Part shown: one piece after another, positions 1 to 41,198 of the stretch
Position numbering within the stretch: position 1 is the stretch's first letter
Layout of the letters: every line of letters begins with the position of its first letter
Assembly (NCBI GenBank): GCA_014381305.1
Contig: JACNLW010000056.1
Coordinates: forward strand, 1-41,198
DNA: 41,198 nt
Source: Planctomycetota bacterium
Lineage (GTDB): Bacteria; Planctomycetota; Phycisphaerae; Phycisphaerales; SM1A02
Reading direction: 5' to 3'
Made by a program: the position numbers and the translations under genes
The notes under the pieces: model-generated
Database searches by the model: none
What the model was told of the DNA's origin: nothing
Seen by the model: only the letters and a program-made list of their open reading frames with translations

Positions 1-801
1 CGATTTGTTCCCAATGATTGCACGCTAGAAAACGCACCGCTTGCACTTATTACTGGTCCAAACATGGCGGGTAAATCAACGTATATCAGACAAGTTGCGA
101 TTATCACATTGCTCGCACACACAGGAAGTTTTGTGCCAGCGAAAACGGCGACGATCGGTTTGGTTGATCGAATCTTTACACGCGTTGGTGCAAACGATGA
201 GTTACACGCGGGGCAATCCACGTTTATGGTTGAGATGGTTGAGACTGCGAACATTCTCAACAATGCAACACGTAATAGTTTGATTATCCTTGATGAAATT
301 GGCAGAGGCACAAGTACGCTTGACGGGTTATCGCTTGCGTGGGCAATCGCTGAATCGCTTTCAAGTGTTGGTTGCAGAACATTATTCGCAACGCACTATC
401 ACGAACTCACAACCCTTGCAGATCGCGATTCAAACATTACGAACTTGCACGTAACAGTACGCGAGTGGAATGATGACATTGTATTTTTATATCGAATTGC
501 TGAAGGCAGAACCGATCGCAGTTACGGCATTCACGTTGCGAAAATTGCTGGGGTTCCGAAGCACGTAGTTGACAGAGCCAACGAAGTGCTCAACACACTT
601 ACGGTCCACAATGCACAGGCAAGCGAAGAGGCAACGAGTCATATTCCAGCAGAACCGCAAATGGGTTTGTTTACCGAGTACTTGCCAAGCCCGCTTGTTG
701 AGGAACTCAAAAATATTGACATCAATGCACTTTCCCCCATGGAATCGTTTGAATTGTTGCGAAAACTCAGTCGCCGTGCTTCTGGCGAAGGCGAGCGCTA
801 A
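1..801 (+). CDS. mutS: DNA mismatch repair ATPase MutS, C-terminal part (5' end outside window)
   Basis: This is the ABC-type ATPase end of MutS, which recognises mismatched bases and recruits the repair machinery. The reading frame is open from base 1. Counted from the window edge, it shows the Walker A motif GPNMAGKST (residues 19-27), the Walker B segment LIILDE followed by IGRGTST (94 onward) and the ATHYHEL switch (130-136). [12 protein letters not shown] helix-turn-helix stretch and a short C-terminal tail that would carry the dimer contact follow. About 266 residues are present; a complete MutS has roughly 850-900, so the mismatch-binding, connector and lever domains lie upstream. The last 35 bases overlap the 3' end of the oppositely oriented thioredoxin-like gene. 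The motifs are full and undamaged. Confidence 0.97.
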
Positions 802-1342
802 GTCGCAGCAAGAGTTGCACACGTTCAAATTCATTGAGCCACTCTTGCAACGTAGCGTTGTATTCATCTTCTGGTATATGTGCTCCGGGGATATCACACG
901 CTGCGCCGAGTTGCCTTGCAGCGATTGATCGGTACCTCGACAAGGTTCGGTCACCAAGCACACTGACTGGTTCATAATCTTCTGCCATGAATAAAACGGT
1001 CGGGACGCGGTGCCCAGCATTGATCGATAAGTGTTGTGCAAAATCGGCATGCGCATCACGATCAAGCCATCGCAAATCTATCTTTGGCGATGCTGCAGCA
1101 ATTGCTGCGAGCATGGGTCCTTGCGCTGAGCAATCGCCGCACCAAACACCTGAAAGAACGAGCACCTTCATTTCGCGCATAAAACCACTGAGCAAAGTTT
1201 GTTGTTCTGGCATGAGTATCGCCTGCGCATCGTTTTTTCGCCAATGGGCTGCGTGAGCTGAACCACTTTCAAGATATGCGTCATACGACTGCGCAGACTC
1301 GTGTAAACCTTCAAGTTTTTCTGCGTTGATTCCTATTGGCAT
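767..1342 (-). CDS. Thioredoxin-family protein (WCGDC type)
   Basis: A 191-residue cytoplasmic protein with no signal peptide or membrane segment. A thioredoxin fold is indicated by the sequence [18 protein letters not shown], with the CxxC pair Cys-Gly-Asp-Cys at about 68-71, and by the cis-proline motif RVPTVLF near 114. An N-terminal helical extension of about 55 residues precedes the fold. This arrangement matches the Thioredoxin_9-like proteins, whose substrates are mostly unknown; a thiol-disulfide exchange role is inferred. It starts 9 bases after the stop of the HAAS-domain gene, so it probably ends the padR operon. No clear Shine-Dalgarno sequence precedes the ATG. Its 3' end overlaps mutS tail-to-tail by 35 bases. 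Confidence 0.85.
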
Positions 1343-1351
1343 CTACGCAGT

Positions 1352-3040
1352 TTACTCTGGATTTGGCCAAACTACCCAATCTCCATCTGGAATAGAGGTT
1401 GGAATGCCATGCCATTCCATAGCACCAAAGACATGTCTACCACCATCATCATCGCCATCATTCCCAACAGAGTAAATCACTGGCTGTTCGTTTACGATTG
1501 TAATTTTCCATGGCTCGTCATTCCAAGGATCAACAACACCCGCTTCTGCTAAGTCTAGAGGCCACTTGCCTGATGCTTGATGTTGTTCGATTGCAAAAAG
1601 TGTTGCGAGCAAGCCATCGCGATTCGCTGCGGCGTATTTGCTTTGAAGTAACGCGCTATCAAGCGCGGGAATGAGGAGATCAACGGGATAATATTTATTC
1701 AAATACCGTTTGGCCGTCCGAACTACAAGTTGAGAACTATATTCAGAAAGTTCATCTCCCCAAGCATAGAGTGGGTCATCACGAACCTCATACATCAGCG
1801 CAAGAAAATCATCATGGTGATCGAGTAATTCTTTTCTCGAAGCGATCAACACATCGCCAATTGGAGCGAGTAAAAATGACGCTGTTGGCTGTGGATTTAC
1901 TTGGCCCGTTGCATCATGCGACAACGACATTGCTTCAAGCAGTTTTCCAGGTACTAATACGCCATCCCCGTTGCCGTCGTCAGTAAATGTTCGTTGCAAT
2001 AAATCTAGAATATACAATCTCTCACCATCAAACCGGACCTTGAGTTCTTCATCCAAATCGCTGAGGTGTTGGCGTAACGCACTGATTTCTGGAGATAACA
2101 CTTCTGGTGTTCGTTCAACTATTAAACCAATAGTTTGAAAAGTCATCCTGTAAATTGAAAGAGATACGAGATCATTAATCAGCGTGGAATGTTCACGAGT
2201 GTGCGTAGCGAGACGTAGTAGTGCTTCTAGATCTTGAAAGCACCTACTCCCGTCACCTTGCGCTGCAGCTTCTATTGCATCAAATCGAAGAAGCCTAGCC
2301 ATCCTTCTCAAATGTACAAGTTGTGGGTACAACACATTGATCATATGATCGCTAAAGTTTGTTTGAGATTTTTCATACGCATCTGGCCAAAGTTCTTTAT
2401 CTTCTTCACTTATTTTGCCGCCAACGATAAAACCCATCCCTTGTTTCTTCGTACCCTGCAGAATAAGCGGGAGCGTCTCTTGATGTACATCAAGCCACAC
2501 TGCGTATTCCTCCCAACCAGCATCACCAACCCATGTTGGATAGACAGGTCGGCCATCTACTTCGGGGCTTGGTTCGTTGTTTTCATTCAGCACAATACTC
2601 GCAGCGCGGTACAGTGGCCACGCACGTTCGTCTTCTGGAACAGCTGCAGCAGTTTCATTTAGTTTTGCGACATAATCAACAGCAATATTTGGTTTTCGTT
2701 GCAACGCAAGCAAAACCAACACCATATAGACAACAAGAAAACAACCAAACATAACGGCGGCGAACTTCATCGACTTTACAAATGCAAGTTCAACCCACCA
2801 CCGTTTTCGTTTGCATGCACTGCGTAAAAGTTTCGCAGCAGTCTTTTCATTTCCATAAGCAGTGATCACCGCACTCGTCGATTCTCCTGATGCTAGTGCA
2901 TCTTCAAAGTGCGACACCAGTTCGCGAGCTACATCGAGTTGTTCACTTCGACGAAGCCTCGTCCGCCGTGCAATACGGCGAATGAGTTTTTGAATTTCTT
3001 CAGGTAACTGCGTCGCTTGTAATTCTTTTTTAATTAACAT
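1352..3040 (-). CDS. Membrane protein with N-terminal HAAS-like domain, PadR-coupled
   Basis: A 562-residue protein. I chose the ATG at 3040 because it overlaps the padR stop as TAATG, a typical translational coupling; a TTG two codons upstream is possible. Residues 1-80 are charged and helical (LPEEIQKLIRRIARR, LDVARELVSHFEDALASG), like the HAAS domain often encoded next to PadR regulators. A single membrane helix lies at about 92-113. The remaining ~450 residues are extracytoplasmic and mostly helical, with no motif I recognise; the end (IPDGDWVVWPNPE) is aromatic. In other bacteria HAAS/PadR pairs are thought to control membrane-associated processes. The specific role here is unknown. Confidence 0.8.
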   Translation of the reverse strand: MLIKKELQATQLPEEIQKLIRRIARRTRLRRSEQLDVARELVSHFEDALASGESTSAVITAYGNEKTAAKLLRSACKRKRWWVELAFVKSMKFAAVMFGCFLVVYMVLVLLALQRKPNIAVDYVAKLNETAAAVPEDERAWPLYRAASIVLNENNEPSPEVDGRPVYPTWVGDAGWEEYAVWLDVHQETLPLILQGTKKQGMGFIVGGKISEEDKELWPDAYEKSQTNFSDHMINVLYPQLVHLRRMARLLRFDAIEAAAQGDGSRCFQDLEALLRLATHTREHSTLINDLVSLSIYRMTFQTIGLIVERTPEVLSPEISALRQHLSDLDEELKVRFDGERLYILDLLQRTFTDDGNGDGVLVPGKLLEAMSLSHDATGQVNPQPTASFLLAPIGDVLIASRKELLDHHDDFLALMYEVRDDPLYAWGDELSEYSSQLVVRTAKRYLNKYYPVDLLIPALDSALLQSKYAAANRDGLLATLFAIEQHQASGKWPLDLAEAGVVDPWNDEPWKITIVNEQPVIYSVGNDGDDDGGRHVFGAMEWHGIPTSIPDGDWVVWPNPE

Positions 3041-3393
3041 TAACAAACTCCCAACTTACAAGAGCGTGCAATAACACCTATTTCACGCATCGCTGTTGTG
3101 ACTGCAGCCCACTGCTGCGTATCGGTTGCAAGTTTCTGTTTTCCATCTTTTGTCAAACTATAGTATTTACGCTGTTTTCCACTCTCCCCTTCTTTCCATT
3201 TTGATTTGACTAATCCCTTTGCTTCAAGGTTATAAATCATGGGATACAGCGTCGATTGCCCCATAGCCAAAGCACCTTTTCCAATTTTTTCGAGCGAAGA
3301 AACCAATTCGTACCCGTACCGCTCCTTCGCATCGAGCAATTTCAAAATAGCAACCGGTCCCGCCCCACGCATGAGTTCTCGTTCAATTCGCAT
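3040..3393 (-). CDS. PadR-family transcriptional regulator
   Basis: A 117-residue winged-helix repressor of the PadR type. The typical signature is visible: a first helix MRIERELMRGAG leading into LKLLDAKERYGYELV, then the recognition segment GQSTLYPMIYNLEAKGLV and the wing KRKYYSLTKDGK at 70-100. The C-terminal dimerisation helix is short, as in the s2 subfamily. A good ribosome binding site (GGAGG) lies 7 bases before the ATG. It is the first gene of a three-gene unit with the HAAS membrane protein and the thioredoxin-like protein. Its promoter overlaps a perfect inverted repeat, so it very likely represses itself and the operon; the effector is unknown. Confidence 0.92.
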   Translation of the reverse strand: MRIERELMRGAGPVAILKLLDAKERYGYELVSSLEKIGKGALAMGQSTLYPMIYNLEAKGLVKSKWKEGESGKQRKYYSLTKDGKQKLATDTQQWAAVTTAMREIGVIARSCKLGVC

Positions 3394-3405
3394 GATATGC
3401 CTCCT

Positions 3406-3450
3406 ATACTATGGCTACCATAGTATATGCACCATAGTTCAGTTTGTGAA
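3406..3450 (-). promoter_or_regulatory. padR promoter with overlapping PadR operator
   Basis: On the minus strand a -35 TTCACA (3445-3450) and a -10 TATACT (3422-3427) are 17 bases apart. A perfect inverted repeat with 9-base arms ATACTATGG and CCATAGTAT, separated by 3 bases, covers 3406-3426 and therefore the -10 and the expected transcription start. An extra half-site CCATAGT lies at 3432-3438. Operators made of ACTATG/CATAGT half-sites are usual for PadR regulators, so self-repression is a natural inference. Confidence 0.75.
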
Positions 3451-3464
3451 CCCACATCGAAAAA

Positions 3465-3636
3465 AAACGCACCCCCGAAAAAAAACTCACCCCCGGTGAG
3501 TTTATCTAGACCGCGGGTGAATTAATCGGTGTCCATTTGCTTAGGATCACCTCGCTTTGCGCTATCAACGATTATTTCACCCGGGGTCAGCTCTCGGAAA
3601 CTCACCGGGGGTGAGTTTTTTTTCGGGGGTGCGTTT
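3465..3636. repeat. Nested inverted repeat with perfect 39-bp arms
   Basis: The arms 3465-3503 and 3598-3636 are perfect reverse complements over 39 bases, including an A8/T8 run and the segment CTCACCCCCGGTGAG, which is nearly palindromic itself. The 94-base interior holds a second, 20-bp imperfect inverted repeat (3509-3528 with 3569-3588). The element fills most of the space between the obg stop and the padR promoter, and its right arm ends 2 bases from the obg stop codon. It could end obg transcription as a very long hairpin. It has no coding capacity for a transposase, so it looks like a small mobile or REP/MITE-like unit. Confidence 0.85.
3509..3588. repeat. 80-bp hairpin repeat, copy A (second copy at 19608-19685)
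   Basis: The ends GACCGCGGGTGAATTAATCG and CGATTATTTCACCCGGGGTC (20 bases each) are found unchanged at 19608-19627 and 19666-19685. They form a near-perfect inverted repeat with two mismatches. The 40-base middle is only partly similar between copies (shared TGTC, ATTT, GAT, ATCAA blocks). Strong conservation of the paired ends with drift in the loop fits a REP-like element moved by a trans-acting enzyme. No RAYT-type transposase gene is in the window. Confidence 0.85.
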
Positions 3637-3638
3637 AT

Positions 3639-4658
<1,020 letters not shown>

Positions 4659-4674
4659 TTAGGAGTCCTTCGAC

Positions 4675-4947
4675 TTAGCCAACCGCTGTAAATTGCGGAA
4701 TTGACTCGTCTGATGGAACAATATCGACAAACCGTCCACGAAAACAAACCTTGCCTGGTTCAGTTGCAAACAGTGTGTCATCGTTTCCACGGCGTACTAG
4801 GTAACCAGCCTTGAACTTCGTGCCACATTGTCGCACGATGATCGAGCCAGCCTTTGCAGCTTGACCTGCATAGAGTTTAATGCCTCGATATTGAGGATTT
4901 GAATCGCGTCCGTTCTTTGAAGAACCACCACTCTTTTTATGGGCCAT
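4675..4947 (-). CDS. rpmA: 50S ribosomal protein L27
   Basis: A 90-residue L27, whose N-terminus reaches toward the peptidyl transferase centre. The sequence starts directly with [16 protein letters not shown], so it has no Firmicutes-type cleaved extension. The family signature follows ([23 protein letters not shown] is visible around residues 22-44, then GDDTLF-like [10 protein letters not shown]). It forms a unit with obg. The usual upstream partner rplU (L21) is absent: upstream there is a 212-base intergenic region and then an unrelated gene. Confidence 0.97.
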
Positions 4948-5004
4948 AACTACGCTCCTTAGTACTTCCAGTCAATTTCCCGAGCACACGCTTGGGAGCC
5001 CCAC

Positions 5005-5034
5005 ATTGTAGCAAAAATCTAACCACAGGTTCAT
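5005..5034 (-). promoter_or_regulatory. Possible rpmA-obg promoter
   Basis: On the minus strand, TACAAT (5005-5010) could serve as a -10 with ATGAAC (5029-5034) as a weak -35, 18 bases apart. This puts the start about 50 bases before rpmA. The region 4948-5159 holds no gene, and I see no other structure there. Confidence 0.45.
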
Positions 5035-5159
5035 TAATCGCTTCTCAATGTCGTAATTTTACATTTTGTATATACGTTTCTCTGGCCCACGGTTCGTTTT
5101 TTCGATTTTATGGCTAGATAAGCAGTATATTCTGAAAGTAGTTCAGAAGCGATGAACTG

Positions 5160-5825
5160 CTACCGAAAGACCCAGCGTCTATACACTTGATCTTCGGCTG
5201 AGGCTTCAACCTCGTTGTTTGAGATCCGCCGAACAGACACGCCGCCGCCCACTTCGCGTCTTGGCAGAGGCCGAAGATCGCCAACAACTGTGCCCTGAAC
5301 GATCCATGTCAGTTGGAGATCTCGGTGCAAAATTACTTCTTCACCCGACAGCGGATTCTTTGCTGTTGCGGTATCACCACTCACGCCACTGACAAAGACC
5401 TGTAGCGCTTTTACATCTTCTCGTCCCGCCTTCCAAACAACGAGCCCACGCGAGGCATTTTCTTCTCCACGGAGCAACGCACCACTCACTTCAGATTGCA
5501 TTTCAAGCAGCGGATCTCCAAACGTCTCTAAAATCGTTGTTTGAATTCTTCGAGGTACATTATTTCCGGAATCAAGCACTTCCCCCTGATCAGTCACCAA
5601 TGTAAAACTTGGAACCCATCGTTGATCTTTTTCGGTTTCATTTGTCACTTCATAGACCAACACCCAATACCCTTGCCCCGTTCGAAGGTCACGAAAGAAA
5701 CGCAAACCAGTTGTTTCAAAAGTCAATTGCCAACGATCGGAATGATCCGTCGCCTTGGGATACCCAAAGGTGAATGAGGCCAATGTGGTGATCGTAAGTA
5801 AGAATGCTGTGATGATAAAACGCAT
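5160..5825 (-). CDS. Secreted protein of unknown function
   Basis: A 221-residue protein. The ATG at 5825 has a GGAG ribosome binding site 5-8 bases upstream; a TTG at 5837 in the same frame has none. Residues 1-20 (MRFIITAFLLTITTLASFTF) form a signal peptide, so the protein is exported. The rest looks beta-rich (LTFETTGLRFFRD, GYWVLVYEVTNETEKD, FTLVTDQGEVLD), compatible with one immunoglobulin-like or DUF-type sandwich. I do not recognise the family. It stands alone: its start is back-to-back with the GNAT gene, and the region downstream leads to rpmA in the same direction after 212 bases. Confidence 0.75.
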   Translation of the reverse strand: MRFIITAFLLTITTLASFTFGYPKATDHSDRWQLTFETTGLRFFRDLRTGQGYWVLVYEVTNETEKDQRWVPSFTLVTDQGEVLDSGNNVPRRIQTTILETFGDPLLEMQSEVSGALLRGEENASRGLVVWKAGREDVKALQVFVSGVSGDTATAKNPLSGEEVILHRDLQLTWIVQGTVVGDLRPLPRREVGGGVSVRRISNNEVEASAEDQVYRRWVFR

Positions 5826-5876
5826 ATGATTCTCCAAGTGGAGATTCTAGCATTTTGCGAGATTTCCCGCACGGAC

Positions 5877-6737
5877 ATGCAAATACCTTACGCAAAACAC
5901 GTTGAAGCCGCTGCCACCCTTATTGGGCGAGATAGGGTGGAGGCTGCTGTATTTCTCAAGCGTCTGAGATCCCGCCCGTCTGACCACACGTTCTATGGCG
6001 ATAGCAAAGAGGCAGTTGCGCTCGTCACAGAAGGTGCGGGCTCAGTAGCCACATTTATAACGTCGACTCCAACACATGCGAACAAGGAACAACTGGTTCT
6101 CTTGTTACAAAATGCAAAAAAAGATGCTGCACAAAAAGGCATCGCAACTGGGCACGCAATCCTTGGGGAAGATCACACGTCTGCTGTGCATCTCTTTGAG
6201 CAAGCGGGCTTTACAAAACTCGCAACATTGCAGTATATGGAGTGCACTCCCTCAACTAGCCAGCTGCACATTGCCCAAACTACCACTACAACCTTTTGCG
6301 AAACATCATCGCTTCCGCCGAGTGTTTTAGAAACGATTCTGAAGGAAACGTATGTTGGCTCTCTCGACTGCCCTGCAATTCATGGCAAACGCACTATTTC
6401 AGACATCATCAAAAGCCACCAAGGGTATGATCCAAATGACTTGTCTCTCTGGTTTATTATTTTGCATAAAAATGAACCAGCTGGTGTTCTTCTCATGAAC
6501 CAACCCAAAGATGAGCAGTATCTCGAACTTGCCTATCTTGGCATCACGCCAACAGCGAGAGGTAAAGGCCTTGCCAATCAGGCAATGGATTATGCTCTAA
6601 ACCATGCCATCAAAAGAAGATGCAAAAAGATAATTCTTGCAGTTGATGTATCAAACACACCGGCAATTCATCTTTACAAAAAATCAAACTTTCAAGATAC
6701 TACAAAACGAATTGCAATGTTTTGTCCACTGCACTGA
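5877..6737 (+). CDS. Protein with two GNAT acetyltransferase domains
   Basis: A 286-residue protein with two tandem GNAT folds. The C-terminal one is complete: YLELAYLGITPTARGKGLAN contains the acetyl-CoA loop (Q/R-x-x-G-x-G/A as ARGKGLA, about 230-237), followed by the typical AVDVSNTPAIHLYKKSNFQ. The N-terminal half (GHAILGEDHTSAVHLFEQAGF) keeps the last strand-helix unit but a less clear loop. This layout resembles MshD-like acetyltransferases, but the substrate cannot be told. I chose ATG 5877; the frame is open from an ATG at 5826, which would place the start directly against the divergent secreted-protein gene. It ends at the DnaA box of the dnaA leader. Confidence 0.8.
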   Translation: MQIPYAKHVEAAATLIGRDRVEAAVFLKRLRSRPSDHTFYGDSKEAVALVTEGAGSVATFITSTPTHANKEQLVLLLQNAKKDAAQKGIATGHAILGEDHTSAVHLFEQAGFTKLATLQYMECTPSTSQLHIAQTTTTTFCETSSLPPSVLETILKETYVGSLDCPAIHGKRTISDIIKSHQGYDPNDLSLWFIILHKNEPAGVLLMNQPKDEQYLELAYLGITPTARGKGLANQAMDYALNHAIKRRCKKIILAVDVSNTPAIHLYKKSNFQDTTKRIAMFCPLH

Positions 6738-6739
6738 AG

Positions 6740-6748
6740 TTATCCACA
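6740..6748 (+). promoter_or_regulatory. DnaA box TTATCCACA
   Basis: Exact match to the high-affinity E. coli-type DnaA box, 2 bases after the GNAT stop and upstream of the dnaA promoter. Two boxes with one mismatch lie 3 and 73 bases further on. Confidence 0.75.
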
Positions 6749-6798
6749 GGTTATTGACAACTTTTGCAAAGTACTATTTTATTTTTTCTAATAGCGTG

Positions 6799-6827
6799 TT
6801 GACCTAGGAAAACACTGGACTTATGAA
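6799..6827 (+). promoter_or_regulatory. Likely dnaA promoter
   Basis: A -35 TTGACC (6799-6804) and a -10 TATGAA (6822-6827) are separated by 17 bases. The -10 lies inside the DnaA-box-like TTATGAACA at 6821-6829, so DnaA binding would block RNA polymerase. The resulting leader would be about 220 nt. Confidence 0.55.
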
Positions 6828-6975
6828 CATAAATAATTATTTAGCAAAGGAAACTACAATACAACCTGCTGCATAAGTTGTCATTTCATGTACGCTTCGC
6901 ATATCACTCAGGGACGAGTGAACCGAACATGAAGAAGCACTCTTAACACTAAGAGTTCGGCTTCAGGAGGGGCGG

Positions 6976-7104
6976 ATGTCGGACGGACTCAGTTTTAATT
7001 TTCACCTTGATCTTTTCGCTTGTATGCAAGCGAGTACGCGGTTCTTACACCTTCAATGTCCCAATCTTTTTCAGAAACTGAACAACGAATTCGAGAAGAA
7101 TTAG
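6976..7104 (+). CDS. Possible 42-residue leader peptide overlapping dnaA
   Basis: An ATG at 6976 is preceded by a strong Shine-Dalgarno sequence AGGAGGGG (6966-6973). It opens a 42-codon frame that runs 49 bases into dnaA in a different frame and stops with TAG at 7102. The peptide begins MSDGLSFNFHLDLFACMQ and has no known family. By contrast the dnaA ATG at 7056 has no visible ribosome binding site. Leader translation could therefore affect dnaA initiation. Protein-level evidence is lacking, so this may only be chance. Confidence 0.3.
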   Translation: MSDGLSFNFHLDLFACMQASTRFLHLQCPNLFQKLNNEFEKN

Positions 7105-8438
7105 CAAAATCACTTGGCGGGCGACCATACCGAATGTGGTTTTCTGAAACAACTATGCGTTGCACTAAAGATGGTGTTGAAATTCTTGCGCAAACTCCAT
7201 TCGCTGCTCGGTGGATTGAACAAAGATTTTCAGCAATCATTGAAGACGCAGCAACTGAAGCTTTTGGCAAATCGACATCTGTACGGATCAAGACTGAAGA
7301 ACAAATAAAAACGAGTGAACAAACACACGCTCGACCAACACAACACGGTGCTGTCACGCAATCAAAACCTAAAAGGCAGCTTCGAGGCTTTGATGATTTT
7401 GTTGTTGGCGATTGTAATAGACTTGCTTGGTCTGCTGCAAAACAACTCGTGCAAGAAGATGGGAAGTCAATTTCTCCGCTGTTTATCCATGGTGTATGTG
7501 GTGTTGGCAAGACACATTTACTTCAAGCAATATGTAAAGAAGCGACAAAAACGGCAAAAGGACGCGTTCGATTTGTCACCGCCGAGCAATTCACAAACGA
7601 GTTTATTGCAAGTTCACGAACTGGTGATTTTGCACGGTTCAGATCGAGATATAGAAACCTAGACTTGCTTGCCATTGATGACATTCACTTTGTCGCAAGC
7701 AAAATCAAAACACAAGATGAGTTGTTGCACACGCTTGATGCTGCTGGGCTTCGCGGTGCAAAATTAGCACTTGCTTCAGATGAAGACCCCCGTCACATCC
7801 GCCGCCTCAACAGAGCCCTTGCGAATCGATTTGTAGCGGGCATGGTTGTTGAAATTGATCGCCCCGACAGAGAAACGAGGTTGGCGATTATTGAACGGCT
7901 CATGACCGCTCGTGGCATTTCTATGACGCCCGCGGCAATTGATCGCCTATCAAGCCAAGCCGTTGGTTCTGTTCGGGAAATTGAAGGCGCAGTTACACGC
8001 GTAACAGCAGCTGTTCAATTCTTATCAAACCAACGCAAAGATGTTGTGGGCATCGATGATGTCGAACGTGTCCTCCGCGCGACTCCGCCAACATCACACC
8101 CAATTCGAATGCAAGACGTGATTGATATTTCATGCACCCGTTTTGGTGTTGCAACAAATGACCTGCTCGGACAATCGCGGGCTACGCGAGTTGTCCTAGC
8201 GCGATCAATCTCTGCCTATCTTGGTCGTAAACTCACAACAATGAGTTTCCCAGAACTTGCAGTTGCACTTGGCAGAAAAAACCATTCGACTGTTCACGCC
8301 GCTGTACGAAGGATCGAAAAACGGTTAGAGCACGACTCCACGGCAGAAGGATCTGTTCGAATTGGAGAAGAGGAGATTACCGTGAAAGAATTACTCGATC
8401 AACTTTCTTGGGCTATACGCTCAAGAGCGAACGAGTAA
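7056..8438 (+). CDS. dnaA: Chromosomal replication initiator DnaA
   Basis: A 460-residue AAA+ initiator that opens the replication origin. Domain I is residues 1-80 (MSQSFSETEQRIREELAKSL, then PYRMWFSETT), and the linker of domain II is about 80-110. The AAA+ core holds Walker A GVCGVGKTH (146-154) and the Walker B segment LLAIDDIHF (204 onward). The final domain IV has the DNA-binding signature ALGRKNHSTVHAAVRRIEKRL-like helix near 415-440, in place of the more usual GGRDHTTV. I prefer the ATG at 7056, because the N-terminus then matches the family; a TTG at 7020 would add 12 residues. The leader contains DnaA boxes, so self-regulation is likely. Confidence 0.96.
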   Translation: MSQSFSETEQRIREELAKSLGGRPYRMWFSETTMRCTKDGVEILAQTPFAARWIEQRFSAIIEDAATEAFGKSTSVRIKTEEQIKTSEQTHARPTQHGAVTQSKPKRQLRGFDDFVVGDCNRLAWSAAKQLVQEDGKSISPLFIHGVCGVGKTHLLQAICKEATKTAKGRVRFVTAEQFTNEFIASSRTGDFARFRSRYRNLDLLAIDDIHFVASKIKTQDELLHTLDAAGLRGAKLALASDEDPRHIRRLNRALANRFVAGMVVEIDRPDRETRLAIIERLMTARGISMTPAAIDRLSSQAVGSVREIEGAVTRVTAAVQFLSNQRKDVVGIDDVERVLRATPPTSHPIRMQDVIDISCTRFGVATNDLLGQSRATRVVLARSISAYLGRKLTTMSFPELAVALGRKNHSTVHAAVRRIEKRLEHDSTAEGSVRIGEEEITVKELLDQLSWAIRSRANE

Positions 8439-8583
8439 AAACCAAACGGTAATTCGATTGTGTTGCGGAATGATTCCAATCACAATCAAGGGTAGCAGCA
8501 CGACTGAATGGATGCGGTCGTTCTGCATATCCCGCCAATATTTTCCATGCCATTGGACACATAGTCCGTTACACTCTACATAC

Positions 8584-10092
8584 ATGGGTTTTCGCTGCTT
8601 ACAATCATGTTCATTTTTAATTGCGTTGTGCATTACAACTTCATTTTTGTACGCTGGCACAAGTGCAGACTATACCGAAGCAGCATTGCGTAAACTTAAG
8701 ACAGCAACGCAGCAACAACGTAACGGCGAGCATCTCGCAAACCTTAGTGCGTTACGTAGTTTGCATGACCCAGCACTCAAACCATTTTTCTACAATCTGG
8801 TGCAACATAATACGTGGTCAATTCAAGTGCACGCAGTGCTTGGACTTGCAGAATTAAGCGAAGATGGTCTTATTGATCCTTGGCTCGTGCAACAAGTTTC
8901 TCCCCTTGCACGTGAACAATTGATTATTAAATCATTGCGTGACAATCTGTTTTCTTTGGAAAGCATTCAATCGCTACTCGATTGGTCACTGCTTGAACCG
9001 AATCCAACACTCCTACTTGTTGCCGACCTACACTCTAAAGGACTTCCTCCAGATCCAGAAACAATTAAGGAGCTGGTGAACAATTCTGATTTAGGAATTG
9101 CTACAGCCGCATCACTCCTCTCAGAAAATTCAAAAACAATCTCTGAAGTGATGAACCGGTTTCGGCGTGGCACATCAAGAGAAAGAAGAATTGCGTTAAC
9201 ACAAGTACTCCAAATTATTCAACAATATGGAACTCTCTCTGCTACGCAATGGCTTGTGACTCTTTTGGAATCACCAACATTTAAACTATCAGACAGAGAT
9301 TTACAACACGCACTTTCTACGTTGTTAAAACATGATCCAACTGTCGGAATGGAACATTGGAATGATAAACTTCCATCAGAACCTAGCAAACTCGAACAAG
9401 TTCGCTTTGTGTTGATGCTCATGGATGCAGAGATTCAACTTGACGAAGATATTGCAAAAAAACTTCACATCAGCACACAAGATGGCATTCCTTATGCGTT
9501 ATATCTCGCAGGTATTGAATCTCCGGAGAACCTTCCTGACAGTGACGCATACACGCAGTTGCTTTTAGATTTAGCGAATCGGGGACACTCTCGTTCTACA
9601 GAATGGGTGTTCAAACAAGTCAAAAAAATTCCATCTCAAAACGCAGAATCATTTTACACCTCCCTTGCAATGTTGCCAGAAGACGAGAATGCTGCGAATG
9701 CAAAAAGGCGCAACCTTGCTGTCATTTCTTTTCAAGAACTTCTTCATATAAATCCAAAACATGCATTAGGTTTGCTTCGGTCAGCCAAGGACGACAGTCA
9801 GCAACAAGAACTGATGTTGCTTGCGATGCTACAGCAGCAATGCAACGAGCTTCTCGAAAGAGAAGTCACCTCAATACGGCGTATCGGTGTTGGGCGCCCT
9901 GATGCCATGGCACTGCTACTTGCAGCACGAGGTACAAGCCCATTATCTGAAAGTGACCAACGATTGCTTGGTCTTATTGCTGCAAGCGGAGCAGCAATTG
10001 GAAGCCCACTTGAAACACAAGCCGCTTGGTTGTACCTTCGCCGCATGGGCATGACTGAGCAAGCGCTTGCCGCCGCCACTACTTCCCCATAG
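8584..10092 (+). CDS. Secreted or anchored helical-repeat protein of unknown function
   Basis: A 502-residue protein. The chosen ATG 8584 begins a signal peptide (MGFRCLQSCSFLIALCITTSFLYAG); the frame is open upstream to 8458, but that part is Cys/Trp-rich and not protein-like. The mature part is almost wholly alpha-helical and shows HEAT/TPR-like alternation (LANLSALRSLHDPALKPFF, WSIQVHAVLGLAELSEDGL, ESIQSLLDWSLLEPN), suggesting a curved scaffold for protein binding in the periplasm or at the surface. No catalytic motif is seen. It lies 145 bases after dnaA and 9 bases before the DegT-fold gene, so these two are probably cotranscribed. Confidence 0.7.
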   Translation: MGFRCLQSCSFLIALCITTSFLYAGTSADYTEAALRKLKTATQQQRNGEHLANLSALRSLHDPALKPFFYNLVQHNTWSIQVHAVLGLAELSEDGLIDPWLVQQVSPLAREQLIIKSLRDNLFSLESIQSLLDWSLLEPNPTLLLVADLHSKGLPPDPETIKELVNNSDLGIATAASLLSENSKTISEVMNRFRRGTSRERRIALTQVLQIIQQYGTLSATQWLVTLLESPTFKLSDRDLQHALSTLLKHDPTVGMEHWNDKLPSEPSKLEQVRFVLMLMDAEIQLDEDIAKKLHISTQDGIPYALYLAGIESPENLPDSDAYTQLLLDLANRGHSRSTEWVFKQVKKIPSQNAESFYTSLAMLPEDENAANAKRRNLAVISFQELLHINPKHALGLLRSAKDDSQQQELMLLAMLQQQCNELLEREVTSIRRIGVGRPDAMALLLAARGTSPLSESDQRLLGLIAASGAAIGSPLETQAAWLYLRRMGMTEQALAAATTSP

Positions 10093-10101
10093 GAATTTAC
10101 T

Positions 10102-11274
10102 TTGTCAACCAAAATCCCTCTTAGTTGCGCAGACATAACTGATAGCGAAATTCACGCTGCATCCGATGCCCTTCGTGGCGAAACTCATTCTCTTGGACCT
10201 TGGACTAGGCGATTTGAAACTGCCGTTGCTTCACAAGCAAATGGTTCGTTTGGTATTGCTTTTTCATCTGCACAATCTGCAATGCAAACTGCGCTTGAAG
10301 CCCTTGGCGTAAAAAAAGGTGACGAAGTCATAGTTCCAACGTTTGATTCTCCTTCTACAACTGCCTGCGTCATACGTCTTGGAGCAATTCCGATCTTTGC
10401 AGATTGCGATGCGAGATCACTGAACTGTGATGCAGATGATGTTGCATCTAAGATAACTTCGAAGACGAAGGTGATTGTTACATCTCACGTATTCGGAAAC
10501 CCAACCGGCATCGAGGCAATTGCTAAGGTTGCCATGAAAAATGAAATACATTTACTCGAAGATGCAGGACAAGCAATTGGGAGTGTAGTGAACGCGAGAC
10601 CTGCAGGGTCATTCGGACGGGTCGCAGTCTTCGCATTTCACTCTACAACGCAGTTGACGAGCCTTGAAGGCGGCGTCATTGTCACTGATGATGACAGACT
10701 TGCCTCATCGTGCCAATCCCAAAGAAATCATGGGCTTTCGTCCGACCCACTCCACTCTTCCGAAGAACTACATCAAGTAAGAACCGACGAACGATTGGTT
10801 TCTTTAGGACATAGTTTTAGATTAAGCGAAGTACATGCAGCAATCGGCGCGACCCAGATGAAACGTATGGATGGAATTTTGGAACGCCGAAGCAGAGTCG
10901 CTGATTGGTATACACAAAAACTCGGCGGCAACGGTGATGTCATGTGCCCAACATTCGATCCAGATCAAGTACGCATGAGTTGGGATGGCTACGTCATTCG
11001 TTTAAGTGACAAGTATGATCAAGATGATCGTGATCACATCATCCGAGGCCTCCACCGCCACGAGATTGGAGCGGCTGATTATTTCAGACCTGTGCATACA
11101 CTTCCGCCTGTGAAAAAAGCTGTAAAAGTAGAGACACAATGTCCTGTTGCCGAGTCAATCTCTTCCCGCACATTAGCGTTGCCATTCTTTACTTCGATGA
11201 CAATTCGAGAAGTTGACATCGTGTGTCAAACATTAGAACTCATGATGACACGCTCGACGTTTGCTGAAGGTTGA
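10102..11274 (+). CDS. DegT/DnrJ/EryC1/StrS-fold protein lacking the PLP lysine
   Basis: A 390-residue protein with the fold type I layout of sugar aminotransferases that act on nucleotide-linked keto sugars. The start is TTG 10102 with AGGA about 7 bases upstream. Conserved features include FSSAQSAMQTALEALG (cofactor phosphate site, near 54-69), GDEVIVPTFDSPST, LLEDAGQAIG with the pyridine-N aspartate (about 154), and FHSTTQLTSLEGGVIVT. In active enzymes the last motif reads FHxxK...EGG; here the lysine position (about 183) is Thr (codon ACG). The normal internal aldimine therefore cannot form. It may be a dehydratase-like variant such as ColD (His there), a non-catalytic binding protein, or inactive. 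It ends one base from the convergent FliF-like gene. Confidence 0.85.
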   Translation: MSTKIPLSCADITDSEIHAASDALRGETHSLGPWTRRFETAVASQANGSFGIAFSSAQSAMQTALEALGVKKGDEVIVPTFDSPSTTACVIRLGAIPIFADCDARSLNCDADDVASKITSKTKVIVTSHVFGNPTGIEAIAKVAMKNEIHLLEDAGQAIGSVVNARPAGSFGRVAVFAFHSTTQLTSLEGGVIVTDDDRLASSCQSQRNHGLSSDPLHSSEELHQVRTDERLVSLGHSFRLSEVHAAIGATQMKRMDGILERRSRVADWYTQKLGGNGDVMCPTFDPDQVRMSWDGYVIRLSDKYDQDDRDHIIRGLHRHEIGAADYFRPVHTLPPVKKAVKVETQCPVAESISSRTLALPFFTSMTIREVDIVCQTLELMMTRSTFAEG

Positions 11275-11275
11275 A

Positions 11276-12400
11276 TCAACCGCAATGCACTAGATCGGGT
11301 GATTTTCGATTTGGAATTTCTATGAGAGGAGTCATCTCTGATTCTGTTATTTCTTCAAGAATCATGTCACGTCTTGCGCCTCGCAGTGAATCAATTGCAA
11401 CACGTGCATCTCTATGTGGCAACGATAAAATGAACGCAACTTCTTCAGAAACAGACATCGCCTGCACTGGGAGTGCTTCCGATTCACGCTTACGCCGGCG
11501 AACAGTAACGCCTGAAAGAAACAAAGCAATCAAACCTAAAACCATTGCCCACTGTTTGGCAGATGATTCAGCTGCCTCAGGTTCACCTCCAACAATGGCA
11601 ACATCGTGAACAACTGATATTTCAACAAGTGATCCTGGGGCAGCACCATCGGCAATATGCAAAATGTTTTCCATGACTGTTTCGACATTGCCAACTTGCG
11701 ATGCTCGCAGGGTTACCCACGACCTTGGAAGAGTCAATCGTACAAGAGGTCGCTTGTTTTCTATCCAAGGGATAAAAAGTTCGCCTTCTGGCGGGGTAAC
11801 CATGTCTACTTGGACTGTTGCAACATTCAAACCGATCGCACTCGCTACAGCGATTCGAACGCTTTCACTATTTAACTGTGGTGAAGAAATTGGTTGATCC
11901 TCCCCAGTACAAATCAAACCGTCTCGATTATCTATAACAGTCACATCTTCGACCAGCAAATTTGACACACTGCTAGCAACCAGTTTCGTTACAGATGCAA
12001 TTTCATCCAAACTAAGCCTTGCATCTGTCGCTGGCGTCACTGTAACGCACGCTGTAGACGGTACATATCGATGCCCAAGACCTTTGCTTTCCTGCAGAGA
12101 AAGGACAACTTGCGCCTGAGTTATTCCTGATAGCCCCTCGATCAATGATGTCAATTCACCTTGCAATGCAAGCCGCCTGTCATTTCTTTGCTCTGCCATT
12201 GACTTTGGGACCATTTTTCCCCAGATTGATTCTTCAGGTTCAACCTCTACAAATGCAAATTCTTGGGAAGTTTCAGATTCCGGTTCACTTTCCCAATTCA
12301 CCATCCACAGAATACCCAGAGTGAATGCAATAGCACAAACCACGCCGAAAATTCGAGCACCGTTGAATTGTCTAGCCGCCATGGGCGAACCGTCTTTCAC
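11276..12400 (-). CDS. FliF/YscJ-like two-TM protein with FliG-like tail
   Basis: A 374-residue protein starting at GTG 12400 (GAGAGGA ribosome site; ATG 12382 is an alternative). A membrane helix lies at about 16-34 and a second at 283-300. Residues 81-165 resemble the ring-building motif of FliF/YscJ proteins: ELTSLIEGLSGITQAQVVLSL, a TACVTVTP strand, LSLDEIASVTKLVASSVSNL and DVTVIDN. A second strand-helix-strand unit follows (RLTLPRSWVTLRA to SLVEISVVHDV). The C-terminal cytoplasmic part (SEEVAFILSLPHRDARVAI, about 318-350) looks like a FliG/MgtE-N helix pair. FliF is usually ~550 residues, so this is a short relative. No flagellar or secretion gene is nearby; a membrane ring is inferred only. 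Confidence 0.65.
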   Translation of the reverse strand: MKDGSPMAARQFNGARIFGVVCAIAFTLGILWMVNWESEPESETSQEFAFVEVEPEESIWGKMVPKSMAEQRNDRRLALQGELTSLIEGLSGITQAQVVLSLQESKGLGHRYVPSTACVTVTPATDARLSLDEIASVTKLVASSVSNLLVEDVTVIDNRDGLICTGEDQPISSPQLNSESVRIAVASAIGLNVATVQVDMVTPPEGELFIPWIENKRPLVRLTLPRSWVTLRASQVGNVETVMENILHIADGAAPGSLVEISVVHDVAIVGGEPEAAESSAKQWAMVLGLIALFLSGVTVRRRKRESEALPVQAMSVSEEVAFILSLPHRDARVAIDSLRGARRDMILEEITESEMTPLIEIPNRKSPDLVHCG

Positions 12401-12506
12401 GAATCATCCTCTCCGTGCAAGCAACAAGAATAGACTTGTGCAAACAGACAATTTGACTTCGCATCCGTGCGCAGTCAGTACCCGTTTATCGGCTCAAAGG
12501 AGGGTT

Positions 12507-13457
12507 TTACCCGTCATTTTTTTTAATGTTTTTTGGTTTGCGACTCAGAATTAACATCAACACAACAAAAAAGATAACCGTTGTGACGATCATCATCGTC
12601 AATTCAATGGCTTCGACGCTGCCATATTGCTCCGAAAGATCTACAGGTTCTGTTCTCTTGCCAGAAGGCCAACCAATACTAAAAGCAGTCGAAGTACCGT
12701 TTCGCTCTACTCCAAGCACATGCAATCCATCGCTATCAACAACCGACCAGCGACCAGAAGGCTTAGAAAAGGATGAGATTTTCATTTGCTTCCCTTGTTG
12801 GAGTCCGATGATTTCAACCAGATCATCATGCGTCGTAATCAAAAGTGGCCAACCGTCGTGTACTACGAGATCTTGCAATTCTCCATTGATCTCATGCTTC
12901 TCACCTGCTTGCCACGATCCATCCTTCAAGGTGTAGAGGGTGACGATGTTCATATTTGAAACGGCACCTATCAAATTGCTGCCTTGCATTGCAACATGTG
13001 CATCATCGCCAGTGAGTTCAGAAGTTATCGCTAGACCCTTCATGTCAAAGCACTGCACCCCACCATTATCAATAACGAATACCGGCTCATCCTGCATAAA
13101 GACGAGATCACGAACCAATCCCTGTATTTCAAGTGGAGTTACGGCAGTTGCTCTGCCTCGAGGAACTGTTCGCAGATCTCCTGTTGCCTGATTTTCAACA
13201 AGTCTCGCACGATAAAGTATTGGCGGATCACTATCTCCAACAAACCATAAGGTTTGGCCGTGCATTGCAAGCGCAATTGGTCTCTTTGCGAGTGGAAGAA
13301 CAACTTGAAATGTATCTTGGTCAATTTGATGGCAGAGTTCATGCTGCGGGCCAATCATTCCCGGCTCGGTGTCACGGACAAACCAAACTCCTGCATCATT
13401 CCCTGTCGCCATCAACGGTTGTGTTGCAAGAACACTTGCAAGCACAAAAGATATCAT
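12507..13457 (-). CDS. Secreted protein with C-terminal membrane anchor
   Basis: A 316-residue protein with a short signal sequence (MISFVLASVLATQPLMATG), an extracytoplasmic part of repeated short beta strands (VWFVRDTEPG, LWFVGDSDPPILYR, LVFMQDEPVFVIDNGG, WPLLITTHDDLVEI, GLHVLGVERNG) and a C-terminal membrane helix near 288-306 followed by a basic tail RKPKNIKKNDG. The strand pattern suggests a beta-propeller facing outward. It starts inside the stop of the upstream lipoprotein gene (4-base ATGA overlap), so it belongs to the same operon. No family is recognised. Confidence 0.75.
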   Translation of the reverse strand: MISFVLASVLATQPLMATGNDAGVWFVRDTEPGMIGPQHELCHQIDQDTFQVVLPLAKRPIALAMHGQTLWFVGDSDPPILYRARLVENQATGDLRTVPRGRATAVTPLEIQGLVRDLVFMQDEPVFVIDNGGVQCFDMKGLAITSELTGDDAHVAMQGSNLIGAVSNMNIVTLYTLKDGSWQAGEKHEINGELQDLVVHDGWPLLITTHDDLVEIIGLQQGKQMKISSFSKPSGRWSVVDSDGLHVLGVERNGTSTAFSIGWPSGKRTEPVDLSEQYGSVEAIELTMMIVTTVIFFVVLMLILSRKPKNIKKNDG

Positions 13458-14233
13458 TGTGCCAACCCAGTCGTTTTGATTGGTTTTAGTGCTCTTTGGA
13501 GAAATTTCAAATCGAACACTCTGTCCATTCGCTCTTCATTTGTGTCAGTAGAAATCCACGCAAAATCTATTTTTGTCATTGCATCTTCTGTCGTGCTTTT
13601 AATATCAATTAACCCACCAGTGACCGGCCAAACCAATCTGTTTTTGTCCATCAATTCAACTTTGATGCCTTTGCGATGCAACGCTGAAATGTGATGGAGT
13701 TCGTCTGATACTTCTATCTCAAGAACGCGGTGTGTTGTTGGGTCAAACGTTGCAATCCATGTGCGTTCATTTGTTTGCACAGTGACAACTCCCTTCTTCA
13801 TTGTCATGTCCCCATTTGGTAATGGGTTTAATCCAAGCAAGACTAGGGTGTCGAGAATATCTGAAAAAATAACATCTTTTTGGTTTATTGATAATGTTGT
13901 TTCATCACCAAGCATGTCAAACATCCAATGGTTTTGTTCATCGCCGCCCATCCAAATCAGAACCTCACCTGCTTTAGAAACTCGGAGTGAAATAGAATTC
14001 CCCAACCGCCAAAAATCGAAATCGCCTTGCACCCGATGTAATCCATCATCATCACGCCAATGAAATTCGATGACACCTCGTCCAACCAACGCATTGAACA
14101 GCGCTGTTCTGCTCTTTTGTTGTGCTCTGATTTCTTCGGGTGTACTACTTTTTGGATGTGATGTTGTGGCACTTTTCTGTCCACAAGAAGCCATCACGAT
14201 GAAAAAAAAACAAAAAATTACCCGCAACATCAC
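13454..14233 (-). CDS. Lipoprotein of unknown function
   Basis: A 259-residue lipoprotein. The N-terminus MMLRVIFCFFFIVMASCGQK has a lipobox with Cys at residue 17, so it is anchored to a membrane by lipid. The mature part looks like an antiparallel beta sheet (IEFHWRDDDGLHRVQGDFDFW, NSISLRVSKAGEVLIWMG, VTVQTNERTWIATFD, RVLEIEVSDE), which suggests a LolA/LolB-type half-barrel; this is only a fold guess. It overlaps the genes on both sides by 4 bases and so is translationally coupled. Confidence 0.75.
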   Translation of the reverse strand: MMLRVIFCFFFIVMASCGQKSATTSHPKSSTPEEIRAQQKSRTALFNALVGRGVIEFHWRDDDGLHRVQGDFDFWRLGNSISLRVSKAGEVLIWMGGDEQNHWMFDMLGDETTLSINQKDVIFSDILDTLVLLGLNPLPNGDMTMKKGVVTVQTNERTWIATFDPTTHRVLEIEVSDELHHISALHRKGIKVELMDKNRLVWPVTGGLIDIKSTTEDAMTKIDFAWISTDTNEERMDRVFDLKFLQRALKPIKTTGLAQ

Positions 14234-14745
14234 ATGTCGCCTTGCAATAAATCGCTCAATTGGTCAGAAAGTCCATGAATTTCATCTTCTTGAATACCCG
14301 GATTATGCACTTTTGCCACTGCTCCATCGGTTCCTGACCATCGCAAAAGCCACGTTTCACCACCCTCTGCTTCCTCGCGACCTACAAGTTTCAGCTTCCT
14401 TTTTCGGAGTAAAACGAGTGCAATGATGTACCTGAAAGCAATTCTTTGAGGCCGATCATCACCTTCGAGACGTTCAAATAGATCTACTAAAACTGCCTCA
14501 TCGATGACAATATCGGGCTTTTTACCCTCTTCAGGGGTGATATATCGCCAATGACTAAATAATCGATCTGGCCGTTTCCCCTGCTCCCATGCCTCGATGG
14601 AATAGTCAAATCGTTCGAATCCCTCATCCTCTTCCCGCTCGCTGAGCGCAGCGATTGCAGGGGTCGCATGGGGGATTTCTTCGCCAGTTGCCGCGCACTT
14701 GCCTGTTGGGCGAGAGACGCCTTGTGAACTTCCAAATCGTGCCAT
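14230..14745 (-). CDS. Conserved-looking small cytoplasmic protein, first gene of the FliF-like cluster
   Basis: A 171-residue soluble protein with no signal or membrane segment. The N-terminus carries a KCAATGEEI motif, which could be half of a metal site. Then come an acidic linker, a WRYITPEEG segment and the helical part AVLVDLFERLEGDD with RIAFRYIIALVLLRKRKLKLVG, followed by two strands. I do not recognise the family. It starts 41 bases from the divergent cdaA and overlaps the lipoprotein gene by 4 bases. Confidence 0.7.
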   Translation of the reverse strand: MARFGSSQGVSRPTGKCAATGEEIPHATPAIAALSEREEDEGFERFDYSIEAWEQGKRPDRLFSHWRYITPEEGKKPDIVIDEAVLVDLFERLEGDDRPQRIAFRYIIALVLLRKRKLKLVGREEAEGGETWLLRWSGTDGAVAKVHNPGIQEDEIHGLSDQLSDLLQGDM

Positions 14746-14786
14746 AGATGAGAATCCTACGGTATCCGCGTATACTTTGAGTGACT

Positions 14787-15632
14787 ATGGGCTGGAATCT
14801 TTTTGGATACGATGTTTTAGAGACAATTGTCGAGTTACTCGTCATCGGCGTGTGCGTCTTTTTTGCGCTCAGGTTCTTACAAGGAACTCGTGGCGGAGGT
14901 GTCATCAGAGGATTAATTGTCCTCTTTGTACCGCTTGCTATTCTCGTTGCACTTGCAAATACTTCTGGTCATTTCGAGAGACTTAACTTTTTCGCAGAGC
15001 AGTTTGTTACATACGTGTTTCTCTTGTTGATTATTATTTTCCAACCAGAGTTACGACAAGCAGCGATCCGAGTTGGGCAAACTGGTTTGATTGCAAGATT
15101 ACGTAGTTCTTCGTCAGTGGGCAGTTCTACAATTTCTGCAATCAGTGCATCTTCTTCTTACCTCAGCCGTAATCAGTTTGGTGGGCTTATTGCAATCGAA
15201 AGAGAAAATACAACCAACGATCACACTGTTGGTGGACAAGAACTTGATGCGACAATAAGTGAACAACTTCTTACATCAATTTTTTGGCCAAACAATCCAC
15301 TCCACGATTTGGGTGTTGTTGTTCGTGGCGATCGTATCCTGCGAGCATCTTCGCAATTTCCACTTGCTGATGAGTCGATAAAACTTCCGGCAGATCTCGG
15401 TTCGCGGCATCGCGCAGCAGTTGGACTTTCCATGCGATGTGATGCCTTGATCGTGATAATTAGTGAGCAAACTGGTCGAGTCTCTATTGCTGACCACGGG
15501 ACCCTAAGTGTCATTGACCGAGACGAACTAGAAAAAGAGTTACTTTTACGACTTGAGCGCAAACAAGAAGACACAGTAATAAGTGACGTAAATGAACCTG
15601 CGTCACAAATATCGCCGGAATCTGTAGAATGA
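14787..15632 (+). CDS. cdaA: Diadenylate cyclase CdaA with altered DGA motif
   Basis: A 281-residue membrane enzyme of the CdaA/DacA family, which makes c-di-AMP from two ATP. Three membrane helices lie at about 11-30, 38-57 and 69-86, followed by the DisA_N domain. The RHR motif is intact (GSRHRAAVGLS, RHR at 207-209), but the canonical HDGA motif reads HDLGVVV (DLG at 174-176): Gly is replaced by Leu and Ala by Gly, with the metal-binding Asp kept. A -10-like TATACT at 14771-14776 sits just before the ATG and no strong ribosome site is visible, so translation may be nearly leaderless; GTG 14781 is an alternative. It overlaps ybbR by 4 bases. Confidence 0.88.
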   Translation: MGWNLFGYDVLETIVELLVIGVCVFFALRFLQGTRGGGVIRGLIVLFVPLAILVALANTSGHFERLNFFAEQFVTYVFLLLIIIFQPELRQAAIRVGQTGLIARLRSSSSVGSSTISAISASSSYLSRNQFGGLIAIERENTTNDHTVGGQELDATISEQLLTSIFWPNNPLHDLGVVVRGDRILRASSQFPLADESIKLPADLGSRHRAAVGLSMRCDALIVIISEQTGRVSIADHGTLSVIDRDELEKELLLRLERKQEDTVISDVNEPASQISPESVE

Positions 15633-16642
15633 AACGTAGCGACAACACACTAACTTATTTGTTTGTCATAGTTCTTACACTCATGGTGTGGCTTTGGGCA
15701 GCGGGAAACACTAAAACAGACACAATCCTGAATGTTGAAATTTATTTCAGCCCTCCTGAAGGCTCTAATAGTATCATTTCTCCCGCTTCAACAACAGTAA
15801 CCGTAACTTTCCATGGTCCAAATTCAAGTCTTAAATCCGCAAAGGAAGCATGCGCAGATGGACTAACACTTACGGTTCCTACAACAAGCGGAACAACTGA
15901 AATTAGTTTAGCTGCACGCATTGCAGAACTAGACACCATTCGTTCTACTGGTGTTGAAATTTCTGACATCGATCCAAAAACAGTTGACCTGCGTGTCAAT
16001 ACAATGGTTACTGTTGAAGCGTCAGTAGTTCCTGTTCTTAACGGCGTGCAGATCAGTGGAGACATTACTGTTGATCCAGCTACAGTAACACTGCTCATTC
16101 CAAGTTCAATAAGAGACACGCTGCCAGAAGCAATAAAAGTTGAAGCAACACTTCCGCCAAGTGAGCTCGCACTTCTTCAACACGGTGTGATACAAACAAA
16201 AGTCGCTGGAGTGCGACTCCCAGTCCCCCTCAACCTCCCCGGCGTAGTAGTAGAACCAAGTACTGTCTCAATTTCTTTTAGAATACAGTCAAATACTGCA
16301 AAAACTGATGTTGCACAAGTTCGCGTTCTCCTCGCGGGACCCGCCGAAGATTACAGTGGGTACTCCATAGAACTCCCTCGCAAATTTATCTCTAACGTCA
16401 CCATTGAAGCAGATGCTGAACTTATTGAACGAATTGAAAGTGGAAAAACTACGGTGTTTGCAATTGTTCGTCTTGCATCGAGAGATATGGAACTAGGTAT
16501 TGAGCAAAAAACTGTGACTTCATTCTTAGCCATTACAGAAGATGGCAGTGGACACGAAGTAAAAGCCACGCTCGAAGACCCAACTTTATTTAACATTGAA
16601 CTTGAAATAAAACCGGTTGATCCAAAAGAAGTTATAGAGTAA
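15629..16642 (+). CDS. YbbR-domain protein (CdaR-like), partner of CdaA
   Basis: A 337-residue protein with one N-terminal membrane helix (LTYLFVIVLTLMVWLWAAG, about 8-26) and an extracytoplasmic part of repeated beta-rich YbbR domains. Repeated units can be seen around VEASVVPVLNGVQISGDITVDPATVTLLIPSS-like segments and again at VVVEPSTVSISFRIQ. In Firmicutes CdaR regulates CdaA through the membrane, and the 4-base gene overlap here supports the same pairing. The usual third gene glmM is missing: the unit ends here, facing tyrS. Confidence 0.85.
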   Translation: MKRSDNTLTYLFVIVLTLMVWLWAAGNTKTDTILNVEIYFSPPEGSNSIISPASTTVTVTFHGPNSSLKSAKEACADGLTLTVPTTSGTTEISLAARIAELDTIRSTGVEISDIDPKTVDLRVNTMVTVEASVVPVLNGVQISGDITVDPATVTLLIPSSIRDTLPEAIKVEATLPPSELALLQHGVIQTKVAGVRLPVPLNLPGVVVEPSTVSISFRIQSNTAKTDVAQVRVLLAGPAEDYSGYSIELPRKFISNVTIEADAELIERIESGKTTVFAIVRLASRDMELGIEQKTVTSFLAITEDGSGHEVKATLEDPTLFNIELEIKPVDPKEVIE

Positions 16643-16664
16643 TTGCTCGCATCGCGAACGGTTT

Positions 16665-16683
16665 AAGGAACTTGCGGTTCTTT
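16665..16683. terminator. Possible bidirectional terminator between ybbR and tyrS
   Basis: AAGGAAC (16665-16671) can pair with GTTCTTT (16677-16683, one G-T wobble) across a 5-base loop. The stem is weak and overlaps the tyrS stop codon by two bases. It lies between convergent genes, where a terminator is expected. Confidence 0.35.
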
Positions 16684-17986
16684 ATACCCAGTTAGACGCA
16701 TACCACGATTTTTTGCCGCGGCGGAGAAGAATCGTTGTACCGTGCAGAAGATCTTTCGTAGTTAACATTCTATCAATTGCACCTTCACCGCTTAGTTTTT
16801 CACCATTGATCGAGACAGAACCGTTTTTCAAAAATTCTCTGGCTTCTCGTTTACTTTTGCACAAATCAGTCTGTGGAAGCAACTCTACAAGCGACGTTGC
16901 TTCTGTTCCAAGCGACGCTTTTGAAAATTCTCCAGCGGGAACTTCTGCAAAAACTTCGCCGAGCATGTGCGCATCGAGTGATGTGATATCGCCACCGAAT
17001 AAGGCTTTTGCTGCTTCATTGCACTTGGTAACATTTTCTTTCCCGTGAAAAATTTCTGTCATTGCATCGGCAAGTGCGTGCTGCGTCGCTCTTTGATGTG
17101 GAGCATCTTCGTGTTCTTTCTCGATTGCTTCAATTGTTGTTTGATCAAGAAAAGTAAACCAACGCAAAAATTTGCCAGCGTCTTCGTCTGGAACGTTTAG
17201 CCAATATTGATGAAAGGCGTACGGGCTCGTACGATCTTCTGTCAACCAAATTGCACCCTTTTCAGTTTTGCCAATTTTACTGCCGTCACTTGCAGTAACA
17301 AGCGGATTTGTAATGCCTGCACCGTGAAATTGTTTTTTGTCCGTGCCAAGCATGTCCCTGCGAATCAAATCAAGCCCTGCAACTATATTTCCGTATTGAT
17401 CACTTCCAGCAATCTGAATTGTGCAATCCATTGTTCGATGTAAATGCAAAAAGTCGTACGCTTGTAAAATCATGTAACTAAACTCAGTGTATGAGATTCC
17501 CTGCTCACGATTATTCAGGCGATCTTTCACTGAATCTTTTTTTATCATTTCATTTACTGAAAAATATTTTCCTACGTCCCGCAGTACGTCTAGAAAACCA
17601 AGATCACATAACCAGTCCGCGTTGTTTACGATCACAGCGGCGTTCTCGCCTTCAAAATCAAGCACTTTTGAAAAACAACGGAGTTGCCCTTCAATATTTT
17701 TTGCGACTTGTTCTTTAGACAAAAGTTGGCGTTCAGCATCTTTTCCAGAGGGATCGCCAATCAAACCCGTGCCTCCACCCATGAGCACGATCGGTTTGTG
17801 TCCAGCGAGTTGCCAATGACGCAACATTTTGATTGGCATGTAATTGCCAATCGTGAGTGCGTCTTTTGTAGGATCAAATCCACAATACGCAACTCTGCCA
17901 CTCGTTTCGAGATGTGTTCGGAGCTCATCACCACCAGTTGTTTGGTGAAGAAGTCCTCGCCATTGAAGTTCATCTAATAAATGCAT
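16682..17986 (-). CDS. tyrS: Tyrosyl-tRNA synthetase
   Basis: A 434-residue class I synthetase charging tRNA-Tyr. The catalytic part has GFDPTKDALTIGNYMPI, where the HIGH-type signature reads TIGN (about 45-48), the tyrosine-binding stretch ILQAYDFLHLH and QIAGSDQYGNI, and the KMSKS-type loop DGSKIGKTEKG. An S4 RNA-binding domain forms the C-terminus (about 365-434: LCKSKREAREFLKNGSVSIN). The length is normal for bacterial TyrS. It is the third gene of a unit with pheS and a membrane protein, 9 bases after the latter. Confidence 0.96.
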   Translation of the reverse strand: MHLLDELQWRGLLHQTTGGDELRTHLETSGRVAYCGFDPTKDALTIGNYMPIKMLRHWQLAGHKPIVLMGGGTGLIGDPSGKDAERQLLSKEQVAKNIEGQLRCFSKVLDFEGENAAVIVNNADWLCDLGFLDVLRDVGKYFSVNEMIKKDSVKDRLNNREQGISYTEFSYMILQAYDFLHLHRTMDCTIQIAGSDQYGNIVAGLDLIRRDMLGTDKKQFHGAGITNPLVTASDGSKIGKTEKGAIWLTEDRTSPYAFHQYWLNVPDEDAGKFLRWFTFLDQTTIEAIEKEHEDAPHQRATQHALADAMTEIFHGKENVTKCNEAAKALFGGDITSLDAHMLGEVFAEVPAGEFSKASLGTEATSLVELLPQTDLCKSKREAREFLKNGSVSINGEKLSGEGAIDRMLTTKDLLHGTTILLRRGKKSWYASNWV

Positions 17987-17995
17987 GTGGGCAGT

Positions 17996-18523
17996 TTACC
18001 TCCAAGTGGCAATTTCGCTTTGTATCTGCTTTTTGTTCAGGAAGACAAGCAAGAAAACTGGCAGAATGAGGTACATCGGCATGGAAATCAAAAGTTGTGC
18101 AAGGAACATTCCCTTGACTTCACTATTTTCTTGAATCAAATCCCAGTGGGGCGTCCAAATGATGATGATGCTAGCAATTGTTAGCACGATGTATAAAACT
18201 GACCAAACACACAATCTTATTCTTGCTTTGGGGTGCTCTTGTAGCAACGCCATGCCAAATACAGTGAGTGCGATTGCAAAAAAGATTTTGAGACCAGCAA
18301 TAAGATTCACAACTCCAGGAAGAGGTGCGTTCGCTTGTATTTGTGTTCGTATTTCTTCGCTTAGTTCACCATCACCGAATGGGATCGCGGTGTGCAACTG
18401 TTCCATTTCAGCCATTCCAGAGAGTGAAAGACAACCCCCAAACAAAGAGAGCCCGCCAACGATGACACATACTGCACCAACTGTGGTTGGCCACATGATT
18501 TGGTTTTCAGCTTCTTGATTCAA
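17996..18523 (-). CDS. Four-helix membrane protein of unknown function
   Basis: A 175-residue integral membrane protein. Hydrophobic helices are seen at about 12-35 (VGAVCVIVGGLSLFGGCLSL), 70-92 (VVNLIAGLKIFFAIALTVFGMALL), 100-122 (VLYIVLTIASIIIIW) and 140-164 (LLISMPMYLILPVFLLVFL). A polar loop of ~35 residues lies between the first two. No family is recognised. It overlaps the pheS stop by 4 bases and precedes tyrS by 9, so it is cotranscribed with two synthetase genes, which may be incidental. Confidence 0.75.
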   Translation of the reverse strand: MNQEAENQIMWPTTVGAVCVIVGGLSLFGGCLSLSGMAEMEQLHTAIPFGDGELSEEIRTQIQANAPLPGVVNLIAGLKIFFAIALTVFGMALLQEHPKARIRLCVWSVLYIVLTIASIIIIWTPHWDLIQENSEVKGMFLAQLLISMPMYLILPVFLLVFLNKKQIQSEIATWR

Positions 18524-19503
18524 AATTGGCGTAAAAACCGTGCGTCGTTTTCAAATAACCAGCGGATGTCTTGAATGCCATATTTCAACATGGCGACACG
18601 TTCAATGCCTAAGCCAAAGGCAAATCCCTGCCATTTTTCATTGTCGTAGCCAACTTGTTCGAAAACATCAGGATCGACGAGGCCGCAGCCTCCAATTTCA
18701 ACCCACTGCCACTTCCCTTTGATTTTCATCTTCATATCCACTTCGGCTGATGGCTCAGTGAACGGGAAAAAACTTGGACGGAAACGAACTTCGGCTTCTT
18801 CTCCAAAGTATGCTTTTGCGAATTGAAAGAGCGTTGATTTAAGATCGACCATGGAAACTTTTGGTGCGACGAATAATCCTTCACATTGATGGAACATACT
18901 AAAATGCGTTGCGTCGTGCGTGTCTGGGCGATAGACGCGGCCGATCGCGATTATTTTAATTGGGGGTTCAACAGCTTCCATCACGCGAATTTGCACAGTG
19001 GAAGTTTGGCTGCGAAGCATTCGACCGCCATCGACAAAAAAGTTGTCAATTGGATCGCGAGCAGGATGGTCATCGGGAATGTTCAACGCGTTGAAGTTGT
19101 GATATTCATCTTCAACTTCTGGTCCATAGGCAACCGAGAATCCCATGCGGCTAAAAACTTGGGTGATTTCATCGATGGTACGGCTGATGACATGGCGCCG
19201 GCCAAGCGCAGTCGGATCACCGCTCTCAGTGATATCAAGTGGTGGACGAGGAGTCGCAACGTTTGAAAGCCCTTTTTTTTGGGTTTCAAAAGCGCCTTCT
19301 AGGGCTTTTTTGACTTCGTTGAGCCTTTTGCCCACAGCGGGTTTGTCTTCCCTGCTGACATCCTTCATCAGTGGCATAACGCCTTTGAGACGTCCTTTTG
19401 AGCCAAGATAGGCGATTCTCCACGATTCTAGCCCCTCAACCGTGTCCACCGATTCAATCTCACTGATTGCTTCATTCTGTAATTGTTCTAGGGTATCAAG
19501 CAT
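18520..19503 (-). CDS. pheS: Phenylalanyl-tRNA synthetase alpha subunit
   Basis: A 327-residue class II synthetase subunit. I placed the start at ATG 19503 (MLDTLEQLQNEAIS), matching the usual N-terminus; the frame continues upstream, but only into repeat DNA. The N-terminal coiled-coil arm covers about 1-85. The catalytic core shows motif 2 (GRVYRPDTHDATHFSMFHQ) and motif 3 (GLGIERVAMLKYGI). The beta subunit gene pheT does not follow; a membrane protein gene and tyrS do. The 13-bp repeat locus begins about 43 bases before the start codon, so the promoter lies in or beside it. Confidence 0.96.
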   Translation of the reverse strand: MLDTLEQLQNEAISEIESVDTVEGLESWRIAYLGSKGRLKGVMPLMKDVSREDKPAVGKRLNEVKKALEGAFETQKKGLSNVATPRPPLDITESGDPTALGRRHVISRTIDEITQVFSRMGFSVAYGPEVEDEYHNFNALNIPDDHPARDPIDNFFVDGGRMLRSQTSTVQIRVMEAVEPPIKIIAIGRVYRPDTHDATHFSMFHQCEGLFVAPKVSMVDLKSTLFQFAKAYFGEEAEVRFRPSFFPFTEPSAEVDMKMKIKGKWQWVEIGGCGLVDPDVFEQVGYDNEKWQGFAFGLGIERVAMLKYGIQDIRWLFENDARFLRQF

Positions 19504-19545
19504 TTTGGGCGTATGATAGCAACAACTGAACCCAAACCCACAAAT

Positions 19546-19605
19546 GGGGTCAAATGTCCGCCGTTCGTACTTCATTAGGGATGGGGTCTGACCCCGGGGT
19601 CAGGT
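19546..19605. repeat. 60-bp direct repeat, copy 1 (copy 2 at 19680-19739)
   Basis: The two 60-base copies differ at 6 positions. Both contain CCGTTCGTACTTCATTAGG and end in GACCCCGGGGTCAGGT, a palindrome plus tail. They bracket the hairpin element at 19608-19685. Confidence 0.85.
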
Positions 19606-19607
19606 AA

Positions 19608-19685
19608 GACCGCGGGTGAATTAATCGTGTCATTTGGGATCGGACCTGACCAAGTGCGTAATCAACGATTATTTCACCCGGGGTC
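19608..19685. repeat. 78-bp hairpin repeat, copy B (copy A at 3509-3588)
   Basis: The 20-base ends are identical to those of copy A, 16 kb away, while the loop has diverged (38 against 40 bases). It lies between the two 60-bp direct repeats. Confidence 0.85.
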
Positions 19686-19739
19686 ACATTTCTACCGTTC
19701 GTACTTCATTAGGAATGGGGTCAGACCCCGGGGTCAGGT
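19680..19739. repeat. 60-bp direct repeat, copy 2
   Basis: This copy overlaps the last bases of the hairpin element and runs straight into the 13-bp tandem array. See copy 1 at 19546-19605. Confidence 0.85.
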
Positions 19740-19831
19740 CAAAGGGTCAGGTCCGGGGGTCAGGTCATGGGGTCAGACCCCGGGGTCAGGTCCGGGGGTC
19801 AGGTCCGGGGGTCAGGTCCCGGGGTCAGGTC
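19718..19831. repeat. 13-bp tandem array of GGGTCAGGTC units
   Basis: Nine units start exactly 13 bases apart, at 19718, 19731, 19744, 19757, 19770, 19783, 19796, 19809 and 19822. Seven carry GGGTCAGGTC and two carry GGGTCAGACC. The linkers are mostly CCG or CGG. No gene is present between pheS and the rplQ terminator, so this array and its flanking repeats occupy the whole interval. Confidence 0.9.
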
Positions 19832-19852
19832 AAGTGCAGAGAATTTGATGTT

Positions 19853-19881
19853 AAAAACCCCCTCGCAAGCGAGGGGGTTTT
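19853..19881 (-). terminator. Intrinsic terminator of the ribosomal superoperon
   Basis: AAAACCCCCTCGC (19854-19866) and GCGAGGGGGTTTT (19869-19881) are perfect complements over 13 bases with a 2-base gap. On the minus strand the stem is followed by a T run. It lies about 30 bases after the rplQ stop and ends the long minus-strand transcript. Confidence 0.92.
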
Positions 19882-19911
19882 CATTGGTATTCGTTTTGGA
19901 TAAACGCAGTA

Positions 19912-20622
19912 TTACTCTTCTGATGTATCAGCTTCGCCATCATCAGACGCTGCTTCAACGTCAGGAGTCTCAGGTGCTTGTTCAATCACCTCTTCGACTA
20001 CCTCCGGTGCCACCCTTGACGCCTCATCAACAGGAGCTTCAGTTGCAGTTGTAGAAGCGAGAACCTTCGCTGCGAAATCTCGGCGACGTTGTTTCTGCGT
20101 ACGACGACGCGAATCGCCACCACCGATTTGTGGACCTTCTTCTTCGCCAACGAGTTGGAGAACAACGAGATCGGTGCCATCACCAAGGCGATGTTTTGCA
20201 ATTTTAACAATACGAGTGTACCCACCATCGCGGTCAGCGAATTTTGAAGCAACTTGGGTCATGATATGTTGCACAAGACGTGGAGCCTTGCGAACATCAC
20301 CGTATCGATTAAACTCAATATCACTTTCAGCAGGAAGATCAAAGAAATCATTTTGCTTCGCTGCATCAGGCACGTTTGGATCTGCAACCCAAGAATGGAT
20401 TTTACGATCGTTAATCAATTGCTCGATTCGGCGCCGTGCGTTCAAGTCGCCTCGTTTAGCAATCGTGATTATCTTTTCAACAAATGGCTGCACAGCTTTT
20501 GCTTTTGGCAACGTTGTTTCGATTTGGCCGTGTTCAAACAATCCTGCTGCTAAGTTGCGAAGCATCGCAGTACGATGTTCGCTGTCGCGGCATAATTGTT
20601 TTCCATGGATTCGATGTCGCAT
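19912..20622 (-). CDS. rplQ: 50S ribosomal protein L17 with long acidic C-terminal tail
   Basis: A 236-residue L17, twice the usual ~120. The core is normal at the start (MRHRIHGKQLCRDSEHRTAM, then LRNLAAGLFEHGQIETTLPKA). An insertion between about 75 and 100 (SWVADPNVPDAAKQNDFFDLP) precedes the conserved GYTRIVKIAKHRLGDG segment. From about 158 on a tail runs, first basic (DSRRRTQKQRRRDF) and then Glu/Ala/Pro-rich (VAPEVVEEVIEQAPETPDVE). It is the last gene of the superoperon, 20 bases after rpoA, and is followed by the intrinsic terminator. Confidence 0.95.
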   Translation of the reverse strand: MRHRIHGKQLCRDSEHRTAMLRNLAAGLFEHGQIETTLPKAKAVQPFVEKIITIAKRGDLNARRRIEQLINDRKIHSWVADPNVPDAAKQNDFFDLPAESDIEFNRYGDVRKAPRLVQHIMTQVASKFADRDGGYTRIVKIAKHRLGDGTDLVVLQLVGEEEGPQIGGGDSRRRTQKQRRRDFAAKVLASTTATEAPVDEASRVAPEVVEEVIEQAPETPDVEAASDDGEADTSEE

Positions 20623-20642
20623 GGTACTACTCCTTTACAGTC

Positions 20643-21770
20643 TTAAAGACTGCCGTTTTCATTCTCTTCAGAAGCGCCAATCACTTCATCACCTTGATCT
20701 AAAGAAGAATCACACTCTTCTCCATCTTCACAACAGTCATCGTCATCTGACACCGTTCCTTCTGGCATATCGATTGAACCATCGACACCTGGGGGAAGTT
20801 GCATACCTAAGGTTAGATTGACGTCTTCTAATTTTCTTTTAATTTCTCGAAGCGAAGTTCGTCCAAATGCACGGAACTTCAAAAGTTCTTTTTCTGTAAG
20901 CAATACAAGTTGTGCAACTTTTGTAACGTTCGCTGATTCCAAACAGTTCGTTGAACGAACAGTGAGATCAATATCAATGATTGGCATCTCGAGTTTACGA
21001 ATCAGTTCTTCATCAACTGCTGCTGCTTCTGCGGCTTCAGCGCTAACCATACGTGTACCAAAAGTATCGTATTGAACGAATGCGTTGAGGTGTTTGCGAA
21101 GAATCTTGGCAGATTCAACGAGGCACATTTCAGGACTCACTGTACCGTCAGTCCAAATATCTAGAATCAAACGATCAAAGTTTGTCTGTTGCCCAACACG
21201 GGTATTTTCTACACGGTACCGAACTCGTTGCACTGGACTAAAGACTGCATCAATCGGTATCTCACCAATCACTTGCTCATCCTTGCTTGCGTATTGTTCG
21301 GCAGCTGGGACGTAACCACGACCTCGTTCAAGCGTGAATTCCATTTCAAAGTCGATTTTATCCGACAACGTTGCGATCACGTGATCTGGGTTGTGCACTG
21401 TTACAGAAGCGTCTGTTTCAATGAGGTCAGCTGTAACTTCACCTGGACCACTCGCTTTCAAACGTAAAACTTTTTCTTCATCTGAGTCTAGTTCAATAAC
21501 AAGACCTTTTACATTCAAGACGATGTCTACCATGTCTTGGACGACGCCAGGAAGCGTGCAAAACTCGTGCTCTGCACCTTTCACTCGAATCGATGTAATT
21601 GCTGCGCCTTCAATACTACTGAGTAGAATTCGGCGAATACTATTGCCAATTGTTGTACCAAAACCGCGTTCAAACGGCTCGACGGTAAACCGTCCAAATG
21701 TTTCAGTGGCTGAATTCTCTTCAAGCATTACGCTTGCAGGAAGTTCTAAACCTTTCCATCGTACATGCAT
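20643..21770 (-). CDS. rpoA: RNA polymerase alpha subunit
   Basis: A 375-residue alpha subunit. The N-terminal dimerisation domain (about 1-235) has FTVEPFERGFGTTIGNSIRRILLSS-type signature residues near 27-50, and the C-terminal domain (about 260-325) has the UP-element-binding stretch LLTEKELLKFRAFGRTSLREIK. A 45-residue acidic tail ends the protein (SDDDDCCEDGEECDSS), beyond the usual ~330 residues. The ATG at 21770 follows GGAG by 7 bases. The 113-base gap before it has a pseudoknot-like structure that could control its translation. The gene for S4, normally just upstream, is missing. Confidence 0.96.
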   Translation of the reverse strand: MHVRWKGLELPASVMLEENSATETFGRFTVEPFERGFGTTIGNSIRRILLSSIEGAAITSIRVKGAEHEFCTLPGVVQDMVDIVLNVKGLVIELDSDEEKVLRLKASGPGEVTADLIETDASVTVHNPDHVIATLSDKIDFEMEFTLERGRGYVPAAEQYASKDEQVIGEIPIDAVFSPVQRVRYRVENTRVGQQTNFDRLILDIWTDGTVSPEMCLVESAKILRKHLNAFVQYDTFGTRMVSAEAAEAAAVDEELIRKLEMPIIDIDLTVRSTNCLESANVTKVAQLVLLTEKELLKFRAFGRTSLREIKRKLEDVNLTLGMQLPPGVDGSIDMPEGTVSDDDDCCEDGEECDSSLDQGDEVIGASEENENGSL

Positions 21771-21777
21771 CTTATTG

Positions 21778-21853
21778 CTCCAATCATTGACAGGTTCCTA
21801 ACCAAAAAACACATCTCACTAAACTCGGAATGGTGTGGCCTGTCATCCACACC
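21778..21853 (-). promoter_or_regulatory. Apparent H-type pseudoknot in the rpoA leader
   Basis: Read on the minus strand, GGTGTGG/CCACACC (plus 21832-21838 with 21847-21853) forms a 7-bp stem with an 8-base loop. Seven of those loop bases (TGACAGG on the minus strand, plus 21839-21845) are perfectly complementary to CCTGTCA (plus 21788-21794), which lies just before the GGAG ribosome site (21778-21781). Crossing loops are 1 and 37 nt, a classic H-type geometry. Such a fold could sequester or present the ribosome site, as in the E. coli alpha operon leader. Regulation is inferred. Confidence 0.6.
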
Positions 21854-21883
21854 GCCCATCTTTAGCGGATACGAAAATATCTG

Positions 21884-22255
21884 TTACACGCGGCGCTGCT
21901 TCTTTGGACGACAACCGTTATGTGGAACGGCTGTGTGATCTTCAACAGCAGTCACTCGAATACCAGCTTGATCAAGTGAGGTAATTGCAGAATCTCGACC
22001 ACTACCAGGACCCTTCACTCGTACTTCTACTTCTGTTACACCCATGCGACGACCGCGCTGTGCAACTTTTTCTGCTGCTCTTGCAGCAGCAAATGGTGTT
22101 GCCTTGCGTGCACCTTTAAAACCAACAGTTCCAGCAGATGCCCAACATAGTGTTTCACCGCTGAGGTCTGTCAACGTCACAATCGTGTTGTTAAATGTCG
22201 CTTTGACGTGCACAATTGCTTTGCCAATATTCTTACGTACTTTTTTCTTAGCCAT
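21884..22255 (-). CDS. rpsK: 30S ribosomal protein S11
   Basis: A 123-residue S11 of normal length, part of the platform of the small subunit. The conserved AKATFNNT-like segment reads [15 protein letters not shown], and the signature [10 protein letters not shown] is present near 85-94. The end [14 protein letters not shown] is typical. It lies between rpsM and rpoA; an 80-base gap on its 5' side contains two perfect hairpins. Confidence 0.97.
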
Positions 22256-22281
22256 AGTTCTAAACCTTTATTCGCTCGTGC

Positions 22282-22336
22282 GGTTCCATATCTTGTTCGC
22301 TGGAACCTTGCGATCGATAAGCACACGCTTATCGAT
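22282..22336 (-). promoter_or_regulatory. Two perfect hairpins between rpsM and rpsK
   Basis: ATCGATAAG (22313-22321) pairs with CTTATCGAT (22328-22336), a 9-bp stem with a 6-base loop that touches the rpsM stop. GGTTCCA (22282-22288) pairs with TGGAACC (22301-22307), 7 bp with a 12-base loop. No T run follows, so these look like RNA-processing or ribosomal-protein binding structures rather than terminators. Confidence 0.55.
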
Positions 22337-22713
22337 TATCCTTTCACGCCCTTCTTACCTGCAACAGTCTTCTTACGACCCTTACGAGTACGCGCGTTAC
22401 ATCGTGTTCGTTGGCCACGTACAGGAAGACCTTTACGATGGCGTTCGCCTCGGTAACAACGAATATCGCGTAACCGCTGGATATTTTGTTGCACTTGGCG
22501 ACGAAGGGTACCCTCTACTTGGATACCTGCTTCAATACAAGCGATGATTTGACCAACTTCTGTTTCAGAAAGGTCTTTCGCTTTGGTGTCTGGATTGATT
22601 CCGGTTTCTGCAATGATTTCGTCAGCGGTCTTTGGACCGATTCCGAAGATATATCGCAATGAATACCGTATCTTTTTGTTCTCTGGAATGTCAACGCCTG
22701 CAATTCGGGGCAT
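22336..22713 (-). CDS. rpsM: 30S ribosomal protein S13
   Basis: A 125-residue S13, which contacts the tRNA at the head of the small subunit. It begins [20 protein letters not shown] with the helix-hairpin-helix segment [14 protein letters not shown], and ends with the basic tail [21 protein letters not shown] that reaches the P site. Length and motifs are normal. It begins the alpha-operon part, 44 bases after rpmJ. Confidence 0.97.
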
Positions 22714-22757
22714 GGTCAGTCTCCATAGTGCTTGATTGCACTAGAAACGACAAGGGT

Positions 22758-22874
22758 TTAGCCTTGTCGAGCCTTTAGTCTCGGGTTCTTCTTGTTAATA
22801 ACGTAACGTTTGCCTTTTCGGATGACGATCTGGCAATCTTTCGTTCTTCTTTTAATACTACTTTTTACTTTCAT
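22758..22874 (-). CDS. rpmJ: 50S ribosomal protein L36, zinc-free form
   Basis: A 38-residue protein missed by simple length cut-offs. It reads [20 protein letters not shown] and ends NPRLKARQG, the L36 pattern. The zinc-binding set C-x2-C-x12-C-x4-H is reduced to a single Cys, so this is the C-minus type seen where zinc-independent paralogues are used. AGGAAAG upstream of the ATG is a plausible ribosome site. It sits between infA and rpsM as in most bacteria. Confidence 0.92.
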
Positions 22875-22910
22875 AATTTTAACTTTCCTTTCGTCACTTA
22901 GTAATGACGT

Positions 22911-23126
22911 TTAGTGACGATATGTAATCCGTCCTTTGGTCATGTCGTAAGGGCTAATCTCAACAGTCACCTTGTCTCCGGGCAAAATACGAATATAAAA
23001 TCGTCGCATTTTCCCACTGATGTAAGCCAATATTTCATGACCATTTTCTAACTTTACCTTGAAGCGTGCATCAGGCAACGCTTCAGTAACTTCTGCATCT
23101 AATGTAATTTTTTCCTCTTTAGCCAT
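22911..23126 (-). CDS. infA: Translation initiation factor IF-1
   Basis: A 71-residue OB-fold protein that binds the A site of the small subunit during initiation. The sequence [20 protein letters not shown], then [35 protein letters not shown]-type core and [11 protein letters not shown] end, is fully typical. It lies between secY (11 bases) and rpmJ (36 bases). adk and map, often found between secY and infA, are absent. Confidence 0.98.
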
Positions 23127-23137
23127 TCGTGTTCCTG

Positions 23138-24559
23138 TTATGCCCCGCTCGGTTTTCTTGTTGTTCGACCAGTGCGACTTTGCGTTTGGGCGTCGAAGAA
23201 ACCTTTGTAATTCCGCATGAGCAAGTTCGCTTCAATCCGTTGAATAAGATCAAGCCCAACACTCACAACAATCAACAAACCTGTTCCACCAAGGAAGCTT
23301 GATACAAGGAACGGAATTTGCATTTCTTTTGAAACAATGGACGGGATCACTGCGATAATTGCCAAGAATCCTGCACCAACATACGTAATTCGTTCAACAA
23401 CCGTTTCCAAATATTCCGCAGTTCGAGGTCCTGGGCGCAAGCCAGGGATAAAACTCCCGTTATCGCGGAGTTGTCTCGCCATGTCTTCCGGACTAAACAC
23501 AATAGTTGTCCAGAAATAACTGAAGAAGTAAATCAATATAATTTCTAAAACAATATATGGATATTCACCCATTTGAAAATTCGCGTTCAAGAATGTCGTC
23601 GTTGCGACCCACCACGATGCTGGATCGGGTGATGCATTTGCAGATGATTGTAGATATCCAAAGAAAGCTGATGGGAAAATCAACAATGAACTTGCAAAAA
23701 TGATTGGCATTACGCCTGCGTGATTCACTCGTAGAGGTAAATAATGACGACCGCCACCATACACCTTCCGGCCGCGAGTATGTCTTGCTTGTTGAATCGG
23801 GATCCGACGCTGAGCGACAGTGATTACGATCGCACCGGCAACAACAAAAACAAATGCACCAATCAAGAAAAGTACACCAAGAATGCCAATTCCACCGCTC
23901 ATTGATTGCTGAGACGTACTAAAGTTATCCCAAACCCATGTCACAGCATTCGGCATGCGGGCAATAATGCCTGCGGTCAAAATGAGGGAAACACCGTTGC
24001 CGATGCCATATTTATCAATTTGTTCACCAAGCCACATCAGGAAGACGCTGCCTGCGGTGAGTGCTGTCACGCCTGCGAGGTAGAAAACGAGCAATGCGCC
24101 GGGTGTCATAAACTCTGGGCGAATCAAGCCTTGAGCAGCAATAAATTTCAGCCACATCATCGCTTGAATGAAACACATCGCAACAGTTGCGTACCGCGTC
24201 CATTCAGTAATTTTTGCTTGGCCTGCCGCGCCTTCTCGTTTGAGTTCTTGCAATTTCGGCATGACCGATTGCAACAACTGGAAAATAATCGACGCAGTGA
24301 TGTAGGGCATGATGCCTAAACCAAAGATTGTTGATTGAGAAAATGATCCACCGGAGAAGATTGAAGCGTAATCCAAAAACTTGCCCCAACCGGATGCAGA
24401 TTCAGATGCTTTTTGCGCTGCTTCAACCATTTGGGTTTGATTGACACCAGCGAGCGGAATCCAAAAACCAATGCGATAAATCGCTAGCATGCTCAGTGTA
24501 AAGAACACTCGGTTGCGGAGTTCGGGAATCCTAAAAATGTTTACAATTGCTCGTAACAT
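23138..24559 (-). CDS. secY: Preprotein translocase channel subunit SecY
   Basis: A 473-residue channel protein of the inner-membrane SecYEG translocon with ten expected membrane helices. Visible signatures are the first helix region [14 protein letters not shown], the ISAIxQ-like segment [18 protein letters not shown], the cytoplasmic loop [20 protein letters not shown] (needed for SecA/ribosome contact) and the C-terminal [11 protein letters not shown]. An unusually Ser/Ala-rich loop after residue 35 and an Asn/Ala/Ser loop before helix 7 are minor additions. It has normal spc-operon placement between rplO and infA. Confidence 0.98.
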
Positions 24560-24571
24560 GCAGGGTTAGCC

Positions 24572-25156
24572 TTAGTCTGTTGACTCGTCGTTTGATTCTG
24601 GTGCGGACGCTTCTGGAGATTCTGGTGCAGGGGCGGATTCGGGGGCAGCAGTTTTTGGAGCTTTCGCCTTCTTGGTGCCACTGTAATCACGAGTCCACTT
24701 TTTCTTAGGTTCAACGAGGGTAACACTTCCCCCAGCGGCTTCAATTTTTGTTGATGCAGAACCGGAGAATTTATCCGCTGTCACGTTCAATTTGATCGTG
24801 ATATCACCATGCGCGAGAACTTTCACTGGCAACTTTGTGTTGCGAATGAGTCCTGCTTGGGCAAGTGCTACAGCATCAACAGTTGCGCCTGATTCAAAAC
24901 GATCTTGAAGTGCAGCAACGTTTACGATGTGATATTCCGTTCGGAACGCAGCGTTTGAAAAACCACGTTTTGGAATGCGGCGGAAGTATGGCATTTGACC
25001 ACCTTCGAATGCGGGCCGCCTGGAATACCCAGAACGTGAACCAGCACCTTTGTGACCACGACCTGAAGTCTTGCCCGTACCGCTCCCGCGTCCACGACCA
25101 ATTCTCTTTCGAGCCTTGTACTTGCCTGTCTTTTCAGTTATCTCATGAATCATCAT
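24572..25156 (-). CDS. rplO: 50S ribosomal protein L15 with acidic C-terminal tail
   Basis: A 194-residue L15 (usually ~145). The glycine/arginine-rich N-terminal part is intact (KYKARKRIGRGRGSGTGKTSG, GHKGAGSRSG) with the FEGGQMPYFRRIPKRGF signature near 50-66. The core ends near 150; then a KKAKAPKTAAPES stretch leads into a tail of Ala, Pro, Glu and Ser. rpmD (L30), normally just upstream, is missing: only 30 bases separate it from rpsE. Confidence 0.96.
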   Translation of the reverse strand: MMIHEITEKTGKYKARKRIGRGRGSGTGKTSGRGHKGAGSRSGYSRRPAFEGGQMPYFRRIPKRGFSNAAFRTEYHIVNVAALQDRFESGATVDAVALAQAGLIRNTKLPVKVLAHGDITIKLNVTADKFSGSASTKIEAAGGSVTLVEPKKKWTRDYSGTKKAKAPKTAAPESAPAPESPEASAPESNDESTD

Positions 25157-25186
25157 GATAGGTAATCTCCAATGTTCTACTGAGTG

Positions 25187-25759
25187 TTACTCAGAAGCCT
25201 CAGTCGTTGGTTCAGCATCTACTGCTACGAGTTCCGGTGTCGTCTCGTGCGCTTCTTCGATGTGTGTTTTTTCAATTGTGATTTTACGCAGTGTTTCAAC
25301 TTGTTCACGACTTCGTAATTGCTGAAGTCCATCAATCACTGCTTTTGTAAGGTTCTTATTGTTGGTTGAGCCGTATGCTTTTGAAAGGCAATCTTGCACG
25401 CCAACGAGGTCAAGTACAGCACGCACTGCTGCACCAGCAATAACACCTGTACCTGGCGAAGCTGGAACCAACCGTACTGTACAAGCACCGAATCGACCAG
25501 TTACTTGGTGTGGAATTGTTGTTCCTGTCAGAGGAAAACTTCGCATTGCTTGCTTTGCTTTCTTCTGTGCTTTTTCAATTGCATTTGGCACTTGGTTGGC
25601 TTTGCCATATCCAAGACCAACTCGACCATTGCGATCACCACACACAACCATGCCAGAGAAACTAAACCGTCGTCCACCTTTTACGGTAGCTGCAGTTCGG
25701 TATACACCAACTGTGTTGGATTCAATGCCGCTTTTATCTTCTTCGTATCGTTTTGCCAT
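25187..25759 (-). CDS. rpsE: 30S ribosomal protein S5
   Basis: A 190-residue S5 involved in decoding accuracy. The double-stranded-RNA-binding start (TAATVKGGRRFSFSGMVVCG), the GDRNGRVGLGYGKANQVP loop and the C-terminal domain segment SPGTGVIAGAAVRAVLDLVG are present. The last ~30 residues (THIEEAHETTPELVAVDAEP) form an acidic extension similar in style to those on L15 and L17. It lies 15 bases from rplR. Confidence 0.97.
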   Translation of the reverse strand: MAKRYEEDKSGIESNTVGVYRTAATVKGGRRFSFSGMVVCGDRNGRVGLGYGKANQVPNAIEKAQKKAKQAMRSFPLTGTTIPHQVTGRFGACTVRLVPASPGTGVIAGAAVRAVLDLVGVQDCLSKAYGSTNNKNLTKAVIDGLQQLRSREQVETLRKITIEKTHIEEAHETTPELVAVDAEPTTEASE

Positions 25760-25774
25760 AATATTTTCCGTTGA

Positions 25775-26137
25775 TCAGAACTTCAAACCGCCCTCTCGTG
25801 CGGCATCTGCGAGTGCTTTAACGCGACCATGAAATTTGTATCCGTTTCGGTCAAAGACAACAGTTTCAATACCTGCCGCCTTCGCTTTTTCAGCGATACG
25901 CGTTCCGATTTCAGCAGCTGCAGCACAGTTGCTGCCTTGCGGCTGCCGGCTGCCTTTTTCGATTGTTGATGCTGAAGCAATTGTTTTGCCTGCTGTGTCA
26001 TCGATAATTTGAACATATACATTCTTACCAGTACGCTTCACTGTCATACGTGGCCGAGCTGGTACACCAAAGATGTTCTTTCGAACGCTGTGGCGCCTTC
26101 GTGTTCGTCGTTTAATTCTTGCAACTATGCGATTCAT
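25775..26137 (-). CDS. rplR: 50S ribosomal protein L18
   Basis: A 120-residue L18, binding 5S rRNA. The basic N-terminus ([20 protein letters not shown]), the [20 protein letters not shown] strand and the final [19 protein letters not shown] are characteristic. Length is normal. It has usual placement between rplF and rpsE. Confidence 0.97.
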
Positions 26138-26158
26138 CGTATAAATTCCTTCGTTTGC

Positions 26159-26719
26159 TTACGCACCGAATGCCTTACCAGCCTTGCGGATGATGACTTC
26201 GTCGTGGTACATAATGCCCTTGCCGTTGTATGGCTCTGGCTCTCGTTTAGATCGAATATTTGCAGCAAACTGACCAACTGCTTGTTTGTCAGGGCCGGTG
26301 ATTTTAATATTGACATTGTTATCAATTTCAAACTTCACGTCAGCCGGTGCTTCAAGTGGAACTGAATGGCAAAAACCAATGTTCAACACAATGGTTTGCC
26401 CTTGTGCTTTTGCATTCCAGCCAACACCAACAATTTTCAATTTCTTTTCATAGCCTTTGGTAACACCTTCGACCATGTTGTTGATTCGAGCTCTTGTTGT
26501 GCCCCAGAATGCGCTGTTTTGACGATTGTCATCAGCGTTTTCTGCAATTGCACAACAGATTTGTTTATCGTCATCGCAATGTGTAACTTCAATTTCTGGT
26601 CGCCAATGAAATGTCAGGTTACCTTTGGCACCTTTGATATCGATGTTACGACCAGTTGCATCGAGTTTCACTTCGACGCCTGATGGTACTGCAATGGGTT
26701 GTTTTCCAATACGTGACAT
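26159..26719 (-). CDS. rplF: 50S ribosomal protein L6
   Basis: A 186-residue L6 near the factor-binding centre. Both repeated alpha/beta halves are seen: MSRIGKQPIAVPSGVEVKLD at the start and KITGPDKQAVGQFAANIRSKREPEPYNGKGI-type signature at about 145-175. Length is slightly above the usual 177-180, because of a small insertion with DDDKQICCAIAEN near 55. It lies 18 bases downstream of rpsH. Confidence 0.97.
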   Translation of the reverse strand: MSRIGKQPIAVPSGVEVKLDATGRNIDIKGAKGNLTFHWRPEIEVTHCDDDKQICCAIAENADDNRQNSAFWGTTRARINNMVEGVTKGYEKKLKIVGVGWNAKAQGQTIVLNIGFCHSVPLEAPADVKFEIDNNVNIKITGPDKQAVGQFAANIRSKREPEPYNGKGIMYHDEVIIRKAGKAFGA

Positions 26720-26737
26720 TGTGTGTCCTCTTCTCGC

Positions 26738-27136
26738 TTACGCCACTGTGGCAACAACTTCGCCGCCAACCTTCTTTTCGCGGCAAAGACGATCGCTCAT
26801 CACACCACTACTCGTTGAGACAATGACGATTCCAAGCCCACCAAGTGGTCTTGGAAGTTCATCAACTTTCATATAGATACGCCTCGCTGGTTTTGATTCA
26901 CGCTTGATCATATTGATCACGTTTTCGCCACGTTCGCCATACCGCAAATGTACATCGAGGCGGCCTTGTCGCCCATCGTCGATAACATCAAAGCCATCTA
27001 TAAAACCTTCGTCGGCGAGCACTTGTGCAACACCGCGGTTCAATTTGTTATTCAGACATGTTGCAGTCGGCGCGTGATTTCTCACAGCGTTGCGAATTCT
27101 TGTAAGCATGTCAGATGTTAAGTCTTGTTGAGACAT
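26738..27136 (-). CDS. rpsH: 30S ribosomal protein S8
   Basis: A 132-residue S8, a primary 16S rRNA binder that also represses the spc operon in E. coli. DMLTRIRNAVRN near the start and the C-terminal GGLGIVIVSTSSGVMSDRLC fit the family. The 51-base gap before it contains a small hairpin (CACGG/CCGTG), which could be an S8 target, though no clear 16S-like mimic was recognised. Confidence 0.97.
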   Translation of the reverse strand: MSQQDLTSDMLTRIRNAVRNHAPTATCLNNKLNRGVAQVLADEGFIDGFDVIDDGRQGRLDVHLRYGERGENVINMIKRESKPARRIYMKVDELPRPLGGLGIVIVSTSSGVMSDRLCREKKVGGEVVATVA

Positions 27137-27187
27137 ATTAATTACTCTCCATTACACGGTTTTACCGTGGAATTTTGTTCCTAATGA

Positions 27188-27373
27188 CTACCAGCTTGCC
27201 TTCCGCATTCCGGGGATCTTGCCTTCCAACGCGAGTTGGCGAAGCATGATTCGACTCACGCCAAACTTTCGATACACGCCGCGCGAACGGCCTGTAATTT
27301 GGCAATAATTTTTCTTGCGTGTTGAGAACTTTGGTTCTCGTTTCATTCGGGCAAATACTCGTTTACTAGCCAT
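27188..27373 (-). CDS. rpsN: 30S ribosomal protein S14, short zinc-free form
   Basis: A 61-residue S14 of the short type. Short S14 proteins normally carry two CxxC pairs for zinc; here only one Cys remains ([19 protein letters not shown]), with Thr/Gly, Ser and Met at the other places. It keeps the rRNA-contacting [19 protein letters not shown] core and the [10 protein letters not shown] end. So it has the short length with a lost zinc site. It lies 7 bases after rplE. Confidence 0.95.
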
Positions 27374-27380
27374 TCTGTTC

Positions 27381-27965
27381 TTACTCCTCGTCCTTCTTCT
27401 TGAAGGGCATTCCTAGTTCAGCCAATACGAATCGGCTTTGCTCTGGGGTTGAGTTTTCAAAAGTGAAATTGATGTTCATACCATGGGTGAAGTTCACTTC
27501 AGCCATATTGATTTCCGGCCACACTGCTTGTTCGGTAAGGCCCATTGAATAGTTACCAGTCTTATCAAATGAAGTATCTTTCAAACCGCGGAAGTCCTTG
27601 ATTCTTGGAATTGCCAAATTCAAAAGACGATCAAGGAAGTGCCACATACGATCACCTCGAAGTGTCACCATAAATCCAGAAGGCGCACCTTCTCGCACGT
27701 GGAAGTTCGCAACTGATTTCTTCGCAAACAACATCACTGGTTTTTGACCACTGATCATTGTTAACGTGGAGATCACCGTGTCACGAATCTCTGGTTTTAG
27801 TTTTTGATTATCCAAGAATCGACCAATCCCGCAATTGATAACCATCTTTGCAAGTTTTGGTGATTCATGCGTATTGCCAAGGCCGAATTCCTTCAACACC
27901 TTCGCCTTCACTTCATCATCAAAGCGAGTTTTTAATCTTGGTTTTTCTGTTGTTGTCGTAGACAT
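27381..27965 (-). CDS. rplE: 50S ribosomal protein L5
   Basis: A 194-residue L5, binding 5S rRNA and the P-site tRNA. Conserved parts include [13 protein letters not shown], the [22 protein letters not shown] segment and [27 protein letters not shown]. The N-terminus is longer than usual by ~15 residues ([20 protein letters not shown]). It lies 3 bases after rplX. Confidence 0.97.
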
Positions 27966-27968
27966 GGT

Positions 27969-28337
27969 TTACTTTCCCTTTGGCCTTGCATCTGCACTGT
28001 GCACTTCGCCAAGTACCTTCTCTGTCTTCTTTCCCTTGTCGTCAACGATCACACCAACGCGAACCTTGGCGCCGTCCTTTTGAGTTTCAAAGCGAACTCG
28101 TGCAGGTTTGCCTTCAACGACAGGACTCACATTACTCATGTGAATGGACATTTCTTTTTTGATCGTTCCACCATTTGGATTTTGTTGCGTTGGTTTGATG
28201 TTTCGCGTGCGAATGTTCACACCTTTCACAACAACACGATCTTTCTTTGTGACCACAGATAGAATTTCACCGACGGCACCTTTGTCGTTGCCTGCAGTTA
28301 CTATCACCGTGTCACCTGTTCGTACATGTACTGGCAT
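27969..28337 (-). CDS. rplX: 50S ribosomal protein L24
   Basis: A 122-residue L24, an early assembly initiator of the large subunit. The KOW motif is clear (TGDTVIVTAGNDKGAVGEIL), followed by VVVKGVNIRTRNIKPTQQNP. The C-terminal part is ~15 residues longer than usual. Its ATG overlaps the rplN stop as TAATG. Confidence 0.97.
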   Translation of the reverse strand: MPVHVRTGDTVIVTAGNDKGAVGEILSVVTKKDRVVVKGVNIRTRNIKPTQQNPNGGTIKKEMSIHMSNVSPVVEGKPARVRFETQKDGAKVRVGVIVDDKGKKTEKVLGEVHSADARPKGK

Positions 28338-28723
28338 TACACAACCTCCGATGCAAGCGAAACAATTTTCATATAGTTTCGTTCACGTAATTCTCTGGCA
28401 ACTGCACCAAAAATGCGAGTGCCTGTTGGGTTTAGGTCTTCATTCAAAAGCACACAAGCATTCGAATCAAAACGAACATAAGAACCATCGCTTCGACGCG
28501 TTGGATATTTGGTTCGAACGATGACTGCGCGAATTTTATCGCCAGTTTTAATTTGTGAATTTGGAATTGCCTTCTTCACAGCACAGACAACTCGATCACC
28601 AACACCTGCGGTGCGGCGAGTGTATTTACCGCGAGCAGTTGAGCCACCAAGCACACCAATAACGAGTACTTCTTTGGCACCGCTATTGTCGGCTACTTCT
28701 AATCTTGATTCTTTTTGGATCAT
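28337..28723 (-). CDS. rplN: 50S ribosomal protein L14
   Basis: A 128-residue L14. It begins [20 protein letters not shown], has [20 protein letters not shown] and the signature [26 protein letters not shown], and ends [20 protein letters not shown]. All are typical; length is 6 residues above the common 122. It is coupled to rplX through a TAATG overlap. Confidence 0.98.
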
Positions 28724-28760
28724 TGGATCTGTTCCTCTTTAGCGCATCGACAATGTCGAG

Positions 28761-29039
28761 TCACACTACGGCGGCCTCAATTACTTTGGTGAGAACCCAC
28801 GATTTTGTTTTTGACAAAGGTCGGCATTCAGCAATTTCTACTCGGTCTCCAAGTTTTGCGACGTTTTGTTCATCGTGTGCTTGGATCACAGTTCGGCGGC
28901 GAATGTACTTGCCATACTTTGGATGCTTCACAGTAAATTGAATTTCAACTTTGCAACTTTTATCACGTGCATCAGATGTAATCACACCCACTTTTCGTGG
29001 AGCAGTGTCTGAAATTTGAATATCTTTGAGATGGCTCAT
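28761..29039 (-). CDS. rpsQ: 30S ribosomal protein S17
   Basis: A 92-residue OB-fold S17 that binds the 5' domain of 16S r[23 protein letters not shown], the [18 protein letters not shown] signature and [19 protein letters not shown] are present. It lies 2 bases after rpmC. Confidence 0.97.
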
Positions 29040-29041
29040 AA

Positions 29042-29251
29042 TTAGGACGCCTTACCTTGTGTGGTTTTTAAACGCATTGTTTGTTCCGACAAAAGACGTG
29101 CAATATCCTTGCGAATCTTTCCATACTGCGAAATGTCTTGAATCTTTTCTGTAACGCTCTGATTTTTCAACTCGAACATTCGCTTTCGAAGCGTATCTAC
29201 TTCGATTGTCAATTCTTCATCGCTTAACTTGTGTACTGCTTTTGCTTTCAT
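29042..29251 (-). CDS. rpmC: 50S ribosomal protein L29
   Basis: A 69-residue two-helix L29 at the peptide tunnel exit. It shows [31 protein letters not shown] and the second helix [15 protein letters not shown]. Normal length and position. Confidence 0.96.
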
Positions 29252-29273
29252 TGCTCTATCCTTGCTAGTAAAA

Positions 29274-29693
29274 CTAGACTGTTAGCCTCCGACCAACAAA
29301 TCGACATCGAACTGGCATCTTTTGTGCAATCCGCGCCATTGCTGTCTTGGCCATATCTTCTGGAACACCGCTGATCTCAAACAAAATGGTGCCGGGCTTC
29401 ACTCGTGCTGCCCAGTAATCCGTATCTGCTTTACCTTTACCCATGCGTGTTTCAAGTGGCTTCTTTGAAATTGGCTTGTCTGGGAAAACTCGGATCACAA
29501 CCTTGCCTTGACGGCGAAGAAAGTGCTGCGCTGTAATACGTCCAGCTTCAATTTGCCTCGCAGAAATCCAATGCGTGTCAAGTGACTGAAGTCCATACTC
29601 ACCAAAAGCAACATAGTTACCTCGAGTGGCATTACCTTTCATCTTGCCGCGCATTTGCTTGCGGAACTTAATTCTTTTTGGCATCCGTGGCAT
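29274..29693 (-). CDS. rplP: 50S ribosomal protein L16
   Basis: A 139-residue L16 between the A-site tRNA and the large subunit. [20 protein letters not shown] at the start, the [20 protein letters not shown] segment and the [19 protein letters not shown] signature are clear. The first ATG (29693) follows GGAGAA by 6 bases, so it is preferred over the ATG three codons later. Confidence 0.98.
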
Positions 29694-29735
29694 CGGATGT
29701 TCTCCTTCAACAAAGCCCTAAATGGGCAACTCTAA

Positions 29736-30440
29736 TTAACGACGACCTCGAGCGCGACCGCGTGCACCTGCTGCACGTGAATCTGATTGCTCTTCTTCAG
29801 CGTCTGTGTACATACCCTTGTAAATCCAAACCTTTACACCGATGATTCCATAGGTGGTTGGGGCATGGAAACATGCATAATCAACGTTTGCTTGCAATGT
29901 CGATAGTGGAATCGAACCTTCGCGAACGGTAAAGTTACGAGCCATTTCAGCACCACCCAATCGTCCGGAGATAAGAATGCGAACACCCTTTGCTCCATGT
30001 TGGATTGCTGACTCTGCTCGTTGCTTAAGCATACGTCTAAAATTACCACGCTTACGCATTTGTTCACCGACTGCTTCGGCAACAAGACGTGCGTCTGTAT
30101 CTGGGTTCATGACTTCGATCAACTTTACAGACGCTTTACGACCCGTCAATGTTTGAAGATCTGTTGTCAATTTTTCAATTTCTGAACCCTTTGGACCAAC
30201 AACCAAACCCGGTCGCGCGGTCTTGACAATAACTGTTAATTCTTCGCGCGTTCGCTCAATGATGATGTCCGACACAGCTGCAAATGGCGGCGTGCGATTC
30301 AATCGTTTGTCGACAAACTCGCGAATGCGATAATCCTCGACGAGGAGTTCGGCGAACAATGCTTTTGGAGCGTACCAACGGGATTTGTGACCCTCAGTAA
30401 CGCCTACGCGGAATCCAAATGGATGAACTTTTTGTCCCAT
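29736..30440 (-). CDS. rpsC: 30S ribosomal protein S3
   Basis: A 234-residue S3 at the mRNA entry channel. MGQKVHPFGFRVGVTEGHKS begins the protein; the KH domain with VGPKGSEIEKLT (GxxG loop, about 80-91) and the C-terminal half with GRLGGAEMARNFTVREGSIP are present. The tail is RGRARGRR-rich and acidic-basic. The start overlaps the rplV stop as TAATG. Confidence 0.98.
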   Translation of the reverse strand: MGQKVHPFGFRVGVTEGHKSRWYAPKALFAELLVEDYRIREFVDKRLNRTPPFAAVSDIIIERTREELTVIVKTARPGLVVGPKGSEIEKLTTDLQTLTGRKASVKLIEVMNPDTDARLVAEAVGEQMRKRGNFRRMLKQRAESAIQHGAKGVRILISGRLGGAEMARNFTVREGSIPLSTLQANVDYACFHAPTTYGIIGVKVWIYKGMYTDAEEEQSDSRAAGARGRARGRR

Positions 30441-30772
30441 TAGTTCCTCTCCCCAACTTGAATGATGAGGTGACTCGTTGGTTTATGAATTGGATGTGCA
30501 CGACCACGATCTTTTGGACGCCATCGTTTGATGACCGAACCTTCGTCAACGCGAGATTCACTCACGTAAAGGGTCGATACATCAGCACCTTGTTCCTCAG
30601 CATTTGCAATGGCACTGTTCAGAACAGCTTTGAAATACCACGCAGAACGTTTTTTGGAAAACTCCAATTGCGAAAGTGCATCGTCAACTCGTTTGCCACG
30701 GATAAGTGTGGCAACAAGCCTAGCCTTACGAGGCGAGATGCGTGCGAATTTATGTGTTGCTTTGTACGTCAT
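30440..30772 (-). CDS. rplV: 50S ribosomal protein L22
   Basis: A 110-residue L22 lining the exit tunnel. AKFARISPRKARLVATLIRG (as HKFARISPRKARLV), the conserved AVLNSAIANAEEQG segment and the end RGRAHPIHKPTSHLIIQV, which forms the tunnel loop, are normal. Confidence 0.98.
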   Translation of the reverse strand: MTYKATHKFARISPRKARLVATLIRGKRVDDALSQLEFSKKRSAWYFKAVLNSAIANAEEQGADVSTLYVSESRVDEGSVIKRWRPKDRGRAHPIHKPTSHLIIQVGERN

Positions 30773-30790
30773 AGGTGTTCCTCAGAGGGA

Positions 30791-31069
30791 TTAGCTCTTG
30801 ATGCCTTCCTTCTTATTGGTGTGACCACGGAAGAGTCGAGTCATTGAAAACTCACCCAACTTGTGCCCAACCATATCTTCGGTGACAAACACTTCTTTGA
30901 AAGCTTTTCCATTGTGAACCATAAAGGTGAAACCAACAAACTCTGGCGGAATGGTGCATGCTCGAGCCCAAGTTTTAATTGGAGTCTTCTTTGTACCAGC
31001 AGCCATCGCTTCTACCTTGCGGTAGAGTTTCTCGTCGATGAATGGTCCTTTTTTCAGTGATCTTGACAT
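30791..31069 (-). CDS. rpsS: 30S ribosomal protein S19
   Basis: A 92-residue S19 in the head of the small subunit. [20 protein letters not shown], the [22 protein letters not shown] segment and [19 protein letters not shown] are all typical. It lies 15 bases after rplB. Confidence 0.98.
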
Positions 31070-31084
31070 ATCTTTTTCCTAAGG

Positions 31085-31939
31085 TCAGACTTTTAATTGT
31101 CCGTAACGTTTACTCTTACGACGACGCAAAATACGTGCATCGGTCCACTTGCCGCGTTGTCTTGTTCGTCCACCTTTGGACTTCGTACCCGATGCACTTG
31201 CAGGTGTTCTTCCACCTTTTGATCGACCTTCACCACCACCAAGGGGGTGTGAATGGTGACTCATTGCCATACCACGAACTTTTGGGCGACGACCGAGCCA
31301 ACGGTTGCGACCAGCTTTGCCGAGTTTGACATTTTGGTGATCCGTGTTTCCAAGTTGACCGATCGTTGCTCGGCATTCAACCGAAACTTGCCGAATTTCG
31401 CCACTTGGGAGGACGATGGTCGCAAAGCGACCTTCACGGTTACTCAAACGAGCAGCCGCACCAGCGGAGCGGCACAACGCGCCACCCTTTCCTGGTTCAA
31501 ATTCAATGTTGTGTACTGTCAACCCTGTTGGGATGTACTTCAGAGGCATGCAGTTGCCTACTTTTGGATCGATCGCAGAGTCTGAACTCTTGAGCGTGTC
31601 ACCATCAGTGAGACCACGAGGCGCCAAAATATATCGCTTCGTTCCATCTTCGTATTGCACGAGTGCGATGTGGCAACTCCGGTTTGGATCGTATTCAATC
31701 CCGATTACCGTTGCAACCATGTCATCTTTGAGACGACGGAAGTCGATTTTTCGATATCGACGTTTGTGACCGCCGCCACGACCGTGGACAGTAATTTTAC
31801 CCTGATTGTTCCTGCCACCATTCTTTTTGATTGGTGCGAGCAAGGATTTTTCAGGTCTCTTCTTTGTAACTTCAACGTGCAAGTTCACAGAAGCATTTCG
31901 GCGACCTGGCGTTGTTGGTTTGTAAATTCGAATAGCCAT
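31085..31939 (-). CDS. rplB: 50S ribosomal protein L2
   Basis: A 284-residue L2, next to the peptidyl transferase centre. MAIRIYKPTTPGRRNASVNL, the GGGHKRRYRKIDFRR motif and the C-terminal signature GMAMSHHSHPLGGGEGRSKG with its conserved His are present. E. coli has DHPHGGGEG at the active His; here it is SHPLGGGEG, with the His-Pro pair kept. Length is slightly above 273. Confidence 0.98.
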   Translation of the reverse strand: MAIRIYKPTTPGRRNASVNLHVEVTKKRPEKSLLAPIKKNGGRNNQGKITVHGRGGGHKRRYRKIDFRRLKDDMVATVIGIEYDPNRSCHIALVQYEDGTKRYILAPRGLTDGDTLKSSDSAIDPKVGNCMPLKYIPTGLTVHNIEFEPGKGGALCRSAGAAARLSNREGRFATIVLPSGEIRQVSVECRATIGQLGNTDHQNVKLGKAGRNRWLGRRPKVRGMAMSHHSHPLGGGEGRSKGGRTPASASGTKSKGGRTRQRGKWTDARILRRRKSKRYGQLKV

Positions 31940-31970
31940 AGCAATTTCTTTCGTCTGCGAACACGTTCAC

Positions 31971-32249
31971 TTAGAACAGTTCGATTCGATCCTCCGCATG
32001 TAGTTTCACGACGGCACGTTTTTCATTGCCAACTCTGAACCAACCAGCCTTGTTGCGACGAAGTGAACCCTTGCGGACTTGCGTTGCGACTGAGAGGACA
32101 CGAACACCGTAGAGTTCTTCAACGGCACGTTTAATTTGCTGTTTGTTTGCACGACGATCTACTTCAAAAGCAAATCGATTTACCGAACCAGCAGCAAACG
32201 TTGTTTTTTCTGTAACCAATGGTTTTCTAATGATTGTTGTTGCTTCCAT
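31971..32249 (-). CDS. rplW: 50S ribosomal protein L23
   Basis: A 92-residue L23 at the tunnel exit, docking site for trigger factor and SRP. IIRKPLVTEKTTFAAGSVNR and NKQQIKRAVEELYGVRVLSV are characteristic. I placed the start at ATG 32249, which overlaps the rplD stop as TAATG and is preceded by AGAGGTGG; the frame is open a few codons further upstream. Confidence 0.97.
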   Translation of the reverse strand: MEATTIIRKPLVTEKTTFAAGSVNRFAFEVDRRANKQQIKRAVEELYGVRVLSVATQVRKGSLRRNKAGWFRVGNEKRAVVKLHAEDRIELF

Positions 32250-32899
32250 TATTCCACCTCTTCCTTCTTCCATGCGGAACCATCAAGGAATGCTTCGATT
32301 GAAGCCTTGTCAACAACAAGGTACCGATGGTTGAGCAACTCAAAAACATTAAGTTGATCGACTCGGATCGTGTCAACATTTTTCAGGTTTCTTGCGGAGA
32401 CTGCAGCATTTCGATTGTCGCTGTCTACCGCAACAAGGCAACTTCTATCTACGCCAACTGCATCAAGAATTGCTTTGAATGATTTCGTTTTAGGTGTTTC
32501 AAACTCAAGGTCTACGATGCATTTCACTTCACCATCAACCAACTTCGCAAGAAGCGCGTTTCGGTTGGCGAGTTGTCGCATTTTCTTTGGCATTGACTTT
32601 CTGAAATTCTCGTGCGTACGTGTCTTTGCAAATGTCACACCACCACCCTTGCGGATGTTTGTACGAACAGTACCCATTCGAGCATTGCCTGTACCTTTTT
32701 GTTTGTAGATTTTTCGAGTTGAGCCCTCAACCATACCGCGGCTTTTGGTTCTCGCAGAACCCTGTCTTCGGTTGGAATGGGACATGACATACGCTTGCTT
32801 AAGAAGCGTCGGTCGCACCTCGGAGCCAAGCAAAGCTTCGTCGATATTAATCGATTCGACTTGCTTACCTTCTCTGTTGTATATTGGAAGTTCAATCAT
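32249..32899 (-). CDS. rplD: 50S ribosomal protein L4
   Basis: A 216-residue L4, which lines the tunnel and in E. coli also represses the S10 operon. The internal loop segment RQGSARTKSRGMVEGSTRKI and KQKGTGNARMGTVRTNIRKGG are normal, as is the C-terminal VRVDQLNVFELLNHRYLV. A 220-base untranslated spacer separates it from rplC, which is long for this operon. Confidence 0.97.
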   Translation of the reverse strand: MIELPIYNREGKQVESINIDEALLGSEVRPTLLKQAYVMSHSNRRQGSARTKSRGMVEGSTRKIYKQKGTGNARMGTVRTNIRKGGGVTFAKTRTHENFRKSMPKKMRQLANRNALLAKLVDGEVKCIVDLEFETPKTKSFKAILDAVGVDRSCLVAVDSDNRNAAVSARNLKNVDTIRVDQLNVFELLNHRYLVVDKASIEAFLDGSAWKKEEVE

Positions 32900-33119
32900 A
32901 ATGTGTTCACCTATGTAACGGGTTTTTTGGAGGGTTCCGTTCTTACGCGCCCTGCTCTCCTATGCTGTCACACCCTCGGATTGCTCAGTGATTTGCTGAA
33001 CTGTGGTGGTTGCTAGGCAGAGATTGACTCGGCGTAGTTTCGTAGTTTGTCGCTATCACCTGGTTCCCGTCCGTTCAACAAGAACGACTAAGGCCTAGGC
33101 AATCAGCCAGCTGTTTGTG
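32900..33119 (-). promoter_or_regulatory. 220-nt untranslated spacer between rplC and rplD
   Basis: No reading frame fills this gap. Features: hairpin CGTTC/GAACG (33072-33076 with 33082-33086), the palindrome GCCTAGGC (33093-33100), and a tandem 8-mer CGTAGTTT at 33033-33048. AAGAACG (33080-33086) can alternatively pair with CGTTCTT at 32938-32944, near the rplD start, so two exclusive folds are possible. L4 feedback on rplD is a reasonable guess. TTGACA lies at 33117-33122 on the minus strand but has no good -10. Confidence 0.45.
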
Positions 33120-33791
33120 TCAACTGACTGCGGCTGTTTTCTTCCTATTTAATCGTTTTGCTTGTTGAATAATAACCATGCCTTGATTTGCTCCAGGAAT
33201 TGCACCCTTCACAACAAGGAGATTTCTTTCTGAATCTATATTGATAATCTCGATTGAGCGACAAGTAATTCGCTTGTTGCCCATGTGACCTGGCATTCGT
33301 TTACCTTTTTTAGGTTTTGGACCAGTACCAAGATTGGTTGCGTGACCATTAATCGATCCTGGGCGACGATGTGCACGCTTCACGCCGTGCGAAGCTTCCA
33401 AACCCTTAAAGTTGTGACGTTTCATGCCACCTTGGAAACCTTTACCTTTAGAAGTGCCAATGACATCAACGAACTTCACATCTTCGAAGAGTGAAACGTC
33501 AAACGTTTGACCAAGTTCGACATCGTCAACACTATCCACCCGAGCTTCGTTATGAAATCGCTTTGGCGCCGTGCCTGCTTGCGCATCGTGCCCGATGATT
33601 GGCATTGTTGCACGGCTTGGCTTGACATCTTCATACCCAATTTGAATTGCGTTATACCCATCAGTTTCTTCAGACTTCACTTGCGTTACAACGCAAGGAC
33701 CAGCCTCGATGATAGTCACAGGAACATTGGTTCCATCTTCAAGAAAGTATCTTGACATTCCAATTTTTCTTCCAAGTAATGTTTTAGACAT
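33120..33791 (-). CDS. rplC: 50S ribosomal protein L3
   Basis: A 223-residue L3. MSKTLLGRKIGMSRYFLEDG, the GTSKGKGFQGGMKRHNFKGL loop, and the HRRPGSINGHATNLGTGPKP segment near the peptidyl transferase centre are typical. It follows rpsJ by 80 bases. Confidence 0.98.
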   Translation of the reverse strand: MSKTLLGRKIGMSRYFLEDGTNVPVTIIEAGPCVVTQVKSEETDGYNAIQIGYEDVKPSRATMPIIGHDAQAGTAPKRFHNEARVDSVDDVELGQTFDVSLFEDVKFVDVIGTSKGKGFQGGMKRHNFKGLEASHGVKRAHRRPGSINGHATNLGTGPKPKKGKRMPGHMGNKRITCRSIEIINIDSERNLLVVKGAIPGANQGMVIIQQAKRLNRKKTAAVS

Positions 33792-33871
33792 TGTCGGTGT
33801 TCCTTTGAGAACTGTGGGTTTTGATCAGAGGTCTTTGTACGACATGACCGGAGTGTTTCTTTACGTGTTCG

Positions 33872-34174
33872 TTATGCTTTAATTTTTACAAAAACGCCAG
33901 CTGGAACAATGAGTCGGTTGAGTGATTCAATTGTTGATGCGTTGGCGTCAGTAATGTCAATGATTCTTTTATGTGTACGAATTTCGAATTGCTCACGCGA
34001 TTTTTTGTTTACAAAAGTCGAACGGTTCACGGTATAGACTTCGCGGCGTGTTGGTAGCGGAACTGGTCCTGCTACTCGGGCGCCTGTACGTTTTGCGTGA
34101 TCGACAATTTCTTTTGCCGAAGCATCAAGTGCTTGATGATCGTACGCTTCCATTCTGATTCGAATAATTTGCAT
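33872..34174 (-). CDS. rpsJ: 30S ribosomal protein S10, first gene of the superoperon
   Basis: A 100-residue S10, also known to join NusB in antitermination. [20 protein letters not shown], the RRTGA-like [20 protein letters not shown] motif and RTHKRIIDI are present. The str-operon genes (tuf, fusA, rpsG, rpsL) that often stand upstream are not here: the operon starts freshly with its own promoter and leader. Confidence 0.98.
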
Positions 34175-34257
34175 GAGGTTCTTTTCTCAACTGTTCTATT
34201 TGCTTGTTCGCAACGAGCGAACACGCTCCAACAAACTGCGCAGCGCAGCGGAGCGAA
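34175..34257 (-). promoter_or_regulatory. Structured leader of the S10 superoperon
   Basis: The ~83-nt leader between the promoter and rpsJ holds two stems: TGTTCGC/GCGAACA (34205-34211 with 34217-34223, perfect 7 bp) and CGCTCC/GGAGCG (34224-34229 with 34250-34255) enclosing a CTGCGC-rich loop. An autoregulatory role is inferred, as for S10 leaders elsewhere. Confidence 0.5.
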
Positions 34258-34263
34258 TCGAGG

Positions 34264-34293
34264 ATTCTAGCCGTTATTGCCCCCTTTTGTCAA
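34264..34293 (-). promoter_or_regulatory. Strong promoter of the S10 superoperon
   Basis: On the minus strand a perfect -35 TTGACA (34288-34293) and a -10 TAGAAT (34264-34269) are 18 bases apart. The start would be near 34257. Confidence 0.75.
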
Positions 34294-34350
34294 CGCATTC
34301 TCCAACAAAACCCCCAATTATCCACTCACCCAAATAATGAGAATCTAATC

Positions 34351-34370
34351 TGACCCTAGGGTCAGGTCAG
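34351..34370. repeat. Solitary copy of the GGGTCAGGTC repeat
   Basis: A perfect 14-base palindrome TGACCCTAGGGTCA (34351-34364) is followed by GGTCAG, giving the same GGGTCAGGTC unit as the 13-bp array at 19718-19831. It stands between divergent rpsJ and the secreted-protein gene. Confidence 0.75.
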
Positions 34371-34397
34371 GTTCGTTAAAGTCGTTACAGTGCCAGA

Positions 34398-35711
34398 ATG
34401 ATCATCTTTCAGACCATCACATTGCTGTTGGCAACAGCACTCGCCACCGCAGAACCGTACAAAAACATGAGTATTGGGATGGAAATCACCCTTCCAGCCG
34501 CCGCAACGGTCGTTGCCACTTCTAGCGAGCCGCCTTCTTGCATGATCCAAGGCGGTAAGGGGCAATCTCCGTGGCACATGAAGATTGACCGAATCCTAGA
34601 AACAAACCAAAAGACAGCCCAAGAATTGACCATGCTGGCGTATGAAAGGCAAAAGTCTGAGGACAAAACACGCATTCTTGATGATCGAGCGATCACGATT
34701 GGAAACATTGAAGGGTGGTGGATGCGAACATCTCTCTATATAAAGGATGCTGAGGAATCCACCCTGTGTTGGTTGGCACTCCCAGTCCATGGCAATCAAG
34801 CAATCATGGCGTCCATTCTTACAACCAAAGAGGGATGGCAACGATCTGGCCCCTCTATCATGGCTTCGCTTCAAACACTCGTCTCGTTAAGCCCCGCCGC
34901 TGTCTTAACCCAGAGAATGGTCGGTCTTGATAGTGCATCTACACTTTTATCGGACCTAACACCCGAATCTCTCTCCGCATCTGTTGGTGTTTCTCATTGG
35001 AGGCAAATCCAGCAATATCAAGAAGATCAAGTGAGACCACTCGATATTGGATACGCCCACATCACATCAAGAATTGGCACCATCAGCGAAATCGGGACTT
35101 CAGCAACTGATAATGATGAAAAAGGGCTCCTCGTCGAGGTCCGTTCTCGAATCATGCCAAATCAACAAACAAAAATCGTGACTGACACCCTCGGATATTA
35201 CTGGATGAGTTTTGATGGCAAGGAAGAAATGTGGTCAAGCACAGCAACCCGCTGGAAAGGCAAAATCAGTACGGTCGAGAAGGAAACTGGCATCCGAAAC
35301 CGCCCTACGCTTGGAGAGCCAAATCCAAAACTCCTTATCCTTCGCCAAGACCTCACGTCAAATCGGCAACTCTCTCCTGTAGAAGTAAAAATCAAAAATC
35401 CCTGGCTACCAAAAACACTGACTTGGGTCATCGGTCCTTGGTTAAGCAAAACACGTCCCTCGCACCTTTCTTGGAGAACACTCAACGATTACATCGATCC
35501 ACCTGCTGAAACGATGCGAACCGATGAGATTCAATCGACCAATATCGGATTCTCCGTCACCACTCGAATGGGCGACAGCGATGCACTTGTCGTGACACAA
35601 TACGATTCTGATGGACAATTCCTCAGGCGAACATTAGGAAACGGCGCGGTTATCTTTGGAACAAACGAAAAAACGCTCAAAGCAATTTGGGAACCGAAAG
35701 GTCTTTGGTAA
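34398..35711 (+). CDS. Secreted protein of unknown function
   Basis: A 437-residue protein beginning with a signal peptide (MIIFQTITLLLATALATAEP). The mature part shows alternating strands and polar turns with several Trp (GWWMRTSLYIKDAEE, YYWMSFDGKEEMW, LTWVIGPWLSK). No family, active-site or repeat pattern is recognised. Its 3' end overlaps the tail of the convergent GHQP gene by 35 bases. The solitary GGGTCAGGTC repeat lies in its upstream region. Confidence 0.75.
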   Translation: MIIFQTITLLLATALATAEPYKNMSIGMEITLPAAATVVATSSEPPSCMIQGGKGQSPWHMKIDRILETNQKTAQELTMLAYERQKSEDKTRILDDRAITIGNIEGWWMRTSLYIKDAEESTLCWLALPVHGNQAIMASILTTKEGWQRSGPSIMASLQTLVSLSPAAVLTQRMVGLDSASTLLSDLTPESLSASVGVSHWRQIQQYQEDQVRPLDIGYAHITSRIGTISEIGTSATDNDEKGLLVEVRSRIMPNQQTKIVTDTLGYYWMSFDGKEEMWSSTATRWKGKISTVEKETGIRNRPTLGEPNPKLLILRQDLTSNRQLSPVEVKIKNPWLPKTLTWVIGPWLSKTRPSHLSWRTLNDYIDPPAETMRTDEIQSTNIGFSVTTRMGDSDALVVTQYDSDGQFLRRTLGNGAVIFGTNEKTLKAIWEPKGLW

Positions 35712-36834
35712 GTTTCTGTAGTTCCGCTTCACCATAAAGCGGAAATGCCCAGTCTCGCTTGCGTGCTATTTGTTGCGAACGCATAAGCGCTGCGTGGTTT
35801 GGTTTAACTCCAAGTGCAGCAAACATACGGTGCATTTCAAGATATGCAACTTGCCTTGCTGAGCTTCCCCTTGGTAGCGAATCAATGTTTGACAAAAACG
35901 ACTGTTTCTTTTTGGGGTCTCCAGAAAAATAGTGGTGCCTTGCTGATGCGATCGTTTCTATTTCAAAAGGCAATGTCATTGTCGCAGTTGCCATGACTTG
36001 CGGACATACATCAACACCAAGCCAGTTTTGACACCACCGTTCCATCACACGGTCGTAGATTGCACCGCCTGTTCCATGAACGAATAGATTTCCTACACCC
36101 AACCTTGCAAGAAGCGTGAGAAGAAGCGCGCGGGGACGGATAGTTTTTTGATCATCTCCCCACACAGGAAGTTCGTTTGCTGCGAGGAACGGAACACCGC
36201 TCTTTGGATATGCGCCAACTGCTTCGTTATACGCTGCAATACACGCGCCTTTGTTTACAAACATTGCATCAATAACGGCTTCGCCAATGGGCGTTTTGCA
36301 CAGATCGGTTGCAGCAATTTTGCAGTCTATTGCTGCGTAGGGTTTCATCAATGTGCCCGTTGCTTCAGCAATTTGCATTGCTGCATTTTGTTCATCGTTG
36401 TTCAACGCTCCGACAAACCGAGCATCATTTGTTGTGATTTCTAGAGGGTTCTGATCGCAGAGAGGAGTGGAGTCCTCACATTGTGCAACGCGCATTTTTT
36501 CAATCTGCAAAACACCATCTTGCAAATTTGGTATTTCAATCGTCCCAACATCCCCAACATGATGATCGACAACAAGGTGAACGAGTTTTGCATTGCACAC
36601 TTTTGCAAATTCACTCGCTGCAACAAACTTTGCCAAAATACCCGGATGAAAAAACATTGGCTGATGACCTACAACGACAATTTCGCTGTTTGTTTCTAGT
36701 CCAAGCGCACCACGCGTTTCGTTCTGCCACTCCCGAAGTGATGTATTAAATAAAGTTCCCTCTGCCGCAGTGAGCAACTTTCCCCACTGAGAAATTTCGG
36801 GGGTAGTTTGCAGAATTGTTCCATTGGTTAGCAA
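35677..36834 (-). CDS. GHQP-motif protein of unknown function
   Basis: About 385 residues, if the start is TTG 36834, which follows GAGGA by 9 bases and lies next to the glycosyltransferase stop. The frame is open to a TTG at 36891. The marked motif is VVVGHQPMFFHPGILAKF (near 57-74), with HLVVDHHVGD further on and GVGNLFVHGTGGAIYDRVME, a nucleotide-binding-like stretch. The GHQPxxFHPG pattern recalls the N-terminal region of BshC-type enzymes and proteins seen in planctomycetes, but I cannot assign a reaction. It is translated just after the glycosyltransferase gene, so a joint role in surface-glycan or thiol chemistry is possible but unproven. Confidence 0.65.
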   Translation of the reverse strand: MLTNGTILQTTPEISQWGKLLTAAEGTLFNTSLREWQNETRGALGLETNSEIVVVGHQPMFFHPGILAKFVAASEFAKVCNAKLVHLVVDHHVGDVGTIEIPNLQDGVLQIEKMRVAQCEDSTPLCDQNPLEITTNDARFVGALNNDEQNAAMQIAEATGTLMKPYAAIDCKIAATDLCKTPIGEAVIDAMFVNKGACIAAYNEAVGAYPKSGVPFLAANELPVWGDDQKTIRPRALLLTLLARLGVGNLFVHGTGGAIYDRVMERWCQNWLGVDVCPQVMATATMTLPFEIETIASARHHYFSGDPKKKQSFLSNIDSLPRGSSARQVAYLEMHRMFAALGVKPNHAALMRSQQIARKRDWAFPLYGEAELQKLTKDLSVPKLL

Positions 36835-37571
36835 GGCACTCTTTCCTCTGCGCGAGGTAACTGCGATGCGTAGCGCCCAAGTTCTCTGCAAAGAACTGCG
36901 CGGTAATGATCTATCCGCTCTTGAGGATCGTCAAGTGGGCCACCAAATGTTCTCGTAGGATCGTTATATATGAGCCGCACTGGAATCTCTTCAATGCGTA
37001 ATTGCATTGCCGCTGCTTGCACCCAAAGCTGTAATGGGAACTCGTACCCATTGACATCAAATGTACATTCTGCAAGTGCCGAAACGCGATACGCTTTGAA
37101 ACCGCAGAATGCATCGGTCAGTTCAAAACCTAGTGCATGATTCAATTCACTTGTTATTTGCTTATTGATCGCTTGGCGGTCAACGGGCGGCATGTCATTT
37201 TCTGAGTGCAATTCTAGGTATCGACTGCCAGAAATGATGTCACTTTGGTCATCCATGATTGCTTGCACAAAGCGAGGAATTGCTGCCGGCTCGTGTTGTT
37301 CATCACAGTCCATTGTGATGAGCCAATCAAACTGATCGACTGCTGCCCATCGGAACATGTCTTGCAGTGAACGCCCATAGCCGCGGTTTTCCGAGTGTCG
37401 AATAACCTCAACCGGATGACCAGCAAGTAACGCCGGCGTGAGGTCGTTGGAACCATCATCTACTACTAAGACATCGTCTGTGTATTTACAAACTTCGCTC
37501 AATACAGGGTTTATGTAGTTCGCTTCGTTATAGACAGGAATCCCAACCAATATTCTCTTCGCGATATTCAT
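36828..37571 (-). CDS. Family 2 glycosyltransferase
   Basis: A 247-residue cytoplasmic glycosyltransferase with a GT-A fold. ILVGIPVYNEANYI opens the fold, VLVVDDGSNDLT (about 34-45) holds the nucleotide-binding Asp pair, and WLITMDCDEQHEP carries the DxD-like metal site. SGSRYL and ELTDAFCGFKAYRVSAL fit dolichol-phosphate-mannose-synthase-like transferases. No C-terminal membrane helices are present, so it probably makes a lipid-linked or soluble sugar intermediate. It overlaps the GHQP gene by a few bases at its end and starts ~25 bases from the terminator of the protease gene. Confidence 0.9.
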   Translation of the reverse strand: MNIAKRILVGIPVYNEANYINPVLSEVCKYTDDVLVVDDGSNDLTPALLAGHPVEVIRHSENRGYGRSLQDMFRWAAVDQFDWLITMDCDEQHEPAAIPRFVQAIMDDQSDIISGSRYLELHSENDMPPVDRQAINKQITSELNHALGFELTDAFCGFKAYRVSALAECTFDVNGYEFPLQLWVQAAAMQLRIEEIPVRLIYNDPTRTFGGPLDDPQERIDHYRAVLCRELGRYASQLPRAEERVPC

Positions 37572-37595
37572 TGCTCCATTGTACTCTCTGCATGT

Positions 37596-37628
37596 AAAAA
37601 AAAGAGCCCCGCTTTCGCGAGGCTCTTT
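37596..37628 (-). terminator. Intrinsic terminator of the protease gene
   Basis: On the minus strand a 9-bp stem (GAGCC/GGCTC, one T-G wobble, then CGC/GCG) closes a GAAA tetraloop (37604-37625), followed by eight T (A8 at 37596-37603 on the plus strand). It lies ~35 bases after the protease stop. Confidence 0.92.
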
Positions 37629-37660
37629 CGTGAAATTACATTACACGTGGTAACAAGGCA

Positions 37661-40600
37661 TTAGCCACAATCACCACCATCGTTTCCGAATTCAGGACAA
37701 TTGAGGAAAATAGGGTTGCCATTCCACTCGTATGTGCCGTCATCGCAGTAACCATCGCCAACCCATGATTCGGGGCAGCAATTGCCATTGCAATCTGCGA
37801 TTTCGCCAGCAGGGCATCCGCCGCCGCCATCGCAGTCGCCGCCGTCGTTACCGAATTCAGGACAATTGAGGAAAATAGGGTTGCCATTCCACTCGTATGT
37901 GCCGTCATCGCAGTAACCATCGCCAACCCATGTTTCGGGGCAGCAATTGCCATTGCAATCTTCGATTTCGCCAGCAGGGCATCCACCACCGCCACCGCAA
38001 GGATCACTTGCACATGATGAACCGTCGCCTTGGTACGAACCGCCCATGGCTGTGCATGTCGCTGCGTCCATTTCTTGGCATTGGCTATTGATGCAACATG
38101 CACCTACTGGGTCGCCGCCGCCATCGCAGTCGCCGCCGTCGTTACCAAATGCATCGCAGTTGAGCCAGATTGCTACGCCAGCAGGACCGCCGTAGCCATA
38201 ATCGGATGGAATATAAGCACCATCGTCACAGTAGCCATCGCCAACCCAGTCAGTGTAAACAGCATCTTCGAAGCACGTACCCATGCAGTCAGCAGTGTAT
38301 CCAGCTTCGCATCCACCACCACCGCAAGGATCACTTGCACATGATGAACCGTCGCCTTGGTACGTACCACCAGCAGCAGCACAATTTACTTCGGTATCTT
38401 CAGTACAAGTTGTGCCAACACAGCATGCACCTACTGGATCGCCGCCGCCATCGCAGTCGCCGCCGTCGTTACCAAACGCATCGCAGTTGAGCCAGATTGC
38501 TACACCTGCAGGGCACTCGGTGCAACCGTAATCGGCAGGAATGTATGCTCCATCGTCGCAGTACCCGTCGCCAACCCATGCTTCAAAGACGTAGTCTGGG
38601 AAGCATGTGCCTTGGCAGTCCGCAGTCCAACCAGCTTCACAACCACCACCGCCGCCACAAGCATCAGCAGAGCATGTTGAATTGTCGCCGTTGTACGAAC
38701 CGCCTGCTGCAGCACAATTTGCTGAAGTCATCACAGCACATTCTGTACCGAAACAGCACGCGCCTGTTGGGTCGCCGCCGCCTTGGCATGGTCCCCAAGC
38801 GTCGATCACAATGAGAAGGTCGGAAACATCAACAATGCCATCGCCGTTTATATCAGCAGCTGCATCGCTTGTTCCCCAAGCGCTAATCATTTCAAGAACA
38901 TCACTAACATCGACATTGCCATCACCGTTGACGTCTGCGTCGCATGTTGAAGGTGAACCGCAGGTGTCAGCACCACAAGTGGTGTTGTCGCCAGCATATT
39001 CGCCACTATTGCCTGAACATTCGGCTTGTGTCAGTACAAAACAATCTGTACCAAAACAGCAAGCACCTGTTGGATCGCCGCCGCCGCCACAATCTGGGCA
39101 GTCGCCACCGTCACATTGGAATGCATCACAGTTGAGATAAATAGCTACGCCAGCAGGGCCGCCGTATCCATAATCTGCAGGAATGTATGCGCCGTCGTCG
39201 CAGTATGTATCGCCGACCCAATCAGTGTAGACACTATCTTCAAAACAAGTGCCCATGCAGTCTGGGGAATAACCAACTTCGCAACCACCATTCGTACAAG
39301 CGTCTGCACCGCAAGTTGTGTTGTCACCTTGGTAAGTACCACCTTCAGTACCACAACCTGCTTGCGTCATGATTGAACAAAATTCGCCTTGACAACATGC
39401 GCCTTCAGGTGCACCACCACATGGGTAACTTGTGCAAGAAACATAATCGCCTTGATATGTCCCGCCCATTGCTGAACAATCTGCTGCCGTACCATAAGTA
39501 CATGTCATGCCTACACAGCAAGCGCCTTCTGGATCGCCGCCACCGCCGGGAACCAACGTGTCTGTTGTTTGAGCGCCTGTGCCTGTTGGATCTAGCCAGT
39601 TACTTAAACTACTTGAACTGCTGCCGTCCCAAGAAAGGTTGAGTGAACGACCATAGTAATCATTCAAATCGTTTGGACAATATGAGGAACCACAACAAAG
39701 TTGACCAACAACTCTATGGTTGCCGTCAAATAGTGGTGAACCAGAAGAACCGGGAGCAGTTCGACCTGCGCCCCAGTTCACGTCCCAGTATTCGCCGCTC
39801 GCTTGAACAGTATCTGGGAATGAAATTCGTTTTTCTGCAGCTTCGGGGTGATGAATACCAGCACCGAGCGATGCAGATCCAGCTCGAGACCAACCCGCAT
39901 AGGTAACACCCCATGCAGCATTTGGATTTGAAGAAAGTTGGGTCAATGTAAAGTCGCTGTACGAACGAGTCGCACGCATGCTTGAACCACTTGTGAACTG
40001 ACTAAAATTACCATCGCCATTCCCACCGCTGTCGCTGCTGCCGGGTGTTCGGCAATAACTGTTTTGATAATTCCAATACACAACAATAGATGAGTCACTG
40101 CTGTTTGTTACACCACAATGATTTGCTGTAAGGAATAATGGAGTTTGATTTTGCGAAGTGTTGTTCATCATGACACCTGTGCAAGTGAGGTATCCATTAA
40201 GTGTATACACACCAACCGATGGAATTTCGTCCCACCATGCGTTGCCTTCTGGGCACATCACATCAATGTTGCATGATTCAGATGAACCGCGATCAGCGGC
40301 ATCGCCAACCCAACGATAACCTGAGTTGATCGAGGTAAGTTCGATGCCTTTCACTACGTGGCCCTTTTGATTTGAATCAACTACGATTTCAATAATCGCT
40401 TCATTGCCTGGAACTACTGGAGTCCAAAGTTCACCGTGCGATTTATTGTCGTCTGCTGTGAACGGACGAATTCGATAGTCGCCCGACGCATCAGTGATTG
40501 TCAACGAGCCACTTGATGGCATGTTGTACCGACCAAAACCAAGGTTCATCGTCAACGCATTGTCACATGAAACACGTAACGTCCAACGTTGTGTATTCAT

Positions 40601-40846
40601 ATCAACACGTTCCCAAATACCATCAGTCCCAGGAGTGATTGACTTTGTATTTGGAACAGCGAACTGTGGCGCTTGCCCCGATTTTTCTCTTGATAGATCT
40701 GCATCAAAAAGTGCCGAATAATCAAGACTCGGCACTGAGACTACAGGAATTGCATCCTTTGGTAAACGATTGTTCGTTTGTTCTTGACCAAGACCCGTGA
40801 GGGCCGAGGTACACAAGGCAGCAAGTAAAATTGGTATGATTGTCAT
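37661..40846 (-). CDS. Secreted S1-family serine protease with dockerin, GACC and LNR-like modules
   Basis: About 1061 residues. ATG 40846 follows AAAGGAG by 7 bases and opens a signal peptide (MTIIPILLAALCTSALTGLG). A pre-domain (about 30-195) is followed by a lysyl-endopeptidase-like trypsin domain: TANHC (His243), SDFTL (Asp298) and GSSGSPLF (Ser368) give a full triad. From about 440 on there are six Cys-rich 'GACC' modules (GACC...C...C...Y.GD...C....C) and five longer modules ending WVGD.YCDDG...NCDAFGNDGGDC, which resemble Lin12/Notch LNR repeats with Ca-binding Asp. A dockerin-like EF-hand pair (DVNGDGNVDVSD and DINGDGIVDVSD, near 635-682) lies between them. Likely an exported or surface protease; it is long for its family because of the modules. 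Confidence 0.92.
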   Translation of the reverse strand: MTIIPILLAALCTSALTGLGQEQTNNRLPKDAIPVVSVPSLDYSALFDADLSREKSGQAPQFAVPNTKSITPGTDGIWERVDMNTQRWTLRVSCDNALTMNLGFGRYNMPSSGSLTITDASGDYRIRPFTADDNKSHGELWTPVVPGNEAIIEIVVDSNQKGHVVKGIELTSINSGYRWVGDAADRGSSESCNIDVMCPEGNAWWDEIPSVGVYTLNGYLTCTGVMMNNTSQNQTPLFLTANHCGVTNSSDSSIVVYWNYQNSYCRTPGSSDSGGNGDGNFSQFTSGSSMRATRSYSDFTLTQLSSNPNAAWGVTYAGWSRAGSASLGAGIHHPEAAEKRISFPDTVQASGEYWDVNWGAGRTAPGSSGSPLFDGNHRVVGQLCCGSSYCPNDLNDYYGRSLNLSWDGSSSSSLSNWLDPTGTGAQTTDTLVPGGGGDPEGACCVGMTCTYGTAADCSAMGGTYQGDYVSCTSYPCGGAPEGACCQGEFCSIMTQAGCGTEGGTYQGDNTTCGADACTNGGCEVGYSPDCMGTCFEDSVYTDWVGDTYCDDGAYIPADYGYGGPAGVAIYLNCDAFQCDGGDCPDCGGGGDPTGACCFGTDCFVLTQAECSGNSGEYAGDNTTCGADTCGSPSTCDADVNGDGNVDVSDVLEMISAWGTSDAAADINGDGIVDVSDLLIVIDAWGPCQGGGDPTGACCFGTECAVMTSANCAAAGGSYNGDNSTCSADACGGGGGCEAGWTADCQGTCFPDYVFEAWVGDGYCDDGAYIPADYGCTECPAGVAIWLNCDAFGNDGGDCDGGGDPVGACCVGTTCTEDTEVNCAAAGGTYQGDGSSCASDPCGGGGCEAGYTADCMGTCFEDAVYTDWVGDGYCDDGAYIPSDYGYGGPAGVAIWLNCDAFGNDGGDCDGGGDPVGACCINSQCQEMDAATCTAMGGSYQGDGSSCASDPCGGGGGCPAGEIEDCNGNCCPETWVGDGYCDDGTYEWNGNPIFLNCPEFGNDGGDCDGGGGCPAGEIADCNGNCCPESWVGDGYCDDGTYEWNGNPIFLNCPEFGNDGGDCG
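37664..39530 (-). repeat. Tandem GACC and LNR-like protein-coding modules
   Basis: The DNA of the protease C-terminal half repeats with the protein. The last two LNR modules (37664-37990) are almost identical in DNA, and modules at 38100-38290 and 38440-38630 share long blocks. This indicates recent duplication by unequal recombination; it is not a CRISPR array, because the reading frame is kept through all units. Confidence 0.85.
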
Positions 40847-41143
40847 GTGTGGACTCCTTTTTCTCCAAACAAAGTACTTTTGACCTATTTCATGCACATT
40901 GCACTTATATATAGATCTATTATCTCTAATACGCTATTCGTAGCATTGACTTGACTCGGTTTCAAGAAAATTCAGTTATTCTAGATTTTTCATGCAATAA
41001 TTCGACGTTAACGACCAATATTGACCATTATGGACCAATAATCAACATAAAATCCCACGCATGTCAAGGTACACGATCGAAACAATAGGTGTCATCCAAC
41101 GCCAGCATCTGCGCCTGAAGCGACATTATTGATTGCTTGTTAC
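40847..41143. other. Intergenic region before the protease gene, with phased repeats
   Basis: An AT-rich 297-base region without a gene. GACCAATA (41013-41020), GACCATTA (41023-41030) and GACCAATA (41033-41040) are spaced exactly 10 bases apart, one helical turn, as expected for a cooperative regulator site. A TATATAAG-like -10 lies on the minus strand near 40905-40912, but I see no matching -35. Confidence 0.45.
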
Positions 41144-41198
41144 TTACTCGCACGCACCCCACGCGTCAATCACGATGAGCAAATCAGAAACATCTACG
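41144..41198 (-). CDS. C-terminal end of a second dockerin protein (rest outside window)
   Basis: The minus-strand frame at the window edge ends VDVSDLLIVIDAWGACE and stop, nearly the same as the second dockerin half in the protease (VDVSDLLIVIDAWGPC). Only 17 residues are inside the window, so the protein is otherwise unknown. It lies 297 bases upstream of the protease gene in the same direction. Confidence 0.7.
   Translation of the reverse strand, partial: VDVSDLLIVIDAWGACE

Follow-up and report, generated by a model that had tools for sequence, protein, structure and literature searches.

A 41,198-nt stretch of DNA from a Planctomycetota bacterium of the SM1A02 lineage (referred to below as the window) encodes a FliF/YscJ-like membrane protein of 374 residues next to genes for a predicted beta-propeller protein, a lipoprotein-like protein and a small protein without a hydrophobic stretch. 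A preliminary description of this DNA saw in the four genes a possible envelope-spanning ring system with an orphan FliF/YscJ-like protein. The locus raises the question of whether a new ring is encoded here or a remnant of a known one, and what such a ring could serve.

Table 1. Positions of the features of the locus within the window
Feature	Position	Strand	Evidence
fliF-lite (374-aa reduced FliF, GTG start)	11276..12400	-	ORF, Pfam YscJ_FliF, alignment, AlphaFold/Foldseek/VIA, dN/dS
Putative cytoplasmic tail of FliF-lite, residues 315-374	11279..11458	-	covered in 13/13 genus genomes
Predicted TM2 of FliF-lite, residues ~280-307	11480..11563	-	model helix 280-307, hydropathy 282-301
RBM3 of FliF-lite without beta-collar insertion, residues ~176-267	11600..11875	-	alignment, model, VIA-align
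RBM2 domain of FliF-lite, residues 67-160	11921..12202	-	profile matches, VIA-align
Putative sigma28-type -10 element GCCGATAA, 93 nt upstream of fliF-lite start	12486..12493	-	
316-aa predicted beta-propeller with one C-terminal TM helix	12507..13457	-	structure prediction, pLDDT 82
259-aa lipoprotein-like protein	13454..14233	-	hydrophobic stretch then Cys at start, by eye/hydropathy
171-aa protein without hydrophobic stretch	14230..14745	-	hydropathy; match in 54/54 family genomes tested

The reduced FliF and its neighbours

The coordinates and open reading frames first described (374, 316, 259 and 171 aa, all on the minus strand) are correct, and so is the family of the 374-aa protein: Pfam YscJ_FliF is matched at 1.9e-17, far beyond chance, with 64.1 bits against the curated cut-off of 24.4, and profile search finds no other YscJ/FliF match in the window's genome. 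In an alignment with eight canonical FliF proteins of 547-587 aa the protein, hereafter FliF-lite, has the order TM1-RBM2-RBM3-TM2 followed by a different cytoplasmic tail; RBM1 is absent, and so are the beta-collar and the tail with which canonical FliF ends. The ring-building motif and the two TM helices noted earlier are thereby recovered, the former as RBM2 and RBM3 and the latter as membrane-length helices that flank these two domains on both sides in an AlphaFold model, in agreement with hydropathy. The model is of modest confidence (monomer only, 8 sequences, pLDDT 67, pTM 0.32); its residues 68-267 superpose on FliF 125-438 in VIA-align, and its RBM2 aligns with chain 8wkq_WJ at Z 15.0 (rmsd 1.8, 99 aligned). 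ACVxV, a version of the A-S-V-x-V-type motif, is kept in 8/8 full-length FliF-lite members. FliF-lite scores 41.2 bits against the NCBIfam fliF equivalog TIGR00206 (cut-off 129.75), as expected of a protein without RBM1 and the collar, and 25.9 bits against the injectisome SctJ equivalog TIGR02544 (cut-off 161.95); comparison with PHROGs gave no match. Judged by its sequence, the protein is a true but reduced FliF, the flagellar MS-ring protein, and not the building block of a new ring.

The other three genes form a unit of their own. The 4-base overlaps that were said to couple three genes are the two 4-bp junctions inside this trio, and a gap of 106 bp leaves the start of fliF-lite uncoupled from the 316-aa gene. 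The propeller with its single TM helix and the lipoprotein, proposed earlier, are both upheld, by structure prediction in the first case and, in the second, by a lipoprotein-type start recognized by eye. The propeller protein carries an RDD domain at its C-terminus in two relatives; no Pfam or NCBIfam family was over cut-off for the 259-aa or the 171-aa protein. Of ten stretches taken from genomes without FlhA, all matched the lipoprotein gene, nine matched the propeller gene and none matched FliF. The trio, which other genera have without either FlhA or FliF, is a flagellum-independent unit, so the novelty of the cluster as a whole was rejected.

The fliF-lite gene also has a putative sigma28-type promoter element of its own, named for its likeness to the sigma28 -10 consensus. 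Upstream of fliF-lite, GCCGATA is exact in 9/13 genus genomes and has one mismatch in the other 4; it is found in 14 of 351 ORF upstream regions of the same loci, 9 of these 14 belonging to fliF-lite. In 5/5 full loci scanned, this element also lies downstream of the propeller gene (G135, where the propeller gene had no match, was left out). By eye, a sigma28 -35 box is neither evident nor conserved upstream of fliF-lite; the sigma28 gene itself is present in 13/13 genus genomes.

In a flagellated relative the locus runs trio - TPR protein - FlgN-like - kinase - sigma54-type regulator - rod genes - FliF - FliG - FliH - FliI; in this genus it is reduced to trio - FliF. Because rod genes, FliF, FliG, FliH and FliI come next at this locus in flagellated relatives, the window shows a flagellar locus that is mostly deleted. 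FliF-lite shares with canonical FliF the locus position as well as the domain order and motif, and differs from it in the missing modules and in the absence of FliG_C from its genome. This arrangement is best explained if the gene in the window is the original fliF of the genus, shrunk in place following the loss of the flagellum. The preliminary description had set the cluster apart from known flagella and type III systems, and on its own terms the finding that the cluster heads a flagellar locus in flagellated relatives counts against it; what it took for a four-gene cluster is a three-gene unit adjoining a fliF that has a separate promoter element. A single four-gene, envelope-spanning ring system is hardly credible: the gene order is conserved in the genus, but the trio occurs without FliF elsewhere, the locus is a shortened flagellar one, and the propeller gene has no match in two loci of the genus (L083 and L084).

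Export gate, rotor and rod genes in the genus

Each of the 13 genus genomes has FliF-lite or a shorter form of it. The protein is no orphan, because 7 of these genomes, that of the window included, encode a flagellar export gate elsewhere (FliOPQR-FlhBA, accompanied by FlhF and sigma28). FliP and a near full-length FlhA match were each obtained in 7/13, and in G066 the FliP, FliQ, FliR, FlhB and FlhA families were all over cut-off. None of the rotor, ATPase and rod/hook families of a functional flagellum was found by profile search in the genus (FliG_C, FliM/N, FliI over cut-off and Flg_bbr_C, each 0/13), absences that rest on profile thresholds in mostly fragmented assemblies. As controls, FliI over cut-off and FliM/N were found in 8/8 family relatives with a separate FliG, and FliG_C in 83/181 family genomes; the Flg_bbr_C search covered the 13 genus genomes and 14 named control genomes, with a family that omits some rod proteins. 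G222, which has a FliF-FliG_C fusion, had neither FliI over cut-off nor FliM/N. FlhG was matched in only 3/13 genus genomes. The FlhB cleavage motif NPxH is absent from 7/7 FlhB proteins of the genus and present as NPEH in 4/4 aligned relatives; exact NPTH occurs in 0/18 loci, relatives included. The earlier judgement that the system is unlike a known flagellum or injectisome stands.

The flagellar genes of the genus are under purifying selection. Between the gate-bearing genomes G000 and G153, dN/dS is 0.138 for FliF-lite, 0.056 for FliP, 0.071 for FlhA and 0.134 for FlhB. A decaying relic without function would agree with the small size of the window's genome (1.88 Mb) and with the many flagellar genes gone; set against purifying selection, retention of FliF in 13/13 genomes with its tail in all, and a kept promoter element, it is highly improbable.

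Gate-less genomes and the FliF tail

In 6/13 genus genomes the gate channel, made up of FliOPQR-FlhB and the N-terminal portion of FlhA, was not found. RBM2 is over the Pfam cut-off in 7/7 gate-bearing genomes and in 1/6 gate-less ones, namely G144, where it is kept although the gate is gone. Five gate-less genomes encode the cytoplasmic domain of FlhA (FlhA_C) and FlhF in one ORF of 802-832 aa, and the sixth has a 585-aa part of this ORF at a contig end; the FlhF P-loop is kept in 6/6. The cytoplasmic tail of FliF is kept in 13/13 genomes, and in the gate-less ones it is still attached to its membrane anchor. Missing contigs as the cause of gate loss were rejected for L123, L125, L126 and L127, whose contigs reach the LptE/FtsH side with the fused gene and sigma28 in place (L124 and L128 lay outside this check).

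A five-gene tree, built with FastTree and repeated with IQ-TREE from five genes linked at one locus, places RBM2 losses in three lineages and the gate-less genomes in separate lineages. Trees of FliA and FtsH, with lower support and fewer genomes, also separate the gate-less genomes, and a single loss of the gate was rejected. In the tree of the fused FlhA_C-FlhF gene, by contrast, all six gate-less genomes group together, and an AU test on this gene rejects the five-gene topology (p ~1e-51). The conflict may reflect either convergence or lateral spread between members of the genus.

For FliF-lite, neither the canonical FliG-binding tail nor a FliG partner is present. By hhalign the genus tail has no significant match to FliG_N, FliG_M, FliG_C or canonical FliF tails: the probability against FliG is 1.7-2.7%, with a score of 16.8 that exceeds 40/40 column shuffles (maximum 15.9), the upper value coming from a profile enriched with g3 and g6 tails. 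In g3, another FliG-less genus, one FliF has Pfam FliG_N at 27.4 bits (cut-off 25) and a second scores 18.0, under the cut-off; against FliG_N by hhalign the g3 tail reaches 92% and the g6 tail 43% alone or 87% pooled with g3. A FliG_N origin of the genus tail is thus favoured only by analogy with g3 and g6.

It is possible, if rather unlikely, that the whole assembly is a non-secretory scaffold or checkpoint in which the FliF tail, FlhA ring, FlhF GTPase and sigma28 serve positioning or regulation, the channel being incidental and already dispensable. The tail persists in all genomes while RBM2 and the channel get lost, FlhA_C and FlhF are joined with an intact P-loop where the gate is gone, the sigma28 gene and the element at fliF-lite are kept, and a role in positioning the proteins of the MS-ring and the gate has been proposed for FlhF (PMC7064773). 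However, an incidental channel would not need the strong constraint seen on FliP, FlhA and FlhB.

Proposed function and known systems

We consider it probable that the genus retains a flagellar export core that lacks rotor and ATPase and is encircled by FliF-lite, and that in some lineages this core is turning into a channel-less scaffold. In the 7 gate-bearing genomes FliF-lite would assemble RBM2 and RBM3 rings around the FliPQR-FlhB-FlhA gate; each domain is able to form rings in isolation (PMC8786727). With no FliI, the proton motive force would power export; the flagellar export ATPase is dispensable in Salmonella (PMC4230889). The classical substrate switch would be unusable, FlhB lacking its NPxH cleavage motif. 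The FliF tail (60-70 aa) may dock on the FlhA cytoplasmic ring, by analogy with Chlamydia, where the C-terminal 70 aa of FliF bind FlhA_C in vitro (PMC2830194), and expression of fliF-lite would depend on the kept sigma28. In gate-less lineages the tail and the FlhA_C-FlhF fusion would persist, presumably as a non-secretory scaffold. More tentatively, a flagellar export machine may be turning, within one genus, into a non-exporting, sigma28-controlled, membrane-tethered GTPase scaffold of flagellar parts; our literature search found no such system. A nanotube or hat-like inner-membrane platform built from the kept FliOPQR-FlhBA is very unlikely. The gene set is the fT3SS core implicated in both, a role in nanotubes being cited in PMC7277350, and the hat-like structure tracks fT3SS genes independently of FliF (PMC9380563), but a hat that forms independently of FliF gives no reason for RBM2 to be kept in FliF-lite of 7/7 gate-bearing genomes.

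Chlamydia, a non-flagellated PVC relative, likewise combines a reduced FliF (341 aa) with FlhA (PMC2830194) and sigma28 (PMC10597470). It differs in that FliI, FlhA and FliF (with a neighbour) and a separate injectisome are named there (PMC2830194), whereas our genus keeps the flagellar gate in 7/13 genomes, and FliI was not found in any of the 13. Non-flagellated Lysobacter enzymogenes also has a gate without a flagellum; it exports heterologous flagellin, and some of the flagellar T3SS parts are needed for twitching, but it keeps FliI (PMC7277350; FliF has 0 occurrences in that text). Like the genus, the NF-T3SS of Myxococcales is flagellum-derived and without motility-essential parts; it is thought to translocate proteins and was proposed as an intermediate toward injectisomes, themselves thought to derive from the flagellum by losing motility parts (PMC3459982). 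The genus belongs to another lineage, and in it FliI and FliM/N were also not found.

It appears that a group of small-genome marine bacteria lost the flagellum but kept its protein-export core and a cut-down ring, and that some relatives then lost the channel. The genus and its relatives are a natural test of what a reduced flagellar machine can become. They make testable which FliF domains an export gate needs (in the genus, only gate-less members lack RBM2) and whether a gate can function when ATPase, C-ring or FlhB cleavage is lacking. The role left to FlhA_C and FlhF once the channel is gone likewise becomes testable. The states of flagellar loss, whose order is unproven, stand side by side among close relatives: a full locus, a FliF-FliG_C fusion, a FliF-FliG_N fusion, a rotorless gate with minimal FliF, and no gate.

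A reduced FliF protein in the window

The four open reading frames of the preliminary description lie where it had placed them, and the 4-base overlaps it reported are confirmed (4 bp at each of the two junctions within the three upstream genes); the gene of the 374-residue protein starts 106 bp beyond these three, i.e., outside the overlap chain. The assignment of the 374-residue protein to the FliF type, with two transmembrane (TM) helices and a ring-building motif (RBM), is borne out by Pfam, alignment and AlphaFold/Foldseek. YscJ_FliF is the sole Pfam family over the cut-off in this protein (residues 67-160, 1.9e-17) and the match is the only one in the genome; no family of Pfam or NCBIfam passes the cut-off in the three upstream proteins (a 171-residue, a lipoprotein-like and a beta-propeller protein, together the trio). 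Alignment with eight canonical FliF proteins of the order shows that the protein retains TM1, RBM2, RBM3 and TM2, lacks RBM1 and the beta-collar insertion, and ends in a different C-terminal segment of ~60 residues. We refer to this protein as FliF-lite and to its C-terminal cytoplasmic segment as the tail. The order of helices and strands in the AlphaFold model (pLDDT 67, pTM 0.32) corresponds to that alignment, and the best Foldseek matches of the model are FliF MS-ring structures (9a67, 1.8e-12). In VIA-align, RBM2 of the model gives Z 15.0 and rmsd 1.8 over 99 residues, and model residues 68-267 correspond to Salmonella FliF 125-438 (RBM2 plus RBM3) with a large overall rmsd (9.9 for 7bk0_B). 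Four distinct PDB sequences were matched by the sequence profile, all of them flagellar M-ring proteins and one fused to FliG; a FliG_N origin of the tail is unproven. The A-S-V-x-V motif, which is required in other FliF proteins and for which a role in export-core recruitment or ring formation was proposed (PMC7064773), is present as A-C-V-x-V in all eight full-length members from the genus.

Coordinates of the features in the window and in stretches from relatives
Feature	Stretch	Positions	Strand	Remark
FliF-lite	window	11276-12400	-	374 aa
Beta-propeller gene	window	12507-13457	-	trio
Lipoprotein-like gene	window	13454-14233	-	trio
171-aa gene	window	14230-14745	-	trio
FlhA_C-FlhF fusion	L123	7904-10402	-	
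FlhA_C-FlhF fusion	L124	232-2730	+	
FlhA_C-FlhF fusion	L125	4499-6907	-	
FlhA_C-FlhF fusion	L126	7595-10027	-	
FlhA_C-FlhF fusion	L127	6647-9136	-	
FliF-FliG_C fusion	L133	10106-11986	+	G222, genus g116; natural single ORF of 626 aa
FliF with FliG_N end	L100	6555-8111	-	genus g3; over cut-off
FliF with FliG_N end	L105	60-1652	+	genus g3; below cut-off
FlhF-like protein	L129	9070-10005	+	genus g6
FlhF-like protein	L130	6899-7924	-	genus g6

Origin of the locus, and an export gate on other contigs

The cluster of the window is a flagellar locus stripped of most of its genes, because the trio heads a full flagellar locus in relatives and adjoins the reduced fliF in the genus. In the flagellated relative G084, the trio adjoins cdaA and is followed by genes of a TPR protein, a FlgN-like protein (30.0 bits, just below the cut-off of 30.5), a histidine kinase and a sigma54-type response regulator, after which come a Flg_bb_rod protein at the FlgB position, two ORFs that look by eye like FlgC and FliE, and then FliF, FliG, FliH and FliI. 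The same order of matches to the reference proteins tested was found in four other genomes (G262, G041, G075 and G033) and, in part, in G135. In the genus, the trio leads directly to the reduced fliF and then to a DegT-family gene; the propeller match is absent from the loci of G155 and G158.

The idea that the four genes form one system is not supported: the trio is independent of the flagellar genes and occurs without FliF in FlhA-negative genomes. Ten stretches from such genomes (four reported negative in the FlhA search, six not among the matches listed) contain no FliF match; the lipoprotein is matched in all ten, the propeller protein in nine (missing in G037) and an adjoining cdaA in six. 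All 54 family genomes tested have the 171-residue protein. G084 and G239 have an RDD domain in their propeller proteins; Pfam found none in that of the window. In the window (14230-16642), the trio and cdaA-ybbR (c-di-AMP synthase) are divergently oriented, an arrangement shared by the genus and many relatives, flagellated or not.

Nor is FliF-lite an orphan, as had been proposed, since the flagellar export gate (FliOPQR-FlhBA) is encoded on other contigs of the same genome. FlhA (716 bits) is on a second contig together with ORFs taken to encode FlhB, FlhF, FlhG and sigma28, and FliO, FliP, FliQ and FliR, the last truncated by the contig end, are on a third. These genes form a single run in the sister genome G066, where each of the six gate proteins is over the cut-off for its expected Pfam family, FlhF matches SRP54, FlhG ParA/CbiA and sigma28 the sigma70 regions. 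Among the 13 genomes of the genus, which are fragmented assemblies in which absences rest on profile thresholds, FliP is present in seven, and profile searches found FliG_C, Flg_bbr_C (rod and hook proteins) and FliM/N in none. FliI over the curated cut-off is likewise found in none of the 13; the weaker matches are below ~230 bits, and similar ones occur in FliI-bearing relatives. All eight tested relatives with a separate FliG are positive in both the FliI and the FliM/N search. Family-wide (181 genomes), FlhA is present in 126 and FliG_C in 83. A flagellar set including fliG was reported for a genome of family M1A02 (PMC9119077). Seven loci in a contig scan come from Phycisphaerae, Phycisphaerales or Planctomycetota metagenome assemblies. 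Among the matches listed, with the subscription literature mostly outside, titles and abstract openings on Phycisphaerales or Planctomycetes flagellar genes, remnant or non-flagellated systems, FlhA-FlhF fusions, Chlamydia and nanotube cores describe no such system.

Co-loss of the gate and the ring, and a probable sigma28-type promoter

The gate and the ring part of FliF go together in the genus. The Pfam YscJ_FliF domain is found in FliF-lite of 7/7 genomes with FliP and of 1/6 without it (G144); of the other gate-less proteins, three retain an RBM3-like part, and in two the second TM helix and the tail alone remain, with a different N-terminus. The tail is covered in all 13 genomes. RBM2 was lost in three lineages according to the tree of five window-locus genes, and gate-less genomes are likewise not united in the trees of FliA (13 genomes, support 53-100) or FtsH (11 genomes).

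Five gate-less genomes encode the FlhA cytoplasmic domain (FlhA_C) and the FlhF GTPase in one ORF of 802-832 residues, and the sixth, G155, has a 585-residue part of the fusion at a contig end. Pfam domains, computed for G144 alone, are FHIPEP (225-656, 4.3e-68) and SRP54 (6e-42). The P-loop of the FlhF part is intact in all six, and the tree of the fused gene conflicts with those of neighbouring genes. A sigma28 gene adjoins flhF, flhG or the fusion in 13/13 genomes.

The heptamer GCCGATA, which we take as the core of a sigma28-type -10 element, is found upstream of fliF-lite exactly in nine of the 13 genomes and with one mismatch in four (shuffled-window control: mean 0.09 of 13, maximum 3). 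It precedes 14 of 351 mechanically called ORFs in the same loci, nine of the 14 being fliF-lite. No conservation of a -35 box was seen by eye. Since the same heptamer lies 24-72 nt past the propeller gene in all five full loci scanned (G084, G262, G033, G075 and G041), fliF-lite is probably now driven directly by the ancestral flagellar-operon promoter. After the propeller gene, the heptamer is absent from 6/6 FlhA-negative, 4/4 g3 or g6 and 1/1 g116 loci. An exact GCCGATAG is present upstream of ftsH in L048, L049, L051 and L126, and ftsH is a possible further sigma28 target. The interval from flhG or flhF to the sigma28 gene (e.g., L033 ~1750-1825, minus strand) holds another element, [AG]CCGATAAC, with AACC/GGTT repeats nearby; by eye this element occurs in the examined stretch of 7/7 gate-bearing and 2/6 gate-less genomes.

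Proposed mechanism and other reduced states

We infer the role of the system from anatomy, selection and co-loss. FliF-lite would insert into the inner membrane, and its RBM2 and RBM3 may oligomerise around the FliPQR gate. RBM1, which was reported to block oligomerisation of RBM2 in vitro (PMC8786727), is absent from FliF-lite. FlhA_C may dock onto the tail, by analogy with Chlamydia, where the C-terminal 70 residues of FliF bind FlhA_C in pull-downs (PMC2830194). Export could be powered by the proton motive force and dispense with FliI, as is possible in Salmonella mutants (PMC4230889). The persistence of the FlhA_C-FlhF fusion and the tail in gate-less lineages suggests a separate use for the cytoplasmic side there.

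The substitution rates suggest function: between G000 and G153, dN/dS is 0.138 for FliF-lite, 0.056 for FliP, 0.071 for FlhA and 0.134 for FlhB (comparison genes: TyrS 0.036, DegT 0.076). For FliF-lite it is 0.226 between G093 and G152 and 0.135, with dS close to saturation, in the gate-less pair G155/G158. The FHIPEP region seems intact by eye in 7/7 full-length FlhA proteins of the genus. The N-P-x-H cleavage site is missing from 7/7 FlhB proteins of the genus and is NPEH in 4/4 aligned relatives; late substrates were reported to need this cleavage in Salmonella (PMC7911332), and therefore the site has no evident use without rod, hook and filament.

Other reduced states exist in the family. 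G222, which carries the FliF-FliG_C fusion, has FlhA, and profile searches found in it no FliI over the cut-off and no FliM/N. FliG_C was not matched in g3 or g6, and FliI over the cut-off or FliM/N was found in 0/6 (g3) and 0/7 (g6) genomes tested. In g3, a FliG_N domain forms the C-terminal end of the G008 FliF (27.4 bits, cut-off 25), and the G281 FliF scores below that cut-off (18.0 bits); the beta-collar also seems by eye to be absent from the FliF of L100 and L105. In g6, the ORFs at the FliF position (363 residues in G023, 473 in G239) are weakly FliF-like, with 17.9 bits, below the Pfam cut-off, for G023 and no Pfam match for G239; the FliF-lite profile of the genus matches G239 and G230 at ~1e-4. 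The g6 FlhB (G120, G231) has 232-234 residues and leaves the last third of the Pfam model unmatched. The g6 FlhF-like proteins, in which the P-loop lysine is apparently replaced (GAPGSGVTR in L129, GSPGSGVTR in L130), adjoin a short FlhB without the cytoplasmic domain (FlhB checked in L130 and L132). In G248 (C45:8579-10552, minus strand), an FlhA match lies within an open frame of 1171 residues, far longer than FlhA.
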